Source: Halobellus inordinatus
Lineage (GTDB): Archaea > Halobacteriota > Halobacteria > Halobacteriales > Haloferacaceae
DNA length: 64,000 bases
Assembly (NCBI RefSeq): GCF_024464655.1
Contig: NZ_JANHAV010000001.1
Location: 186,001-250,000 of the forward strand
Direction: 5' to 3'
Position numbers and translations under genes: made by a program. The notes beneath the pieces are model-generated. The model was not told the origin of the DNA. It saw nothing but the letters and a program-made list of their open reading frames with translations, and made no database searches. Numbering within the stretch: position 1 is the stretch's first letter; each line of letters starts with the position of its first letter. Positions 1 to 64,000 of this stretch are shown piece after piece.

Positions 1-1
1 T

Positions 2-226
2 CTCTGGAACTACACGAAGGAGATCTACCAGTTCCCGGGCGTCGCCGAGACGGTGAAACTCGATCACATCACGCGGCACTACTATATGAGCCACGACGAC
101 GTGAACCCGAAGCGACTCGTCCCGTCCGGCCCCGACATCGACTTCTCGGAGCCGCACGACCGCGATCGGCTGCCCGCCGACCTTCCGTCGGAACTCCGGG
201 CCGACGCTGCCGTCGCCGACGACTGA
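2..226 (+). CDS. Glutathionyl-hydroquinone reductase-like GST (C-terminal end, partial)
   Basis: Only the last 74 residues and the TGA stop lie in the window. The visible part reads as the C-terminal helical domain of the Xi/omega-type glutathione S-transferases (YqjG/ECM4 family): a Y-x-x-Q-x-PGV stretch, then HITRHYYMSH, then NPKRLVPSGP, which is the usual HI..HYY.SH...NP..I.P.GP ending of that family. These enzymes reduce glutathionyl-hydroquinones in the cytoplasm. Haloarchaea use gamma-glutamylcysteine rather than glutathione, so the true thiol is probably different; that is inference. The N-terminal thioredoxin-like domain with the catalytic cysteine is outside the window. The stop codon forms the first three bases of a palindromic repeat. 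Confidence 0.85.
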   Translation, partial: LWNYTKEIYQFPGVAETVKLDHITRHYYMSHDDVNPKRLVPSGPDIDFSEPHDRDRLPADLPSELRADAAVADD

Positions 227-308
227 TAGGGACTATCGTACGTCTCCATAGACTTCTCGCCGGACGATACGGCGTGACTCTCCGAACAGTTACGAGAATC
301 CCTATGAG
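224..308 (+). repeat. Palindromic dispersed repeat, copy A
   Basis: This 85-base segment matches the reverse complement of 18773-18856 over its whole length, with roughly 13-14 mismatches and one gap. Its ends are inverted repeats: ATAGGGACTATCGTA (226-240) against TACGAGAATCCCTAT (291-305). The inner stem seen in copy B (TTCTCGCC/GGCGAGAA) is decayed here. It starts inside the stop codon of the GST-like gene and lies about 100 bases before cobA. It could be a small non-autonomous mobile element or a conserved regulatory or termination hairpin. No protein is encoded in it. Confidence 0.8.
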
Positions 309-407
309 CACGGTTTCTCAGCGGCCGGGCGACTGACCGACCCCCACCGCGACGCTCGCCCGGATCAACGCGTCGCCTTCTTGTCCGACCCCTCCCTCTC
401 CTCGCGT

Positions 408-1112
408 ATGACTGACAGCGACGACGCGACCGCAGGGACGCCAGCCGAGACCCGACGCCAGACGCCGGGCGGCGGCGTCCGCCCGTCCGCGACCGACATC
501 GAACCCGCGGCCCCCGCGGAGTTCGGCCTGGTACAGGCGTGGTGGGGCGACGGCAAGGGCAAGACGACGGCGTCGCTCGGGATGGCCTTCCGCGCGGCCG
601 GCCACGGCTACCGCGTCCACCTCCTCCAGTTCCTGAAGGGCGGCGCCGACTCGGTCGAAGGCGTCCGCGGCGAGTACAACGCAATCGCGGCCGTCCCCGG
701 CATCTCCTACGAGAACACGGGTCACTACGGCTGGCACGGCCTGCTCGACGGCTCCGACGACGACGAGCACCACGCGAAGGCCCGCGGCGCGCTCGAACGA
801 ACGGCGGAAATCGTCGACGGCGCGGCCGACGCTGACCTGACGGCCCCGCTCGATCTCGACGGCGACCCCACGGACGGCGTTCACCTGCTCGTCCTCGACG
901 AGATCCTCTACGCCGTCGAGCAGGACCTCCTCGAGGAGGCCGACGTGCTCGATCTAATCGACGAGAAACCCGATAACCTCGAACTCGTCCTCACCGGGAG
1001 CCACTCGGAGCCGACCTACCTGCTCGACGCCGCCGATCTCGTGACCGAAGTGCGAAAGGTGAAACACCCCTTCGACGCGGGCGTTCGCGCCCGGAAAGGC
1101 ACCGAGTACTGA
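408..1112 (+). CDS. cobA: Cob(I)yrinic acid a,c-diamide adenosyltransferase (CobA/BtuR family)
   Basis: A 234-residue protein of the CobA/CobO/BtuR corrinoid adenosyltransferases, which transfer the 5'-deoxyadenosyl group from ATP to cob(I)alamin-type corrinoids. After an acidic, low-complexity start of about 40 residues comes the ATP loop GDGKGKTT (about residues 47-54), then HLLQFLKGG and a late LVLDEILYA (Walker B-like) segment, all in family order. The ATG at 408 is preferred over an in-frame TTG at 381, because the extra residues are not conserved-looking and TTG starts are rare here. Its stop overlaps the start of cbiP (TGATG), so the two are certainly co-transcribed. No cobalamin riboswitch was seen upstream. 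Confidence 0.93.
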
Positions 1113-2797
1113 TGGCCGACGACGTCGGAGCGGGCGGCGACGACAGCGGTGCCGCCGAGACGATTCTCGTCGCGGGGACGGCCAGTCACGTCGGCAAGAG
1201 CACGGTGGCCGCCGGTCTCTGTCGCCGTCTCGCTGACGCCGGCGTCGACGTCGCGCCGTTCAAGGCGCAGAATATGAGCAACGAGGCGCGGGCGGTCGTC
1301 CGTCCGAGCGCGGTGCGGACTCGTGAGGCCGGCGGCTCCGACCCCCGCTTCGACTCCGGCCCCGCCACCGAGACCGATTACAGCCCGGCATTCGGCGAGA
1401 TCGGCGTCTCCCAGTACGTCCAGTCCCGCGCGGCCGGCGTCCGGCCGACGACCGACCACAACCCCGTCCTCTTGAAGCCGCGCGGCGGAGGCGAATCCCA
1501 ACTCGTCGTCGACGGGGTCGCGGTCGGCCACTACGCCGCGGGCGACTACTACGCCGAGCACTGGGACGATGCCCGTCGGGCGGCCGAAGCGGCGCACGCG
1601 CGCCTCGCGGCCGATCACGACGTCGTCGTCGCCGAGGGCGCGGGCTCGATTGCGGAGGTGAACTTCCACGACCGGGACCTAGCGAACGTCGAGACGGCGC
1701 GATTCGCCGACGCCACCGTCCTGCTCGTCGCCGACATCGAGCGCGGCGGCGTGTTCGCGTCTAGTCTGGGCACGCTCGAACTGCTGCCAGACGACGTGCG
1801 CGACCGCGTCGTCGGCGTCGCGATCACGAAGTTCCGCGGCGACCGCTCGCTGCTCGACCCCGGTATCGAGGAGATCGAAGCGCGAACCGGCGTGCCAGTT
1901 CTCGCGGTGCTCCCGTACGACGACCCCGGCCTTCCCGACGAGGACAGCGTCTCGCTGCCGGCCGTCGGCGAGCGGTCGGTCCGCGGCGACGACGACGGCG
2001 TTCCCGAGGCCCAGAGCGTCACCGTCGCTGTCCCCCGACTCCCACGGGCGTCGAACACGGCCGACGTCGATCCGCTCGCGGCCGTTCCGGGCGTCCGCGT
2101 CGCGTTCGTTCCTCTCGACGCGCCGCTCGCGGACGCCGACGCGGTCGTCCTGACCGGGACGAAGAACACGACCGACGACCTCCGGACGCTCCGCGAGGCC
2201 GGCTTCCACGAGCGCCTGCGGGACTACGAGGGCCCCGTCGTCGGCCTCTGCGGCGGCTACCAACTCCTCGGCGAGCGCCTCGTCGACGCCGACGTGGAGA
2301 GTGCGGGCGACGCGGGGGACGCGGAACTCCCCGGACTCGGCCTGCTGGCAGTGGAGACGACGTTCTCGCGACGGAAGCGCGTCGCCCCCGTCTCGTGGAC
2401 GCTGGACGGAACGGGACCGCTCGCCGGCGCCTCGGGCGCCGTCGCGGGATACGAGATCCACGCGGGCGAGACGCGGGCGATCGACGAACCCCTCGCACGC
2501 TCGACGCCGACCGAGACGCCGTTCTCGACAGCGGACCGCGAGCCGGTGACGCTCGGGGCGGCGTCGGGCAACGCACTCGGGACGTACCTCCACGGCCTCT
2601 TCGAGAACGAGACCGCCCGCGAGGCGTTCGTCGACGCGGTCTTCGAGTCCGCGGGGATATCACGGCCGACGGACGGCGCGCGAACCGACACCGCCGGCAC
2701 CGGCGCGACCGACGCAACCGCTTACGAGCGCGCCGCCGACCTCGTCGACCCGCTCCCGCTGGACGCCCTCGTGTCCGATGTGACACGATCCACCTGA
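1112..2797 (+). CDS. cbiP: Cobyric acid synthase (CbiP/CobQ)
   Basis: A 561-residue glutamine-dependent amidase that converts adenosylcobyrinate a,c-diamide to cobyric acid by amidating the b, d, e and g carboxylates. The N-terminal ATPase domain shows [10 protein letters not shown] (about residues 22-31), with [11 protein letters not shown] further on. The C-terminal glutaminase domain shows [10 protein letters not shown] with the expected nucleophile Cys at about residue 380, and [10 protein letters not shown] near 490 with the catalytic His. It is longer than the roughly 485-510 residues usual in bacteria, through acidic insertions (around residues 285-310) and an extended C-terminus, a common haloarchaeal trait. 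It overlaps cobA by one base. The rest of the pathway sits at 23.9-30.4 kb. Confidence 0.95.
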
Positions 2798-2866
2798 GCG
2801 CCGTCACGGAATCACAGCCGAGAATCGGACTCGAAGACTTTTCAGCGGGTACCGCGAGGTTCGGGT

Positions 2867-3640
2867 ATGGTCGAGGCGTTCGCCGTCGCGAGCGGGAAAG
2901 GCGGCACCGGAAAGACGACGAGCACGCTGGCGCTCGGGATGGCGCTCGCCGAGCGGTACGACGTCACGGTCATCGACGCCGACACCGGGATGGCGAATCT
3001 CCTCTTTCACGCGGGACTCGACGACGCCGACGTGACACTGCACGACCTCCTGGTCTCCGATCGCGACGTCGCGGTCGAGGACGCCGTCTACGACCGGTTC
3101 GGAATGTCGGTCGTCCCCTGCGGAACGAGTCTCACGGCGTTCGAGGCCGCCGATCCGGGTAACCTTCGGGACGTCGTCGCCGAACTCGCAGCCGACACCG
3201 ACGTCCTCCTGCTCGATTCGCCCGCGGCGCTCGGCTCGAAAAGCGCCGTGTTGCCGGTTGTTCTCGCCGATCGCGTCGTCGTCGTCCTCCAGCCGACGGT
3301 GCCCTCGCTCTCAGACGGGCTGAAGGTGCAGGAGTACGCCCGCTCGTACGGCACCGAGACGGCGGGCGTGCTCTTCAACCGCGTCCGCCCCGACGAAGAC
3401 GTCGAGACGATTTCGGAGCAGGCCGCGCGCTACTTCGGTGGGACGGCGCTGGCGAGCGTCCCCGAGAGCGACGCGGTGCGGGCCGCGCGGCGGGCCGGCG
3501 AACCACTCCTCGCGCACGCGCCGACTGATCCCGCGGCCGACGCCTTCCACGAGGCCGCCGGGAATCTCGACGTCCGGGCGGGCGACGCCGCGGTCGTCGC
3601 GGACCGCTTCCGGAGTGCCGTCGTCCCGGACCGCCTCTGA
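2867..3640 (+). CDS. MinD/ParA-family ATPase
   Basis: A 257-residue P-loop ATPase with the deviant Walker A motif KGGTGKTT near the N-terminus (residues 11-18), the switch segment DADTGMANLLF (39-49) and a Walker B-like LLLDSPAAL region. This is the MinD/FlhG branch of the SIMIBI ATPases, whose members sit on membranes or on partner proteins and place cellular machines. Haloarchaea carry several MinD homologues, at least one of which is known to help place archaella and chemosensory arrays. No clear amphipathic MinD membrane-targeting helix is obvious at the C-terminus (it ends DRFRSAVVPDRL, which could be a weak one). The next gene starts two bases after its stop, so the two act as a pair. 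A TATA-like CTTTTC lies about 25 bases upstream. Confidence 0.88.
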   Translation: MVEAFAVASGKGGTGKTTSTLALGMALAERYDVTVIDADTGMANLLFHAGLDDADVTLHDLLVSDRDVAVEDAVYDRFGMSVVPCGTSLTAFEAADPGNLRDVVAELAADTDVLLLDSPAALGSKSAVLPVVLADRVVVVLQPTVPSLSDGLKVQEYARSYGTETAGVLFNRVRPDEDVETISEQAARYFGGTALASVPESDAVRAARRAGEPLLAHAPTDPAADAFHEAAGNLDVRAGDAAVVADRFRSAVVPDRL

Positions 3641-3642
3641 CG

Positions 3643-4215
3643 ATGGTGGCCGACGGCCACATTCCCGAGGGCGAACTCTGCCGCTCGCGGACCGACGCTG
3701 ACATCGGTGAAACGCTCGCCGGGGTGCTCGACTGCGAACTCACCGGCTACGTCGTCTTCGAGCCACAGGGGTCCATCCTCTTCGGGAACGACGAGCGGGC
3801 GGTCCTCACGTTCGAGGCGGGCGTCCCCGTGCTGGCGTACCACTCCGCGAGCGACGCGGGCGGCCGCGCCGCGCTCGACGCGCTCACCGGCGACCTGTTC
3901 CACGCCGAGGTGTACGAACTCGCGGCCGACGCGCTGGCGGCAGCCCATCGGGTCGAGGAACTCCGAGTCGCCCCTTCCGCGCCGGCCGACGTCCTCGCGG
4001 ACGACGAGACGCTCGTCGACCGAACGCGCGACGCCGCGCCCGAGGATCGGCTAGCCGACGCCGCGGGAGCGAGTGCGGTCGAAGCGTTTCTCGCCGACGC
4101 CGACCGCATCGACGCGATTCGCGACGAGGCGCGCGCGGAGGCGCAAGCGCGGGCCGCTGAGTGGGGTCTGGCGGAGCAACTCGACGGTGAGGAACCGCCG
4201 GACTCGTCAGGATAA
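3643..4215 (+). CDS. Small partner of the MinD-like ATPase, possible PATAN/DUF4388-like domain
   Basis: A 190-residue acidic soluble protein with no motif that fixes its function. Residues about 18-95 have the rhythm of PATAN/DUF4388 domains: L-x-x-V-L-D-C-E-L-T-G-Y-V-V-F, then V-L-T-F-E-A-G-V-P-V-L-A-Y, then G-x-A-A-L-D-A-L. In that family this is the 'low-lying hydrophobic pocket plus fEdGeivhA' pattern found in bacterial signalling and motility adaptors. The C-terminal 60 residues are predicted helical and charged. It is translationally coupled to the MinD-like gene (two-base gap). I infer that it is an adaptor or cargo for that ATPase. The domain assignment is by eye and tentative. Confidence 0.75.
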   Translation: MVADGHIPEGELCRSRTDADIGETLAGVLDCELTGYVVFEPQGSILFGNDERAVLTFEAGVPVLAYHSASDAGGRAALDALTGDLFHAEVYELAADALAAAHRVEELRVAPSAPADVLADDETLVDRTRDAAPEDRLADAAGASAVEAFLADADRIDAIRDEARAEAQARAAEWGLAEQLDGEEPPDSSG

Positions 4216-4243
4216 CGGACAGATGCCGTGCGCTGTCAAACGC

Positions 4244-4256
4244 GACTATATATACC
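4244..4256 (+). promoter_or_regulatory. TATA-type promoter for the gene at 4278
   Basis: A clear TATA box (CTATATATACC) ends about 22 bases before the GTG at 4278. In haloarchaea transcription starts about 25 bases after the box centre, so the mRNA would be leaderless or nearly so. This supports the 4278 start and separates the gene from the MinD-like pair upstream. Confidence 0.7.
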
Positions 4257-4277
4257 AACGGACCTCCTAGGGGTCGT

Positions 4278-5015
4278 GTGAGCGTCTTCTCGCTGTTGCG
4301 CGCGCGGACGGCGTCGGACTTCGCCGACTGGTTCCGGCCCGGGGGAGAGTATCTCCTGCGTGTCGCCGACGGAATGGGGTTTCACACTGGCGACCTCTCG
4401 GGCTTCATCGACGAAGCGGAGACGGCGATGCGGGCGAACCGAACCGGCGCGGACGTCGCGCCCGCGGTCAATCGCCTGATCGCCGCGGACCTCTACGCCG
4501 ACGCCGCGTTCGGGCTCCCCTTCTTGGAGTGGACGCCCGTGTGGTACGAACTCTCACTGACTGCGCCGACGGCCTACGCCGACTGGCGACTCAGGCGCGT
4601 CGCCGACCAGTACGCCGCGACGATCGATCACCTCTCGCTGCCGCGGTTCAGCCGCCCCGACGACGTCGTCTCCCGCGGGTCCCCCGCGATCGAATCCGTC
4701 TCGGGCTTCGCCGATCGGTTCGCGTTTGCCGACGCCATCCTGCATCTGGAGTGGTTCGACTACGTCGCGACCGAGTGCGGCATCGGCGTGCCCCCGGAAC
4801 TGATCGCCGAGGCGCGCGATCAGACTGTCGGCTACTACGTCGGTGACCTCGCGATGGAAGACCTCGATCCCACGGTCCGACGACTTCAGTACCTGCTCTT
4901 TACCGACGACGAGTGGGTACGCACTATCGACGAGCGATACGGCCTCGGGAGTTCGCTCTTCACGCTCTGGGAGCGGGTGTGTCGCCGCGAGCGCGAGCGG
5001 TTCAGTGGTGCTTGA
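4278..5015 (+). CDS. Uncharacterised haloarchaeal protein
   Basis: A 245-residue soluble, acidic protein that I do not recognise. The sequence is rich in predicted helix and aromatic residues (WFRPGGEYLL, LEWTPVWYELS, LHLEWFDYVATECG), with no nucleotide-binding loop, zinc site, signal peptide or membrane segment. The GTG start is set by a TATA box about 27 bases upstream, giving a leaderless mRNA; an overlapping GTG two bases earlier is out of frame. Its 3' end lies 11 bases from the end of the minus-strand terpene synthase-like gene, so the two are convergent and do not share an operon. Confidence 0.8.
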   Translation: MSVFSLLRARTASDFADWFRPGGEYLLRVADGMGFHTGDLSGFIDEAETAMRANRTGADVAPAVNRLIAADLYADAAFGLPFLEWTPVWYELSLTAPTAYADWRLRRVADQYAATIDHLSLPRFSRPDDVVSRGSPAIESVSGFADRFAFADAILHLEWFDYVATECGIGVPPELIAEARDQTVGYYVGDLAMEDLDPTVRRLQYLLFTDDEWVRTIDERYGLGSSLFTLWERVCRRERERFSGA

Positions 5016-5026
5016 GAGCAGCGCAG

Positions 5027-6034
5027 TCACTTGAAACCGCGGCTCGCGAGATGATAGCGCAGGACCTCTTTGGTCCCTTCGACGAACGGACCCAGGTCCA
5101 CGGCGTCGATCCGATCGCGGAGGGTTTCGAGCCGTCGATACTGCACGTTCCACTCGTCGAGGAACTCCGATTCGAGGTCGTGGTCGTCGATCCGGTCGAT
5201 GACGCGTGCCGCCGCTTCGGCGTCCGGATCGTCGGGATTCGGGAGATCCTCTGGGTGGACGACTCCGCGTTCGAGCGCGGCGACGACGACTCCGGAACTG
5301 ACGTCGCCTTCTAACACCTCACGCTCCCAGGTGCTGACCCAGTTGCCGATCCGCGCCATTTGCTGGGCGGCGTCGACCGCCGCCCGAAGGTCTGCCGTCG
5401 CCCGGGCGAGGTCGGCCGAGGCGTGCATCAGGTCGATGTCGAGGTAACTGTGCATTCCCATATTGTGCGTCTCGTACCGCCGGAGATCGTGGACTGTCGC
5501 CTGCTCTGGGCGCTCGATGACGAGGGTGCTGTACTCGATCGCTGTGACGATCTGTCGCACGTCGAACCGGAACCGCGGGACGTACTGCTGGAACTTCGGC
5601 CCCCGTTCGAGGCGGGAGACGAGCGTCTCCCACACGCGCGCCGCGAACGCGACGTACTCGTCGTCGACCGCGTCCGAGCGGGCTTCGACACCGACTCCGT
5701 CTCCCCCGTCGAGGCGATCTCCCGCCCGAGCCAGACTGACGATCGCGTCGAACGTCTCGTAGTCGCGGTACTTCTCCAGGAGGTCGTCGAGGATGGTGAC
5801 GAACAACACGAGCATCGTCTTGTTCGTGGCGACGCGCTCGTGGTGAGTTTCGTCGACGAAGGGCATCGTGTTCGCCGGCGCGAGGTGGTGGACCCACTTC
5901 CAGATGAACGCGGGCCGGGCCGCCTCGAAGGACTGATACTCCGAAACGAGGTCGCCGAGCGCCGGCGGTAGTTCGTGATCCGCGATCGACTCGAGGAGCG
6001 CTGCGGCTCTGTCGCCGTCGATCGATGCAACCAC
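5027..6034 (-). CDS. Class I terpene synthase-like protein
   Basis: A 335-residue protein, the usual length of a single-domain bacterial class I terpene synthase. The metal-binding motif reads DDLLE at residues 83-87 (DDxxE), preceded by the hydrophobic helix MLVLFVTIL. The second metal site is N231-WVS-T235-WER-E239, an exact match to the N-x3-(S/T)-x3-E triad of these enzymes. An arginine pair, R185-R186, lies 46 and 45 residues before N231, where the family carries its diphosphate-sensing Arg. Together these suggest a diphosphate-ionising cyclase acting on a prenyl diphosphate. The overall sequence is otherwise unfamiliar to me, so a catalytically drifted relative is possible. The start is GTG at 6034, as no ATG is available upstream in frame. 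It is monocistronic, with no prenyltransferase or P450 next to it. Confidence 0.6.
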   Translation of the reverse strand: MVASIDGDRAAALLESIADHELPPALGDLVSEYQSFEAARPAFIWKWVHHLAPANTMPFVDETHHERVATNKTMLVLFVTILDDLLEKYRDYETFDAIVSLARAGDRLDGGDGVGVEARSDAVDDEYVAFAARVWETLVSRLERGPKFQQYVPRFRFDVRQIVTAIEYSTLVIERPEQATVHDLRRYETHNMGMHSYLDIDLMHASADLARATADLRAAVDAAQQMARIGNWVSTWEREVLEGDVSSGVVVAALERGVVHPEDLPNPDDPDAEAAARVIDRIDDHDLESEFLDEWNVQYRRLETLRDRIDAVDLGPFVEGTKEVLRYHLASRGFK

Positions 6035-6172
6035 AGTCGCGGCGGGGTCTTCGATCGCTCCGATGATTCCTGGTTTCCGTCGACCAGAATAAGTGATGTG
6101 TTTACTGTCAATTGAAAACGACTATGACCTCGACGCAGTCCTTCGATTATCGCCCGAGATAACTGCCGCGAG

Positions 6173-6237
6173 CGTTTATATACGAACGGGGAAGAAGCGA
6201 CGGTAATGTATGATCGACGCGTCCCCGTGGAGGCGGG
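6173..6237 (+). promoter_or_regulatory. Promoter and Shine-Dalgarno site of the pilus operon
   Basis: A TATA box (GTTTATATAC, about 6174-6183) sits some 55-60 bases upstream of the pilB ATG at 6238. GGAGG lies at 6231-6235, three bases before the ATG. This gene therefore has a leader of about 30 bases with an SD site, unlike the leaderless genes around it. An ATG at 6210 falls in another frame and leads only to a shadow ORF. Confidence 0.65.
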
Positions 6238-8601
6238 ATGACTTCGGCCGCGCAACGGGACGCCACAGTCCCTGGCGCGCCGGTCGTTCCGGCGCCAGAA
6301 CCACCGGACAGCACCGACGCGTGGTACGCACCGACAGTTCGCGCACAGTACGAGATCACGCCCGGCGTCGTCACGACGATCCGCGACGGCCCCGACGGTG
6401 TCGGCTTCTCGTATCAGATTCGAGAGCCGGCCCTTGGAGCCGACTCCGAACGCGCGCTCGTGTCAGTGCTAGATTACTTTTCGGGCGTGGACGTCCGCCG
6501 GCCGCTCACTCGTCAGGGAACTGCCGAGCGAGCGGCCGCGGGGTTGCCGCCGAAGTACCGGCGCGTCCTCGATCGGCTTCTCGACGTCGCACCCGCCATC
6601 CGCCGCCGCCTCGACTACTATGCGACCTGCGAATTGCGCCTGCTTGGCCCCGTGACGCCGATAGCGCTCGACGACCGCGTCGACGTCGTCGACGTCGAAG
6701 GCGAGACCGACGGTGCGCTCGTCGTTCACACCGACAACTACGCACCCGCGGTCACGCCGTTCCGCGCGGACGCCGAGTTCGCGACGCGGGTCGCCGGCGA
6801 GCGACTCCGCCACTACACCGTCTCCTTTGCGGGGTTCGACATCGACGTCGTCGTCCACCGGGACCGGCTCCTCGGTAGCGACCGCTTCGAGGCGAAGTAC
6901 GCGGTGCTCGAACCCGACCTCCTCCCGGGTGACGAAGCACTCGTCGCCGAGTGCAAAGAGCGCATCTGGGAAGCCAACGTCGACGAAGTCGTCGAAGATC
7001 GGACGGCATTCATTCGCGACCGCGCCAGACAGTTCCTCTCGCGCCGCCTCACCGCGCGCAACACCCGCGCGTGGCTCGAAGCGACGCGGTACCGCGCCCG
7101 CAACGCGCTGGCAGCGTACGGGCTCGGCGTGCCGCCGGTCGACCGCCGGTACGCCCAGGACCGCCTCGACGACCTTGTCTACTACGTCCTCCGCGACTAC
7201 GTCGGCGAGGGCGTCCTCACGGTCCCGATCCGCGACCCGCATCTCGAAGACGTCGAAGCCAATCGGGTCGGCGAGCGCGTGAAGGTCGTTCCGCGGGCTG
7301 ACGTCGTCCGAGCGGGCGAACGCGTCCCCACGAACCTCGCCTTCGAGGACGAGACTAGCTTCGTCAACGTCGTCACCCAACTGGCGGCGGCCGACGGCGT
7401 TGAACTCAGCGCGAGCCAGCCCTCCGCGAAGGTGAACCTCCGCCCCGAGGGAGTCGCACCCGACGCCACCGGTCACGGCGAGACCATCCGGTGTGCCGTC
7501 GCGCTCCCGGTCATCTCCGAAGACGGACCGCACGTCTCGATCCGCAAACAGGCGTCGTCGCCGCTGACGCCGATCGACCTCGTCGGCTTCGGGTCGATTC
7601 CGACGGAGCTGGTGACGCTGCTTTGGCTCCTGTATGAACACCACCGCGTCGTCCTCTTTTCGGGACCGACCGGGGCCGGCAAGACGACGCTGATGAACGC
7701 CCATATGCCCTTCATTCCGTACGACCACCGCCCGATCAGCATCGACGAGGGGTCTCGCGAGGTGTATCTCCCCCACGAGACCGGCGTGTCGCTGACGACG
7801 CGCGACCACGAGAACGAGTACAAGCGCGTCTCGATGGCGGATCTGATGACCGAAGCGAACTATCTGAACCCCGACGTGGAAGTCATCGCCGAGGTCAACA
7901 CCCCGGAGTCGTTCGAAACCTTCGCCGAAGTGCTGAACACCGGCCACGGCGTCGTCGGCACCACACACGCCGAAGACATCGAGACGCTGGTGAACCGCGT
8001 CGTCGAGCAGGGACTGCCCGTGTATCTCCTGCGCGAACTCGACTTGGTCGTCTTCCCCCGCCGCGTCGACGGCGAGCGGTACGTCGGCTCGGTCGTCGAA
8101 CTCCTTTCGGAATCCGAGTACGAGGAACTGCCCGCGTCCGCGCGGACGGGCGTCGTCGAGAAGGACGGGACGAACCTCTACTACAACACGATCCTCTGGC
8201 GGGAGACCGACGGGTCGTTCGCGATGGCCTACGATCATCCGTCGCTCGGCGGCGACAATGCCGCTACCGCGGGCGAGACGCACCGCCGCGCGCTCCGCGT
8301 GTTCCACCGCATCGCCGACGCGACCGACCAGGACGTCGAGACGATCGAACGCGAGTTCCGTCGGAAGCGCGGCTACGTCGAGTATCTCCTCCAGGAGGAC
8401 GTGACCGACGTCGACCGGCTGTTCGGGTTCCTCTCGGATCTCCGGACTGACGAGGCCGCGACCGTCGAGCGAGTTCGGCGGCAGCGTGCACACCAGACTG
8501 CCGAGCCCGATACCGAGTCGTCGCCGTCCGAGCGCGAGACTGGAACCGCAGACGACGCTGCGGTGCGGACCCGCGATCGGCCTGGAGGACGGAAGCCGTG
8601 A
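6238..8601 (+). CDS. pilB: Type IV pilus assembly ATPase (PilB/GspE family)
   Basis: A 787-residue secretion ATPase of the archaeal PilB/GspE-E2 type that powers pilin polymerisation at the membrane. The N-terminal 270 residues are a divergent archaeal extension. The catalytic core carries the Walker A loop GPTGAGKTT (about residues 476-484), the Asp box ISIDEGSREV, the His box VGTTHAEDIETL, and the linker that precedes them. The tail of about 40 residues is acidic and disordered. It overlaps pilC by four bases (GTGA) and heads a seven-gene operon. In haloarchaea several paralogous pilB-pilC pairs exist, and the sequence alone does not tell me which numbered set this is. It is not the archaellum ATPase FlaI, because no flaH or flaJ accompanies it. 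Confidence 0.93.
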   Translation: MTSAAQRDATVPGAPVVPAPEPPDSTDAWYAPTVRAQYEITPGVVTTIRDGPDGVGFSYQIREPALGADSERALVSVLDYFSGVDVRRPLTRQGTAERAAAGLPPKYRRVLDRLLDVAPAIRRRLDYYATCELRLLGPVTPIALDDRVDVVDVEGETDGALVVHTDNYAPAVTPFRADAEFATRVAGERLRHYTVSFAGFDIDVVVHRDRLLGSDRFEAKYAVLEPDLLPGDEALVAECKERIWEANVDEVVEDRTAFIRDRARQFLSRRLTARNTRAWLEATRYRARNALAAYGLGVPPVDRRYAQDRLDDLVYYVLRDYVGEGVLTVPIRDPHLEDVEANRVGERVKVVPRADVVRAGERVPTNLAFEDETSFVNVVTQLAAADGVELSASQPSAKVNLRPEGVAPDATGHGETIRCAVALPVISEDGPHVSIRKQASSPLTPIDLVGFGSIPTELVTLLWLLYEHHRVVLFSGPTGAGKTTLMNAHMPFIPYDHRPISIDEGSREVYLPHETGVSLTTRDHENEYKRVSMADLMTEANYLNPDVEVIAEVNTPESFETFAEVLNTGHGVVGTTHAEDIETLVNRVVEQGLPVYLLRELDLVVFPRRVDGERYVGSVVELLSESEYEELPASARTGVVEKDGTNLYYNTILWRETDGSFAMAYDHPSLGGDNAATAGETHRRALRVFHRIADATDQDVETIEREFRRKRGYVEYLLQEDVTDVDRLFGFLSDLRTDEAATVERVRRQRAHQTAEPDTESSPSERETGTADDAAVRTRDRPGGRKP

Positions 8602-10604
8602 GCGGGGGCGACGCCGAGCAGGGCTCGAATCTGGGACCGTCGTCACCGTCTGATCCGACACAGCGTTCGTATTCGGCTCGACGACGCTCGAATCACGCAA
8701 CGCGCTCGCTCGGGGCGTTCGACCGCGCGGCGTACGCGCTGTTCGCCAGCCGAGCGGATTCACGCCGCCACGAGCGCGACCGGCGCGCTTACCGCGGAAC
8801 CAACCTGACCGTGGCGTTCGATCTGTACCTCGCTCGCGTCTACGCGTTCTCGTGGCTTCTGGCGGTGCTCGCCGGTGGGGCTCTCGTCGCCATCGGACTC
8901 GTGCTCCCACCAACGATGATCGAATCGGCCGCGGCTGGCCTCCTCGACCGACTCGCCGGCGTCGGTACCGGTGAAATCGGTGGCTCCACCGCCGACGCCC
9001 TCGATATCTCCCGACGGAACGCGACAGCACTGGCCGGGCTCGTCGGCGTTCTCGCAGCCGCGGGTGTCCACTGGAGCGTCGTCTACGCCGGCGGCCGGTA
9101 CCTCCGCTGGCTGACCGCCGCGCGGCGATCGAACATCGGGCGCACGCTTCCGAGTGCGGTTCGCTACCTGAACGTCCTCGCGTCTGGGAGCGACGGCCGC
9201 CGCGCGATGCTCCGGCGCGTCGCCGACACCGACGCCTACGGGGAGACGGCAGTCGCGCTCCGAAAGGCGCTCAACACCGCCGCGATGACGGGGAACGTCG
9301 ACGAGGGATTGCGGCGAGTCGCCCGCGACACGCCGGCACAGGACACGCTCGCGCCCTTCTTGCTGAAGTTCCGCGAGCACGCCGAGCAGGGCTCGGACGC
9401 GCTCCGGGAGTACCTCGCGATGGAGAGCCGGATGCTGCGGCACCAGCAGGACCGGGATCGGCGTCGCGCGCAGGGATTTCTCGAACTGCTCGCGGAACTG
9501 TTCGTCGTGTTGCTCGTCCTCCCGGCGCTCCTCGTCATCGTCCTCACGGTGATGAGCATCGTCTCGCCCGAACTCTCGGCACCGGTTGAGACGCCGCTCG
9601 GTCCCGTCACGCTCCGTGCGCTCGCCGTCTACGGCAGCGCGGCGTTCATTCTCGTAGTCGGCCTCGGGACTGCGGGGCTCGTCGCCCGGCTCCGGCCGCC
9701 GGATCAGCACGTCACCTACCATCGACCCGCGAGCACGGTCGGTACACTCCGCACGGCGACGACGAACCCCGCGAGCGCGAGCGTCGCGTTCGCGCCGATC
9801 GGCGTCGCCGCGCTCGTCGCGTCTGTCCTCCTCGGCGTCGACGTCGTGATCTCGCTTCTGGTCGGCTACGTCGGCTACGCGATTCCTGTCGGCCTCGTCG
9901 CCGTCCGCCGTGCCCGACTCGACGACGCGAAGGACCACGAACTCAAAGACTTCGTGCACGCCGTCTCCGGCCACGTCAACCTCGGGCGGCCCTTCTCCGC
10001 CGCGGTCGAACACGTCGCCCGCGACGTCGACCTCGGGCCGCTGAACGGTGACGTCGCCGATCTCTCGATGAATCTGCACCTCACAACGCCGACGGCGGAC
10101 GCGGAGACCGACCTGCGGACGGCGGCGCTCGATCGGTTCGTCGACCGCGTCGGCACGCCGATGGCCGAGCAGACGGTCGGCCTCGTGATCGGCGCGCTCG
10201 ACGCCGGCAGCGACACGGGCGTCGTCTTCGAGACGCTCCAGAGCGAAGTGGGCCGCCTCTATCACGAGAAACGCGCGCTCAGATCGGGGATGCTCGTCTA
10301 CGTCGCCGTCGGCTGGACGACTGCGCTTTTAGTCGTCGGGATCAGCGTCGCGACGAGCGCCAACGTCTTCGCCGGGTTCGACCGGCTATCGACGATGTCG
10401 GAGCTTTCGGGCGTCGCGGTCGATCCCGGCGCGGTCGACCTCGCGCGGGATCAGTACCGCGTCTACGTGACCACCCAGGCGACGATGCTCGCCGCCGGGT
10501 GGTTCGCCGGCGTCGCCAGTCGCGGGCAGTACGAGGCGCTCTTGCACTCCGGAAGTCTGGTCGCAGTCTGTCATATCGTATTTGCGGGAATGGGGTTGGT
10601 ATGA
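8598..10604 (+). CDS. pilC: Type IV pilus membrane platform protein (PilC/TadC, T2SSF domains)
   Basis: A 668-residue polytopic membrane protein that partners PilB and feeds pilins from the membrane into the growing filament. After a 70-residue charged cytoplasmic start, hydrophobic segments lie at about residues 82-105, 143-165, 292-320, 340-362, 395-436, 565-588, 625-640 and 653-668. The two T2SSF-type cytoplasmic halves are visible as RALRKALNTA/GNVDEGLRRVA and LVIGALDAGSDTGVVFETL. The duplicated arrangement is typical of archaeal PilC. It starts at GTG 8598, overlapping the pilB stop, with GGAGG about 9 bases upstream; its own stop overlaps the first prepilin-like gene (ATGA). Confidence 0.92.
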   Translation: MSGGDAEQGSNLGPSSPSDPTQRSYSARRRSNHATRSLGAFDRAAYALFASRADSRRHERDRRAYRGTNLTVAFDLYLARVYAFSWLLAVLAGGALVAIGLVLPPTMIESAAAGLLDRLAGVGTGEIGGSTADALDISRRNATALAGLVGVLAAAGVHWSVVYAGGRYLRWLTAARRSNIGRTLPSAVRYLNVLASGSDGRRAMLRRVADTDAYGETAVALRKALNTAAMTGNVDEGLRRVARDTPAQDTLAPFLLKFREHAEQGSDALREYLAMESRMLRHQQDRDRRRAQGFLELLAELFVVLLVLPALLVIVLTVMSIVSPELSAPVETPLGPVTLRALAVYGSAAFILVVGLGTAGLVARLRPPDQHVTYHRPASTVGTLRTATTNPASASVAFAPIGVAALVASVLLGVDVVISLLVGYVGYAIPVGLVAVRRARLDDAKDHELKDFVHAVSGHVNLGRPFSAAVEHVARDVDLGPLNGDVADLSMNLHLTTPTADAETDLRTAALDRFVDRVGTPMAEQTVGLVIGALDAGSDTGVVFETLQSEVGRLYHEKRALRSGMLVYVAVGWTTALLVVGISVATSANVFAGFDRLSTMSELSGVAVDPGAVDLARDQYRVYVTTQATMLAAGWFAGVASRGQYEALLHSGSLVAVCHIVFAGMGLV

Positions 10605-11347
10605 GCGCCGACAGCTCCGTTTCTGCGCCGGGGAACGACCGCGCACAGACGGCGGTCGTCGGCGTCGCGCTCCTCCTTGGAATCACCGTCCTCGCTGTCG
10701 GCGGACTCACGGCGACGGCCGGATCGATTGTCGAGGACGGGTCGGCCTCGGCGGCCGCGACGCGCGTCGGCGACGACTTCGAGACGGCACTCGGCCCCGC
10801 CCCCGGCGACCGAGAGACGACTGTCGAACTCGCGACGGGGACGATTCAGGTGGTCAACCGGACCGTGTGGCTCCTCGACGACGAGGGCGTCGTCTGGGCG
10901 GGCCACGCCGGGGCGATCGTCTACGCCGACGGCGGCCAGCGCGTCACCGGCTTCGCTGGTGCCGTCGTCCAGAGCGACGACCGCGGCAGTCGCGTCGTCG
11001 CGCCGAGTCGGGTCGCACCCGCGAACGGGACCCTGTACGTCGGGGTACCCGTCCTGAACGCCAGCGGCGCGGACGGCGTCTCGACCGGCGGCCATCGCCT
11101 CGCGATGACGCTCCGCACCGACGCGCGAACCGAGCGGGTCGATCTCCCTGCGTCCTCGTACCGCATCGGCATCGAAACGCCGACGCCGGCCGCCTGGGAA
11201 CGCCACCTCCAGGCACGCGGCGCAACGACCTCACGCCGCGACATCGACGGCGACGGCACGCCGAGCGTCGTCGCGTCTTTCGAGGGCGAGCGGACCGCCT
11301 ATCTCGTCGTCCACGACGTGCGGCTTGCGGTCGAGGTGGGCCGATGA
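10601..11347 (+). CDS. Prepilin-like pilus operon protein 1
   Basis: A 248-residue secreted protein. A short charged N-terminus ending NDRA-QTAVVGVALLLGIT is followed by one hydrophobic helix (about residues 17-38). D-R-(A/G)-Q followed by a hydrophobic helix is the form recognised by the archaeal prepilin peptidase PibD, as in archaellins (DRGQ). The rest is extracellular and beta-rich, with N-x-S/T sites (VVNRTVW, ANGTLY, LNASGA) suitable for N-glycosylation. ATG 10601 overlaps the pilC stop. An upstream in-frame ATG at 10499 lies inside pilC and is not used. It is probably a minor pilin or filament-priming subunit. Confidence 0.85.
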   Translation: MSADSSVSAPGNDRAQTAVVGVALLLGITVLAVGGLTATAGSIVEDGSASAAATRVGDDFETALGPAPGDRETTVELATGTIQVVNRTVWLLDDEGVVWAGHAGAIVYADGGQRVTGFAGAVVQSDDRGSRVVAPSRVAPANGTLYVGVPVLNASGADGVSTGGHRLAMTLRTDARTERVDLPASSYRIGIETPTPAAWERHLQARGATTSRRDIDGDGTPSVVASFEGERTAYLVVHDVRLAVEVGR

Positions 11348-11928
11348 GCCGGCGACGCGACACAGGAGGGTGGAGTCGGTCGCAGGGGCGATCGTTCGAT
11401 CGCGGCCTCTCGCCCGTCGTGGGCAAGACGCTCGAACTCGGCGTCGGCGTGCTGTTCGTCGCGCTCCTGACGGCGACGTTCTTCGGCGGCATCGCGCCCG
11501 ACTACCGCGCGGCGGTCGGGACCGAACTCGGCGATCGGGCGCTCGTCGCGGCCGCCGAGCGCGTCGAAGCGGCGGTCCCAACCGACACGGACGTACGCGC
11601 GGACCGCAGCGTTGCCGTCCGACTTCCGCCCGCTATTCGCGGTGATCCCTACCGAGTCGTCGTCGCGAACGATACGTCCACGCCGGCGCTGCGGCTCGTT
11701 CATCCGGATGCCTCAATCGGCGGACGGATCCGGCTCACCGTTCCCGACGCCACCGTCGTCCGCGGCTCGTGGGACAGTGCGTCGCCGTCGCGGGCGGTCG
11801 TCGTCGTGACCGAGGGACGAGTTTCGATTCGACTCCTCAACGAGCGTAACGGCGCCTCGCGCCTCGCAGAGCGTGATCGCTCACGCGGCTCCGTTTCGTC
11901 AACGATCGAACGGGAGGCGGCTACGTGA
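11344..11928 (+). CDS. Prepilin-like pilus operon protein 2
   Basis: A 194-residue protein with the classical haloarchaeal pilin N-terminus RG-LSPVVGKTLELGVG (about residues 20-34), followed by a hydrophobic helix FVALLTATFFGGI. Cleavage by PibD after RG is expected. The exported part is beta-rich and basic for this organism (RLLNERNGASRLAERDRSRG near the C-terminus). It overlaps both neighbours by four bases (ATGA and GTGA), so translation is coupled. Of the five it looks most like a standard pilin at its N-terminus, but it lacks the short length of the abundant haloarchaeal pilins. Confidence 0.85.
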   Translation: MSRRRDTGGWSRSQGRSFDRGLSPVVGKTLELGVGVLFVALLTATFFGGIAPDYRAAVGTELGDRALVAAAERVEAAVPTDTDVRADRSVAVRLPPAIRGDPYRVVVANDTSTPALRLVHPDASIGGRIRLTVPDATVVRGSWDSASPSRAVVVVTEGRVSIRLLNERNGASRLAERDRSRGSVSSTIEREAAT

Positions 11929-12635
11929 CGTCGCGCGCCCAGGCGAATCTGATCGGCTTCGCCGTGGCGGTCGTCGTCGTGACGGCGGTCACGGTCGCCG
12001 GCGCGGCGCTCGCGAACGACGCGCTCGTCGACGCCGATCGGGATCCGGCGACGACGCACGCCGCGGACGATCTCGCCGCGCACCTCCTCGATGTCGACGC
12101 CGCACACACGCGCGGGCCGAACGTCGTCCGCTCAGCGGCCGTCAGGAATCTGACCGCGTCCGACCTCGAAGCCGCCGTCCCGTCTCTCCGGGGACGGTCG
12201 ATCCGTATCACACTCGGCGGCGACGTTCTCGTGGAGCGCAGCGGCCACGCGGTGTCGGGCGATGGTCGTCGCGTCCGCGATGCGGGATTCGAGCGGGTCG
12301 AACGCCGCGTTCGTGTCGAGCACCCTGTTCAGAATACCGAGCGGATCGTGCTCTCGGATCGACGTGAAGTCACGCTCGCGGACCACACGGGAGACGTCAC
12401 GGTGGCGGTGGACCCGCGTCGAGGACGAAGTGTGACGACAGTTCGAGCCGGCAACAGAGTCGTCCTCCACGACCCGTCCGGCCTCGAGGGCGAGTACTCG
12501 GTCGCCGTTCCGGACGCGTACCCGCTCGTGCTCGCATTCGACGCCGACGATCCATACGTTGCCGGAGCGGCGACTGTCGCGTGGCACACAAGAAATGCCA
12601 GCGTCGAGCGGCTGGTGGTGAGTGTCGGTGCGTGA
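11925..12635 (+). CDS. Prepilin-like pilus operon protein 3
   Basis: A 236-residue protein starting at GTG 11925, with GGGAGG about eight bases upstream. Almost at the very N-terminus comes SRA-QANLIGFAVAVVVVTAV, the same R-A-Q junction followed by a hydrophobic helix as in its neighbours. The exported domain is acidic, with possible glycosylation sequons (VRNLTAS, RNASVE). It is likely a minor pilin. It overlaps the previous gene by four bases and the next by 8-14 bases. Confidence 0.83.
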   Translation: MTSRAQANLIGFAVAVVVVTAVTVAGAALANDALVDADRDPATTHAADDLAAHLLDVDAAHTRGPNVVRSAAVRNLTASDLEAAVPSLRGRSIRITLGGDVLVERSGHAVSGDGRRVRDAGFERVERRVRVEHPVQNTERIVLSDRREVTLADHTGDVTVAVDPRRGRSVTTVRAGNRVVLHDPSGLEGEYSVAVPDAYPLVLAFDADDPYVAGAATVAWHTRNASVERLVVSVGA

Positions 12636-13044
12636 CCGCTCCGATCGAGCGCAGCTCGCGACATCGCTCCTCGAAGCTGCCGTGGGCGCGCTCTTGATCC
12701 TCGCGGTCGTCGCCGGGTTCCTCTGGATTCCGGCCGCCGAGGGGGGCTCGGACGCGAAGCTCGACCGCACTGCAGCCGACGCACTCGCGATCCTCGACGC
12801 GGAGCCACCGATCGGCGCCGGCCGGAGTCGACTCGCGGCGGCCTGTCGCTCGCCGGCCGCACTCGCAACCGAACGCGACGCCCTTCGGGCTCGACTCGAT
12901 GCGGTTCTTCCGACAGCCGCGTTCGGGCGTATCGAGTTCCCACACGGGACCGTCGGTCCGCCATCGCCCAACGGCGCGCCGTCCGGGCGAGCGACGCTCG
13001 CGACGGGGCAGTGTACCGTCACGCTACGGGTGTGGTACGCGTGA
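12622..13044 (+). CDS. Prepilin-like pilus operon protein 4
   Basis: A 140-residue protein with SDRA-QLATSLLEAAVGALLILA near the N-terminus; the junction and helix match the other members, and a glutamate eight residues after the junction recalls the Glu5 region of bacterial pseudopilins. It has two cysteines in the exported part (RLAAACRSP and TGQCTVTL) that could form a disulphide. GTG at 12622 is given; GTG at 12628 is equally possible and would shorten the overlap with the previous gene from 14 to 8 bases. Confidence 0.82.
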   Translation: MSVRDRSDRAQLATSLLEAAVGALLILAVVAGFLWIPAAEGGSDAKLDRTAADALAILDAEPPIGAGRSRLAAACRSPAALATERDALRARLDAVLPTAAFGRIEFPHGTVGPPSPNGAPSGRATLATGQCTVTLRVWYA

Positions 13045-13616
13045 CCCGCCGCTGGCCGCAGTCACCGCGTGGCGGACCGCTCCGGGATGACGACCGCGCA
13101 CAGATCGTGCTCGTCGCGGCCGCGGTCGTCGCCGTCGCCTTCCTCTCGATGACGCTCGCCTACGCGCAACTTGGCTACGACGCCGACCGGACCGCCGCGG
13201 GCGCGGTCGACGTTGCGTCGCTCGCGGAGATCGACCGTAGCCTGACCGCCTCCTTCCGCACGGCCGTCCGTGACGCCGAAACGGACGCCGGGCGCGACGT
13301 CTCGTGGCGTGACCGCGGCTCGCTCGTCGAGCGAATCCGGACAGATGTCGGTACGGATATCGACCGACTGGAGCGTTCCCACGCGGACGAGAGCAGAGCG
13401 GTGACCGTGACGTTCGACGACGCGGAGGCCACTCGCTGGGCGGCCGAGCGCTGTCCCTCCGGTCGCGGACGCGATTTCGGGCCGTGTCGAGCGATCGATG
13501 GCGTCGTCGTTCAGGAGCGGGCGGGGGAGACGACGGTCGTCGCCGCCGCGGTCAGCGTCCGGATTGTCTCGCCAGCGGAATCGACGACGGCGACGCTCTC
13601 GCTGCGGGCCGTCTGA
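13041..13616 (+). CDS. Prepilin-like pilus operon protein 5
   Basis: A 191-residue protein with DDRA-QIVLVAAAVVAVAFLSM (about residues 15-34), the fifth R-A-Q junction followed by a hydrophobic helix. The exported domain is charged, with two cysteines (AERCPSG and GPCRAI). GTG 13041 overlaps the previous stop (GTGA); an upstream in-frame ATG at 13011 would bury the start in the previous gene and is less likely. It closes the pilus operon; the next gene is on the other strand 37 bases away. Confidence 0.82.
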   Translation: MTRRWPQSPRGGPLRDDDRAQIVLVAAAVVAVAFLSMTLAYAQLGYDADRTAAGAVDVASLAEIDRSLTASFRTAVRDAETDAGRDVSWRDRGSLVERIRTDVGTDIDRLERSHADESRAVTVTFDDAEATRWAAERCPSGRGRDFGPCRAIDGVVVQERAGETTVVAAAVSVRIVSPAESTTATLSLRAV

Positions 13617-13653
13617 TCGTCGCTGGACGGTAAGGGGTACGTGCTGCCGCGAC

Positions 13654-14349
13654 TCAGCCGCCGAGTGCGGAAAACAGCGCGTAGCTACCGACGTAGCTGA
13701 CCGAGATGACCGCCGCGAAGCCGACGCCCCCGAGCAGCGGTCGGCGCAGTCGAACGACCCAGTAGAGCGCGGCGAACATTACGCCCTCCGCGATGACGAT
13801 GAACGCCGGGACGTGACCGAGCATCGCGAACGGTGCGATGGCGTAGCTCCAGATGCCGGCGTAGTGTGCTCCGTACTCGAAGAATCCCACGAGTACCATT
13901 CCGGTCACCGCCGGACCGAGGGTCGCGGCGACGGGTCCGGCGATTTCATCGAGTCGCCGTCCGAAGTAGCCGAAGTAGGTGACGACGAGCGCCCACGCGA
14001 TCGGCATATACAGCGGTGATCCCAGGAGCATCGGAAGCGAATCCGGATACACTAACGACCCCGTCGAGACGAGAAACGCGTCGACACCCACTTCTAACAC
14101 GCCTGCGACGCTCCCGAGCACGAAGACGTCGCGAATCTTCGGCGACCGCAATGCGACGCCGATTCCGATCGCGTACAGCAGACCGTTGTACGCGTAGGTC
14201 AGCCACAGCGGCGTTTCGAAAGCCACGACGTGCCCGAAGACGAGCAGATTCACGCCGAGCCAGCCGAGCACTCGCCGATCGGTCGCCGTGAGCGCCCACG
14301 CCTTCGGGTCCGATACTCCCTCCGCGCTCGCGTCGAGTGTTTCTCTCAT
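13654..14349 (-). CDS. Conserved membrane protein, six to seven TM helices
   Basis: A 231-residue integral membrane protein with about seven hydrophobic segments (for example VLGWLGVNLLVFGHVVAF, WLTYAYNGLLYAIGIGVAL, AWALVVTYFGYF, PAFIVIAEGVMFAALYWVV). The loops carry short conserved-looking polar motifs (ETPLWLTYAYN, VDAFLV, FEYGAHYAGIWSY), which suggests an enzyme or carrier rather than a scaffold. I cannot name the family. It lies between the pilus operon and the sensor kinase, convergent with the former, and starts from its own promoter. Confidence 0.8.
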   Translation of the reverse strand: MRETLDASAEGVSDPKAWALTATDRRVLGWLGVNLLVFGHVVAFETPLWLTYAYNGLLYAIGIGVALRSPKIRDVFVLGSVAGVLEVGVDAFLVSTGSLVYPDSLPMLLGSPLYMPIAWALVVTYFGYFGRRLDEIAGPVAATLGPAVTGMVLVGFFEYGAHYAGIWSYAIAPFAMLGHVPAFIVIAEGVMFAALYWVVRLRRPLLGGVGFAAVISVSYVGSYALFSALGG

Positions 14350-14556
14350 CCGGTCGATGGCGCTACTCGCTCTAGCGCCGGAATAAAACTTCCTTCAGCC
14401 GCGATCGGACTGACCACATTGTCAAAGTTTCACACAGTGTGTCACGTTTGGCTGTGTTCCGGACCATCCCGCCGTCGTAGGCCGATTCGACCCGCTCTGC
14501 CGACTGGTGGTTTGATGTACCAGGGCTGCTTCGGGGAAACACGTCACTACTCTCGT

Positions 14557-16251
14557 ATGCCGTGGGAACTCACTGCGATCTCCGCTGTCGGGTTCGCTAC
14601 TGTCATCGTGTACGCAGTGGTCGTCGTCCTCGGTTGGCAGCACCGGGACTCACGGTGTGGCCCGGAGATCGCGGCACTCCACCTCGTCGTCGGGCTCTCC
14701 GCGCTCGCGTACGCGATCCAGCTCGGATTCGACTCCGTCGCGGCACAGACCGTCTGGTGGGAACTCTCCTTTGCGTTCTCGACCGTCGTCCCGATCCTGT
14801 GGCTCGTCTTCGTCGTCCAGTACGTCAGCCGCTCGCAGTGGCTCACCCCGGTGCGCGCGGGACTACTCACCGTCGAACCGCTCGCCGTCGTTCTCGCGGT
14901 CGCGACGAACGCCTCGCACAATCTCGTCTGGACGGTCGCGCCGGACACGACGGCGACGGCGGGATCGGCAATCGACCTCGTGTTCGGGCCGCTCTACTAC
15001 ACGCACATCGTCCTCGCGTACGTCGCCGTCGCGGTCGGAATGAGTATGATCCTCTTCGTCGGGATCCGCTGGTCGCTGGTGTACTGGAAGCAAGTGGTCG
15101 TCCTGCTCATCGCGCCGCTCCCGCCGTTCCTCTCGAACATAGCGTTTATGCTCGGCGTGAGCCCCATCCCCAACCTCGACCTGACGCCGTTCGTGTTCTC
15201 GTTTACGGGGGTCCTCCTGGTACTCAGCCTCTATCACTTTGATCTGCTCGAACGCGTCCCCATCGCACGGCGACAAGCGCTCCAGGCGATGGGCGACGGG
15301 CTCGTGGTCCTCGACACCGACCGCGTCGTGGTCGACGCCGACGACATCGCCTGCCGCGTGCTCGACCCCGCGCCACGGATCGGCCACTCGATTACGGCGG
15401 TGTTTCCCGATCGGCCCTTCGATCAGCTTCACGGCACCACCGTCACCGACGCGAACAACCTGGCCTACGACGTCCGCGTCTCAGAGCTCACCGACGAGCG
15501 CGGCGACGAGATCGGCTACGCCGTAGCGCTGCGCGACGTCACCAGCCGCCACCGATACGAACAGCGACTCGAGGTGGCCAACCGAGTGCTCCGGCACAAT
15601 CTCCGCAACGATATGAACGTCGTTCGCGGGTACGCGGATCTCGTCGCGTCGGGCTCGGCGGACGATGCGACCCGAGCCGCGGAGTCGATTCTCTCCCGCA
15701 CGGACGACCTCCTCACCGTCAGCGACAAGGCCCGGAAAGTGTCCGAACTCGACGACTCGCACTCGCAGCCCTCGACGACGCACGACGTGACCGCGCTCGT
15801 CGACAGCGTCGTCCACCAGGCCCGACGCGAGTACCCCGACGTTGTCATCCAGTTCGAGGGCGCCGCCCATACGGAGGCGCAACTCACCGACGCCGGGTCG
15901 CTCGCGACGGCCGTCGGAGAACTGCTGGAACTGCTCGTCTCGCAGGCCGACCGCGACGACCTCACCCTCCGGGTCGGGGTCGAGTGCCGCGACGACGTCG
16001 TCGTCCGCATCGAATCGAGCGGGGCCGGGATCCCAGCCGTCGACCGCGAAGCCCTCGCAGCGGAGTCGGAGACGCCGCTTCAGCACGCCGAAGGACTGGG
16101 GCTCTGGCTCGCGTACTGGTGCGTGATCGAAAACGGCGGCGAACTGCGATTCGGGGATGCGGACGGCGACGACGCGGTCGAGGCAGACTCGCCGCCGACC
16201 GAGACGGAAGCCAGCGTCATCCGCCTCCGCTTCCCCAGCGACTGTGCGTGA
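14557..16251 (+). CDS. 7TM sensor histidine kinase with degenerate ATP-binding site
   Basis: A 564-residue membrane protein. Residues 1-235 hold seven hydrophobic helices of the histidine-kinase-linked 7TM sensor type. A PAS-like domain (about 240-330) follows, then the HisKA H-box VLRHNLRNDMNVV with the phospho-accepting His at residue 347. The C-terminal HATPase domain keeps the G2 box GLGLWLAYW, but the N-box asparagines are absent (GELLELLVSQA where DNLLENA is usual) and the G1 box reads ESSGAGIP rather than DDGPGIP. ATG 14557 begins right before the first helix; ATG 14515 would add 14 unlike residues. No response regulator is adjacent, which is common in haloarchaea. Confidence 0.88.
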   Translation: MPWELTAISAVGFATVIVYAVVVVLGWQHRDSRCGPEIAALHLVVGLSALAYAIQLGFDSVAAQTVWWELSFAFSTVVPILWLVFVVQYVSRSQWLTPVRAGLLTVEPLAVVLAVATNASHNLVWTVAPDTTATAGSAIDLVFGPLYYTHIVLAYVAVAVGMSMILFVGIRWSLVYWKQVVVLLIAPLPPFLSNIAFMLGVSPIPNLDLTPFVFSFTGVLLVLSLYHFDLLERVPIARRQALQAMGDGLVVLDTDRVVVDADDIACRVLDPAPRIGHSITAVFPDRPFDQLHGTTVTDANNLAYDVRVSELTDERGDEIGYAVALRDVTSRHRYEQRLEVANRVLRHNLRNDMNVVRGYADLVASGSADDATRAAESILSRTDDLLTVSDKARKVSELDDSHSQPSTTHDVTALVDSVVHQARREYPDVVIQFEGAAHTEAQLTDAGSLATAVGELLELLVSQADRDDLTLRVGVECRDDVVVRIESSGAGIPAVDREALAAESETPLQHAEGLGLWLAYWCVIENGGELRFGDADGDDAVEADSPPTETEASVIRLRFPSDCA

Positions 16252-16326
16252 GCCGCTGCCACGACGTCCGACGATCTCTCGAAAATCGAAACCGATTAAA
16301 CGCGTCGACGTCCAACAGAGAGTGTA

Positions 16327-16411
16327 GCCGAGGTAGCCTAGCCCGGCCAAGGCGGCAGATTCGAAATCTGCTGTCCATTCGGACACGTGAGTTCAAATCT
16401 CACCCTCGGCG
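16327..16411 (+). tRNA. tRNA-Ser (anticodon CGA)
   Basis: The acceptor stem GCCGAGG pairs with CCTCGGC. The D arm is GCCTAGCCCGGCCAAGGC. The anticodon stem GCAGA/TCTGC encloses TTCGAAA with anticodon CGA. The long variable arm TGTCC-ATTC-GGACA is the class II feature of serine and leucine tRNAs. The T arm is GTGAG-TTCAAAT-CTCAC. The discriminator is G, as in serine tRNAs. There is no intron and CCA is not encoded. An AT-rich box (GATTAAAC) lies about 35 bases upstream. Confidence 0.96.
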
Positions 16412-16639
16412 CTTCTGAACTTTCGCCTTCGAGCGATGCGTCTGCGCCGCTCACCGTTCGTTCTTGCCGTATCGGGGTCCTCGCGGTCGTCTCGGGTGGT
16501 GACGAGGATCGCTCTATGCCTTCTCGCGCGGCTCTGGTGCGGCGGCGATAGCACCCGCTGGTCGTCTGTGAACGCGTGCCCGGCAGAACCGGGCGAGAAT
16601 CACCGGGTGCACATCCCGACGCGGGTGTGAGAACGCTTC

Positions 16640-18208
<1,569 letters not shown>

Positions 18209-18319
18209 GAGTCATGTGCTCACACGGACTGTGGACGTGCAGATATTTAAACTAACGCCTCTCGACAAGATGTCCCGCGTCGCGTTACCGACCTGACGCC
18301 GTCGTCGCCGGTAACGTCG

Positions 18320-18667
18320 TCACTCGACGAGTCGGACGGTGTCACCCGATTCGAGGTCGTCTGCGGCGCCGGCGGGGAGTTCGACGACCGTGTCCGCCGT
18401 CTCGATCCCGACGCCGCGCCACGCGCGGAGTCGTTTTTTCGCCACCACCTCGTCGTCGACGAGCCACAGCGCGTCGATGTCGAACGGCACGAACATCATA
18501 TGCAGGTCGCGCTTTCCCGACTCGCCGAAGGGGAACACCAGCGCGTACCCGTCCGGAATCGACCGCCGAAACATCAGCCCTCGCGCCTTCGAGAGAAACG
18601 TATCGGCGACGTCGACGTCGCTGGCGAGCGTCCGTCGGGTCCCGTCTCGGCGGTGTTCGAGTCGCAC
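18320..18667 (-). CDS. DUF192 family protein
   Basis: A 115-residue protein of the DUF192 family: ADTFLSKARGLMFRRSIPDG (the 'a.t..er..GLMfr' signature), LHMMFVPFDIDALWLV and the ending ADTVVELPAGAADDLESGDTV. DUF192 proteins are small beta-barrels of unknown biochemical role, often beside secretion or metabolic genes. The length is normal for the family, with no signal peptide here. It starts at GTG 18667. It is divergent from the palindromic repeat and the HNH-type gene that follow on the other strand. Confidence 0.9.
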   Translation of the reverse strand: MRLEHRRDGTRRTLASDVDVADTFLSKARGLMFRRSIPDGYALVFPFGESGKRDLHMMFVPFDIDALWLVDDEVVAKKRLRAWRGVGIETADTVVELPAGAADDLESGDTVRLVE

Positions 18668-18772
18668 AGGTGGCGCTCTCCCGGCGGACGAATAAATCGC
18701 TCGACTGACGCGGCTTCGGCCACTGTCAGATTCGACTCTGCACCGGCGGATTCAACTCGGCGGCGACGCTCT

Positions 18773-18856
18773 CTCATAGGGATTATCGTAACTGTTCGAG
18801 GTTCTCGCCGTACCATCAGGCGAGAAATCTATGAGGGCTTACGATAATCTCTATCA
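18773..18856 (-). repeat. Palindromic dispersed repeat, copy B (inverted relative to copy A)
   Basis: An 84-base segment that matches 224-308 in reverse orientation. It folds on itself almost end to end: ATAGGGATTATCGTAA (18776-18791) pairs with TTACGATAATCTCTAT (18839-18854) at 15 of 16 positions, the exception being a G-T wobble, and TTCTCGCC (18802-18809) pairs with GGCGAGAA (18819-18826). It ends two bases before the ATG of the HNH-type gene, so it must contain or replace that gene's promoter. The AT-rich AAATCTATG inside it, about 30 bases before the ATG, could serve as the TATA box. Confidence 0.85.
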
Positions 18857-18858
18857 GT

Positions 18859-19437
18859 ATGCGGGAGACGCCAACCGGCACGCCAGTCGGCGTCGACGAC
18901 CCCTACGAGCACGCGGGCGTCTGCGATCACCTCACCAGCGACGGCCGGTGCCGCTTCGCGCTGAACCGCGCCGGTGACGACCCGGAATTCGCCGCCGCGC
19001 GCCGTGCGGCCGACTACGACTGCGTCGCCGCCGACGAAGACTGTGAGTTCCGCGACTGTCCGCACTACCGCTCGACGACCGACGGCCGCGAGTGCGTCCG
19101 CTGCGGCCTCGAATCGGTGCGGATGGCGCACGACGGCTCCCGGCCGCTGCTGGAAGAACATCACCTCTCCTACGGGGAGAGCGCGAGTACGCGTGGGCGG
19201 CGCGTCGGCACCGCGGGCGACGATGGCGGCAACTCCGACGGGTCGCTGTCACACGAGATCACGGTCGCGCTCTGTCGGTGGTGTCACGCCAAGATCCACA
19301 ACTCCTTCGCCCGGATCGACGACGATGCCGAACCCGACGCCGAGGCGTTCGCCACCCGCGAGGAGCGGCGCTCGAAGGAGCAGACGGAGTTCGGATTTGC
19401 CACCGCGCGCGAACGGCGCGACGCGGACGAGTCGTGA
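18859..19437 (+). CDS. HNH-like zinc-finger protein
   Basis: A 192-residue cysteine- and histidine-rich soluble protein. The C-terminal half has the layout of an HNH (beta-beta-alpha metal) domain: CVRCG, then EEHHLSY, then LCRWCHAKIHNSF, giving two C-x2-C zinc knuckles around an E-x-H-H core and an H-x3-H-N end. The first half carries further cysteines (GVCDHLTSDGRC, CEFRDCPHY) that may bind another zinc. HNH domains are usually nucleases, but this haloarchaeal type is uncharacterised, and a structural or nucleic-acid-binding role is equally possible. The start is fixed by the palindromic repeat ending just before it. Confidence 0.85.
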   Translation: MRETPTGTPVGVDDPYEHAGVCDHLTSDGRCRFALNRAGDDPEFAAARRAADYDCVAADEDCEFRDCPHYRSTTDGRECVRCGLESVRMAHDGSRPLLEEHHLSYGESASTRGRRVGTAGDDGGNSDGSLSHEITVALCRWCHAKIHNSFARIDDDAEPDAEAFATREERRSKEQTEFGFATARERRDADES

Positions 19438-19625
19438 GCCCTGTGAAACGAGCACGACCGGGACACTCTGCTTCGAGGGCCCGCTTGGCGTGCCCCGAGA
19501 AGGCCGTACCGACGCAGTTCTGCGCGGCCCGCCGGGCCGTCGTCCAGTTCGCTCCTCACCACTGACACGTGCCGTCAGCAGACCGGGCGCTTTTTGCCTT
19601 CCTTCGCTGTAAGAGTCTGCAACTG

Positions 19626-20174
19626 ATGACTCGCATCGTCGTCATCGACAACCACGGCCAGTTCACCCACCTCGAACGACGCGCGCTCCGCGACCTCGAC
19701 GTCGACGTCGAACTCCTCGACAACACGACGCCGGCCTCGGAGATCGACGCCGACGGGATCGTCCTCTCTGGCGGCCCGGATATGGACCGCATCGGCAACT
19801 GCCCCGACTACCTCGATCTCGACGTTCCGGTCTTCGGGATCTGCCTCGGGATGCAGATCCTCGCGGCCGAACTCGGTGGGCGAGTCGGCTCGGGCGACTA
19901 CGGCGGCTACGCCGACGTCGACGTACAGATCCTCGAGGACGACGACCCGCTCGTCGGCTCGCTCGCGCCCGAGACGCGCGTGTGGGCGAGCCACGCGGAC
20001 GAGGTGAAGGAAGTCCCCGAGGGATTCACCCGGACGGCGACGTCCGACGTCTGCGACGTCGAGGCGATGAGCGACACCGACCGCGACCTCTACGGCGTGC
20101 AGTGGCACCCCGAGGTCGCCCACACCGAGCGCGGCGAGGAAGTGTTCCGCAACTTCGTCGCGATCTGCGAGTAG
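19626..20174 (+). CDS. guaAA: GMP synthase subunit A (glutamine amidotransferase)
   Basis: A 182-residue class I glutaminase that supplies ammonia to the separate PP-loop subunit of archaeal GMP synthase, which converts XMP to GMP. The nucleophile elbow is GICLGMQ (Cys73), and the catalytic His/Glu pair is in GVQWHPEVAH (about residues 160-169). SGGPDMDRIG in the first third is typical of the family. Bacteria fuse both domains, whereas archaea split them; the synthetase subunit is not in this window. It starts at ATG 19626 following an AT-rich CTTTTTGCC region. Confidence 0.94.
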   Translation: MTRIVVIDNHGQFTHLERRALRDLDVDVELLDNTTPASEIDADGIVLSGGPDMDRIGNCPDYLDLDVPVFGICLGMQILAAELGGRVGSGDYGGYADVDVQILEDDDPLVGSLAPETRVWASHADEVKEVPEGFTRTATSDVCDVEAMSDTDRDLYGVQWHPEVAHTERGEEVFRNFVAICE

Positions 20175-20214
20175 CGCGGCGGTCCCCTCGCTCTTTCCCC
20201 TCCCCTCTCTCACG

Positions 20215-22122
20215 ATGACTTCGACACAAAGCGACCTCGCAGGACTCTCGCGATTCATCTTCCGCGCCCCGAGTTGGTACGCCAGTCTCGCCTTCGCGCT
20301 CCTCCTGGCAGCGCTCGCCGGCGTCGCCGCCTTCGACTCCGGCGCGTACGCCCGCACCTGGCGCGGCCTGTTCTTCCTCGGCCGCGACGCCTGGGAAGGA
20401 ATCTTCTTCATCGGCGTCCCGACCGTCGTCGCCGCGTTCGGGACGACGGGCGTCGATCGGTTCGTCGGCGGCAAACTCACGCCGAATCGCTCCTCACTCT
20501 TAGCGCTGGTCTCGGAGATCATCGTCGTCGTGATCGTCACGCTCGCCGCCATCGTCTCGGTGTTCGCCGGGCTCGAACAGCAGTTCGTCTTCGACGCGCT
20601 CGTCGTCGCGCTCGCGTCGGTGTTCGCGTTCCGCCTGCTCGTCGTGATGGCGGTCTCGCGGTCGTCGATCCTCGTCGCGGCGCTCCCGGCGAGCATCCAG
20701 ACGGTCGCGGCGGCCGTGCTGCTGTTCATCTACGGCGGCACGCTCCGACTACTCTCTGTCGGCGGCACCGTCCTCGACGCGTATCTGATGCCGTACCTCG
20801 CGCGCTCGGCGGACGCGCCCGCAGAGCTATCCGCCATCTCGGCCGAGCACTTCCTCCTGCTCGGGATCACCTGCGGCCTCTACGCGCTGGCGGTGTACGC
20901 CTTCGTCGTCGCCGTCGACCGCCCGTGGCGGCGGAGTCTCGGCGTCTCGATGCTCGATTTCCTCCGCGGGTTCGTCGGCCACGTCGCCGAGGGATCACGC
21001 GAACTCGAGGAGTTCTTCCAGCAACTCGGCGAGGAGGCGATCGTCCCGGTCTCGGTGCTCTCGTTTCGCACCACGGGCGGCGACGAGAAGGCGCGGTTCG
21101 TCCTCCCGATGATCCACCCCGGTCCGATGGGTGAGATCGGCGGCGGCAACTTCCCCGAACGCGTCGCCAACGACTGCTCGGGGCTGGTCTTCCCGCCGCA
21201 CGCCACCGCCGGCCACGACTTCAACCTCGTGACCGAGCGCGAGGTCGACACCATCCTCGACGCGGCAAACACCGCCGCGGATCGCGTCTCCTATTCGAGC
21301 GATGCCACCCGAAGCGTCCGGACCCGATCCGGCGAGGCGTCGATGCTCGGGCAGGCGTTCGGCGACGACGCGCTCTTGATCTCGACGTACGCGCCCGGCT
21401 TCGCCGACGATGTCGAGTACGGCGTCGGCCTCTCGGCGACGGCGGAAGCCCGGACGAGCGGCCTCGACGACGTCGTCCTCGTCGACGCGCACAACTCCAA
21501 CGACGGGCTGAGCGGCCCGGACCTGGGGCACGTCACGCCCGGCTCACAGCGCGCGTTCGATATGATCGGTGCGGCCGGAATCTCCGGACAGCGGCTCTCG
21601 ACGGCTGATCGACACGAACCACACCTCGGGGTCGCCTGGGACGAGACCGACTGGGAACCGGTCGACGGTATCGGACCGCTCGGCGTCCGCGTCGCCGTCA
21701 CCGCCGTCGACGGTCAGGAGACGGCGTACGTACTCGTCGACGGCAACAATATGGAACCCGGACTCCGCGGCGAACTCGTCGATGCGCTCGTCGACGACGG
21801 CCCCGTCGACGAGGCGGAAGTGATGACCACCGACACACACATCGTCAACACCGTCGAGGCGGACAATCAGGTCGGGGCCGCAATCGAGTGGGACGAACTC
21901 CGCACGCTCGTCTGTGAGCTCCTCGAGGAGGCCCGCGCGGACCTCGAACCCGTCGAAGCCGGCGTCGCCGTCGAGCGCGCCGAGGTCACGGTCTTCGGGA
22001 ACGACCGCACGGAGACGCTCGCCAGCCACGCGAACGCGGTCGTCGCGATGGGTGGCGCGTTCGCCGTCTCGATCATCCTCGCCGCGGTGGCGGTGAGCGT
22101 CCTGATCTTCCTGTTCGCCTGA
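20215..22122 (+). CDS. DUF2070 family membrane protein
   Basis: A 635-residue archaeal membrane protein. About six or seven TM helices occupy residues 25-245, then a large cytoplasmic or external domain (about 250-605) carries the family hallmark IHPGPMGEIGGGNFPERVA and LVFPPHATAGHDFNLVTERE, and a final TM helix lies at the C-terminus (AVVAMGGAFAVSIILAAVAV). The conserved His/Asp-rich positions (MIHPGP, PHATAGHD, VDAHNS, TTDTHIVNT) look like a metal-dependent hydrolase site. The function is not established; an archaeal membrane-linked phosphoesterase- or synthase-like activity is only a guess. It starts 40 bases after guaAA on the same strand. Confidence 0.9.
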   Translation: MTSTQSDLAGLSRFIFRAPSWYASLAFALLLAALAGVAAFDSGAYARTWRGLFFLGRDAWEGIFFIGVPTVVAAFGTTGVDRFVGGKLTPNRSSLLALVSEIIVVVIVTLAAIVSVFAGLEQQFVFDALVVALASVFAFRLLVVMAVSRSSILVAALPASIQTVAAAVLLFIYGGTLRLLSVGGTVLDAYLMPYLARSADAPAELSAISAEHFLLLGITCGLYALAVYAFVVAVDRPWRRSLGVSMLDFLRGFVGHVAEGSRELEEFFQQLGEEAIVPVSVLSFRTTGGDEKARFVLPMIHPGPMGEIGGGNFPERVANDCSGLVFPPHATAGHDFNLVTEREVDTILDAANTAADRVSYSSDATRSVRTRSGEASMLGQAFGDDALLISTYAPGFADDVEYGVGLSATAEARTSGLDDVVLVDAHNSNDGLSGPDLGHVTPGSQRAFDMIGAAGISGQRLSTADRHEPHLGVAWDETDWEPVDGIGPLGVRVAVTAVDGQETAYVLVDGNNMEPGLRGELVDALVDDGPVDEAEVMTTDTHIVNTVEADNQVGAAIEWDELRTLVCELLEEARADLEPVEAGVAVERAEVTVFGNDRTETLASHANAVVAMGGAFAVSIILAAVAVSVLIFLFA

Positions 22123-22233
22123 CTCGCTGGCACCCCGTCTCGGATACCCGACCGCCGACAGCGCGGTTGCTACCCGGAAAAGAAATTCCGCCGGTCGAGA
22201 AACGACGACCGACGACCGGTCTCTGTGTCCCGA

Positions 22234-22536
22234 TTACTCGTCTTCGTCCGCCGCGAACAGTTCGTCGACGGCGTCGCCGGCGGCCCGCGCGGCCTCGTCG
22301 GCGACGGCGTCGGCATCCTGCTCTGCGTCGTCGGGAGCGTTGACGTAGACGTCGACGGCGTCGGCATCCTGCTCTGCGTCGTCGGGAGCGTTGACGTAGA
22401 CGTCGACGTCGAGGACGCCCTCCTCGAACGTCACGGTCACGTCGAAGTCGGTCAGTTCCGACTGCTTGTAGTGGGCGAAGATCACGCCCTCTGCGGCCTC
22501 GGCGGCCGTCTGGACGACTTCCTCGTCGGTCGGCAT
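22234..22536 (-). CDS. DUF3194 family protein
   Basis: A 100-residue acidic protein starting MPTDEEVVQTAAEAAEG, of the small archaeal DUF3194 family that regularly follows prefoldin beta. The middle (SELTDFDVTVTFEEGVLDVDVYVNAP) is the family core. Residues around 50-85 hold a perfect in-frame duplication of 17 residues (DVYVNAPDDAEQDADAV twice), so this copy is longer than its relatives. The start is ATG 22536; an upstream in-frame ATG lies inside pfdB. The gene follows pfdB by four bases, so it is coupled. Its function is unknown, probably linked to protein folding by context. Confidence 0.85.
   Translation of the reverse strand: MPTDEEVVQTAAEAAEGVIFAHYKQSELTDFDVTVTFEEGVLDVDVYVNAPDDAEQDADAVDVYVNAPDDAEQDADAVADEAARAAGDAVDELFAADEDE
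22302..22403. repeat. Perfect 51-base tandem duplication inside the DUF3194 gene
   Basis: The unit 22302-22352 is repeated without change at 22353-22403, and the next five bases also match. The unit is 17 codons long, so the frame is kept. The absence of any mismatch, even at third positions, points to a very recent duplication or to ongoing copy-number change. Confidence 0.95.
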
Positions 22537-22540
22537 CGAC

Positions 22541-22927
22541 TTATGCGCCGGCGCCGCCGGGGCCCATCGGACCGCCGCCTGCGCCACCCTGGAGCATCTG
22601 CTGGAGCTCTTCCTGCAGGCTCTCGAACTGCTGTTCGACGCGTTCTTCCTGCTTTCCGAGCTGTTCGACGCGGATCTCGAGGCTGTCGACCTTGTCGGAA
22701 AGCTCCTCGTGTGCGTCGTCGTAGTCGGTCTCGACGAGCAGTTCGCCGACCTCGCGGTACATCGTCGTGTCCTCGTCGATCTCGTCGAGGGCGTCGAGCG
22801 CCGTCTTCGACTCGTTGAGCGTGGACTCGGCCTGTTCCTTCTGCGCGGCGACCTTCTGGGCCGTCTCCTGAAGGTCCTGCAGTTCTTCGAGTTTCTCCTG
22901 CGCTTCCGGCGGCAGATTACCCTGCAT
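22541..22927 (-). CDS. pfdB: Prefoldin subunit beta
   Basis: A 128-residue subunit of the archaeal prefoldin hexamer (two alpha, four beta), a jellyfish-shaped chaperone that hands unfolded proteins to the thermosome. The protein is two long amphipathic coiled-coil helices (about residues 8-50 and 75-115) joined by the short beta hairpin around [15 protein letters not shown]. The C-terminal Gly/Pro-rich tail ([15 protein letters not shown]) is longer than usual. Gene order L37ae-RpoP-Pcc1-PfdB-DUF3194 is a conserved archaeal cluster. Confidence 0.95.
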
Positions 22928-23019
22928 ACGCGTGGCGACGGGATGCGGACTGAAAAAGGCCCGTATTCTCCGCTCGGCCTACGCTCGCGACGCTTCGGAG
23001 CAGTCGCCGTCGCCGCCGC

Positions 23020-23328
23020 TCACTCCGCTTGCCGTCCGGCCGTGCCCGGTCGCTCCGCACCCGCGCGTTCGACGTCTTCGGCGACGCGAACCAGCCGTAT
23101 CCACGTATTTATTCCGGCGCGCAGCGCCACGAGGTCGGCGGCCGCGACGTCGACGTGGACGGTACGGCCCTCACGAGTCACGTCGGCGCGGGACCGATCG
23201 TCCGCGATCTCGTCGACTTCGACGCGGACGCTCTCGGTGACGAGCCGAGCGCGTCGCTCGTCGTCGTACTCGAAGTCGATCGCGGCTTCGTGTGCGACCC
23301 CGTCGGCGGGGGTCCCTCGGCTCGCCAT
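23020..23328 (-). CDS. pcc1: KEOPS complex subunit Pcc1
   Basis: A 102-residue small alpha/beta protein of the KEOPS/EKC complex, in which Pcc1 forms a dimer that holds Kae1 during synthesis of t6A on tRNAs reading ANN codons. Recognisable parts are the strand HEAAIDFEYDDERRARLV, then RTVHVDVAAADLVALRAGINTWIRLVRVAEDV, whose R-A-x-x-N-x-x-x-R end is typical. It lies between RpoP and prefoldin beta in the conserved archaeal order. The start at 23328 overlaps nothing; RpoP ends 12 bases upstream. Confidence 0.9.
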   Translation of the reverse strand: MASRGTPADGVAHEAAIDFEYDDERRARLVTESVRVEVDEIADDRSRADVTREGRTVHVDVAAADLVALRAGINTWIRLVRVAEDVERAGAERPGTAGRQAE

Positions 23329-23340
23329 CGAAGAAGGGGA

Positions 23341-23475
23341 TTACTCGACTGGGACTTCCTTGACGTCCGGTGCGCGCTCTTTCAGCAGCACGCGGTGGCC
23401 GCAGTACGGACAGCGGACGCCGCCGTACTCGTCCAGTTCGACGTCGCGCTTACACCGGGAACACTTGTAGCTCAT
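23341..23475 (-). CDS. rpoP: DNA-directed RNA polymerase subunit P (Rpb12-like)
   Basis: A 44-residue zinc-ribbon protein read on the minus strand: it begins [19 protein letters not shown] and continues [14 protein letters not shown], giving two C-x2-C pairs that bind one zinc. It is the archaeal equivalent of eukaryotic Rpb12, which bridges subunits D and B. The length is normal. It follows L37ae by about 40 bases and precedes pcc1 by 12 bases in a single operon. Confidence 0.95.
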
Positions 23476-23516
23476 CGTTCAGGTAGTGGGGATAGTGGGT
23501 GTTGGATCTTTCGCGC

Positions 23517-23789
23517 TTACTCTTCGCCGTCGCCGGAGAGTGCGGCGCGGATGGAGCGACGGACCTGCTTGCCGCCGGGGGTCTGCGGGCGGTAGCTCCC
23601 GCCGGTGAAGACCTCGCCCGTTTCGTCGTTCTGCCAGATGCCGGGTTCGAGACGGGTGACGCTATCTTCGTCGACCGTCGCGTTCCGCATCTCCTCTTCG
23701 ATCTCTTTCACGCGTCGGCGGGCAACGCGCCCGTACCGCGCGCCGAAGCGACCGGCGCTGCCGGTCGTGCGCGCCTTGTTGTCGGCCAT
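23517..23789 (-). CDS. rpl37ae: 50S ribosomal protein L37ae, zinc-ligand-free variant
   Basis: A 90-residue large-subunit protein (eL43) with the family start [21 protein letters not shown] and the family end GIWQ...[13 protein letters not shown]. The zinc-ribbon cysteines are all gone: where relatives have C-P-x-C the sequence reads NATVD, and where they have GIWQC-x2-C it reads GIWQNDET. There is no cysteine in the whole protein. The fold is presumably kept by acidic and polar contacts in high salt. It is the first gene of the operon leading to rpoP, pcc1 and pfdB. It starts at ATG 23789. Confidence 0.93.
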
Positions 23790-23871
23790 AGTACCGCGTT
23801 GTACCTCCGGCGTCGGGATAAACCCTACGAGATGGATCTCGGTAGGACACCACCGAGTCCGGCGTGCACCG

Positions 23872-25203
23872 TTACACTGCTTCGAGCAAGTAGTCGAACG
23901 CGCCCGATCCCACGTGAAAGTGCGCGTAGGTCCCGAGCGTGCGGTACTCACAGAGGCCGTCGTTGGCCCCGTCGACGCCCGCGCCGCGGACCATCTCGAA
24001 GGCGTATCGAGCGTCCGGCGCGGCCGTCGCCGACGAGTAGTGGAACTCGTGGCCGCGACGCGTACCGCCCGCCGGCGCGACGAGACAGTCCTCGCGGGCG
24101 CGGACGCCGACGTGATCGAGCGCGACCGGGCGATCCGTCATCCGCGTCTCGACGGGGAGGACGCCGGCCATCTCGTGGTCGTCGCCGTCGTCGGTCTGCA
24201 GCGACTCGCCGAGGACCATCATCCCGCCGCACTCCCCGAATATGGGGAGGCCGTCCGCCGCGAGCGACCCGAGTTCGTCGAGCGTCTCCGACTCCGCGAG
24301 CGCGGCGGCGTGGCGCTCCGGGTAGCCACCGGGGAGGTAGACGGCGTCGCACTCGGGGACGGGGTCGCCCGCAACGGGCGAGAACGGCTCGGTCGACGCG
24401 CGGGCGGCGAAGCGATCACGCGTGCTCGGATAGACGAAGCGGAAGGCGTCGTCGGCGGCGACTGCGATCCGGATGCCGGTCTCGTCGGCGGCGCGGAGCG
24501 AGGGAGCGGTGTCGAGACGAGGCCGGCGAACCAGATCGAGGAGCGTGCCGGTTCGGATCTGTCGCGCCGCGCCGTCGATCGCGTCGTCGGCGACGGGCGA
24601 TTCGTCGCCGAAATGGAGCCCGAGGTGGCGATCCGGGATTTCGAGACCGTCCAGCGGCGGCGTTCGCCCGACGTATCGCAGTCCCTCGACGGCGTCGCGA
24701 ATCCCCTGTTCGTGTCGCCCGCCGTGGGCGCGCGCCGCCAGGAGGCCGACGACGTCGACGTCGTAACCCGCGCGCTCGGCGTACTGCTGGAAGCCGAGGG
24801 CCGTGGCGGCGACGCTCTCCATCCCCGCGGTGGCGTCGACGACGAGGACGATGGGCAGATCCAGCGCCTCGGCCACAGCGGCGGTGCTCACGTCGCCGTC
24901 GTAGAGGCCCATCATCCCCTCGACGACGCAGACGTCGCCCTCGTCGGCCCCGCGGGCGTAGGCGCGTTGGATCCCTGACTCGCCCGCCATCCAGGGATCG
25001 AGCGTCCGCGACGGCCGATCGAGGACGGCGGCGTGGTGACTCGGGTCGATGAAGTCCGGGCCGGCTTTGGCGGCGACCGGCGTCCGCCCGGCGCGTTCGA
25101 GCGCGCGACAGACGGCCAGCGTCGCGACGGTCTTGCCCACGCCGGAGGCCGTCCCGGCGAGGACGACACCAGGCAGGTCGGAGGGCACCGCGTCGGTCGT
25201 CAT
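23872..25203 (-). CDS. cbiA: Cobyrinic acid a,c-diamide synthase (CbiA/CobB)
   Basis: A 443-residue glutamine-dependent amidase that forms the a and c amides of the corrin ring. N-terminal ATPase: [16 protein letters not shown] (about residues 12-27), [24 protein letters not shown]-terminal glutaminase: [12 protein letters not shown], then [15 protein letters not shown] with the nucleophile Cys, and [10 protein letters not shown] with the catalytic His. The length is normal. It is the last gene in the second cobamide cluster but is separated from cbiZ by about 50 bases, so it may have its own promoter. Its product feeds cobA and cbiP at the left end of the window. Confidence 0.95.
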
Positions 25204-25257
25204 CGAGAGAGTGTCGACGACGCTACCGGTTAAAGGGTTCCGTGCGGAGTCGCCCGG

Positions 25258-26070
25258 CTACTCGCCGGACGCGTCGGTCGTTTCGCGCTCTCCTGTCGAC
25301 AAGGACTCGCCGCCGGCGACACGCTCTACTCGCGCCGACTCGTCGGTCACGACACCGTACTCGGCTTCCGCGACCGATTCCGGCGGCTCCTCGTCGGTGT
25401 ATCGGGAGCCGAGCGCGGCACACAACGCGTCGCGCACGCAGGCCCGTGCAGCCGACCCCACGGCGGTCGCGCTCCCGGAAAATTGCGCCGTCTCGCCCCC
25501 GGGGTCGCAGGCGACGAGGACGGCGTCGGACGTCGTCCCGGGGAACCCGGTCTCTGCGAGTAGCGTCGTCGCCTTCGCCTCGGCGGCGACGGCGACGAGG
25601 TTCGCGAGCCCCCCCGGCGCGAGTGCGCGGGTCGTCCCGACGACGACGTTGACGGTGCCGGCGTGTCTGCGCTCGTTGCCCCGGGAGCCGCCGCGTCGCT
25701 CTGGTCCAGCCTCGTCCGGCATCGGCAGCGCCGCCGGATTGTTCACGCCGGCGGTGACGACGGCTTCGACGGGACCGAGGTGCGCCCGGTGTGCGTGCCG
25801 CATCGAGACGCCCGTAAGCAACGCGGGACCTGCCTCCTCGAAGCCTGCTCGTCGGCGACGCCGCCGCACGTAGTCGGTCACGTCCACGTCGTCCCAGCCC
25901 TCGGGAACCGAGAGAAGATACGCAGCGTCCGCCCGCGACTCGCCGCCGTCGTATCCCGTCGAGAGCCACCGCGTGTCGGGTCGGTAGAGACGGCAGACCT
26001 CGTCGCGGACGGTCGTCGCGAACAGTGGCGACGAGTGGGACGCGTCCGAGGGGTCGGACTCGCGCGTCAT
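25258..26070 (-). CDS. cbiZ: Adenosylcobinamide amidohydrolase (CbiZ)
   Basis: A 270-residue enzyme that cleaves the aminopropanol arm of adenosylcobinamide back to adenosylcobyric acid, so that outside corrinoids enter the archaeal route, which cannot use cobinamide directly. Recognised segments are WLSTGYDGGESRADAAYLLSVP, GPALLTGVSM, VEAVVTAGVNNPAALP, GTVNVVVGTTRALAPGGLAN and the late SGSATAVGSA-RACVRDALCAAL. It overlaps the aminotransferase-like cobD by four bases. Its presence shows salvage as well as synthesis. Confidence 0.92.
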   Translation of the reverse strand: MTRESDPSDASHSSPLFATTVRDEVCRLYRPDTRWLSTGYDGGESRADAAYLLSVPEGWDDVDVTDYVRRRRRRAGFEEAGPALLTGVSMRHAHRAHLGPVEAVVTAGVNNPAALPMPDEAGPERRGGSRGNERRHAGTVNVVVGTTRALAPGGLANLVAVAAEAKATTLLAETGFPGTTSDAVLVACDPGGETAQFSGSATAVGSAARACVRDALCAALGSRYTDEEPPESVAEAEYGVVTDESARVERVAGGESLSTGERETTDASGE

Positions 26071-27122
26071 CGATCTAACAGGGCGTCGAGCAGTCGGTCG
26101 TTCTCGTGCGGGCGGCGGACGGCAACGCGAATATGCGAATCCAGTCGCTCGAAGGTCCGCGCGTCTCGGAGCGCCACGCCCCCGGCACGAGCGCGTTCGA
26201 GGACGGCGTCGACGGAGTCGGAGTTGGGGGCGTCGCTATCGGTTTCGGCACCGATCCCGCCGTGCCCCTCGCCGACGTCGAGCAGGAGGAAGGGTGCGTC
26301 GGAGGGCGCGACGTCGAACGTCGGTTCGAGCGCGTCGCGCATCCGGACGCGCTCGGCCGCGACGCGCTCCCGCGTGCGACGGACGAACGTATCTTGGCGG
26401 AGGCAGTACGTTCCGACCGCGGCGGCGGGCGTCGAGAGCCCCCACGCCGGGCGGGCCGTTCGAAGTCGCTCGCCGAGGTCGCCGGTCGCGACGGCGAAGC
26501 CCGCGCGGATGCCGGGGAGGCCGAACATCTTCGTCAGCGAGCGAGCGACGATCGAGCCCGGTTCGCCCGCGATGCTCGGCGCGTCGGTGAAGTCGAGAAA
26601 CGCCTCGTCGACGACGAGCGGCGTCTCTGCGGCCCGGCAGTCGGCCAGGAACGCCCGGAGCGCGTCGGAACCGGCGAGTTCGCCCGTCGGATTGTTCGGC
26701 GTGCAGACGACTGCCGCGTCGTAGTCGCTCGGGTCCGCGTCGAGCACCTCGTCGTGGGCGACGCCGACGGGGTCGCCCCCCTGCAACCGGATTTCGCGGG
26801 CGTATTCGCCGAAGCTCGGTTCGGGAACGAGCACGCGGTCGTCGGGCGAGACGGTGACGCCGAAGGCGAGACGGAGCGCCGCGAGCCCGCCTGCAGTCGG
26901 GACCACAGAGGCAGGATCGCAGTCGACGTAGTCGGCGGCCGCCGCGCGGAAGTCGGCGAAGTCGTCGGCGTAACGCGTCGCGTCCGCGAGCGCAGACTCG
27001 TAGACGGATGCGACGCCCTCGGGGCGGACCGGGTTCGTGTTCGCGCTGAAATCGACGAGGCCCGCGTCGTCGCTCCCGCCGTGGGGAACGCGCGAGACGG
27101 TGTCGACGCTGTCAGGGTCCAC
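26067..27122 (-). CDS. cobD: L-threonine-O-3-phosphate decarboxylase (CobD) family PLP enzyme
   Basis: A 351-residue fold-type I PLP enzyme that makes (R)-1-aminopropan-2-ol phosphate for the nucleotide arm. Features are TPNNPTGE (about 141-148), [11 protein letters not shown] (170-180) and the PLP lysine K198 in [14 protein letters not shown]. It resembles histidinol-phosphate aminotransferases, which share these motifs, but the cluster context with cbiZ, cobT, cobY, cobS and cbiB favours CobD. It overlaps cobT by 11 bases and cbiZ by four. Confidence 0.85.
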
Positions 27123-28134
27123 TTCTGCCCTCTGCGGCTGTTTGATCCGCCCCTTCGAGTCGGTCGAGCACGGCGTGGGTCGCGTCCGTCACGTCGCTCA
27201 ATCGGCCGGCCTCGTCGGCGAGTCTGAGTGCCCCGCCCATCGCCGCGCCCTCCTTTCCGACGCCGTCGGCGTAGGCGTTCAGCGCCCCCGCCTCGGCGGC
27301 GTCGAAGCCGGGGTCGGAGACGACGAGATCGAGGTCGAGCCCTGCCGCGGCGTTGTCGAGCCCCGGTACATCGTCGGCGAGATACGGCGTCGTCGCGAGC
27401 GTCGCCCGCTCTGCGACGCCGGCGTGGCGGACGAGCGCGGCGACCGCGAGCAACTGCGTGCCGCCGCCGAGGACGACGTCGGTCCCGGATTCGAGCGCCC
27501 CCGCAGTCAGCCCGGCGGCGACGGCCAGTACCGGATCGCCGACGTATCTGAGGACGGACTCGGGGGTGTGTGCGCCGTCTCCCGGCGCGACGTCGGACCC
27601 CTCGAACGCGTCCGCGACGACGCGCTCTTTCAGGTCGAGCGGGTTCTCCGGCAGTGACGACGACGTCACCGGAATCGTCTCCTCGCCGAGCGCGCGGAGG
27701 ACCGCCATCGCCGTCGTCGTCCCGCCGGGGATCGTCTCGCCGACGACGATTCGTTCGTCCGGGAGCGCGCGGCCGTACTCCCGCGCGGCCGCGAACGCGC
27801 CCGGAGCAGTCGGGACGGGGTCCGCCTCGCGAATGTCGCTACCGGGGCGTGCGCCCACGGTGACCGTCGGCGCGCCTGTCGGCCGCGCCAGGCCGCCGTC
27901 GACGACGGTCACCTCGAAGTCGAGGAGTTCCCGGACGGCCCGCGTCACCACTGCGGGCGTCGGACAGCCCGTCGGACTCACCGGCGTCACGGGCGCCCGG
28001 ACCGTATCACCGTACGTCAGGATCTCGGCGTCGGCGCTCGGTGTGTGCACGAGCAACTCTCGGGACGCGCCGGCGGCGCTGATCCCGTCGACTTCGGCCG
28101 TGCGGGTCGTCCCTGCGACGAGGATTACTCGCAT
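27112..28134 (-). CDS. cobT: Archaeal CobT-like nicotinate-nucleotide base phosphoribosyltransferase
   Basis: A 340-residue protein of the archaeal branch of the NaMN:base phosphoribosyltransferases, which activate the lower-ligand base as an alpha-riboside phosphate. Visible parts are [20 protein letters not shown], the glycine-rich [20 protein letters not shown] and [15 protein letters not shown]. The archaeal type differs enough from Salmonella CobT that substrate and even the exact reaction are less certain. It overlaps cobY by ten bases and cobD by 11. In the HAD-cbiB-cobS-cobY-cobT-cobD-cbiZ operon it supplies the nucleotide-loop half. Confidence 0.88.
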
Positions 28135-28751
28135 AGCGCCTCCGCGAGGTCTCGGTCTGCGGGTCGGTTCACGTTGACCGCGAGGCGGGCGTCGTACGTC
28201 AACGCCACGGTGTCGTCGTCGCCGGCAACGACGTTCAGTCCCGTCGGGGCGACGTCTCGCTCGTCGTGCTCGAACGCCGTATCGACGGACGCACCGAGGC
28301 GACGCTTCAGCGCGGCGGGAACGCAGACGGTGAGCGAGGTCACGGCGTCGTCGTTCCCGGACTCCGACCCAACGTCGCCACGCGCTCGTGCCACCGCGTC
28401 GTCGACGTGCTCGGCCGCGAGCAGCGGGAGGTCGGCGGGAACGGTGAGCACGGGGCGACCGACCGCGTCGAGGGCTGTAGAGAGGTCGGAGACGTAACCG
28501 TCGCCCGCTGTCTCGACGATCGAGAGCGACAGGTCCCGCGCTCGGGCCGCGGTTTCGGGTGCGTGCGGCGAGACGACGGCGTGGATGGTTCCCGTCCGTC
28601 CGATCCGACTCTCACGGAGGGCGGCGACGACTCGCGAGAGCATCGACGCCCCACCGACTTCGACCAGCGGCTTCTCGACATCGAGCGCGCGCTCGTCGTC
28701 CCCGCTCCGAAGCCGCGTTCCGCGGCCGCCGCACATCACCAGAGCGTCCAT
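28125..28751 (-). CDS. cobY: Adenosylcobinamide-phosphate guanylyltransferase (CobY)
   Basis: A 208-residue archaeal GTP:AdoCbi-P guanylyltransferase that replaces the bacterial bifunctional CobU. It opens with [14 protein letters not shown], the nucleotidyltransferase loop, followed by [13 protein letters not shown] and, near the middle, [12 protein letters not shown], where the Asp binds metal. Unlike CobU there is no kinase domain, in line with CbiB using aminopropanol phosphate directly. It overlaps cobS by 16 bases and cobT by ten. Confidence 0.92.
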
Positions 28752-29500
28752 ACGATCACCCCCGCGTGAACGCCGGCGACGCGGCCGAGTTCGTTCGCTG
28801 CGCCGAGGACGTCGCCGCTGATCCCGCCGAACGTACCCGCGGCCCAGCGCCCTACAAGCCAGGCGACAGCGACCGGTGCAACGAGTGCGGCGAACGGCCC
28901 CGCGTAGCCGGTCCCGACGGCGGACGCGAGCGCGAACAGCGGAAGGACGGCGACGACGACGGGAAGCAGATCAGTCGGAGTCGCGGCCTCGGTCAGCGCT
29001 GATCCGAGCCCCTCGTGGGCCGCCTTCTGCGTGCAGACGAGCAACGCGATGCCGGTCTTCGCCCCCACTTCGGCCGCGAGCGCGAGCGTGAACCCGACGA
29101 ACGAGAGCGTCCCGGCGAGACCGAGCGCGCCGAGGGCGAGCGTCACGAGCGCCAGCGACACCGCGAGCGCGCCGCCGACGCCCGTCTGTGAGTCTTTGAG
29201 CACTTCGCGCCGGCGTGCGGCGTCGACGCCGCCGTGGACGGCCGCCGCATCGCCCAGGTCGGCCAGGCCGTCGGCGTGCGTGACGCCCGTGAGGAGCACG
29301 AGCGTCACGAGATACAGTGCGGCGGCGCCCGGGACCGGGATCGGCACCACGAGCGGTAGTGCGGCCAGCGCGCCGACGACGTAGCCGGCGAGCGTGATCG
29401 AGACGGGCGTGCGTCGGAACGCCTCCCAGGCTGCGTCGCCGCCGCCGACGGGGAGTCGCGTGAGAAAGCGGAGCGCCCCGCGCAGCGCGGTCAGAACCAC
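28736..29500 (-). CDS. cobS: Adenosylcobinamide-GDP ribazoletransferase (cobalamin synthase)
   Basis: A 254-residue membrane enzyme that joins AdoCbi-GDP to alpha-ribazole (or its phosphate), the last assembly step. The N-terminal ALRFLTRLPVGG and the metal-binding motif THADGLADLGDAAAVHGG (the DGxxDxxD family signature) are clear. Hydrophobic helices fill most of the rest. It starts at GTG 29500, overlapping the end of cbiB by ten bases. Confidence 0.94.
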   Translation of the reverse strand: MVLTALRGALRFLTRLPVGGGDAAWEAFRRTPVSITLAGYVVGALAALPLVVPIPVPGAAALYLVTLVLLTGVTHADGLADLGDAAAVHGGVDAARRREVLKDSQTGVGGALAVSLALVTLALGALGLAGTLSFVGFTLALAAEVGAKTGIALLVCTQKAAHEGLGSALTEAATPTDLLPVVVAVLPLFALASAVGTGYAGPFAALVAPVAVAWLVGRWAAGTFGGISGDVLGAANELGRVAGVHAGVIVWTLW

Positions 29501-30447
29501 GCGACCACCCCCGCGAGGACGAATGCGAGCACGCCCGCGCGCCGAGTCACGCGGATCGCTCTCGTCGCTGTCGCGACGTCAGGAAGCGGCGCGTCGCTGT
29601 CGAGGTCGTACGTATCCGGCTTGTGCAACCGCGCGGGCAGCAGCGCCGCCATCGTCGCCATCGGCCAGCCGGAGTTCGGCGACGACGGCTTCCGGGCGAA
29701 CGCCCGAACGCGACGCCGGAACGGGAGCGCCGGCGCGCCGGCGACGACCGCGAGCAGGAGCGCCGAGAGCCGCGCCGGAGCCCACATCACGGCGTCGTCG
29801 AGGCGGGCGGGCGCCCAGCCCATCGGCTTCGAGCGGTAGCCGAGCATCGAGTCCAGCGTGTTGACGGCTTTGACCCAGGCGGCCGCGCCGGCTGCAAGCG
29901 ACACCGACGACGGCAGGCCGAGCGCGCTCGCGACGCCGGCGACGGTCGCGAACGCCAGCAAGGGTGCGACGAGGCCGTCCGCGAGGTTCTCCGCGAGGCT
30001 CTCGACGGCCGCCGAGCGCACGTGTGGCGCGTCGAGCGCCGAAGCGTCGCGCCCCGCGAGCGCGCGGAGGTCGTTGCGAGCGGCGCCGAGGTCGGTGTCG
30101 CTTTCGCGAACCACTGTCCGAGCGCTCCCGAGCAGGAGTCGCAGGCTCGTGGTCGAGAAGAGCACCCCACCGGCCAGCGCCGCCCCGAGCCACGGGTGGA
30201 CGCTCGTCCCGCCCGCGACGGTCGCGACCGCGGCGCCGGCGAACCCAATCGGGAGCACGACCGCGACGAGGCCGCCAGCGAGTCGCGGGCGCATCCCCAG
30301 CCAGGTCTCTCGCGCTTCGATCTCTCGCTCGATTCGTGCGACGACGCGACCCAGGAGCGCGACCGGATGGAGCCGCGCCGGGGGTTCGCCGAACGCGGCG
30401 TCGAGGCCGACCGCGAGGCCGACCGCGACCGTCGCGGTCACCGGCAT
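29491..30447 (-). CDS. cbiB: Adenosylcobinamide-phosphate synthase (CbiB/CobD membrane protein)
   Basis: A 318-residue membrane protein that attaches aminopropanol phosphate to adenosylcobyric acid. It starts MPVTATVAVGLAVGLDAAFGEPPARLHPVALLGR, the expected first helix with the GEPP-x2-HPV-x2-(L/M)G signature. ESLAENLADGLVAPLLAFA and NTLDSMLGYRSKPM are further family landmarks. ATG 30447 is chosen; the open frame continues upstream but only as arginine-rich shadow sequence inside the HAD gene. It overlaps the HAD gene by ten bases. Confidence 0.94.
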   Translation of the reverse strand: MPVTATVAVGLAVGLDAAFGEPPARLHPVALLGRVVARIEREIEARETWLGMRPRLAGGLVAVVLPIGFAGAAVATVAGGTSVHPWLGAALAGGVLFSTTSLRLLLGSARTVVRESDTDLGAARNDLRALAGRDASALDAPHVRSAAVESLAENLADGLVAPLLAFATVAGVASALGLPSSVSLAAGAAAWVKAVNTLDSMLGYRSKPMGWAPARLDDAVMWAPARLSALLLAVVAGAPALPFRRRVRAFARKPSSPNSGWPMATMAALLPARLHKPDTYDLDSDAPLPDVATATRAIRVTRRAGVLAFVLAGVVAWF

Positions 30448-31100
30448 TCCTCGCCTCCTCGTGAACCGTCTCCGAGCGACCCCTCGCGCCGCAGTTCCGT
30501 CGCAAGAGCGTCGAGGCCGGTGTCGTTGACGTCCCGGAACGTCCCCCCGACAGCCTCGACGCCGCCGTCTGTCGCGGGGTCGTCGCCGACGTGGACCAAC
30601 CCTCCGGCTTCGACGCCGAGTTCGCCCGCGACCGTCTCGAACGCCTTCGGGTGTGGTTTGCGCCACCCGCACCCGACGCTCGTGACGATGGCATCGAAGG
30701 AGGCGCGGTCGAGTTCCGAGCGGACGAGCGTTCGCGTTACGAGCTCGGGGACCGAACAGTTCGAGAGCAAGCCGACGGCCTCGCGTTCGGTGGCCGCGGC
30801 CACGGCATCGACAGCCCCAGCACGCGTTTTGACCTCGGGGTCGAAGGCGGCGACGACAGCGCGCCGGGCGGCGTTGGCCGGGGCCTCCACGTTGCGGGCG
30901 CGGAGCGCGGCGGCGACGTGCGCGGGGAGAGGGACCTCGGCCCCCTCGGGGGCGTCGACGTGGGGTTCGGCGTAGGCCGCTCGCCAGTCGTCGGGGACGG
31001 CGACCCCGCGGTCGCGAAGCTCTGCCGCCACGGCGGCGGCGGGATCCTCGGGACGGTTGACCGCGACGAGCGTACCGAAGAGATCGAACGTAACTGCCAC
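30438..31100 (-). CDS. HAD-superfamily protein heading the cobamide operon
   Basis: A 220-residue HAD-like protein. Motif I reads FDLFGTL (nucleophile Asp, but Phe two residues later where phosphatases have Asp). Motif II is LLSNCS. Motifs III/IV are GWRKPHPKAF and GDDPATDGGVEAVG. The Phe at the second motif I position is more like haloacid dehalogenases and non-phosphatase HADs. The position in the operon, ten bases into cbiB, suggests a corrinoid role; the archaeal pathway needs an alpha-ribazole-phosphate phosphatase, but the missing Asp weakens that idea. GTG 31100 is preferred, since the longer frame adds 34 unlike residues. Confidence 0.85.
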   Translation of the reverse strand: MAVTFDLFGTLVAVNRPEDPAAAVAAELRDRGVAVPDDWRAAYAEPHVDAPEGAEVPLPAHVAAALRARNVEAPANAARRAVVAAFDPEVKTRAGAVDAVAAATEREAVGLLSNCSVPELVTRTLVRSELDRASFDAIVTSVGCGWRKPHPKAFETVAGELGVEAGGLVHVGDDPATDGGVEAVGGTFRDVNDTGLDALATELRREGSLGDGSRGGEECR

Positions 31101-31241
31101 TACAATTGGGTCGGTGAAAGTCGACTTGAATTTGCCGGAGGTCCGGAGATCGCCCTCGATCTTGGGCCGCCCCGGGAACGTCGACCGACAGCCGTCAGAC
31201 ACGAAGGAAGATTCAAATAGTCGGTTGCATATGTTAAACCG

Positions 31242-31832
31242 ATGAGTAAAATCACGTTCCGCGCCGACGACGATCTCGTCGAGCGCTTAGAGGCGCTCGA
31301 CGCCTCGAAGAGCGAGGCGATGCGCGATGCGCTGCGCACCTACCTCGAGGGGGCGGACCGTGACACCGACGCCGACGCGACCGACACCGGAGCGGACGAC
31401 CACTCGGCGTCCGACACCGTCGACGACGTCATCCGCGAACGCGTCGACGAACTCGTCGCCGAGCGACTCGACGAACTCGTCGGACGAGAACCGCGTGGAG
31501 CGAGAGACCTCAACGTCAACGTCACCGTCGACGGCGCGGCGTCGTCTGAAACGGTCGAAAACGGCTCCGCTGCGCCCCAGAACACGAGAGATACAGAGCG
31601 TAAGACACACGCTGCATCCGGCGACGCCGACGTCGGTGCGGACGCCCGCGAGAAGACGTGTGACAAGTGCGGTGAAACCGTCGACGGTGAGCACGTATAC
31701 TGCCCTAACTGCGGGGAGAAGGCATCTCATCGGGTCTTCTGTGAGTGCGGCGACGAACTCAGATCCGACTGGGCGTTCTGCCCGAGCTGTGGACGCCGGA
31801 CGTCGGCAGCCGACGTCCTCGAACGGACGTAA
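31242..31832 (+). CDS. cdrL: CdrL: ribbon-helix-helix regulator with double zinc ribbon
   Basis: A 196-residue DNA-binding protein. Residues 1-37 (SKITFRADDDLVERLEALDASKSEAMRDALRTYL) form a ribbon-helix-helix domain. An acidic linker runs to about residue 135, with an Arg/Glu-rich helix (VDDVIRERVDELVAERLDELV) that may multimerise. The C-terminus holds two zinc ribbons: CDKCG...YCPNCG and FCECG...FCPSCG. This is the larger protein of the haloarchaeal cdrL-cdrS-ftsZ2 locus; CdrS there is known to influence cell division. An AT-rich box (GATTCAAATAG, about 31208-31218) lies some 25-30 bases before the ATG, so the mRNA is probably leaderless. Confidence 0.88.
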   Translation: MSKITFRADDDLVERLEALDASKSEAMRDALRTYLEGADRDTDADATDTGADDHSASDTVDDVIRERVDELVAERLDELVGREPRGARDLNVNVTVDGAASSETVENGSAAPQNTRDTERKTHAASGDADVGADAREKTCDKCGETVDGEHVYCPNCGEKASHRVFCECGDELRSDWAFCPSCGRRTSAADVLERT

Positions 31833-31872
31833 ACGGCACTGAAACTAGCGTATACGCGGATTTCACGTATTT

Positions 31873-32028
31873 GTCTTACGGCCGGCGTTACTTTTATAAT
31901 GTATCGCTCTGTGGTAATCTCTGCGTAAGACGGTCGTCTTACAGAACCGTCGGGGGCGGGGGAGAGATCCGCTGTCTGCCGATTTCGGTGGTGTAAGACG
32001 TTCGCACGGACTGTGCGCGCCGTCTTAC
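31873..32028 (+). promoter_or_regulatory. cdrS-ftsZ2 promoter with repeated GTAAGAC/GTCTTAC sites
   Basis: The TATA box TTTATAAT (31893-31900) places the start of transcription near 31925. The 7-base word GTCTTAC or its complement GTAAGAC occurs at 31873-31879, 31925-31931, 31936-31942, 31993-31999 and 32022-32028, and again at 32220-32226 beside the ftsZ2 start. The pair at 31925-31942 is a perfect palindrome (GTAAGAC, four bases, GTCTTAC) lying on the predicted start site, a classic repressor position for a ribbon-helix-helix dimer. The pair at 31993-32028 can also form an RNA hairpin in the leader. Binding by CdrL or CdrS is inferred. Confidence 0.7.
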
Positions 32029-32043
32029 CGGGGGAATGCAACA

Positions 32044-32223
32044 ATGGAGCGTGTGACACTACGAATTCCGAAGCAGCAGATCGAGGAGGTCGAACAGATG
32101 GTCGAGACCGGGGAGTTCCCGAACCGGTCGGAGGCGATCCGCTCGGCTGTGCGTGAGATGATCAACGAACAACAGGCCGAGAGCCGCGACTCGCCAACCA
32201 AACACACGTGGGCCAAGGTGTAA
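32044..32223 (+). CDS. cdrS: CdrS: ribbon-helix-helix cell division regulator
   Basis: A 59-residue protein: [20 protein letters not shown] followed by [20 protein letters not shown], a complete MetJ/Arc-type ribbon-helix-helix domain, with a short polar tail. In haloarchaea this protein, encoded directly before ftsZ2, acts as a transcriptional regulator of cell division. The stop TAA overlaps a GTAAGAC box, and the ftsZ2 ATG follows four bases later, so the two are translated from one message. A leader of roughly 120 bases precedes it, unusually long here. Confidence 0.93.
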
Positions 32224-32227
32224 GACG

Positions 32228-33439
32228 ATGCAAGATATTGTCAGAGAGGCTATGGAGCGCGACGAGGAAGAGCGCGACGCAACCACCGAGGCTCCGGATG
32301 GTGACGAGTTCGGGAGCCCCCGAATCGTCATCGTCGGTTGCGGCGGCGCCGGCAACAACACGGTCAATCGCCTCTACAACATCGGCGTCGACGGTGCTGA
32401 CACGGTGGCGATCAACACCGACAAACAGCACCTCAAGATGATCGAGGCGGACACGAAGATCCTCGTCGGCAAGTCGCTGACGCAGGGACTCGGCGCCGGC
32501 GGCGACCCCTCGATGGGCGAGCGCGCGACTGAGATGGCCCAGGGGACGATCAAGGAAGTCCTCGGCGAGGCCGACCTCGTCTTCGTCACCGCGGGGATGG
32601 GTGGTGGCACCGGCACCGGTGCCGCGCCGGTCGTCTCGAAGATCGCCAAAGAACAGGGCGCGATCGTCGTCGGGATGGTCTCGACGCCGTTCAACGTCGA
32701 GCGCGCGCGGACAGTCAAAGCCGAGGAGGGGCTCGAAAAGCTTCGTAACGAAGCCGACTCGATCATCGTCCTCGACAACAACCGGCTGCTCGACTACGTC
32801 CCGAACCTCCCGATCGGCAAGGCGTTCTCGGTGATGGACCAGATCATCGCCGAGACGGTCAAGGGCATCTCCGAGACCATCACCCAGCCCTCGCTGATCA
32901 ATCTGGACTACGCTGATATGTCCACGATTATGGATCAGGGTGGCGTCGCGGTGATGCTCGTCGGACAGACCCAGGACAAGAACAAGACCCAGGAGGTCGT
33001 CAACGACGCGATGAACCACCCGCTCTTGGACGTCGACTACCGCGGCGCCTCGGGCGGACTCGTCCACATCACGGGCGGCCCCGACCTCACGCTGAAGGAG
33101 GCCGAGGGCATCGCGAACAACATCACAGAGCGGCTCGAAGCGCGGGCGAACGTCATCTGGGGCGCACGCATCCGCGACGAGTACAAGGGCAAAGTCCGCG
33201 TGATGGCCATTATGACGGGCGTCCAGTCCGCGCAGGTGCTCGGACCGTCGACCCAGAAGCAGGCCGATCGGTCCCGTCAGAGTCTCGAATCTTCGGAATT
33301 CGACGCAAGCGACAACGTCGAACTCGCGCAGAACGGATCCGGCGCCAACACCGGATCGACTGCCACGGGCGGCTCCTGGCAGTCAGACGGGGGGCGAGAA
33401 CAGCGCGAACAGCAGAACGGACTCGACGTCATCCGCTAA
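32228..33439 (+). CDS. ftsZ2: Cell division protein FtsZ2
   Basis: A 403-residue tubulin-family GTPase. [13 protein letters not shown] (about residues 37-49), the T4 signature [10 protein letters not shown] (about 125-134) and [11 protein letters not shown] (T7 loop region) are intact, so polymerisation and GTP hydrolysis are expected. An acidic 35-residue N-terminal extension and a C-terminal disordered linker of about 60 residues, rich in Ser, Gly and Gln and ending NGLDVIR, fit haloarchaeal FtsZ2, which drives ring constriction with FtsZ1. It is co-transcribed with cdrS. No SepF is in the window. Confidence 0.95.
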
Positions 33440-33454
33440 GCGCAGACGTCAACT

Positions 33455-33481
33455 TCCCGGCCGATTCCAGTCCGGCCGGGA
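33455..33481 (+). terminator. Hairpin after ftsZ2
   Basis: TCCCGGCCG (33455-33463) and CGGCCGGGA (33473-33481) form a perfect nine-base stem with a nine-base loop, 16 bases after the ftsZ2 stop. There is no T run directly behind it; the nearest is CTTTTTC around 33550. It may stabilise the 3' end of the mRNA rather than stop transcription, since archaeal termination depends mainly on the T run. Confidence 0.45.
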
Positions 33482-33586
33482 TGCGCCGGCTATCGGCGTA
33501 CGCGGCCCGTTGTCTCCAACCGTCCGGTCGTTTCGGCTCGGCCATATCCGCTTTTTCAGCCGTAATCCGCACACAGACCGTCCGGT

Positions 33587-34552
33587 TCAGACGGCCTCAA
33601 GCGACTCCAACAGCCGACATTTCCGGCAGACGTCCCGCGTCGTCTGCGAGCCACAGCGTTCGCATTCGCGCATCTCCGGCGTCGACTCCCCACGGTAGCG
33701 ATCGGCGGCCATCGACGCCAACTCCTCGTAGCCCGAGATGATCGAGTGTCTCGTCCCGGGGTGGCCGTCCTCCAGTTTCAGCAACAGTTCCTGGATCTCG
33801 CCGCGGAACGCCTCGGAGGCGTGCGGACACTCGGTGATGTGCGCCGGGAGGTCTCGCAGGTGCGCATACAGCGCGACCTCCTTCTCCGGCACGTCGCGCA
33901 GCGGTTTCGCGCGCGGCACGAAGTGTTCGGACTCGGTCCGCTCGTCGAAGGGGCCGAGGCTGGCGTCGAAGTGTTTCGCCATCTGTTCGACGTCGCCTTC
34001 GAGGATGTTCATCAGCGCCGTCTGGGCCTCGTCGTCGAGGTTGTGGCCCGTCAGCATAATGTCGGCGTCGAACTCCTCGGCGTACGTTTCGAGCAGGTCC
34101 CGACGGAACACGCCGCAGTACGCACAGGCGGCCATTCCCTCGGGGTCGTCCTCGACGACTTCGTCCATCCGGATTCCGAACTCCTCGTCGTAGGAGACGA
34201 GTTCGTGCTGGATGTCGAGGTCGTCGGAGAGTTCGACGCAGGCGTCGACGCTCTCGTCGCGGTAGCCCTCGATCCCTTCGTGGATCGTCAACGCGAGAAT
34301 CTCGATGCGTGGATCCTGGCCGAACGTCTCGTCGAGGATCTGGGTGAGCACGACGCTGTCTTTGCCGCCAGAGAGGCCGACGACCCAGCGCTCGGGGTCC
34401 TCTGGCGAGGCGTCCCGTGGCACGAGTCCGTCCTGACGGATCCGCCGACGGACGCGTTTCTCCACCGACGCGCAGAAGTGCTCCTCACACAGGTGTGCGC
34501 CGGAGTAGCCAGCGTGCATCACGGCGTCGCGGCCGCACTTGTCGCACTCCAT
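33587..34552 (-). CDS. ncsA: tRNA 2-thiolation protein NcsA (TtuA/Ncs6 family)
   Basis: A 321-residue PP-loop ATPase of the TtuA/NcsA family, which adenylates the wobble or T-loop uridine before sulphur transfer from a ubiquitin-like carrier. N-terminal zinc knuckle: MECDKC...HLCEEHFC. PP-loop: GLSGGKDS (residues 59-66). Catalytic cysteine region: ACAYCGVFRRDLL, with TGHNLDDEAQTALMN. C-terminal zinc knuckle: CERCGSQTTRDVCRKC. The ATG at 34552 gives the right N-terminus; the longer open frame adds residues that do not belong. Haloarchaeal relatives partner SAMP2. Confidence 0.92.
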   Translation of the reverse strand: MECDKCGRDAVMHAGYSGAHLCEEHFCASVEKRVRRRIRQDGLVPRDASPEDPERWVVGLSGGKDSVVLTQILDETFGQDPRIEILALTIHEGIEGYRDESVDACVELSDDLDIQHELVSYDEEFGIRMDEVVEDDPEGMAACAYCGVFRRDLLETYAEEFDADIMLTGHNLDDEAQTALMNILEGDVEQMAKHFDASLGPFDERTESEHFVPRAKPLRDVPEKEVALYAHLRDLPAHITECPHASEAFRGEIQELLLKLEDGHPGTRHSIISGYEELASMAADRYRGESTPEMRECERCGSQTTRDVCRKCRLLESLEAV

Positions 34553-34922
34553 CGATGCGGCGTTGGCGATGCGGGAGGATACGGGTTTCGTCTCGACCGT
34601 TCGAGTAGCGAGAAACGACGTCAACAGAATGGGGAACGCGTGATCGAGGGAGAGGGGGGATGGGGGAAGGCACCCCAGGGTTGCGTTGCCCCGAGTGGTC
34701 ACCGTCGCGATGACCGGTCGATCGACACCCCAGAGGTGCCACTGTGACGTAAGCACACCCCACTCAAAATTCCTCCGAAACCGCAGTGCCGAGTGGATAT
34801 ATGTCACTCGTCTGACGTCCTTGGGCGGCCGAAAGGGTACTGGCTCTGACAGCGGCGCGGACGACACCTCTCACCCGCCGGCCGTCGAAACACATTCGGC
34901 CCCCGACTCCCGATAGCGCGGT
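34553..34922. other. 370-base intergenic region between ncsA and the gene at 34923
   Basis: No convincing gene. Two purine-rich runs (AGGGAGAGGGGGGATGGGGG near 34650-34670) and a run of short pyrimidine tracts are present. GAGTG-GATATATGT-CACTC (34790-34808) is an imperfect palindrome around a TATA-like core, about 120 bases before the next gene, and could be a promoter with a long leader or that of a small RNA. I looked for signatures of RNase P RNA and SRP RNA and did not find them. Confidence 0.5.
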
Positions 34923-35567
34923 ATGGAACGCGCGAGTGCGTTAGACCGGGTCGAAGCCGTCCTCGACGCGGTCGAGTCCGAGTCGATGCCGGTCCCCGTG
35001 CGCGAGGTGTGGGTCTACGGCGACGTCGCGCTCGGACTCGACCCCGTCGAACGCCTGGATATCTACCTGACGAAAGATCTCATCCTCCGGGGCGACGCCG
35101 ACGCCGCCGCGGAGTTCGAGGCCACCCACGGCGTGAAAGGCGTCGGCCGGAGCGTCTCCGCGGAGTGGGCCGAAGCGAACCCGGAGCTCCTCCGCACGAA
35201 CGCCAGCGGCCACGCTGCCCCCGAAAAGTGTCTCGCGGCGCAGCTCGTGCCCGGCGACGAGCCGATCCACCTGGAAGTGTGTAACGCCTCCTTCGAGGAC
35301 AACGTCCAGCAGCGGTTGAAGGGCGCACTCGCCCGCGACGCCTACGAGCAGATTCTCGACCCGCGCGGCGTCTGTCTGTACGCCGAGGACCAGCGCTCGG
35401 AGTCGGCGCTCGAAAAGCTCCGCGGCGGCGAGTTGGTCTTCCCGACGCTCGAAGAGTCGCTGTCGATGCTCGGTCTCGACGAGGGGACGGCCGGCGAGGC
35501 CGCCGACGCTGTGAAGGACTACCGCGCGTCGCAGACGGGTCGGACCGTCCGCGGCGACGTCGTCTGA
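34923..35567 (+). CDS. Uncharacterised haloarchaeal protein
   Basis: A 214-residue acidic soluble protein. The first third (VREVWVYGDVALGLDPVERLDIYLTKDLIL) resembles the start of a minimal nucleotidyltransferase fold, with G-D-V-A-L-G followed by D-x-Y-L, but the classical GS-x(n)-D-x-D is not exact (GDVALG...LDIYL), so I do not call it a nucleotidyltransferase. The rest holds ASGHAAPEKCLAAQLVPGDEPIHLEVCNASFEDNVQQRL and a helical C-terminus. There are no membrane segments. It is a conserved type of haloarchaeal hypothetical protein with no known role, transcribed alone. Confidence 0.82.
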   Translation: MERASALDRVEAVLDAVESESMPVPVREVWVYGDVALGLDPVERLDIYLTKDLILRGDADAAAEFEATHGVKGVGRSVSAEWAEANPELLRTNASGHAAPEKCLAAQLVPGDEPIHLEVCNASFEDNVQQRLKGALARDAYEQILDPRGVCLYAEDQRSESALEKLRGGELVFPTLEESLSMLGLDEGTAGEAADAVKDYRASQTGRTVRGDVV

Positions 35568-35612
35568 CGCCGGCTCTCGTGTCGATTCGGATTCAGCCGC
35601 CTTCGCCCACGT

Positions 35613-36464
35613 TCATACGCTCTCGCTCACGCGCCCGACGACGACGTCGAACGGGACCACTTCGGCGCGCCGATACCGCTCTTCGCGCATCGCCTCGACG
35701 ACCTCGCGCCCCATCTCGCGCCACTCGCGTCTGAGCCTGTCGTACTCCGTGGCCGAGAGCGTCCGTCGTAGTTCCGCCTCGTGTTCTGTCAGGGCCGCGC
35801 CGCTGGCTTTCCGCGCGGCCGCTGTGAGTTCCGTCCCGTCGTACGGGGGTTCGATCAGTTTCCGGTGGTAGTAGCGTCGCGTCTGCACCGCTTCGAGCCC
35901 GGCGTCGCGAAACAGCGAGACCAGCCGGTCGCCCATCGCGACGTCAGTCTCGACGCCCTCGATGTACGCCTCGCGGACGCTCCGTTCCAGTTCGACCTCC
36001 GCAGCGACGGTGGAGTCGACGCCGACGTCGGCGTTGTCGGGTTCGACGGCGGCGACCAGTTCGGTCGAGCAGTCGGCGAAGGCCCGAAGCGCGGTGACCG
36101 GATCGGGGAGGTTGACTAACAGCGCCTGGCAGACGACTATGTCGAAGGAGTCTGGTCGGAACGGTGGCCGTGTCGCATCGCCGGCGACGACGTCGAGGCC
36201 GGTCTGTTCGCGCGCTACCGCCAGGAGGTCGGGGTCGGCGTCGAGACAGACGACGCGCCCCGGCGACTCCTCGTCGAGAACGCGGGCGAGTTCGCCCGTG
36301 CCGCTGCCCGCGTCGAGGATCCGTTCACGGTCCGCGAGCGAGAGCGGTTCTAACGCCTCGCGGGACTGCTCCCACATCCCCTCGCGCGTCCGACGCAGGT
36401 ACTCCGGCGAGAACTTCCGCACGGGCGTCCGTTCCGGTGGCGCGCTAAAAAGCGAGTCGGTCAC
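35613..36464 (-). CDS. Class I SAM-dependent methyltransferase
   Basis: A 283-residue cytoplasmic methyltransferase of the Methyltransf_11/25 type. Motif I is ILDAGSGTGELARVL (about residues 48-62). The acidic residue after strand 2 is in VVCLDADPDLL. Motif II-like DVVAGDATRPPF and motif III-like FDIVVCQALLVNLPDP follow. The C-terminal half (about 150-283) is a long helical extension. The substrate is unknown; the layout is like small-molecule methyltransferases such as UbiE relatives. Its start overlaps the end of the secreted EEP gene upstream by four bases, so they share a message. Confidence 0.9.
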   Translation of the reverse strand: MTDSLFSAPPERTPVRKFSPEYLRRTREGMWEQSREALEPLSLADRERILDAGSGTGELARVLDEESPGRVVCLDADPDLLAVAREQTGLDVVAGDATRPPFRPDSFDIVVCQALLVNLPDPVTALRAFADCSTELVAAVEPDNADVGVDSTVAAEVELERSVREAYIEGVETDVAMGDRLVSLFRDAGLEAVQTRRYYHRKLIEPPYDGTELTAAARKASGAALTEHEAELRRTLSATEYDRLRREWREMGREVVEAMREERYRRAEVVPFDVVVGRVSESV

Positions 36465-37936
36465 GCCTCGCGCCGCCGGTCGAGCAGCGCCGCTCCGGCC
36501 GCCCCACCGACGAGCGCCGAGAGAGCGGCGACGACGCCGAACCCGGGATTCTCGGCCGACGTGCTCGAGCGCGTGTCGCCCCCGGCCTCCGCCGACTTCG
36601 CGGTCGGTTCGACGGTCTGCGGCGATGTCGGCGCCGATTCAGACGTGGCCGATCCGTTCGCGACTGTCCCCTCGACAGTCGCCGTCGCGTCTTCCGTCGC
36701 GGTCGGCGTCTCCGCCGGTGCCGTCGTCAGTGCCGCGAGCACGCCGGCGTGATCCGACGGCCATCGTCTCGTCGCACCGTCGACGTCGACGGCCTCTACC
36801 CCGAACCGACGCACGTGACTCGCGCGGATGCCGTCGACGAACACGTGATCGATCCGCCGCGTCAGTCCGTCCTCGTCCGGCGGCCGCAGCGACGACGGCC
36901 GACAGCACGTCCCGCTGATCCGCGCTTCCGGTGTCGCTGCCGTGCTTCCGTTGGCTGCCGTCTCGCCGGTGGCGCTCGTTCCTTCGACTGCGACATCCGA
37001 GAGCGTCTCCGTCAGGATCTCGTACGCGTCGCGCTCGCCGTCTGGACCGTCGTTGAAGTCGCCGAGGGCGACGAGCGGCGTGGATCCGGCATCGACCGCG
37101 GACGCGAACTCGGTGGCCTGTGCGGTCCGGACGCTTTCGAGCGCCGATTCGAGGTGCGTGTTCAGGACCGAGAGCGGTTCGCCCGCGACGCGCAGGTCGG
37201 CCCGGGCGTACCCGCGTTCGATCTCGACGGACCGCTCGGCGCTGAGCGGGAGCGTGAGCGATGCGTCGAACGTCGCTGTCGACGTGTCCTGGACGGTCAC
37301 GTCGGCGTCTTCGCGAACGAGAATCGCGTCTCGGTCGGTCAGCCGAACGTCGATCGCCTCGCCGTCGACGCGGCCCGGAAATTCGAGATCGGCGTTCGTC
37401 GCGACTGCGACCGGGCGGTACGGCGTCTCGCGAGCGCGCAACGCCGCGCGGAGCGCGTCGAGGAAGTCGAAGACGATACCGTCGGCGTCGGGCGATTCGG
37501 GGTCGTTGCCCGTCCGGGGGCCCCGGCGGACGATCGCCGCCTCCTGTACGCCGACGATCGCCGGTCGCCGCTGTGTGAGTTCCTGGGCGATGGCCACCAT
37601 CCGTTCGCGGGGCCTGCTCTTTCGCACGTCTGTGTAGAGCGCCCCGACGCGCTCGGGGACGGTCGCCTCGTCGTTGTCGCGCGCGATCGACAGAAAGTCC
37701 GCGCCGAGGCCGAGATTCTGCGTCGCGATGGAGACGGAGAGATCACCGTCGCTGGCTACCGCTCTCGCGCCGGTAGCTCCGGATTCGGTGTCAGGGCTGG
37801 CGGTCGCGAGGCTTCGTTCGGCTGCACCACTCGCCAGAAGCGTCGTGGCAGCCAACGACCCGCCCCCGACGCGGAGTATCCCTCGGCGAGTCCACGGCGC
37901 GTCGGTCGCGGCTGCAGAGCGGTCGGTGTCGTCCAC
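36461..37936 (-). CDS. Secreted endonuclease/exonuclease/phosphatase-family protein with PGF-CTERM anchor
   Basis: A 491-residue exported protein. The N-terminus has a twin-arginine signal (TRRGILRVGGGSLAATTLLA). The EEP fold follows, with its catalytic landmarks in order: IATQNLG, GVQEAA (metal Glu), LNTHLES, LGDFND (Asp/Asn) and SDHAGVLAAL (Asp-His). After a Thr/Ser/Ala/Glu-rich stalk of about 60 residues comes NPGFGVVAALSALVGGAAG-AALLDRRREA, a PGF-CTERM signal for archaeosortase, so the enzyme ends up lipid-anchored on the outer cell surface. The substrate could be nucleic acid or a phospholipid head group. It is coupled to the methyltransferase that follows. Confidence 0.9.
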   Translation of the reverse strand: MDDTDRSAAATDAPWTRRGILRVGGGSLAATTLLASGAAERSLATASPDTESGATGARAVASDGDLSVSIATQNLGLGADFLSIARDNDEATVPERVGALYTDVRKSRPRERMVAIAQELTQRRPAIVGVQEAAIVRRGPRTGNDPESPDADGIVFDFLDALRAALRARETPYRPVAVATNADLEFPGRVDGEAIDVRLTDRDAILVREDADVTVQDTSTATFDASLTLPLSAERSVEIERGYARADLRVAGEPLSVLNTHLESALESVRTAQATEFASAVDAGSTPLVALGDFNDGPDGERDAYEILTETLSDVAVEGTSATGETAANGSTAATPEARISGTCCRPSSLRPPDEDGLTRRIDHVFVDGIRASHVRRFGVEAVDVDGATRRWPSDHAGVLAALTTAPAETPTATEDATATVEGTVANGSATSESAPTSPQTVEPTAKSAEAGGDTRSSTSAENPGFGVVAALSALVGGAAGAALLDRRREA

Positions 37937-38019
37937 GGATAGTCGAACGTTGGGCGTATCGCTTGAAGAACGTTCGTTCAGCGAACCCGAGCGGTTCCGG
38001 CCGCTGGCGATGCCGGCGG

Positions 38020-38850
38020 CTACTCCGCTCGAAGGTCGCGGACCCGCTCGATGTTCCAGGCGAAGCCCTTCCCGCCCTCGTTTGGTGTCTCTAAGACGAG
38101 CGGGACGTCGCGAATCGCGTCGTGGTTGACGAACGCGGACATTCCGTCCTCACCGATCAGGCCCTCGCCGATGTGGGCGTGCTCGTCTTTGTTCGTCCCA
38201 CACTCGTGCTTCGAGTCGTTCAGGTGGACGCACGCGAGGTTCTCGATGCCGACCTCGGCGTCCAGTTCTCCGAGCGTCTCGTCGACCCCGCCGGAGGTCG
38301 AGAGATCGTAGCCCGCGGCGAAGGCGTGGGCGGTGTCGAGACAGATTTCGAGGTCCTGTGTGCTCTCGTCGAGGACGTAACCGAGGTGTTCGAACTCGTC
38401 GCCCATCTTCGTCCCCGATCCAGCGTCGGACTCGACGAGGACAGTGACGCCGTCAGGAATGTCGAGTTCGTCGAGCGCCGAGACGGCGTTGTCGAGGCCC
38501 TGCTGTTCGCCAGCGCCGGTGTGTGCGCCCAGGTGGACGTTCACGTAGGGAATGTCGAGTTTCGCGGCGGTGTCGACCTCCTGCTGCATCGAGTCGATCG
38601 ATTTCGCGCGGAGGTCGTCTTTGGGCGTACAGAGGTTGACGAGATACGACGAGTGGATGACCCAGGGGCCGACGTCGTTCTCGACCGACGATTCGCGGAA
38701 CGCCGCGGCGTCGTCGTCGTCGATGTTCGGATCCTGCCAGACCTGGGGGGAGTGCGTGAAGATCTGTCCGCAGTTACCACCGTCGTCGAGCTGTCGATCC
38801 ACGGCGTTCGCGACGCCGCCGGCGATCGACTCGTGTGCGCCAACTCGCAT
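38020..38850 (-). CDS. nfo: Endonuclease IV (apurinic/apyrimidinic endonuclease)
   Basis: A 276-residue TIM-barrel, tri-zinc AP endonuclease that cuts 5' to abasic sites in base-excision repair. [17 protein letters not shown] is the usual start. [100 protein letters not shown] and [10 protein letters not shown] supply the zinc-binding His, Asp and Glu residues in the family order. ATG 38850 is chosen over an upstream in-frame start because the protein family begins there. The length is normal. Confidence 0.95.
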
Positions 38851-38928
38851 ACTCGATCGCTGGTCGGCCGGGAGTAAAGCGACTTCGGGTCGCATCGCGG
38901 CCGTCGGTTCTTCCATAGTGCCGACCGT

Positions 38929-39756
38929 TCAAGAGCGGTCGTCCGGCCGCCGGCGGACCCACTCGTCGTTCGCGTACTTCTCGTCCGCGCGCTCCCGCGC
39001 GCGTTCGAGCTCTGCATCGGTCCACTCGCCCTCCGTGGCGTCGGTCCACGTCGTGAGCGCCGCTTCGACGGCGGCGACCGTTTCGGGCCGCGAGACGTCG
39101 GCCAGTTCGTCGACGCCGACGACGCGCTCTCGGAACCGCCCGGGGTCGACGTCGTGGCCGTCGAAGACGTCGAGATGGTCGGCGGCGCGGGCCGAGTACG
39201 TGAGCGAACCGTGCTGGACGACGGCGTCGCGGCGGCGGTACTGCGCGTTGCCGCTGATCTTCCGCCCGTCGGCGACGATGTCGTGGGCGGGGTGCAGTTC
39301 GCGGAGGTAACACGCGGGCGACCAGATCTCGGGCATCGGGTCGGAGACGTAGTCGGCGTCGACGCCGAGACGGTCGAACGCGTCGAGGATCGGTTCACAG
39401 AGCAAGTGATAGGCGTCCATCAGGTCGCCCGGGAGTTCGGCCTTCGGCGCGACGATCGAGTACGAGACGTCGCCGTCGAGGTCGTGGTAGATACCTCCGC
39501 CCCCGGTCTGCCGGCGGGTGACTGAGATGCCTTCGTCGGCGCAGTGCTCCCAGTCGACGGTGTCGGGGTCCTGGCCGTAGCCGAGCGAGAGGGTGCTCGG
39601 GTCCCACCGGTAGACCCTGACCGTTCGCGGCCCGCCGTCGGCGGCCGTCTCTGCGGCCACCTCGTCGAGCGCCATTTGCATCGGCCCGTCGCGCGCCTCC
39701 TCGCGGATGAACCGCCACTCCCGGTCGGCGAGCGCCCCGGCCGTGTCCTCGGTCAT
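38929..39756 (-). CDS. Lipoate-protein ligase A family protein
   Basis: A 275-residue member of the biotin/lipoate A/B protein ligase family, which attaches lipoyl (or octanoyl) groups to the E2 and glycine-cleavage H proteins. It has MQMALDEVAAE, VYRWDPSTLSLGYGQ, VTRRQTGGGGIYHDLDGDVSYSIV (the RR-x2-GGG adenylate loop) and IVADGRKISGNAQYRR with the catalytic Lys. The C-terminal part is an acidic helical tail, not the classic LplA accessory domain. Divergent from rio2, with an inverted repeat between the two promoters. Confidence 0.88.
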   Translation of the reverse strand: MTEDTAGALADREWRFIREEARDGPMQMALDEVAAETAADGGPRTVRVYRWDPSTLSLGYGQDPDTVDWEHCADEGISVTRRQTGGGGIYHDLDGDVSYSIVAPKAELPGDLMDAYHLLCEPILDAFDRLGVDADYVSDPMPEIWSPACYLRELHPAHDIVADGRKISGNAQYRRRDAVVQHGSLTYSARAADHLDVFDGHDVDPGRFRERVVGVDELADVSRPETVAAVEAALTTWTDATEGEWTDAELERARERADEKYANDEWVRRRPDDRS

Positions 39757-39819
39757 ACCCGGAGGCTACGCCCGGTCGCTGAAAGCGGTTTCGTCAGAGA
39801 ACAGCCGAAAAGCGGATTT

Positions 39820-39854
39820 TGTATAGCAATATCTCGTATATCCGCCGCTATACA
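39820..39854. promoter_or_regulatory. Inverted repeat between lplA-like gene and rio2
   Basis: TGTATAGC (39820-39827) and GCTATACA (39847-39854) are exact complements, 19 bases apart, with an AT-rich spacer containing CGTATATCC. The site is 41 bases before the rio2 ATG and 64 bases before the ligase gene on the other strand. It could be an operator or contain the TATA box of either gene. No known haloarchaeal operator of this sequence comes to mind. Confidence 0.45.
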
Positions 39855-39894
39855 GACTCGCGAGTCTTTTACGCGTCGCTACCCTCCGTTCGGT

Positions 39895-40803
39895 ATGGTG
39901 CGGAACGTCGCCGGCGTGATGGCCGAACTCGAACCCGAGGACTTCTATCTTCTCTCCGGCGTCGAGCAGGGGATGCGCTTTTCGGAGTGGGTGAACCGCG
40001 AGAAACTCCCCGATCTCTCGAACCTCACGCCCGAGGAAGTCGAGTATCGTCTGGATAGATGTGCGAGCCGCGGGCTGATCGAGCGGAAGACGATCCAATA
40101 CGAGGGCTACACGCTCACTGCCGAAGGGTACGACGCCCTCGCGCTACGGACGTTCTCCAAGCGCGGCACCGTCGAAGGCGTCGGCGCACCCCTCGGGGTC
40201 GGCAAGGAGAGCGACGTCCTCGAAGTGCAGTCGTACAAACCGATGGCGCTGAAGTTCCACCGGGAGGGCTACACCAACTTCCGCGAGGTGATGCGCGAGC
40301 GCGACTACACATCAGATAACCAACACGTGTCGTGGCTCTACACGGCTCGAAAAGCTTCAGAGCGCGAGTACGAGGCGCTGGAGACGCTCTTTCCTGAGGT
40401 TTCGGTCCCACGTCCGATCGACCAGAACCGTCACGCCATCGTGATGGCGAAACTGGAGGGCGTCGAACTCGACCGCGCCAAACTCGCGGACGACCAGGTC
40501 GTCGGCGTCTTGGACCTGATTCTCCGGGAGGTCGCCGCCGCGTACGAGACCGGATACGTCCACGCAGATATGAGCGAGTACAACGTCGCCGTCAGCGAAT
40601 CGGGCGTTACGATCTTCGACTGGCCGCAGGCCGTGCCGACGGATCACGAGAACGCCCGGGAACTCCTCGACCGCGACATCGACAACCTCCTCTCGTATTT
40701 CAACCGCAAGTATCCCGGCCACGTTCCCGACCTCGACGCCGACGCACTCGGGGACGCCGTCGCTGCCGACGACTTCCAAACGGTCCGAGATTACACGGTA
40801 TAA
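39895..40803 (+). CDS. rio2: RIO-type serine/threonine kinase Rio2
   Basis: A 302-residue atypical protein kinase/ATPase that acts on late small-subunit precursors during ribosome maturation. Residues 1-90 form the Rio2-specific winged helix (MVRNVAGVMAELEPEDFYLLSGVEQGM, LTPEEVEYRLDRC). The kinase core follows with the nucleotide loop LGVGKESDVLEV, the invariant Lys in MALKFHREGYTNFR, the catalytic loop HADMSEYNVAV (Asp near residue 224) and IFDWPQAV in place of the DFG. The start is ATG 39895; the long open frame upstream is antisense to the ligase gene. It ends shortly before a gene-poor stretch. Confidence 0.94.
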   Translation: MVRNVAGVMAELEPEDFYLLSGVEQGMRFSEWVNREKLPDLSNLTPEEVEYRLDRCASRGLIERKTIQYEGYTLTAEGYDALALRTFSKRGTVEGVGAPLGVGKESDVLEVQSYKPMALKFHREGYTNFREVMRERDYTSDNQHVSWLYTARKASEREYEALETLFPEVSVPRPIDQNRHAIVMAKLEGVELDRAKLADDQVVGVLDLILREVAAAYETGYVHADMSEYNVAVSESGVTIFDWPQAVPTDHENARELLDRDIDNLLSYFNRKYPGHVPDLDADALGDAVAADDFQTVRDYTV

Positions 40804-41298
40804 CTACCCTTCCTCTTGATCTGGTCTGCTTTGGTCGCTGAACCGGCCTTTCCACGTTCGCATCGATAAATGAGATACTGCGATACAAAATCGAACCAAG
40901 CGGTTTCGCGCGCCTTGCGCCTCTCCGTGCCTTTCGTATTCCCAGTGCAGCGTCGGCATCGGTAGGCGGCAGCGTTTCCGGCCAGTCGCTATCGTAGCAT
41001 TTGCAAGTCCTCACTCATCGGCTCGTACGCTGTCGTGCGATCGGATGCGCAATCAGTGGCAAATGCTCCTATATGGACTGTGATGTGACCTCGACGCCGG
41101 ATGATCATACGACGACTGCGCCTCGAGCTACTGCCACCGACCTCGACGCCATACTAGCGAAACGAGAGTACATTCAAAACGTCCAGCACGCTCGGTCCCG
41201 AGGTTTCGTCTTTCCGGTCGATCGCCGTCCGACATAGGCGCCACGTCTGACGCGGGCGTTACGTTCATACACGATGACGACTAACCGGAATGTAGGGA
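40804..41298. other. 495-base region with no convincing gene
   Basis: A weak open frame at 41073-41237 (ATG, 54 codons, MDCDVTSTPDDHTTTAP...) follows TATATGG and could be a small protein, but its composition is not clearly haloarchaeal. GCATTTGC (40997-41004) and GCAAATGC (41059-41066) are exact complements about 55 bases apart. No tRNA or known RNA was recognised. Near 41265 the sequence GTTACGTTCATACACG may hold the promoter of the next gene, which starts at 41299. Confidence 0.4.
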
Positions 41299-41775
41299 AT
41301 GAGGCGGGACTACTTCGAGTTGGACGTGGAAAACATCGACTGGGTCGAGAACGGTGGTGACCCCAAGAAGCCGCTGGTCCGCATCGCGTTTCACGGGCCG
41401 AAAGACGTGCTAGAGCGACGGCTCTCCGATCCGGACGGTACGTATCTCGACGCCAGCGAAACGGACGTTGCGTTTCGGCTGCAAGATCCGCTCGACGAGC
41501 CAGGTGCCGCTGGCGTCGTCAGCGTGACAAATCGGATTACGGGCGACTTCGTCCTCGAACTCAACGAGTCGGCGGACGACGTTCTCACGTTCATCCGCGC
41601 CGCTCGCGAGTACGGCCGCGACACGGCCGACTCCGAGGACGGGCGATATCGAGTCGAGGTGAGCATCGACGGCGAGAACGTCGTCGTCTACGAGAAACAG
41701 ACGTTCCTCGTCTACGACGCCGACGGGAATCTCCTCAGGTCTCACAGTCTGATCCCGTCCGGCGTCGAACTCTAG
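41299..41775 (+). CDS. Uncharacterised haloarchaeal protein (DUF5793-like)
   Basis: A 158-residue acidic soluble protein beginning MRRDYFELDVENIDWVENG, a beginning I associate with the haloarchaeal DUF5793 family. It is mostly beta structure (VRIAFHGPKDVLERRL, VVSVTNRITGDFVLELN, RYRVEVSIDGENVVVYEKQTFLVYDADGNLLRSHSLIPSGVEL). It has no cysteine, no signal peptide and no membrane segment. The function is unknown. It is transcribed alone, about 50 bases before the uracil-DNA glycosylase-like gene, so the two may share a message. Confidence 0.85.
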   Translation: MRRDYFELDVENIDWVENGGDPKKPLVRIAFHGPKDVLERRLSDPDGTYLDASETDVAFRLQDPLDEPGAAGVVSVTNRITGDFVLELNESADDVLTFIRAAREYGRDTADSEDGRYRVEVSIDGENVVVYEKQTFLVYDADGNLLRSHSLIPSGVEL

Positions 41776-41823
41776 ACGCCGAATCGGTTCCATTTTAACG
41801 GACTCGCCGCTATCTGATCCATC

Positions 41824-42453
41824 GTGGAGAACGTCACCGACAGAACGAGCAACCCCTTCGATATGCGACCCCCCTGTGAGCGCTTCGTCCCTGGGTACGG
41901 CGACGCCAACGCAGATTTCCACGTCGTCGGCGACCACCCCGGCGTCCACGGCGGTCTCGATACCGGCGTTCCGTTCACCAACGACGCGGGCCGCCGACTG
42001 CAGGCCGCGCTGGCCGATGCCGGACTGCTGACCGCGACGGGCGCCGAACCGGGGCCGACGAAGACGTACTTTTCGTACCTGCATATGTGTGCGCCCGACG
42101 ACGGGGAACCGACACCGTCGTCGTACGACGATCTAGAACGCTTCTTCGACGCCGAGCTGCGCGCGATCGCGGCGCACGTCCTCCTCCCGGTCGGCGCGCG
42201 CGCGACCGCACACGTCCTCGAAACGTACACCGCGCAGGCGTGGAAGACAGACATCGAGATGGAGGCCCTCCACGGGACTGAACTGCGCGGCAGCGGCTTC
42301 CTCGTGCTCCCGATCAAAGACCCCGCCGAGTGGGACGACACCCATCACGACCGACTCGTCGAAGCGCTCGATACGCTCCGTTCGACGGATTTCCGTCGGG
42401 AGGCCGATCTCGGTCGATTCAGTGCGGGCAACGACCCGTATCTGGTCCGCTGA
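41824..42453 (+). CDS. Uracil-DNA glycosylase-fold protein
   Basis: A 209-residue protein with the motif-1 region of family 4/5-type uracil-DNA glycosylases in altered form: FHVVGDHPGVHGGLDTGVPFTNDAGRRLQAAL, where the family has GE(A/G)PG...G.PF.G.aG..L. Further on come TYFSYLHMC and LLPVGARATAHVL. The four cysteines that hold the Fe-S cluster in family 4 are not present as a set (only C18 and the MCAP Cys stand out), so this is a divergent haloarchaeal branch, perhaps not a uracil remover. It starts at GTG 41824, about four bases after an ATCC. It precedes an AT-rich, gene-free stretch. Confidence 0.8.
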   Translation: MENVTDRTSNPFDMRPPCERFVPGYGDANADFHVVGDHPGVHGGLDTGVPFTNDAGRRLQAALADAGLLTATGAEPGPTKTYFSYLHMCAPDDGEPTPSSYDDLERFFDAELRAIAAHVLLPVGARATAHVLETYTAQAWKTDIEMEALHGTELRGSGFLVLPIKDPAEWDDTHHDRLVEALDTLRSTDFRREADLGRFSAGNDPYLVR

Positions 42454-42856
42454 CGTCGGCGCCGACCTCGACACAGCCGTCTCGAATCCAAGACGACGCT
42501 GCTCTCGTTAGTGAGACCCGGATCCCCTGCCTGTTAGAATTTTCAATAATTTATCCGGATAGTCTCGAATCATACGGCGATGACTCACGCGAGGATACAT
42601 ATTTAATCTTTCCAGAACCAAATTCGAATATTTCCATATGTATGTCTGCTCATCTGTGGTCGGGCGGTGGATATTGGCACCATCCGGGTGATTTTTGAAT
42701 GCAAGCGTTCAACAGTCTCTCGACGCGCGTGGTCGATACCGGGCGCGTCACGTAAGGACCTGCGAGACTGGTGCTCTTCGCAGTGGCTTGGTCAGTCAGG
42801 GGTCCGCCCGATGCGGCCCCGCTTCCTTTCCAGCACAGAACCCCCTGCCAGCGGCG
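42454..42856. other. 403-base gene-free stretch with an AT-rich island
   Basis: Bases about 42530-42710 are strikingly AT-rich for this chromosome (for example TTTTCAATAATTTATCC and ATACATATTTAATC). No complete ORF, tRNA or inverted terminal repeats were found. The right-hand part (42720-42850) is again GC-rich and has short open frames on the plus strand (such as MLFAVAWSVRGPPDAAPLPF) that look like remains of a longer gene, though I cannot name one. A decayed mobile element or the leftover of a lost gene is possible. Confidence 0.45.
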
Positions 42857-43960
42857 CTATTGTCCGACAAACAGCACTCGGCCGACGTCGGCGAGAAAGA
42901 CGACGCTCGCGCCGATTGGAAGGACGACCAATAAGGCGAGCACGGCACCGTCCGGAACGGTGACGACGGGGCCGACGCCGAGACCGGCCAGCGGTGCGAG
43001 ACTCCCGAGCAGATAGAGATACGCCGTCCCGTGTCCGAACGAGAGCACGACCGCCGTAAGCACGAGCGCCAGCGCGCCGACGCCTACCGGGAGGAGCAGC
43101 GTGAGGGGCACGTCGACTGTCGCCGTGCTGAGCACGAACGTCCCCGGCGCGGTAAGTGTCTGGGCCGTGGTCAGCGCCCCGATCGGGTCCGCGGTGACTG
43201 CCGAGCGGAAGTTCGCGACCGCCGCCACGTTCGCATCGACGTACTGCCACAGTCCCACGAGGTAGAGCACTGCGGCACACAACACGCCGAACCACCCGTA
43301 CAGCAACGGGCTTCCGAAACTCCGCGACGCACCCCCTGCCGACGTCGTCGCGTCCGCGGTCGCCCCCGCCGACTCGCTGGCACTGCTCGTGGTACGAGAG
43401 CCACTGCGCCCGGTCGTCGCCGACGACTGCCTTCCACCGGTCGATCGGGACGTCGCCGACTGCGATCGCGACGCAGTCGATCGACTCCCGCTGGCTGTCG
43501 ACGTTCGGGTCGTGCGATTGCCAGTCTCCGGCCCGCTGTCACGGTTTGCCCGCCGCTTCCGGCCGAATCGGCTCGACCCACTCGTGCTCCGACTCGTACT
43601 CGTGGACGACGAACGCTGCGTGTCGGACTGTGCGGTCCTGTCAGTGCTGGCTGTGTTCTCCGACGTGCCGGTCGCGCCGCCGCTCCGCTGCCCGCCAGCC
43701 GACCCGGGCCCCATCTTCGTCGGGAGGCCGTCGAGCCGTTTTCGGACGTACTTCGCGTGTCCCATCCGGTCGTAGGCCGCTCGTTTGGTCTCGTCTGAGA
43801 GCACCTCGTGGGCCGTCTTGAGCGTCTTGAACTGCGCGTTCGCCCGCGTGTCGTCGTTGACGTCCGGGTGGTACGTCCGAACTTTCTGTCGCCACGCGCG
43901 ATCGATCTCGTCGGTCGAGGCGTCTTCGGACACCTCCAGCAGATCGTAGAAGTCCTCCAT
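42857..43960 (-). CDS. Membrane-anchored DnaJ-domain protein
   Basis: A 367-residue protein. Residues 1-68 are a J domain with the HPD tripeptide at 31-33 (TYHPDVNDD), which stimulates Hsp70 ATPase. A linker of about 130 residues (roughly 85-215) is made almost only of Ser, Thr, Arg, Gly and Ala and carries many arginines, unusual in an acidic proteome. The C-terminus holds about four hydrophobic helices (YGWFGVLCAAVLYLVGLW, PLTLLLPVGVGALALVLTAVVL, AYLYLLGSLAPLAGLGV, AVLALLVVLPIGASVVFLADV). It is a membrane J protein with no zinc-finger or substrate-binding domain, so not DnaJ itself. Confidence 0.88.
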   Translation of the reverse strand: MEDFYDLLEVSEDASTDEIDRAWRQKVRTYHPDVNDDTRANAQFKTLKTAHEVLSDETKRAAYDRMGHAKYVRKRLDGLPTKMGPGSAGGQRSGGATGTSENTASTDRTAQSDTQRSSSTSTSRSTSGSSRFGRKRRANRDSGPETGNRTTRTSTASGSRSTASRSQSATSRSTGGRQSSATTGRSGSRTTSSASESAGATADATTSAGGASRSFGSPLLYGWFGVLCAAVLYLVGLWQYVDANVAAVANFRSAVTADPIGALTTAQTLTAPGTFVLSTATVDVPLTLLLPVGVGALALVLTAVVLSFGHGTAYLYLLGSLAPLAGLGVGPVVTVPDGAVLALLVVLPIGASVVFLADVGRVLFVGQ

Positions 43961-44079
43961 CCCCTGATCGCGCCGTTTGACACCGATCGAATTGAATGTA
44001 CCGACGCGTCGGAGCCGACGGCCGCCGTCGCACCCGTGGTATGGTAACCCTCATTGTCGTCCGCACGGTGCCTGAGGGT

Positions 44080-45096
44080 ATGGACGTCACCCGAATCTCG
44101 CTCGGCAACACCGTCTTCGAGGGAGAGAACAACGCCTATCTGCTCGACGGAGACGTAACCACGCTGGTCGACGTCGGTGCGTCGACTGCGAACGTCCGCG
44201 CGGATCTCCTCGACGGGCTCTCGGCTGCAGACGTGTCGGTCTCCGATCTCGACCGGATTCTCCTCACGCACTGGCACTCCGATCACACCGGCCTCGCGGG
44301 CGAACTGCAAGCGGAGTCCGGTGCGACAGTCTTCGCTCACGAAGCCGATCTCCCGCTGATCGCGGGCGACGACGACGCGCTCGCCGAACTGCGGGCGCTC
44401 CGCGAGGAACGATTCACGCAGTGGGGAATCCCGAAAGGCAAGCGCGAGGAACTCGTCGCGGTCCAGTCGGCCTTCGAGGATGTGGCGGGCGATCCAGCCG
44501 ACATCGAACCGCTCACGGACGGTGACCAGGTCGCCGCCGGTGACGGGGAACTGACCGTGTTCCACCTCCCCGGACACGCCGCAGGACAGATCGCGTTCAC
44601 GTTCGATCGAGACGCGGACGACGGCCCGGATCCGGTCTCAGAGCCACGTTCGGAGGCGTTCGTCGGCGACGCGATCCTCCCCCAGTACACGCCGAACGTC
44701 GGCGGCGCGGACCTCCGATTGGACCGCCCACTCGAACACTACATCGACAGTCTGGATCGACTCATCGCCCGCGACTTCGATTACGCGTGGCCGGGCCACC
44801 GCGAACCGATCGAAGACCCGTCCGGACGCGCGCGCGTCATTCGCGAGCACCACCTCGAACGGACGAGTCGGGTCGTCGAGACACTTCGAGAGCACGGGCC
44901 GGCGGATGCCTGGACGGTCAGCGCGCACCTGTTCGGCGAACTCGAAGACATCCACATCCTCCACGGTCCGGGCGAGGCGTTCGCCCATCTCGATCACCTC
45001 GAACACGCCGGCGTCGTCGAACGCGACGGCTCCGAATACCGGTTGGTCGAGACGGATCCCGACGTCCCGGCCCTGTTCCCGAATACGAAATACTGA
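44080..45096 (+). CDS. MBL-fold metallo-hydrolase
   Basis: A 338-residue metallo-beta-lactamase-fold hydrolase. The zinc motif [14 protein letters not shown] puts H64, H66, D68 and H69 in place. Later ligands are in [28 protein letters not shown] (Asp) and [11 protein letters not shown] (His). After the core comes a C-terminal winged-helix-like part of about 70 residues ([48 protein letters not shown]), as in the glyoxalase II / LACTB2-like subgroup. The substrate is unknown; a thioester hydrolase is the usual guess. ATG 44080 with GAGGG just upstream is preferred over in-frame ATGs at 43996 and 44041. Confidence 0.88.
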
Positions 45097-45122
45097 AACG
45101 CCGCCGTGGGAAAAGAGCGGGT

Positions 45123-45407
45123 ATGGAACTGCGGGTCATCGACAAGACGGACGAGGAACTCCGCATCGAGGTCGCGGGCGAGGATCACACGTTTATGAAC
45201 GTGATCAAGGGCGCGCTCTTGGAGACCGAGGGCGTCGCCGCCGCGACCTACGACGTGAACCCCGAGCAGTCGGGCGGACAGACCGAACCGATCCTCTCGA
45301 TCAAGACAGAGGCCGGCGTCGATCCGCTCGACGCGCTCGGCGACGCCTCTCGCAACGTGCAGACGACGGTCGAAGACTTCTCTGCGGCGTTCGAAGCCGC
45401 CCAGTAA
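45123..45407 (+). CDS. rpoL: DNA-directed RNA polymerase subunit L
   Basis: A 94-residue protein equal to eukaryotic Rpb11, which dimerises with subunit D to seed polymerase assembly. It has the family core [22 protein letters not shown] (the H-T-x-x-N-x-(L/I)-x-x-x-L signature), followed by [23 protein letters not shown] and a C-terminal helix. The start is ATG 45123, 26 bases after the MBL gene, with GAGCGGGT just before. Confidence 0.95.
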
Positions 45408-45444
45408 TCGAACTCGACGGACCGCCCGCGCGGGCGACGTCGGA

Positions 45445-46257
45445 CTACAGCCGAACCGGGACGTCGCGCTCGTCGAGATACTCTTTGACGTCCTGGATGC
45501 TGTACTCGTCGAAGTGGAAGATCGACGCCGCGAGGCCGGCGTCGGCGTCCGCCTCGGTGAACACTTCGTACATATCCTCGGGGCTGCCACAGCCCGAGGA
45601 GGCGATCACGGGCGTCGAGACGGTATCACAGACGGCCTTCGTCAGCGGGATGTCGTAGCCGTCTTTCGTCCCGTCGGCGTCGATGGAGTTGACGAACAAC
45701 TCGCCCGCACCGCGGGATTCGGCCTCGCTGGCCCACTCGACGACGTCGACGCCGGTGCCTTCGCGACCGCCTTTCACCGTGCACTCGAACCAGCAGGACT
45801 CGCCGTCGATCTCGACGTAGTGCTCGCCGCTCTCGTCGAAGCGCCGCTTCGCGTCGACGGAGATGACGATGCACTGCGAACCGAAGGCCCGCGCGCCCTC
45901 GTCGATCAGATCAGGGTTCTCCAGCGCCGCCGTGTTGATCGAGACTTTGTCCGCGCCCGCACGGAGCGTCTCTTTGATGTCCTCGCGGGTGCGGATCCCG
46001 CCGCCGACCGTGAGCGGGATGAACACCTCGTCGGCGACCTGCGAGACGGTGTCGAGCATCGTCTCGCGGCCCTTCGCCGAGGCGGTGATGTCGAGGAAGA
46101 CGAACTCGTCGGCGCCTGCCTCGTTGTATCGCTTGGCCATCTCGACGGGGTCGCCCGTGTACTTCAGGTCCTCGAAGTTGACGCCGGTGTAGACCGCCGG
46201 GTTCCCGTCGTCGTCGAGGTCGACGTCGATGCAGGGGATGATCCGCTTCGTGAGCAT
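45445..46257 (-). CDS. hisF: Imidazole glycerol phosphate synthase subunit HisF
   Basis: A 270-residue TIM barrel that, with HisH, turns PRFAR plus ammonia into IGP and AICAR in histidine synthesis. [14 protein letters not shown] carries catalytic Asp11. [30 protein letters not shown] and [12 protein letters not shown] carry the second phosphate site and the other catalytic Asp (about residue 130). [17 protein letters not shown] is the last phosphate loop. The usual length is 250-260; a small insertion lies after SVDAKRRF. Convergent with rpoL; HisH is not nearby. Confidence 0.95.
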
Positions 46258-46476
46258 TCGTTACGGGATGGTTCGCGGATCACCCGCTTGATGGTTTCGG
46301 CTACGGGCGGGTCCGGACGTCGCGGTCGTGAAACGGCGGCGAACGCGCCCCCGATTTTATATACGATGCCAGGGCCAGCCTCGCCGTGACTTGACCCCGG
46401 CCGCGGCGCGACACGCGGATGTGCGACACACCGCGCCGCGACGCTCCCGTGTCGCCTGTTCGCCCCACCCCCACAG
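46258..46476. other. Intergenic region with a TATA box and a strong hairpin; possible small RNA or hisF leader
   Basis: TTTTATATAC (about 46353-46362) can act as a TATA box on either strand. On the minus strand it would give hisF a leader of about 70 bases. On the plus strand transcription would begin near 46385 and soon meet CGCGGCGCG (46402-46410), which pairs exactly with CGCGCCGCG (46432-46440); this stretch ends in CCCACAGC beside the glucosidase stop. No protein frame is convincing. A small non-coding RNA is possible but unproven. Confidence 0.35.
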
Positions 46477-48345
46477 CTATAGGTCGTAGACGCGGGCTTC
46501 CCACGGACGCAACTCCAACGTTCCGCCGGGTAGCTCCTCGTGCGCACGCGCCTCCTCGGGGTAGTTTGCGATCAGTACGCCCGTATCTGCGTCTTTTGTG
46601 ACCTCTATCGGCGCTTCGACGGTCGTCGCTGTCCCGGAGACGTTGAGCACGACGAACCACGTGACGTCGCCGAGCGTCCGAGTGTACGCCCAGACGGACT
46701 CGTGATCCTGCAAGAACGGGTCGTAGTCGCCGTACGTCATCACGTCGTGTTCGTCTCTGAGTTCGATCAGTCGCCGGTAGTAGTGCCAGACCGACTGCGG
46801 ATCCTCGCGCTGTGCGGCGACGTTGATCTCCTCGTAGTTCGGGTTCACCTTGATCCACGGCTCGGCGTCGGCATCGGTGAATCCGGCGTAGGCGTCGTCG
46901 GACCACTGCATCGGCGTCCGTGCGTTGTCTCGGCTGTTCGCCCGGATCTCGTCTGCAACCGCCTCGAAAGACTCGATTTCACCGCGTTCTATCGCTCGTC
47001 GGACCGGATTGCGAGTCTCGACGTCACGAAACTCCGATAGCGACTCGAACGGGACGTTCGTCATCCCGAGCTCTTGGCCCTGGTAGATGTAGGGAGTCCC
47101 CCGGAGCGTGTGAAGCAGCGTCGCGAGCAGCGTCGCCGATTCTCGCCGGAACTCGCCGTCGTCGCCGAACCGCGAGACCGTCCGCGGCTGGTCGTGATTG
47201 CTGAAGTACAGCGCGTTCCATCCCTCGTCTGCGAGCCCGGACTGCCACCGATCGAATACGGCCTTCAAATCGGTGAGGCTCCACTCGCGCGTCTCCCAGA
47301 GCTGCTCCCCACGTCCGAGACGCATATGATCGAAGTGAAACAGCATCGAGAGCCCGTCGCGGTCAGGCCCCTGGCCGACGTACTGACGCGCGTGCTCCAT
47401 TGGCATCTGCCAGCCAGTCATCTCGCCGACGGTGAGAAGGTCCGGCGAGAGCACCTTCTCGCGCATCTCCTGGAGGTACTCGTGGACGCGTGGCCCTTGT
47501 GTGACTCGATCGACCGTGTCGATGCCGCGTTCGGGATCCGTGGAGGGCAGTCCCGGCGGCTTCGAGACGAGATTGATGACGTCCATCCGGAACCCGTCGA
47601 TCCCCTTCTCGAGCCACCACTCCATCGTCTCGAACACTGCCTCGCGAACTGCTTCCGCCTCCCAGTTGAGGTCGGGTTGCTTCTCGTCGAACAGGTGGAG
47701 ATACCACTCGCCGGTCGCCTCCTCGTAGGTCCACGCGGGGCCGCCGAAGAACGACTGCCAGTCGTTCGGCGGGGCTTCATCGGGTGGCCCATCGCTGGCA
47801 CTCCACGACACCGCCTCGGCGTCGTGTCCCTCGCGCCAGAAGTACCACTCGCGGTACTCGCTGTCTTTGGATCGCCGTGAGCGCTGGAACCACTCGTGCT
47901 CGTCTGAGGTGTGATTCGCGACGAGATCCATCACGAGCCTGATGTCGCGACTGTGGAGTTCTGCGAGGAGTGCTTCCCAGTCGGCCATCGTTCCGAACTC
48001 GTCCATAACCGCGCGGTAATCCGAGACGTCGTAGCCGTTGTCCGCGTTCGGCGACTCGTAGACCGGATTGAGCCAGACGACGTCGACGCCGAGGTCGTCG
48101 AGGTACTCGACCTTCGAGATAATGCCCGGGATGTCACCGATCCCGTCGCCGTCCGTGTCGTTGAACGACCGTGGGTAGATCTGATAGACGACTGCTTCCT
48201 TCCACCACCGTCGAACCTCTCCGTTCGGTAGCGTCTCCGTTTCGTCTCGTTTTTTACTCTCTTCTGAACCGGACTCGGAGCCGTGCGTGCCATCCACTGT
48301 TCCCGATGATCTCGACGTCGACTCGTCGGGCTGTTCGCGGTCCAT
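46477..48345 (-). CDS. GH13 alpha-glucosidase (oligo-1,6-glucosidase type)
   Basis: A 622-residue cytoplasmic glycoside hydrolase. After a Ser/Glu-rich N-terminus of about 45 residues comes WWKEAVVYQIYPRSFNDTDGDGIGD, the start typical of oligo-1,6-glucosidase, sucrose isomerase and trehalulose-type GH13 enzymes. The four conserved regions follow: MDLVANHTSDEH, DGFRMDVINLVSKPP (nucleophile Asp), LTVGEMTGW (acid/base Glu) and YFSNHDQPRTVSRFGDD (stabilising Asp). A beta-sandwich domain closes the protein. It likely hydrolyses short alpha-glucosides or isomalto-sugars. A TATA box (AGTATAAC, about 48369-48376) lies about 25 bases before the ATG, so the mRNA is leaderless. Confidence 0.93.
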   Translation of the reverse strand: MDREQPDESTSRSSGTVDGTHGSESGSEESKKRDETETLPNGEVRRWWKEAVVYQIYPRSFNDTDGDGIGDIPGIISKVEYLDDLGVDVVWLNPVYESPNADNGYDVSDYRAVMDEFGTMADWEALLAELHSRDIRLVMDLVANHTSDEHEWFQRSRRSKDSEYREWYFWREGHDAEAVSWSASDGPPDEAPPNDWQSFFGGPAWTYEEATGEWYLHLFDEKQPDLNWEAEAVREAVFETMEWWLEKGIDGFRMDVINLVSKPPGLPSTDPERGIDTVDRVTQGPRVHEYLQEMREKVLSPDLLTVGEMTGWQMPMEHARQYVGQGPDRDGLSMLFHFDHMRLGRGEQLWETREWSLTDLKAVFDRWQSGLADEGWNALYFSNHDQPRTVSRFGDDGEFRRESATLLATLLHTLRGTPYIYQGQELGMTNVPFESLSEFRDVETRNPVRRAIERGEIESFEAVADEIRANSRDNARTPMQWSDDAYAGFTDADAEPWIKVNPNYEEINVAAQREDPQSVWHYYRRLIELRDEHDVMTYGDYDPFLQDHESVWAYTRTLGDVTWFVVLNVSGTATTVEAPIEVTKDADTGVLIANYPEEARAHEELPGGTLELRPWEARVYDL

Positions 48346-48436
48346 ACGCCCGCGAGACGCCCCGATAAGTTATACTGTCGCCCGGTCGAGCGGCTATTCC
48401 GGGAGGATTTTATACACGACAGTCCACACCGTAGGT

Positions 48437-48589
48437 ATGACAGACCACGACGACCATCACGACGGTGCAGACGAGGACGGACGCGTCACCTCGCCGATGC
48501 AGGAGTTCGGAATGAGTCAGGTCACGACGGGCCTCGTGGTGCTCGTCGTCGGCCTCGCCATCGTTTTCGGCGTCCCGCTGTTCGTCTGA
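48437..48589 (+). CDS. Small single-TM membrane protein
   Basis: A 50-residue protein: a His/Asp-rich cytoplasmic start (TDHDDHHDGADEDGRVTSPMQEFGMSQ) then one hydrophobic helix (VTTGLVVLVVGLAIVFGVPLFV) up to the C-terminus. The ATG at 48437 sits about 25 bases after a TATA box (ATTTTATACACG), which supports a leaderless message and a true gene. Proteins of this form are common in haloarchaea and of unknown role; the His cluster could bind metal. Divergent from the glucosidase. Confidence 0.8.
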   Translation: MTDHDDHHDGADEDGRVTSPMQEFGMSQVTTGLVVLVVGLAIVFGVPLFV

Positions 48590-48636
48590 TCGCGTCGCGT
48601 TCGAGCGACGAAAAGAACCGCTGTTTTCGCGCTGCC

Positions 48637-50766
48637 TCAGTCGAGTTCCGCTTCGAGCACGTCGCGAAGTGACGCGATTTCCGCGGCCTCGACCGCCAGG
48701 TTGTCGCCGCCGACCGAAAGCGAGAGCGTTCCGTCCGGCGTCGCCTCGCCCAGCGTCCGAACCGGCGCGACGTCCTCGAATGCGGCTTCGACGGCGTCGG
48801 GGTCGGTCGTCTCGACGACCGCACGGCCGGGCGTCTCCTCGAAGAGCGTGACGAGATCGTCGACAGCGACGTCGGCGCCGATGTCTTCGGTGACCATCTC
48901 CGCGAGCGTGACTGCGAGCCCGCCGTTGCTCACGTCGTGTACCGCGAGCGTCGCGTCGTCGTCCGCGACTTCAGCGAGCGTCGAGACGACGTCGCTGGCG
49001 TTCGCGGGCAGCGTCGGGAACTGATCGGAGCCACCGACTTGCGCGAGTAGCTCCGACCCACCGAGCGCGTCGCTACCCTCGCCGACGAGGAGGAGGATCC
49101 CCGCGCCGTCGAGCGCGGCTTCCGGCGCGTCGTAGCCCGCCTTTGCGCCGACCATCGCGAGCGTCGGCGTCGGGGGAATCGGCCCCGCGACCGAGTCGTT
49201 GTACAGCGAGACGTTCCCCCCGACGACCGGAACCGAGAGGTCCCGGCACATATCGGCGAGGCCGTCGACGATCGCCGTGAATCGGCCGTACACGTCCGGT
49301 TTCTCGGGGTTGCCGCCGTTCAGGCAGTCGACCGCAGCCAGCGGCGTTGCGCCCTTCGCCGCGAGGTTCGTCGCGTTCTCCAGGGCGACAGCGCGAGCCC
49401 CGTCGTACGGCGCGCAGTCCGTCCACGCGGGCACCGCGCCCGAGGAGATCGCGAGGCCAGTCCCCGCTTCGCGGATCGCCATCACCGCGGCGTCGTCGCC
49501 GGGGCGGAGCGCGGTCCGCGCGCCGACCTCGTGATCGTACTGGCGGTAAACCCACCGTTTCGAGGCCGTGTTGGGCGCGCTGACGACCGCCTCGAATGCG
49601 GGCGCGAGATCGATATCCGGTCGATCGCGCTGCGGTTGCTCGGGTTCGACGGTGTCGAGGTCGTTCATCGGTGCGCCGTCGGCGAGGAACTCCGCCGGCA
49701 CGTCGACGACCGTCTCGCCCTCGAACGTGCAGACGTAGTTGCCGTCGGTCACCTCGCCGATGACCGAGCAGCCGAGGTCGTACTTCTCGGCGATCGCGGC
49801 GACGCCGTCGACGTCCTCGGGACGGACCTCGTAGCACATCCGCTCTTGGGACTCCGCGAGGACGATCTCCAGCGGATTCATATTCGGTTCGCGCTGGTGG
49901 ACGCGTTCCAGTTCGATCCGTGCACCGAGGCCGCCCTTCGCGACGAGTTCCGAGGACGCGCCACCGAGGCCGGCCGCGCCGAGGTCCCGCGCCGACTGAA
50001 CGAGGTCGCCGTCGATGAGGTCCTCGTTCGCCTCGATGAGGAGTTTCTCCGAGTAGGGGTCGCCCACCTGCACGGCGGGGCGGTCCTCCGTCTCGGCGTC
50101 TTCGGCGAGGTCTTCGCTGGCGAAGGACGCGCCGCCGAGGCCGTCGCGTCCGGTCGCGTTGCCGACGAGGACGAGTTTGTTACCGGGCTGCTGAGCCTCG
50201 GCGGTCACGAGGCGCTCTTCGTCGAGCAGTCCGACGCAAGCGACGTTGACAAGGGGATTGCCCTCGTAGTCGTCGTGGAACTCCACGCTTCCTGCGACCG
50301 TCGGCACGCCGATCGCGTTGCCGTAGTCGGAGATGCCCTCGACGACGCCGTCGAGGAGGTAGCGAGTGTGCTCGCGGTCGAAGCCGCCGAAGTAGAGGCT
50401 GTCGGCGAGCGCGATCGGATACGCGCCCATCGAGAGCGTGTCGCGGACGATGCCGCCGACGCCCGTCGCCGCGCCGTCGTACGGATCGACGTACGACGGA
50501 TGGTTGTGGCTCTCGATGCCCATCGTGATGTACGTCTCCTCGTCGGCGTCGCCATCGTTGTCGGGCAGACGGACGACGGCAGCGTCGTCCCCGGGACCGA
50601 CGACGACCTGCTCTCCGTCCGAAGAGAACGCAGAGAGGAGGGGTCGAGACGAGCGATACGCGCAGTGTTCGCTCCAGAGATTCTCGAACAGCGCGGCCTC
50701 CGTCTGGGTGGGGTCGCGCCCGAGTTCGGCCGTAACGAGTTCGCGATCAGAGTCCGGCAGGCTCAT
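48637..50766 (-). CDS. purL: Phosphoribosylformylglycinamidine synthase II (PurL)
   Basis: A 709-residue small-type PurL that makes FGAM from FGAR, ATP and ammonia in purine synthesis; archaea use separate PurS and PurQ partners, not present here. [14 protein letters not shown] holds the catalytic His (H34). [71 protein letters not shown] and [14 protein letters not shown] follow in order, then a second AIR-synthase-like half with [11 protein letters not shown]. The length matches archaeal PurL. The start is ATG 50766. Confidence 0.96.
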
Positions 50767-50908
50767 TCACTTCCCTGTTCAAGTAGGCGCGATTAATGCT
50801 TTTCTGTATGCACGGACGTGCATTTCATCGGCGTGAGATAGTGGCGTGGTGACGCACCGCGAGGCGTGGACCGGGTCGCTTTTTTAACCTGGGTTTCTAT
50901 GCTCACCC

Positions 50909-51592
50909 GTGCTATCGGTCGAGCTGCACGCGCACTCGTCGCTGTCGTACGACGGCCGCGACCCGGTCGAACTGCTCTTAGCGCAGGCGGAGGCGGTCGG
51001 CCTCGACGCGCTCGCAGTGACGGATCACGACGAGATCGACGCGAGCCTGGAAGCCGCGGCGCTGGCGCCGGAGTACGGCCTCGTCGGAATCCCGGCGATG
51101 GAGGTGACGTCGGCTGCGGGCCACATCCTCGCGTTCGGCATCGACGAACTCGTACCGGCGGGGCTCTCCTACGACGAGACGCTCGACCGCATCCACGAAC
51201 AGGGCGGCGTCGCCGTCGTCCCGCATCCGTTTCAATCCTCACGGCACGGCGTCGCAGCCCACATCAGCCGGGACCAGCTCGCCGACGCCGACGCGATCGA
51301 GGTGTACAACTCCCGGCTGTTCACCGGCTGGGCCAACCGCAAGGCAAAGCGCTTTGCGACCGCTCGCGGACTGCCGATGACCGCCGGCAGCGACGCCCAC
51401 ATCAGCGAGATGGTCGGCCAGGCCGTCACGCAGGTCGGGACGGACGACCGCTCGGTCGAGGGAATCCTCGACGCGATCGTCGCCGGTGAGACGAGCGTCG
51501 TCGGCAGTCGGACGCCTTGGCGCATCTCGTTCAGACAGTTCGGCGGCGGCATCAAGCGCCGAATCAAGCGTACCGTCTCGGATCTGGTGTAG
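50909..51592 (+). CDS. PHP-domain metal-dependent phosphoesterase
   Basis: A 227-residue PHP-fold hydrolase: VELHAHSSLSYDGRDPVELL supplies the first H-x-H, AVTDHDEIDASLEAA the D-H pair, GIPAMEVTSAAGHILAFG the Glu and His, VVPHPFQ another His and PMTAGSDAHISEMVG the last D-x-H. These form a three-metal site for phosphoester cleavage of a nucleotide or sugar phosphate. It starts at GTG 50909, about 25 bases after TTTTTTAACC, so leaderless. The next gene begins on the base after its stop, showing tight coupling with the asparagine-synthase-like protein. Confidence 0.9.
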   Translation: MLSVELHAHSSLSYDGRDPVELLLAQAEAVGLDALAVTDHDEIDASLEAAALAPEYGLVGIPAMEVTSAAGHILAFGIDELVPAGLSYDETLDRIHEQGGVAVVPHPFQSSRHGVAAHISRDQLADADAIEVYNSRLFTGWANRKAKRFATARGLPMTAGSDAHISEMVGQAVTQVGTDDRSVEGILDAIVAGETSVVGSRTPWRISFRQFGGGIKRRIKRTVSDLV

Positions 51593-52774
51593 ATGTCGTC
51601 CGAGGAGACGGCGACGTCCAGCGCGGACGCCCCGCTCGACGGTGCCGCTCTCGAAGTGGTCCGTGACGCGACCGAGACGCGGGAGCCGCTCCCAGGAACC
51701 GGGGGCTTCGCGGGCGAGATCGACGGCAATCTCGTACGTGACGTCCTCGGACGCCGTCCGATTTTCGTCGACGCCGACAACGCCTCGGCGTGGGCGTTCG
51801 ACCCGCGCGAACTTCCAGCACCGGTTTCGGTGCCGGCCGGAACGGTCGTTCGGGTCGGGGAACGACCAGACTCCGACGCCTCCGGCCGCCGCTGGACGCT
51901 TCCGGACCCCGATCCGACTGAGGACGACGACGCGGCGCTGGCCGCGGTCCGCGACGCCGTGCTCGCTCGAACGCGGGCACTCGGTGGCGACGACTCCACG
52001 GGCGACGTCGCCGTCGCGTTCTCCGGCGGCGTCGACTCCGCCGTCGTCGCTACGGGGGCTCCCGACGCGCCCTGCTACGTCGCCGGCTTCGAGGGCTGTC
52101 ACGACGTCGCTGCCGCGCGCGCGGCGGCTGCCGAGATGGACCGGGATCTCCGCGTCGTTGAACTCACACACGACGATATCCGCGAGGCCGTACTGGCCCT
52201 CGTCGACGTTCTCGGCCGCACGAACCCGATGGACCTCTCGATCGCGCTCCCGCTCTTTCTCGTCGCCGAGCGCGCGGCCGCCGACGGCTTCGATCGTCTC
52301 GCACTCGGCCAGGGGGCAGACGAACTGTTCGGCGGCTACGCGAAGGTCGAAAAGGCCCCCGAGGACCCGCGCGTCGCGGCCGACACCGTCCGGGGCGCGC
52401 GGCACGAACTCCTCGGGACGCTCCCCGATCAGGCCGAGCGCGACGTCCTCGCGGTCCGCGCCGCCGGGATCGAACCCGTCGCGCCGCTGCTCCACGACGA
52501 CGTCGTCGCGGCCGCGCTCGACCTCCCCGGCCACCTCCTCGTGGACGGCGACCGACGGAAGGTCGCGCTTCGGGAGGTGGCGCGCGGCGTCGTCCCCGAC
52601 TCGGTCCGGACGGCGGACAAGAAGGCCGTCCAGTACGGGACGTACGTCTCGCGCGAACTCGACCGGCTGGCCCGCCGTGCGGGGTACAAGCGCCGGATGG
52701 ACGATCACGTCGAGCGCTACGTCCGGGCGCTCGTGAGCGACGGCCCCGTCACGCCGCCCGACTCCGAGTCGTAA
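51593..52774 (+). CDS. Asparagine synthase-like PP-loop protein lacking an active glutaminase domain
   Basis: A 393-residue protein with an AsnB-type synthetase domain: the pyrophosphate loop VAFSGGVDSAVV (SGGVDS at 144-149), LALGQGADELFGGYAKV and the late VRTADKKAVQYGTY. In front are only about 110 residues (GGFAGEIDGNLVRDVLGRRPIFV...VPAGTVVRVGE) that correspond to the C-terminal half of a class II glutaminase; the Cys2 nucleophile and the first strands are missing. It must use free ammonia or another nitrogen donor, or may adenylate a different carboxylate. It is translated directly after the PHP gene. Confidence 0.87.
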   Translation: MSSEETATSSADAPLDGAALEVVRDATETREPLPGTGGFAGEIDGNLVRDVLGRRPIFVDADNASAWAFDPRELPAPVSVPAGTVVRVGERPDSDASGRRWTLPDPDPTEDDDAALAAVRDAVLARTRALGGDDSTGDVAVAFSGGVDSAVVATGAPDAPCYVAGFEGCHDVAAARAAAAEMDRDLRVVELTHDDIREAVLALVDVLGRTNPMDLSIALPLFLVAERAAADGFDRLALGQGADELFGGYAKVEKAPEDPRVAADTVRGARHELLGTLPDQAERDVLAVRAAGIEPVAPLLHDDVVAAALDLPGHLLVDGDRRKVALREVARGVVPDSVRTADKKAVQYGTYVSRELDRLARRAGYKRRMDDHVERYVRALVSDGPVTPPDSES

Positions 52775-52795
52775 CCGGGTCGCGTCGGCGGACCG

Positions 52796-53275
52796 CTATT
52801 CTTCGGCGCGCTCGGCGGCCTCGATCGCTTCCAGGGAGAACTGCACCGTGTCGGGGTCGATGTCGCTTTCGCGGAGGTCCTGTTCGTCGTACCAGTCCCA
52901 GACCGCCGCGTCGGCCTCGTCGTCGCCGTTCGGGTCGATCTCGCGGGAGTTCACACGCGCGAAGTAGACGTGGTCGATGTGCTGGTGGCCGACGGTCCCG
53001 TCGTCGTGGACGTTGATGTCGTAGAGCATCTGGTGGCGCGGCCGCGGGAGTTTGCGGCCCGCGGGCGCGTCGACGGCGTCGGTCCCGTCGAGCAACTCGG
53101 CGTCGAGGCCCGTCTCCTCGCGGACCTCGCGCAGTCCGGCCTCGTGCGGCAGTTCGTCGCGGTCGACGTGGCCGCCGGGCGGGATCCGGATGCCGAGGCG
53201 TCCGTGCCGATGCAGCGCGACCGCTCCGCTCTCGACGATGTAGACCGTCGCAGTGAAATGACGCGTCGTCTCCAT
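52796..53275 (-). CDS. NUDIX hydrolase
   Basis: A 159-residue nucleoside-diphosphate-linked-moiety hydrolase. The Nudix box is complete: G35-HVDRD-E41-LPHEAGL-R49-E50-V-R-E53-E54-T-G56-L (GX5EX7REUXEEXGU). It opens METTRHFTATVYIVESGAVALHRH, and a metal-site Glu/Asp-rich C-terminus follows (FSLEAIEAAERAEE). The substrate is unknown; ADP-ribose or dNTP clean-up is typical. Convergent with the asparagine-synthase-like gene, divergent from gatC. Confidence 0.93.
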   Translation of the reverse strand: METTRHFTATVYIVESGAVALHRHGRLGIRIPPGGHVDRDELPHEAGLREVREETGLDAELLDGTDAVDAPAGRKLPRPRHQMLYDINVHDDGTVGHQHIDHVYFARVNSREIDPNGDDEADAAVWDWYDEQDLRESDIDPDTVQFSLEAIEAAERAEE

Positions 53276-53437
53276 ACTGCTCCGTTCGCGGGCCCACGGG
53301 AGTCTCTTACTATCCCGTAAGCGATGCGGTTCGCCGCTCAGGTGTGCCGCTTATTACCCGTCTGCCGCGTCGTCGCATCCGGCGGCGCGCCAGAGCGCAC
53401 CGAAACCCTTACTCCCAGGCCACGGTTCCTCACGGAT

Positions 53438-53716
53438 ATGAGCGAGACGCCCGTCGACGCCGAGGAGGTCGAACACGTCGCAGAGCTAGCGCGTGTCGAT
53501 CTCGACGACGACGAAGTCGACGCGTTCACGACGCAGTTCGCGGAGATCCTCGAGTACTTCGAGGCCCTCGACGAGGTGCCCGAAGTCGAGAGCGAAGCCG
53601 ACCTCGTGAACGTGATGCGACCCGACGAGGTCGAAGCGAGCCTCGACCAAGAGGAGGCACTGCAGAACGCTGCAGAGACCGAAGACGGCTTCTTCAAAGG
53701 CCCGCGGGTGTCATAA
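53438..53716 (+). CDS. gatC: Asp-tRNA(Asn)/Glu-tRNA(Gln) amidotransferase subunit C
   Basis: A 92-residue protein that wraps the GatA-GatB interface in the GatCAB amidotransferase. VDAEEVEHVAELARVDLDDDEVDAFTTQFAEILEYFEAL is the helical N-terminal core and the C-terminus ends FFKGPRVS, as in the family (normally ...FLVPKVV). ATG 53438 is set by family length; the longer frame upstream is not conserved. Its stop overlaps the gatA ATG by one base. gatB is elsewhere. Confidence 0.93.
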   Translation: MSETPVDAEEVEHVAELARVDLDDDEVDAFTTQFAEILEYFEALDEVPEVESEADLVNVMRPDEVEASLDQEEALQNAAETEDGFFKGPRVS

Positions 53717-55020
53717 TGAGTCAGAACGCGTTCATCACCGAGGAGACGATCGAGGGGGCCGACGACGGCCCGCTCGCGGACGCGACCGTCGCCGTCAAGG
53801 ACAACATCAGCACCGAAGGCATCCGCACGACGTGCGGGTCGGCGATGCTCGAATCGTACGTCCCGCCCTACGACGCGACCGTCGTCGAGCGCCTGAAAGA
53901 CGCAGGCGCGACTATCGTCGGCAAGGCGAATATGGACGAGTTCGGGATGGGCGGCACAACCGAGACGTCGGCCTACGGCGCGGTGAAGAACCCCGTCGAC
54001 GAGGGTCACGTTCCCGGCGGTTCGTCCGGCGGTTCGGCAGCCGCCGTCGCGGCCGGCGACGCGGACCTCGCGCTCGGCTCCGATACGGGCGGCTCCGTCC
54101 GCAACCCCGCCGCGTTCTGCGGCGTCGTCGGCATCAAGCCCACCTACGGCCTCGTCTCGCGCTACGGCCTCGTCGCCTACGCGAACTCCCTCGAACAGAT
54201 CGGGCCGATCGGCACCAGCGTCGAGGAGACCGCCGCGCTCTTAGACGTCATCTCCGGCCCGGATCCGAAGGACTCGACGACCCGGTTCGACCTCGACGAG
54301 GACGGTGAGGACGCTGCACACCCCGCGGCTGACTCGAACTACGCCGGGGCCGCCGACGGCGACGTCGACGGAATGACGATCGGCGTCATCACCGACCTCC
54401 TCGAGGGCGCGGACGACCGCGTCGTCGAGGTGTTCGAGGCGTCCCTCGAAGACCTCCGCGCGCAGGGTGCAGAGACGGTCGAGGTCTCGCTTGACTCCCT
54501 CGAACACGCGGTGCAGGCGTACTACGTCATCGCGATGTCGGAGGCGTCCTCGAACCTCGCGCGCTTCGACGGCGTCAGATACGGCCAGTCCGGGGGCTAC
54601 GAGGGCAACTGGAACGACGCCTTCGCCCGCGCCCGCGAGGAGGGCTTCGGCGAGGAGGTCAAGCGACGCATCCTGCTCGGCACCTACGCGCTCTCGGCGG
54701 GCTACCACGACAAGTACTACAAGAAAGCCCAGGACGCCCGGGCGTGGGTGAAACGGGACTTCGACGACGCCCTCGATCAGGCGGACGTGCTGGCGACGCC
54801 GACGATGCCCGTGCTCCCGCCCGAACTCGGCGAGAGCCTGGACGACCCGCTTCAACTGTATCTGATGGACGCGAACACCGTCCCGGTCAATCTCGCGAAC
54901 CTCCCCGCCATCTCCGTGCCCGCGGGCGAGGCCGACGGTCTCCCGGTCGGCCTGCAACTGATCGGACCGAAGTTCGGCGAGGAGTCGATCGTCCGCGCCG
55001 CGTCGGCCGTCGAGGACTGA
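53716..55020 (+). CDS. gatA: Asp-tRNA(Asn)/Glu-tRNA(Gln) amidotransferase subunit A
   Basis: A 434-residue amidase-signature protein that releases ammonia from glutamine for transamidation of misacylated tRNA. The Ser-cisSer-Lys triad is K28 (VAVKDN), S103 (GGSSGGSAAAV) and S127 (DTGGSVRNPA), spaced 75 and 24 as in the crystal structures of the family. GNYxG-like segments and the tRNA partner face are present (VKRRILLGTYALSAGYHDKYY). It is shorter than bacterial GatA (about 480), mainly at the N-terminus. It follows gatC with a one-base overlap. Confidence 0.95.
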   Translation: MSQNAFITEETIEGADDGPLADATVAVKDNISTEGIRTTCGSAMLESYVPPYDATVVERLKDAGATIVGKANMDEFGMGGTTETSAYGAVKNPVDEGHVPGGSSGGSAAAVAAGDADLALGSDTGGSVRNPAAFCGVVGIKPTYGLVSRYGLVAYANSLEQIGPIGTSVEETAALLDVISGPDPKDSTTRFDLDEDGEDAAHPAADSNYAGAADGDVDGMTIGVITDLLEGADDRVVEVFEASLEDLRAQGAETVEVSLDSLEHAVQAYYVIAMSEASSNLARFDGVRYGQSGGYEGNWNDAFARAREEGFGEEVKRRILLGTYALSAGYHDKYYKKAQDARAWVKRDFDDALDQADVLATPTMPVLPPELGESLDDPLQLYLMDANTVPVNLANLPAISVPAGEADGLPVGLQLIGPKFGEESIVRAASAVED

Positions 55021-55115
55021 CCGCCGCAGTCGGGAGTCTCGACAGATCCCGGAGGCGTTGCGCAGGTAACGGTATATTTTCAACGGTGGGCCATCCACCT
55101 CAAACAGATCGCGAG

Positions 55116-55796
55116 ATGTACATTATCGTCGTCGGAGCGGGCAGTATCGGTACGCCGCTCATCGAGATTGCAACCGAAGGCGGAAACGAAGTCGTCGTCA
55201 TTGAGCGCGACGAGGAAAAGGCCGAGGCCGCTTCGACGGCGTTCGACTGTCTCGTTCTCAACGACGACGCCACGGAAAAGGAGACACTGCTGGACGCTGG
55301 CGCCGAGCGCGCTGACGCGCTCATCTCCACCACCGACCAGGACGCGACAAATATTATGGTCTGTCTGCTCTCGAAGGAACTGGAGATCCCCGATATCGTT
55401 TCTGTCGTCCACAATCCCGATCATATGACGCTCTATCGTCAGATCGGCGTGAACACGATGGAGAACCCCCAGCGGCTGATCGCGGAATATCTCTATCGCG
55501 CAGTCAAGTACCCCTCGATTGCCGACTATATGCGAATCGGCGACGAGGCGGCAGTCTTCGAGATCGAGGTCGCCCCCGACGCTCCCATCGCCGGGATGTC
55601 GATCAGCGAGGCGGCCGAAGCCGACCTCCTCCGGAGCGATATGCTCGTCGTCGCCGTCGAGCGCGACGGAACGGGCAGCCCGATCACCCCCCGCGGCGGC
55701 ACGGTGCTCCAAGGCGGCGACCTCCTGACGGTTTACTCTGCACGGGGCGCGACACCCGAGGTGACGGACGTGTTTGGCTACTACGAGGACCACTGA
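55116..55796 (+). CDS. trkA: TrkA-type potassium uptake regulator (single RCK unit)
   Basis: A 226-residue cytoplasmic protein with a Rossmann RCK-N domain (MYIIVVGAGSIGTPLIEIA, glycines at 8-13, then the ribose-binding Glu in VVVIERDEEKA) and an RCK-C domain (about 140-222: VFEIEVAPDAPIAGMSISEAAEADLL). It binds NAD(H) or ATP/ADP and gates the TrkH channel next to it, whose ATG overlaps its stop by one base. Half the length of the second TrkA in the window, so a dimer or tetramer is needed to build the ring. Confidence 0.92.
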   Translation: MYIIVVGAGSIGTPLIEIATEGGNEVVVIERDEEKAEAASTAFDCLVLNDDATEKETLLDAGAERADALISTTDQDATNIMVCLLSKELEIPDIVSVVHNPDHMTLYRQIGVNTMENPQRLIAEYLYRAVKYPSIADYMRIGDEAAVFEIEVAPDAPIAGMSISEAAEADLLRSDMLVVAVERDGTGSPITPRGGTVLQGGDLLTVYSARGATPEVTDVFGYYEDH

Positions 55797-57454
55797 TGGT
55801 TCGCCCACGCGACAGGGACGTCTCGGGATGGCCGCGGGACCTGGCGACCATCGCCCGCGACGTCGGCTCGCTGCTCACGATGGAGGCGGTGCTGATGACC
55901 GCCTCGGTCCTCGTCGCTGTCGTCTTCCGCGAGTGGTACGTCGCTCTCGCGTTCGCTCTCGCTGGGGGTATCACCGCCTCCGTTGGCCTCGGCGCGCGTC
56001 GTGCGTTCACGTCTGCGCCTGACCCACGAATGAAGCACGGGATGATCATCGCCGCGGCCGGCTGGTTGCTCGTCGCCGTCTTCGGGTCGCTCCCCTTCTT
56101 ATTCTCGGCGCGGTTCGTCCCCGCCGACGTCGCCGTCGGGTACGTTCCTGCGGGCGCAGACTACGCGCGGTCGAGCCTCGCATACTTTTCGAACCCGCTC
56201 CACGCCTTCTTCGAGAGTATGAGCGGATGGACCGGAAGCGGGCTTACGATGGCGGTCCACGAACCCTCGCTCCCGCGGACGATCCAGTGGTGGCGCTCGC
56301 TGATCCAGTGGGTCGGCGGCGTCGGAGTGATCGTCCTCACCGTCTCGATCCTCGCGCGGCCAGGGAGCGGAAGCTACGCGCTCTATCGTTCTGAGACCCG
56401 CGAGGAGAAGATCCATCCGAGTATCGTCTCGACGGTCCGGACGGTCTGGAAGATTTTCTTCGGCTATACGGTCGTCTCGATTCTGGTTCTTTTTGCCGCA
56501 ATCCTCGCATCCGACTACGGCTCGCAACTCCCGCTCTGGCGCGCCGGCTGGCAGGCGCTCAACCACGCGATGACGGGACTTTCGACCGGAGGATTCTCTG
56601 TTACCGACAATTCGATCGCGACCTACGATTCGCCGCTCATCGAGTCGGTACTCCTCCCCGTGATGGCGCTCGGCGCTATCGCTTTCCCTGTTCACTACAC
56701 CGTGCTCGCCGATCGCGACGTCCGGGCGCTCGTCTCGGACCTCCAGACGCGGTGGTTACTCCTCTTATTTCTCCTCGGCGCCATCGTTCTCATCGTCCAG
56801 AACGTCGTCTCGATCCCCGCGACCGAGGGAGCGTTCGACGCCTCAGAGTGGTTCGGGATCGGATCGGTGCTCGGGCCTCTTGTGGCCGGCGCCGCTCGTG
56901 ACTCTACATTCCAGTGGATAAGCGCGCTTTCCTGTACGGGGTTTCAGTCAGCACCGATCGGTCGCTGGACGGCCGGCGGCAAGGTCCTCGTGTCGAGTGC
57001 GATGGTGCTTGGCGGCGCCGCCGGATCGACCGTTGGGGGTATCAAGATCATTCGTGGCTACGTCATCGGTCGGGGCATCGCGTGGCAGTTCCACCGCGTA
57101 TTTCTCCCGTCCAGCGCGGTTGTTGGAACGCGGCTGAACGGTCGCCGACTGAACCGCGAGGAAATGGAGCGGGAGTTCTCTGAGGCCGCTATTGTCTCCC
57201 TGCTCTGGCTTCTCGTCCTCGTAGGGTCGAGCCTCGTCCTCGTCAACCTCGCTGGCCCGGAGTTCTCCTACGCGGATGCGCTCTTCGAGGTCGCATCCGC
57301 CCAGGGCAACGTCGGGCTCTCGACGGGTATCACCGGTCCGACGATGCATCCCGTCGCTGAGGCAATGTTTCTCCTGAATATGTGGATTGGACGGCTGGAG
57401 ATCATTCCGATCCTCGTCTTTGCGCGGTCAGTGCTGTACGGGCTCGATCCCTGA
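55796..57454 (+). CDS. trkH: Potassium uptake channel TrkH, copy 1
   Basis: A 552-residue membrane protein of the SKT superfamily with four repeated M1-P-M2 units. Selectivity-filter regions can be seen as SMSGWTGSGLTMAV, AMTGLSTGGFSVTDNSI, SALSCTGFQSAP and SAQGNVGLSTGITGP. The loop after a later helix (GSTVGGIKIIRG) is the gating-loop region. It forms an operon with the short TrkA before it. Essential in a salt-in halophile that keeps molar potassium inside. It ends 21 bases from the end of the second trkH on the other strand. Confidence 0.94.
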   Translation: MVRPRDRDVSGWPRDLATIARDVGSLLTMEAVLMTASVLVAVVFREWYVALAFALAGGITASVGLGARRAFTSAPDPRMKHGMIIAAAGWLLVAVFGSLPFLFSARFVPADVAVGYVPAGADYARSSLAYFSNPLHAFFESMSGWTGSGLTMAVHEPSLPRTIQWWRSLIQWVGGVGVIVLTVSILARPGSGSYALYRSETREEKIHPSIVSTVRTVWKIFFGYTVVSILVLFAAILASDYGSQLPLWRAGWQALNHAMTGLSTGGFSVTDNSIATYDSPLIESVLLPVMALGAIAFPVHYTVLADRDVRALVSDLQTRWLLLLFLLGAIVLIVQNVVSIPATEGAFDASEWFGIGSVLGPLVAGAARDSTFQWISALSCTGFQSAPIGRWTAGGKVLVSSAMVLGGAAGSTVGGIKIIRGYVIGRGIAWQFHRVFLPSSAVVGTRLNGRRLNREEMEREFSEAAIVSLLWLLVLVGSSLVLVNLAGPEFSYADALFEVASAQGNVGLSTGITGPTMHPVAEAMFLLNMWIGRLEIIPILVFARSVLYGLDP

Positions 57455-57475
57455 ATGGGGTCACTGCCCGGCCGC

Positions 57476-59077
57476 TCACCGACTCCAGTACTCGGGGGTC
57501 AACAGCACGAGTACGGGGATAATCTCTAGACGTCCGATCCACATCAGAACGAACATAAAGAGCTTGCTCGCGTTCGAGAACGCGAGATAGCTCCCCATCG
57601 GCCCAACTGTACCGAATCCCGGTCCGACGTTCCCGAGCGTTGCTGCCGTCGCTGACAGCACTTCTAGAATCGTGAGACTCAGTCCGACCCGCACCGCGTC
57701 GAGGAAGATGATCCCGGCCGCGACAAAAAAGATGATCAGATACAGGAGCGTGAAGGCGTATATGCCACGGACCGCACGCTCGTCGAGCGTGCGGCCGCCG
57801 AGCCGAACGGGACGGATCGCTTCGGGATGTGCGGTGGTGAAGAGCTCTCGACGGACGGATTTGAGGATCACGTACCAGCGGACGATCTTGACTGCGCCAC
57901 CAGTCGATCCAGCCGAGCCACCGATGAACATCGCGAAAAGCAGGAGATACTGCGCCGCAGTCCCCCACGCGTTGAAGTCCATATTCGCGTACCCGGTCGT
58001 TGTAACGATCGATGCGGCCTGAAACGCTGCGTAGCGTAGCGAGGGTTCGAGCTGTCCGACGATTTCTGTCCGGAACCTCTCTAGGTAGGCGGCGTCGAAA
58101 GTCTCACCGGCCGGGGCCGCACTGATGAGTCCGTCGGCGAACAGGACCGCCGTGATGACGGCCGTCAGGGTCGCTATCACGCCGACATAGAACCGGAACT
58201 CCGAGTCGCGGACGAGCCGCTTCGGATCGCCGGTGAGCACGTGCCAGAACAGCGCGAAGTTCGTCCCGGCGGCGATCATAAAGGGAATGATGATCCACTG
58301 CGCCGCGGTGCTGAATGCTTCGATACTACGGGCCTCCGGCGAGAACCCGCCTGTCGGCATCGTTGTTAGGCCGTGAGAGACGGCGTTGTAGAGCGTCATT
58401 GTCTGATCCACGCCGACCAGGTGGAGACTGTAGAGCAGTCCGATCTCCAGGATCGTCAGTCCAAGGTACGCTCCCCACAGCGCCCGCGCCGTTTCGGCGA
58501 TTCGCGGGGTTAGCTTCTCAATACCTGGCCCCGGTGCTTCGGCGTCCATCAGCTGTGCGCCCCCGACCGAGAGTTCGGGGAGGACCGCCACCGCGAGGAC
58601 GACGATACCCATCCCGCCGAGCCACTGGGTAAGCTGTCGCCACAGCATAATCCCCCGTGTGTGCGATTCGAAAGAGATGTCGCCCAGCACGGTCGCTCCG
58701 GTGGTCGTAAACCCGCTCATCGTCTCGAAGAGCGCGTTCGCTGGGTTCGCGAGCGTCGACTCGGGATGGACGGGTGCGACGAGCGGCGGGAGGCCGTTCG
58801 CCTCGATGAGATATGGGATGGCCCCGACGAGGGCGACGGCGAACCACGTCGCTGCGACCATCAGAAAGCCCTCGCGCGCCCGGAGGTCCGGGTCGGGTTC
58901 GAGGCGTTCGAGTCCGACACCGACTATGACGGTGACGAGAATCGTCGCGAGGAAGGGCGCGACCGTCTCCCCGTAGTAGAGGGCGACGACGAGCGGGAAA
59001 CAGAGCGGGACCGCGAGGTACTTCAGCACGGACCCGACGAGGCTGAAACTGGCGCGGGCGTCGACTCGTAGAGTCAT
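57476..59077 (-). CDS. trkH: Potassium uptake channel TrkH, copy 2
   Basis: A 533-residue SKT-superfamily channel. Filter regions: ETMSGFTTTGATVL, HGLTTMPTGGFSPEARS, SIVTTTGYANMDFN and SATAATLGNVGPGFGTVGP; gating loop: GGSAGSTGGAVKIVR. It is not a near-duplicate of copy 1; the two differ throughout, so the pair is ancient. It follows the long TrkA (59154-60491) by 76 bases, with its own start at ATG 59077. Confidence 0.94.
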   Translation of the reverse strand: MTLRVDARASFSLVGSVLKYLAVPLCFPLVVALYYGETVAPFLATILVTVIVGVGLERLEPDPDLRAREGFLMVAATWFAVALVGAIPYLIEANGLPPLVAPVHPESTLANPANALFETMSGFTTTGATVLGDISFESHTRGIMLWRQLTQWLGGMGIVVLAVAVLPELSVGGAQLMDAEAPGPGIEKLTPRIAETARALWGAYLGLTILEIGLLYSLHLVGVDQTMTLYNAVSHGLTTMPTGGFSPEARSIEAFSTAAQWIIIPFMIAAGTNFALFWHVLTGDPKRLVRDSEFRFYVGVIATLTAVITAVLFADGLISAAPAGETFDAAYLERFRTEIVGQLEPSLRYAAFQAASIVTTTGYANMDFNAWGTAAQYLLLFAMFIGGSAGSTGGAVKIVRWYVILKSVRRELFTTAHPEAIRPVRLGGRTLDERAVRGIYAFTLLYLIIFFVAAGIIFLDAVRVGLSLTILEVLSATAATLGNVGPGFGTVGPMGSYLAFSNASKLFMFVLMWIGRLEIIPVLVLLTPEYWSR

Positions 59078-59153
59078 CGGAGCTGTGGCCGCTGGCTCTC
59101 GCTGGCGGGTAGAAGATGTTTCGGTCCGGTGACCGGGTCGGCTACTCGCGCGC

Positions 59154-60491
59154 TCATAACAGTGGGGCCACGTCGTCGACGACGTCGATGTCCGCGAAGA
59201 CGACGACGTGATCTCCGACCTGCGGGACGGTGTCGCCCCGGGGCGCGATGAACTCCCGCTCGCGCGTGATCGCGCCGATCACCACACCGTTCGGGAGGTC
59301 TCGTGCGGACTCCCGGATCGGGCGCCCGGCGAGGATGCTCTCCTCGTCGACTTCGATTTCGAGCACTTCGGCCTTGTCGGACTCGATGAGCGCGACGTTC
59401 TCGGCGTCTCCCTCGCGGGTGAACCGCGAGATCTCCTCTGCGACGACCCCGCGTGGACTCACACCCACGTCGACGCCGACGGTCTCGAAGAGGTCGACGT
59501 ACTCGCTGGTGTCGATGATGGCGATGGTCCGCTCGACGCCCATCCGCGCCGCCAGCAAGGACACGAGGAGGTTCTTCTCGTCGGAGTCGAGCGTCGAGAC
59601 GACCACGTCCGCGTCGCCGACGTGCTCGCGTTCGAGGAACTCGATGTCGGTCGCGTCGGACTCCATCACGACCGTATTCGGGAGTCGCTCGGCGAGGTTG
59701 CGCGCGCGCTCGCCGTCCTGCTCGACGAGTCGCGGCTTGAATCCGCGATCTTCGAGCAGGCGCGCGACGTGATAGCCGATCTCCGAGCCGCCGACGATGA
59801 CGACCTCCTCGGCGGTGCCGGGCGATTCGTCGGGTTCGACCGAGCGGGCGAACTGCTGGACGCTCTCTGGCGAGCCGATGACGATGACGCGGTCGTCGGC
59901 GTTGATGACCGTCTCGCCGCGAGCGATCTCCACGCAGCCGTTTCTGAGTATGGCCACGAACGTCAGCGAGTCGAAGCGGTCCGCCTCCGCGACAGTCTGA
60001 TTCGCCACCGGGCTGTCGGCGTCGACCTCGAACTCGGCCATCTGCACCTGGCCGCCGGCGAAGGGATCGACGTCGCGTGCGGCCGGTAAGCCGATCATCC
60101 GGACGATCGACTCCGCGGCCAGGAGGTTCGTACAGACCATGAAGTCGACGCCGAACGCTCGCGAAGAGCGCTCCCAGGTTCGGAGGTACTCGGTGTTTTT
60201 CACCCGCGCGATCGTGAAGGCGTCCGAGATGGCCTTCACGGTCGAGCAGACGACGATGTTCGTCTCGTCGTCGTCCGTCGAGGCGATCACCATATCGGTC
60301 TCCTCGATGCCGGCCTCTTCGAGCGTCGCCACTGACGTGCCGTCGCCGGTCACGCCGAGCACGTCGAACGAGTAGTTCAGCTCCTCGGTCCGCTCGCTGT
60401 CGCAGTCGACGACGATAACCTCGTGGGCGTCTGCGAGGTCGGCTGCGATGCTCGATCCGACCTGTCCCGCCCCGACGATGACTACGCGCAC
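59154..60491 (-). CDS. trkA: TrkA potassium uptake regulator (two RCK units)
   Basis: A 445-residue full-length TrkA with two RCK units. First unit: VRVVIVGAGQVGSSIAADLADAHEVIVVDCDSERTEELNY. Second unit, about residue 230 onward: EEVVIVGGSEIGYHVARLLEDRGFKPRLVEQDGERA. Each is followed by a TrkA-C domain (MAEFEVDADSPVANQTVAEA and VLEIEVDEESILAGRPIRESA). It gates the TrkH encoded just downstream. The start is GTG 60491; the open frame goes on for over 250 codons upstream, but as arginine-rich shadow of other genes. Confidence 0.94.
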   Translation of the reverse strand: MRVVIVGAGQVGSSIAADLADAHEVIVVDCDSERTEELNYSFDVLGVTGDGTSVATLEEAGIEETDMVIASTDDDETNIVVCSTVKAISDAFTIARVKNTEYLRTWERSSRAFGVDFMVCTNLLAAESIVRMIGLPAARDVDPFAGGQVQMAEFEVDADSPVANQTVAEADRFDSLTFVAILRNGCVEIARGETVINADDRVIVIGSPESVQQFARSVEPDESPGTAEEVVIVGGSEIGYHVARLLEDRGFKPRLVEQDGERARNLAERLPNTVVMESDATDIEFLEREHVGDADVVVSTLDSDEKNLLVSLLAARMGVERTIAIIDTSEYVDLFETVGVDVGVSPRGVVAEEISRFTREGDAENVALIESDKAEVLEIEVDEESILAGRPIRESARDLPNGVVIGAITREREFIAPRGDTVPQVGDHVVVFADIDVVDDVAPLL

Positions 60492-60616
60492 TGACGACCA
60501 CCCGGATTCATCTTTCGGATGTGCCTGGCGAAGGCGTATCGCTCTTTCGGCATCGCTCTGTCCCTGCGGATGAGTCTCGCCCCTGGCGGCGACCCGTTCC
60601 ATACGGGCAGCGCGGC

Positions 60617-61165
60617 TCAGCCCGCTCCCGACTTCGACCGCCGTTCGACGGTCAACTCGACCGGTCGCGCCGCCCCTTCGAGGTCGGCGACGACGCGCTC
60701 GACGAGCCGTTCGGCCTCGCTCGTGATCGCGGGCTTGATCTTCTCGACGACCCAGCCCAGCGAGACGAACCGCGGGAGGTCGATCCCGCCCTCGTTCGCC
60801 GAGGACGGATCGTACGCCACCTCGAACGAGACGCGCGAGGCGGCTTCGGCGTCGTCGGGGGCGTCTTCCGGCACCTCGTCGAGCGCTTCGATCCGCCAGC
60901 GGCCGCTGGCGTCGAGATTCTTCACGATCCGCCACTCGATGCGTTCTGGGGGGTCGACCTCCGTCACCTCCGATTCGACGGTGTAGGCGAGCTTCCACCA
61001 CGCGAAGCGCATCGCATAGCGCGTCCCTGCGCCGCCGTCGCCGCGTCGCCTGGCGACGTTCCGGAGGTGTTTCGAGTAGTCCGCATAGCGAGGGAAATCG
61101 ACGAGAAATTCGTAGGTCTCCTCGGGCGGGAGATACACGACGGTGCTGACGACGAGTTCGTCCAC
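60617..61165 (-). CDS. SRPBCC (START-like) family protein
   Basis: A 182-residue soluble protein with the helix-grip fold of the polyketide cyclase / CoQ-binding / RatA branch: VSTVVYLPPEETYEFLVDFPRYADYSKHLRNVARR at the start, YTVESEVTEVDPPERIEWRIVKN in the middle, and the last long helix (GWVVEKIKPAITSEAERLVERVVADLEGAA). These proteins bind hydrophobic molecules in a central cavity; related members carry quinones or act on lipids. The ligand is unknown here. About 125 bases separate it from trkA. Confidence 0.88.
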   Translation of the reverse strand: MDELVVSTVVYLPPEETYEFLVDFPRYADYSKHLRNVARRRGDGGAGTRYAMRFAWWKLAYTVESEVTEVDPPERIEWRIVKNLDASGRWRIEALDEVPEDAPDDAEAASRVSFEVAYDPSSANEGGIDLPRFVSLGWVVEKIKPAITSEAERLVERVVADLEGAARPVELTVERRSKSGAG

Positions 61166-61308
61166 GCGGACTCGTTGGGCGGCAGCACAGAAAGCGTTGT
61201 GGGCAGTACCGTGTGCCGACGCCGGATATCGCCCTGTGAGACGCTATCGTACCCGATATCGGGTGTCGACCACAACGTACTTGTCTCGGAGAAGTCATAT
61301 TCGACACG

Positions 61309-62190
61309 ATGGTCGGTTCGACCCTCCGGGACATCAGCCGGCACGTCGACTGCCTCGCGGCGCGGGACGGCCCCTACGCCGTCGTCTGCGGGCGGACGGG
61401 CTGTGAGCCACACCCCGTCTCGGGGCTGCGTTTCGACGATAGAGACACGGCTGCGGAGGCGGCCGAGGCCGCCGCAGAGTACCGCGCGACGCTTCGTCAG
61501 TACGACCCACAGGTCCCCTTCTACGAGCCACTGGTCCACGACGTCGAGGACGGACCGATGGGGCTCGCAGCCGCGGGCGACGACGACAGACGGCTGCGCT
61601 ATCTCTCGTTCTGCCACGACGTCGCTGGCGCGATCTTCGAGGCGTTCACCGACGCGGGTCTCCGCGAGGTCGAATCCGCGGCGATGGAGACGTATCTCAC
61701 GCTCGCGGAGGTCGTCAGCGACCGCGACGACTTCTGTCTCACGATGCTGTGGAGTATGACGAGCGAACTCGCCCACCGGACCACTCGGACCGAACACCTG
61801 CCTGTCGTCGACGCCGCGGCCGACTCGCTTCGAGGGCCACGCGCCCCGACAGCGATGCGGCCGGACGAGGGAGTCCGTGCGGCCGTCGAACACCTCGAAC
61901 ACGTCGGATTCGTCGGCTCGCAGTCCGTCTCGCCCGCACGGGGCGACGGCTGGGAGGTGACGCTCGGCGAGTATGCCCTCGCCGAGCGGACCGGGCGTCT
62001 CCCGACGCTCCCGATCTCGATCGCGCTCGCCCAGCGGCTGCCGGAGACGCCGTTCCGCTTCGCTGCGACGACACCGCTCGGTGACCGCCGCTGGCGACTC
62101 CGGATCGAACCGGGAGCGGTGCCGGACGGCCTCGTCTCGATCGACGCGACCGACGACCAGCGACTGTACGACACCGACTCGGAGTACTGA
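61309..62190 (+). CDS. Uncharacterised haloarchaeal protein
   Basis: A 293-residue acidic soluble protein of a type I have seen only in haloarchaea. The first part (STLRDISRHVDCLAARDGPYAVVCGRTGCEPHPVSGLRFDDRDTAAEAAEAAAEYRATLRQYDP) has two cysteines and a long helix; a second helical part (FCHDVAGAIFEAFTDAGLREVESAAMETYLTLAEVV) and a beta-rich end follow. There is no signal peptide or membrane helix. Its position before an FAD protein and coaBC gives no clear hint. The start is ATG 61309 near a TATA-like CATATTCG. Confidence 0.8.
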   Translation: MVGSTLRDISRHVDCLAARDGPYAVVCGRTGCEPHPVSGLRFDDRDTAAEAAEAAAEYRATLRQYDPQVPFYEPLVHDVEDGPMGLAAAGDDDRRLRYLSFCHDVAGAIFEAFTDAGLREVESAAMETYLTLAEVVSDRDDFCLTMLWSMTSELAHRTTRTEHLPVVDAAADSLRGPRAPTAMRPDEGVRAAVEHLEHVGFVGSQSVSPARGDGWEVTLGEYALAERTGRLPTLPISIALAQRLPETPFRFAATTPLGDRRWRLRIEPGAVPDGLVSIDATDDQRLYDTDSEY

Positions 62191-62256
62191 CGGTCAACGC
62201 TTTCGTCGCTCGCCCCAACCGTGAGACTCATCGACCGTGCCAACCTCTCGGCGGGT

Positions 62257-63117
62257 ATGTCCGAACACCCCACAGACGCCAGTACTGCGCCGAGCGACAG
62301 TGATGCCGGTACTGACTCCTCCGGTGCGATCCCCGACGGCGGTGATCCGAACGCCGCAGACGTCCTCGTCGTCGGCGGAGGCGTCGCCGGGCTGACGGCC
62401 GCGACGTTCACCGCTCGCGCGGGACTCGACACCCTCGTCGTCGACGCCGACGAGAGCATCCTGGCCCGGAACGCACACTTAGAGAACGTGCCTGGGTTCC
62501 CGGCCGGCATCAACTCACGTCAGTTCCTCGACCTCCTGGGCGAGCAGGCCGACGCGAACGGCGTCCGGCGACAGACGGGGCGCGTCCGCGACGTCGGGCG
62601 GCGCGGCGACGGTTTCGAAGTCGCAGTGGCGGCTGGCAACGACGCAACGCCCGCGGAGCGAACGATCAGCGCCGACGCCGTCGTCGCCGCGTCGTGGTCC
62701 GACGTCTCGTACCTCGACAGCCTCGGCGTCGACACGCGCGATGCGGGATCGAAGACGTACGTCGAGGTGGACGACCTCGGGCGGACGAACGTCGAGGGCG
62801 TCTACGCTGCGGGCCGACTGACCGAGAAGTATCACCAGGCAGTCGTCGCCGCGGGCCACGGCGCCGAGGTCGGCCTGACCGTCGTTCACGACTCCGAGAC
62901 GCCGTACTACAACGACTGGGTGACGCCCGAGGGCTACTTCACCGACCGCGGCCGCGAGGTCCCGCCGGGCTGTGAGGAGATCGACGACGCCGAGCGCGAC
63001 CGCCGTGATTCGGCGTCCCGCGACCGAATGCGCGAGGCGTTCACCGAGGCGCATCCGGAACCCCAGCGGACGCATCCGAGCCTCGTCGACGACGAACTGG
63101 GACGACTCGACGAGTAG
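62257..63117 (+). CDS. Reduced thioredoxin-reductase-like FAD protein
   Basis: A 286-residue protein with the dinucleotide motif VLVVGGGVAGLTAATFTARAGLDTLVVDAD (about residues 36-65) and the FAD-side NVPGFPAGINSRQFLDLLGEQA of thioredoxin reductases. After about residue 150 it passes straight to the C-terminal FAD lobe (RTNVEGVYAAGRLTEKYHQAVVAAGHGAEVGL). The central NAD(P)H domain with the CxxC pair is missing, so it cannot work as a normal thioredoxin reductase. A C-terminal acidic/basic tail of about 70 residues follows. ATG 62257 is preferred over GTG 62221. Confidence 0.85.
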   Translation: MSEHPTDASTAPSDSDAGTDSSGAIPDGGDPNAADVLVVGGGVAGLTAATFTARAGLDTLVVDADESILARNAHLENVPGFPAGINSRQFLDLLGEQADANGVRRQTGRVRDVGRRGDGFEVAVAAGNDATPAERTISADAVVAASWSDVSYLDSLGVDTRDAGSKTYVEVDDLGRTNVEGVYAAGRLTEKYHQAVVAAGHGAEVGLTVVHDSETPYYNDWVTPEGYFTDRGREVPPGCEEIDDAERDRRDSASRDRMREAFTEAHPEPQRTHPSLVDDELGRLDE

Positions 63118-63190
63118 CCGTTTTGCGCCCGCTCGCGCGGAGGGAGCCAGACCGGGGAGTTTTACCCCGCCGCCGTCGAACCCCCGGGCG

Positions 63191-64000
63191 ATGTTAGACG
63201 GCGTCAACGTCGCGCTCGGCGTCTCGGGGAGCATCGCCGCCGTGAAGGTGGTCGAACTCGCCCACGAGTTGCGACGCCAGGGGGCGAACGTCCGCGGTGT
63301 GATGACCGAGAGCGCACAGGGGATCATCCACCCGTGGGCGCTCGAATTCGCGACGGGCAACGACGTGGTGACCGAACTCACCGGGCGCGTCGAACACGTC
63401 GAACTCTGCGGTCGCGACGGCTGGGCCGACGTGCTCTTGCTCGCGCCCGCGACGGCGAACACGGTCGGCAAGATCGCGAGTGCGATCGACGACACGCCGG
63501 TGACGACCTGCGCGACGACCGCGCTCGGCGCGGACCTGCCGGTCGTGATCGCGCCCGCGATGCACGAACCGATGTACGACCACCCGGGCGTGCTGGACGC
63601 CATCGACCGCGTCGAGTCCTGGGGCGTCGATTTCGTCGATCCGCGGATCGAGGAAGGGAAAGCGAAGATCGCGACCGAAGACGCCATCATCACCGCCACC
63701 GCGCGCGCGACGACCGAACGGACGCTCGCGGGTCGTCACGTGGTCGTCACCTCGGGTGCGACCGCAGAAGAGATCGACCCCGTCAGGATTCTCACGAACC
63801 GCGCGTCGGGCAAGACCGGCCGCGCCGTCGCCCGCGCCTGCTACGTCCGCGGGGCCGACGTTACGCTCGTCCACGACGCCGGCGATGTCCACTACGCGGA
63901 CACCGTGACCGTCGAATCCGCCGCCGAGATGCGGGATGCGGTCCTCGCCGCGGTCGGTGAAACCGATGCCGACGGCGACGCGCCCGCCGCGGACGTCGTC
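63191..64000 (+). CDS. coaBC: Bifunctional phosphopantothenoylcysteine decarboxylase/synthase CoaBC (partial, 3' end missing)
   Basis: The first 270 residues are present; the frame is still open at the window edge. CoaC half: VNVALGVSGSIAAVKVVELAHELRRQG (flavin site), LAPATANTVGKIASAIDD, VIAPAMHEPMYDHP (the PAMHxxMW-like loop with the catalytic His). The CoaB half begins at LAGRHVVVTSGATAEEIDPVRILTNRASGKTG. The enzyme adds cysteine to phosphopantothenate and decarboxylates the product, in CoA synthesis. The ATG at 63191 follows a C-rich leader; a TTTTACC box lies about 30 bases upstream. Confidence 0.95.
   Translation, partial: MLDGVNVALGVSGSIAAVKVVELAHELRRQGANVRGVMTESAQGIIHPWALEFATGNDVVTELTGRVEHVELCGRDGWADVLLLAPATANTVGKIASAIDDTPVTTCATTALGADLPVVIAPAMHEPMYDHPGVLDAIDRVESWGVDFVDPRIEEGKAKIATEDAIITATARATTERTLAGRHVVVTSGATAEEIDPVRILTNRASGKTGRAVARACYVRGADVTLVHDAGDVHYADTVTVESAAEMRDAVLAAVGETDADGDAPAADVV

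Follow-up and report, generated by a model that had tools for sequence, protein, structure and literature searches.

The window, i.e. the whole stretch of 64,000 nucleotides that was analysed, stems from a genome of 3.41 Mb and 99.99% completeness. Near its beginning it contains an open reading frame on the minus strand, which starts with GTG at position 6034, ends with the stop codon at 5027-5029 and encodes 335 amino acids (Table 1). The sequence-only reading, which had taken this gene for a class I terpene synthase with the full motif set of such enzymes, gave its limits and its length correctly and left the strand unstated. The nearest named relatives of the protein are found in Halobellus species (68% to H. 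rarus), and the Halobellus orthologues are, judging from substitution patterns, under purifying selection (omega 0.24-0.48). Only a pilus-type ATPase and a protein of 245 residues adjoin the gene, i.e. neither tailoring nor regulatory genes are located beside it in the window. The ATPase is the same neighbour in two other Halobellus loci among those read, and the 245-residue protein shares about 90% identity with copies in two other Halobellus loci; both are thought to lie outside the synthase pathway. Two polyprenyl synthase genes are present elsewhere in the same genome.

Table 1. Coordinates of the synthase gene, its candidate functional residues, its neighbours and selected genes of relatives (positions preceded by an L number refer to loci of relatives).
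Feature	Position	Strand	Remarks
Class I terpene synthase CDS (predicted)	5027..6034	-	GTG start; 335 aa; Pfam PF19086; AF2; VIA Z 21.5 to Sat1646
245-aa convergent neighbour	4278..5015	+	Without Pfam or NCBIfam match
Type II/IV secretion or archaeal pilus ATPase	6238..8601	+	Divergent neighbour; Pfam T2SSE
R40	5915..5917	-	Invariant (82/82); in conserved R-x-x-F-x-W-x-W segment
DDLLE, residues 83-87, first metal-binding motif	5774..5788	-	C-terminal end of helix 62-87
R185-R186, proposed diphosphate sensor	5477..5482	-	Poorly conserved
R217	5384..5386	-	Invariant (82/82); in helix 213-241
R228	5351..5353	-	Invariant (82/82); three residues before N231
N231-x3-T235-x3-E239, NSE/DTE-type triad, second metal-binding motif	5318..5344	-	Within helix 213-241
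K335, C-terminal Lys	5030..5032	-	K in 61/82, where an RY pair is usual
REC-HalX-synthase ORF, 505 aa	L053:6763-8280	+	No stop between domains
Possible second REC-synthase fusion	L016:3-1268	+	Contig edge, incomplete
FAD monooxygenase	L053:9167-10516; L054:4193-5542; L153:3822-5192	-; -; +	Near synthase in three of three sister-clade loci read
Methanosarcina-like homologue	L133:6928-7887	-	Missed by Pfam
PAS-PAS-HisKA_2 kinase	L133:8139-9683	-	Directly upstream of homologue; same pair in three related loci

That a haloarchaeon encodes a class I terpene synthase is supported by a family profile, by the predicted fold and by the conservation of the metal ligands. Pfam PF19086 (Terpene_syn_C_2) matches residues 76-258, which cover both metal motifs, with 29.3 bits (E 8.8e-7) and thus exceeds its gathering cut-off of 23.7 bits. 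The score is weak, however, and the profile reaches only part of the family: it matches 65 of 82 relatives at E 0.1 or better and misses the remaining 17 even at E 0.1. Searches with NCBIfam gave no real match, PF00348 (isoprenyl diphosphate synthase) did not match the query at E 1, and a single-sequence phmmer search of the PDB yielded nothing but PknA kinases at E ~1, which we regard as noise, and thus no terpene synthase. An AlphaFold2 model calculated from the 82-member alignment is all-helical (pLDDT 94.6, pTM 0.92). With this model Foldseek ranks T-muurolol synthase on top (E 2.8e-4), with farnesyl diphosphate synthases lower in the list, and in VIA rows 1-42 are all class I terpene synthases, headed by Sat1646 (Z 21.5, 267 residues, 4.2 A), T-muurolol synthase (Z 21.3, 3.0 A) and selinadiene synthase (Z 21.1, 3.0 A) and including bornyl diphosphate synthase, isoprene synthase and others at Z ~21. 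All this is found at an identity of only ~10-17% to solved terpene synthases. Structure prediction followed by Foldseek and a search with a terpene synthase profile, two of the checks that had been proposed for the assignment, came out in its favour.

The two metal-binding motifs are located at the residues given by the sequence-only reading, and their metal ligands are conserved across an alignment of 82 archaeal relatives, most of which have less than 40% identity to the query. D84, N231 and E239 are each present in 82/82 members, the position of D83 is occupied by D in 78 and by N in 4, that of E87 by E in 71 and by D in 11, and that of T235 by T in 80 and by S in 2. The residues that never vary are R40, W47, D84, D201, R217, R228, N231, W232, W236, R238, E239, D244 and D313. 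According to the helix limits of the AlphaFold2 model and the fold match, both motifs occupy their usual places in the class I fold, the end of helix D and helix H, respectively, which suggests indirectly that they would face a common cavity. The same spaced motif pair arises in 35 of 20,000 shuffles of the protein and occurs in 4 other called genes of at least 250 residues among ~525 in the window and the loci of relatives; a fifth match is a tandem copy of the synthase family and was counted apart. Motif pair and conservation together are, at the level of sequence, more than chance.

The claim of a full motif set turned out to be too strong: the metal-binding motifs stand, but the family has not conserved the Arg pair, and an RY pair is not seen at the C-terminus. 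In class I terpene synthases a sensor Arg ~46 residues upstream of the NSE Asn is common, as is a C-terminal RY pair, although neither is universal. R185 and R186 precede N231 by 46 and 45 residues, respectively. Arg is found at these positions in only 10/82 and 37/82 relatives, and we therefore reject the pair as diphosphate sensor. A conserved RY pair is absent from the 82-member alignment; the C-terminus of the family instead reads G-x-K (G333 in 73/82, K335 in 61/82). Thus, as far as conservation tells, the class I site has kept its metal-binding half, and its diphosphate-sensing half departs from textbook cases. The role of the sensor Arg or the RY pair may be taken by R228, a candidate contact of the diphosphate, or else by R238, R40 or the C-terminal Lys.

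Sat1646, a bacterial class I pimarane-type diterpene synthase (PDB 7e4n/7e4o), comes from a different context and has only ~15% identity to the query, but it is both the top VIA match and the best PDB match of the family profile (E 0.05). Its segment NDLASYERD (N-D-x-x-S-Y-x-R-D) aligns with N-W-x-x-T-W-x-R-E of the family, gapless through the region, and it also lacks Arg at the positions aligned to R185/R186. T-muurolol synthase from Roseiflexus (9hqd) and selinadiene synthase (4okm) share the fold at 12-14% identity; selinadiene synthase possesses the sensor Arg and the RY pair, whereas the present family has no conserved counterparts.

Terpene cyclases had been described as rarely reported from haloarchaea. 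The gene is no rarity there: when the whole class was searched, relatives turned up in 121 of 391 Halobacteria genomes and in 39 of 86 genera. The 82-member profile also matches archaea outside the Halobacteria, namely one Methanosarcina-like genome (G696), four more genomes of its genus and one neighbouring genus, and further a Methanohalobium-like genus, one other methanogen-like genus and fragments in a Geoglobus MAG; the identification of these relatives as methanogens is our own reading. The Methanosarcina-like homologue has at most 26% identity to members outside its own group and is not detected by PF19086. Nevertheless, it retains DDxxD and N-x3-T-x3-E and also folds like a terpene synthase, its structural match to Sat1646 extending over 257 residues (Z 23.7, 2.6 A). 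Some of the Geoglobus fragments (L023, L145) carry in-frame stops and possibly represent decaying copies or assembly errors. One locus (L078) harbours two synthase genes in tandem (7326-8387 and 8689-9708, plus strand). A Halorubrum-like synthase (L152:5971-6984, plus strand) is present in Halobellus limi, where it resides on a plasmid of 398 kb and is adjoined by a Bat regulator, a methyltransferase and glycan genes. A squalene-oxidase-repeat protein near this copy came into question as class II partner, but its surroundings consist of glycan genes (sulfatase, AglF) and no class II motif was noticed, so that this idea was dropped.

Archaeal terpene synthases, which may or may not belong to the present family, have reportedly been described already in a preprint by Samusevich et al. 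A passage of PMC12797696 cites Samusevich et al. (bioRxiv 10.1101/2024.01.29.577750) for archaeal terpenoid biosynthesis, and a passage of PMC13235557 mentions the expression in yeast of terpene synthases from archaea. The "terpene" clusters predicted by antiSMASH in Halomicroarcula (PMC8600319) have no demonstrated tie to the present family. Among the papers searched we found no primary one on archaeal or haloarchaeal terpene synthases.

In relatives the synthase appears to be tied to environmental sensing. In a large clade it is adjoined by a Bat-type PAS-GAF-BAT-HTH_10 regulator and a HalOD1 protein, and in four Methanosarcina-like loci a PAS histidine kinase is located directly upstream on the same strand, its PAS_3 and HisKA_2 domains being confirmed by Pfam in three of them. 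Moreover, the next gene in Halorussus is an HTH regulator that overlaps the synthase by 4 bases, and the same overlap is found with a FIST-domain protein in an archaeal MAG (L018). Among the genes adjacent to the synthase in 44 loci PAS_9 occurs in 13/87, BAT in 7/87 and HTH_10 in 7/87, as compared to none or at most 1/79 with PAS five places away; the corresponding Fisher p values (0.0002 to 0.001) are only a guide, as related loci are not independent, and the Bat link derives mostly from one clade.

In the sister clade of the window's gene, the synthase of one genome (G075, locus L053) forms the C-terminal part of a single ORF, the N-terminal part of which consists of a receiver domain (PF00072, 8.3e-17) and HalX (PF08663). 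This is the only complete fusion found. A second one is probable at a contig edge, where the end of a receiver-like domain (YLLKPVSRTTL..., E 5e-4 in a two-sequence comparison) is in frame with the synthase. Long N-terminal open frames in G003, G012, G045, G223, G278, G350, G377 and others were not called fusions because they show no REC similarity and resemble untranslated high-GC frames. The FAD monooxygenases of the sister-clade loci, those of L054 and L153 being 56-58% identical to that of L053, have the epoxidases MonCI (E ~1e-54) and LasC/Lsd18 (E ~1e-51) as closest solved relatives; a further homologue is found in L099. L053 and L054 also encode a REC-PAS-histidine kinase, and L053 an alpha/beta hydrolase. 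By gene content the sister-clade locus resembles a small cluster for a natural product that is controlled by a two-component system. A search of the window's genome for a homologue of the epoxidase, weak in that it had no positive control, found none.

Based on the family profile, the modelled fold and the metal ligands, and further on the fold of the Methanosarcina-like homologue, the purifying selection in Halobellus and the epoxidase of the sister clade, we consider it highly likely that the gene product is a class I terpene synthase dependent on metal ions. Against this reading stand the low identity to solved terpene synthases, the want of a conserved sensor Arg or RY pair, and a locus with neither tailoring nor regulatory neighbours in a genome where no homologue of that epoxidase turned up. 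In the proposed reaction Mg2+ ions, coordinated by DDLLE and N231/T235/E239, would bind the diphosphate group of the substrate and aid its departure; this prenyl diphosphate is probably GGPP, from which archaea build their lipids, with FPP as the alternative. The allyl cation left behind would then undergo cyclisation or quenching within the helical pocket, yielding a terpene hydrocarbon or alcohol. From Mg2+ binding to the product all these steps are what we infer for an enzyme of this kind.

Fold and metal motifs do not tell a cyclase from a prenyltransferase of the same fold or from a synthase of linear products. DabA is such a prenyltransferase, and some cyclases transfer prenyl groups at high pH. 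That the prenyl group is passed to a non-terpene acceptor rather than cyclised would agree with the match to DabA (6vkz; same fold, VIA Z 20.2), with the atypical diphosphate-sensing residues of the family and with the switching from cyclase to prenyltransferase documented for AaTPS and FgGS in a passage of PMC7414894. The higher VIA Z values nevertheless belong, though closely, to terpene synthases, both metal motifs are retained, and no acceptor-forming gene recurs in the neighbourhood, where the recurring tailoring function is the epoxidase, with the hydrolase in one locus, so that we regard this activity as unlikely. An isoprenyl diphosphate synthase or a relative of squalene/phytoene synthases would share the superfamily fold, in line with the farnesyl diphosphate synthases in the Foldseek list, but is highly improbable: the second motif is N-x3-T-x3-E and not a second DDxxD or DxxxD, Terpene_syn_C_2 is the sole Pfam match of the query, and true polyprenyl synthases are encoded elsewhere in the genome.

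The REC-HalX fusion, the probable second fusion, the enrichment of PAS next to the synthase (13/87 versus at most 1/79) and the kinase upstream of the Methanosarcina-like homologues would also suit a sensor or signalling domain that binds prenyl diphosphates and has kept the fold for a mainly regulatory role. Yet metal ligands that vary little or not at all across 82 divergent members are expected of a catalyst rather than of a binder, the MonCI-like epoxidase shares its cluster with the REC fusion, and the Halobellus copies are unlinked to sensors, which leaves a regulatory domain with little probability, below that of the prenyltransferase. If the protein is a catalyst, as we favour, the link to sensing suggests that terpenoid production is controlled by signals in the relatives. 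This link is not directly transferable to the window's gene, which stands alone; signal-linked terpenoid output is plausible for parts of the family. As a tentative and rather doubtful extension, PAS/GAF/Bat proteins, kinases or a fused REC-HalX module might switch the production of a diffusible or membrane terpenoid in archaea, the product maybe being itself a signal, and a two-component response regulator would then have a terpene synthase as its catalytic output domain.

The family is unnamed in the public records checked, and six plasmid copies that were inspected are all annotated as "hypothetical protein". If active, it would be a terpenoid-making family shared by some methanogens and about one third of the haloarchaeal species genomes sampled, and one that manages without the usual conserved diphosphate-sensing residues. 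Moreover, it would include a natural case of a response-regulator receiver domain joined to a terpene synthase, and the terpenoid chemistry of archaea could be tested directly in organisms that are rich in prenyl diphosphates.
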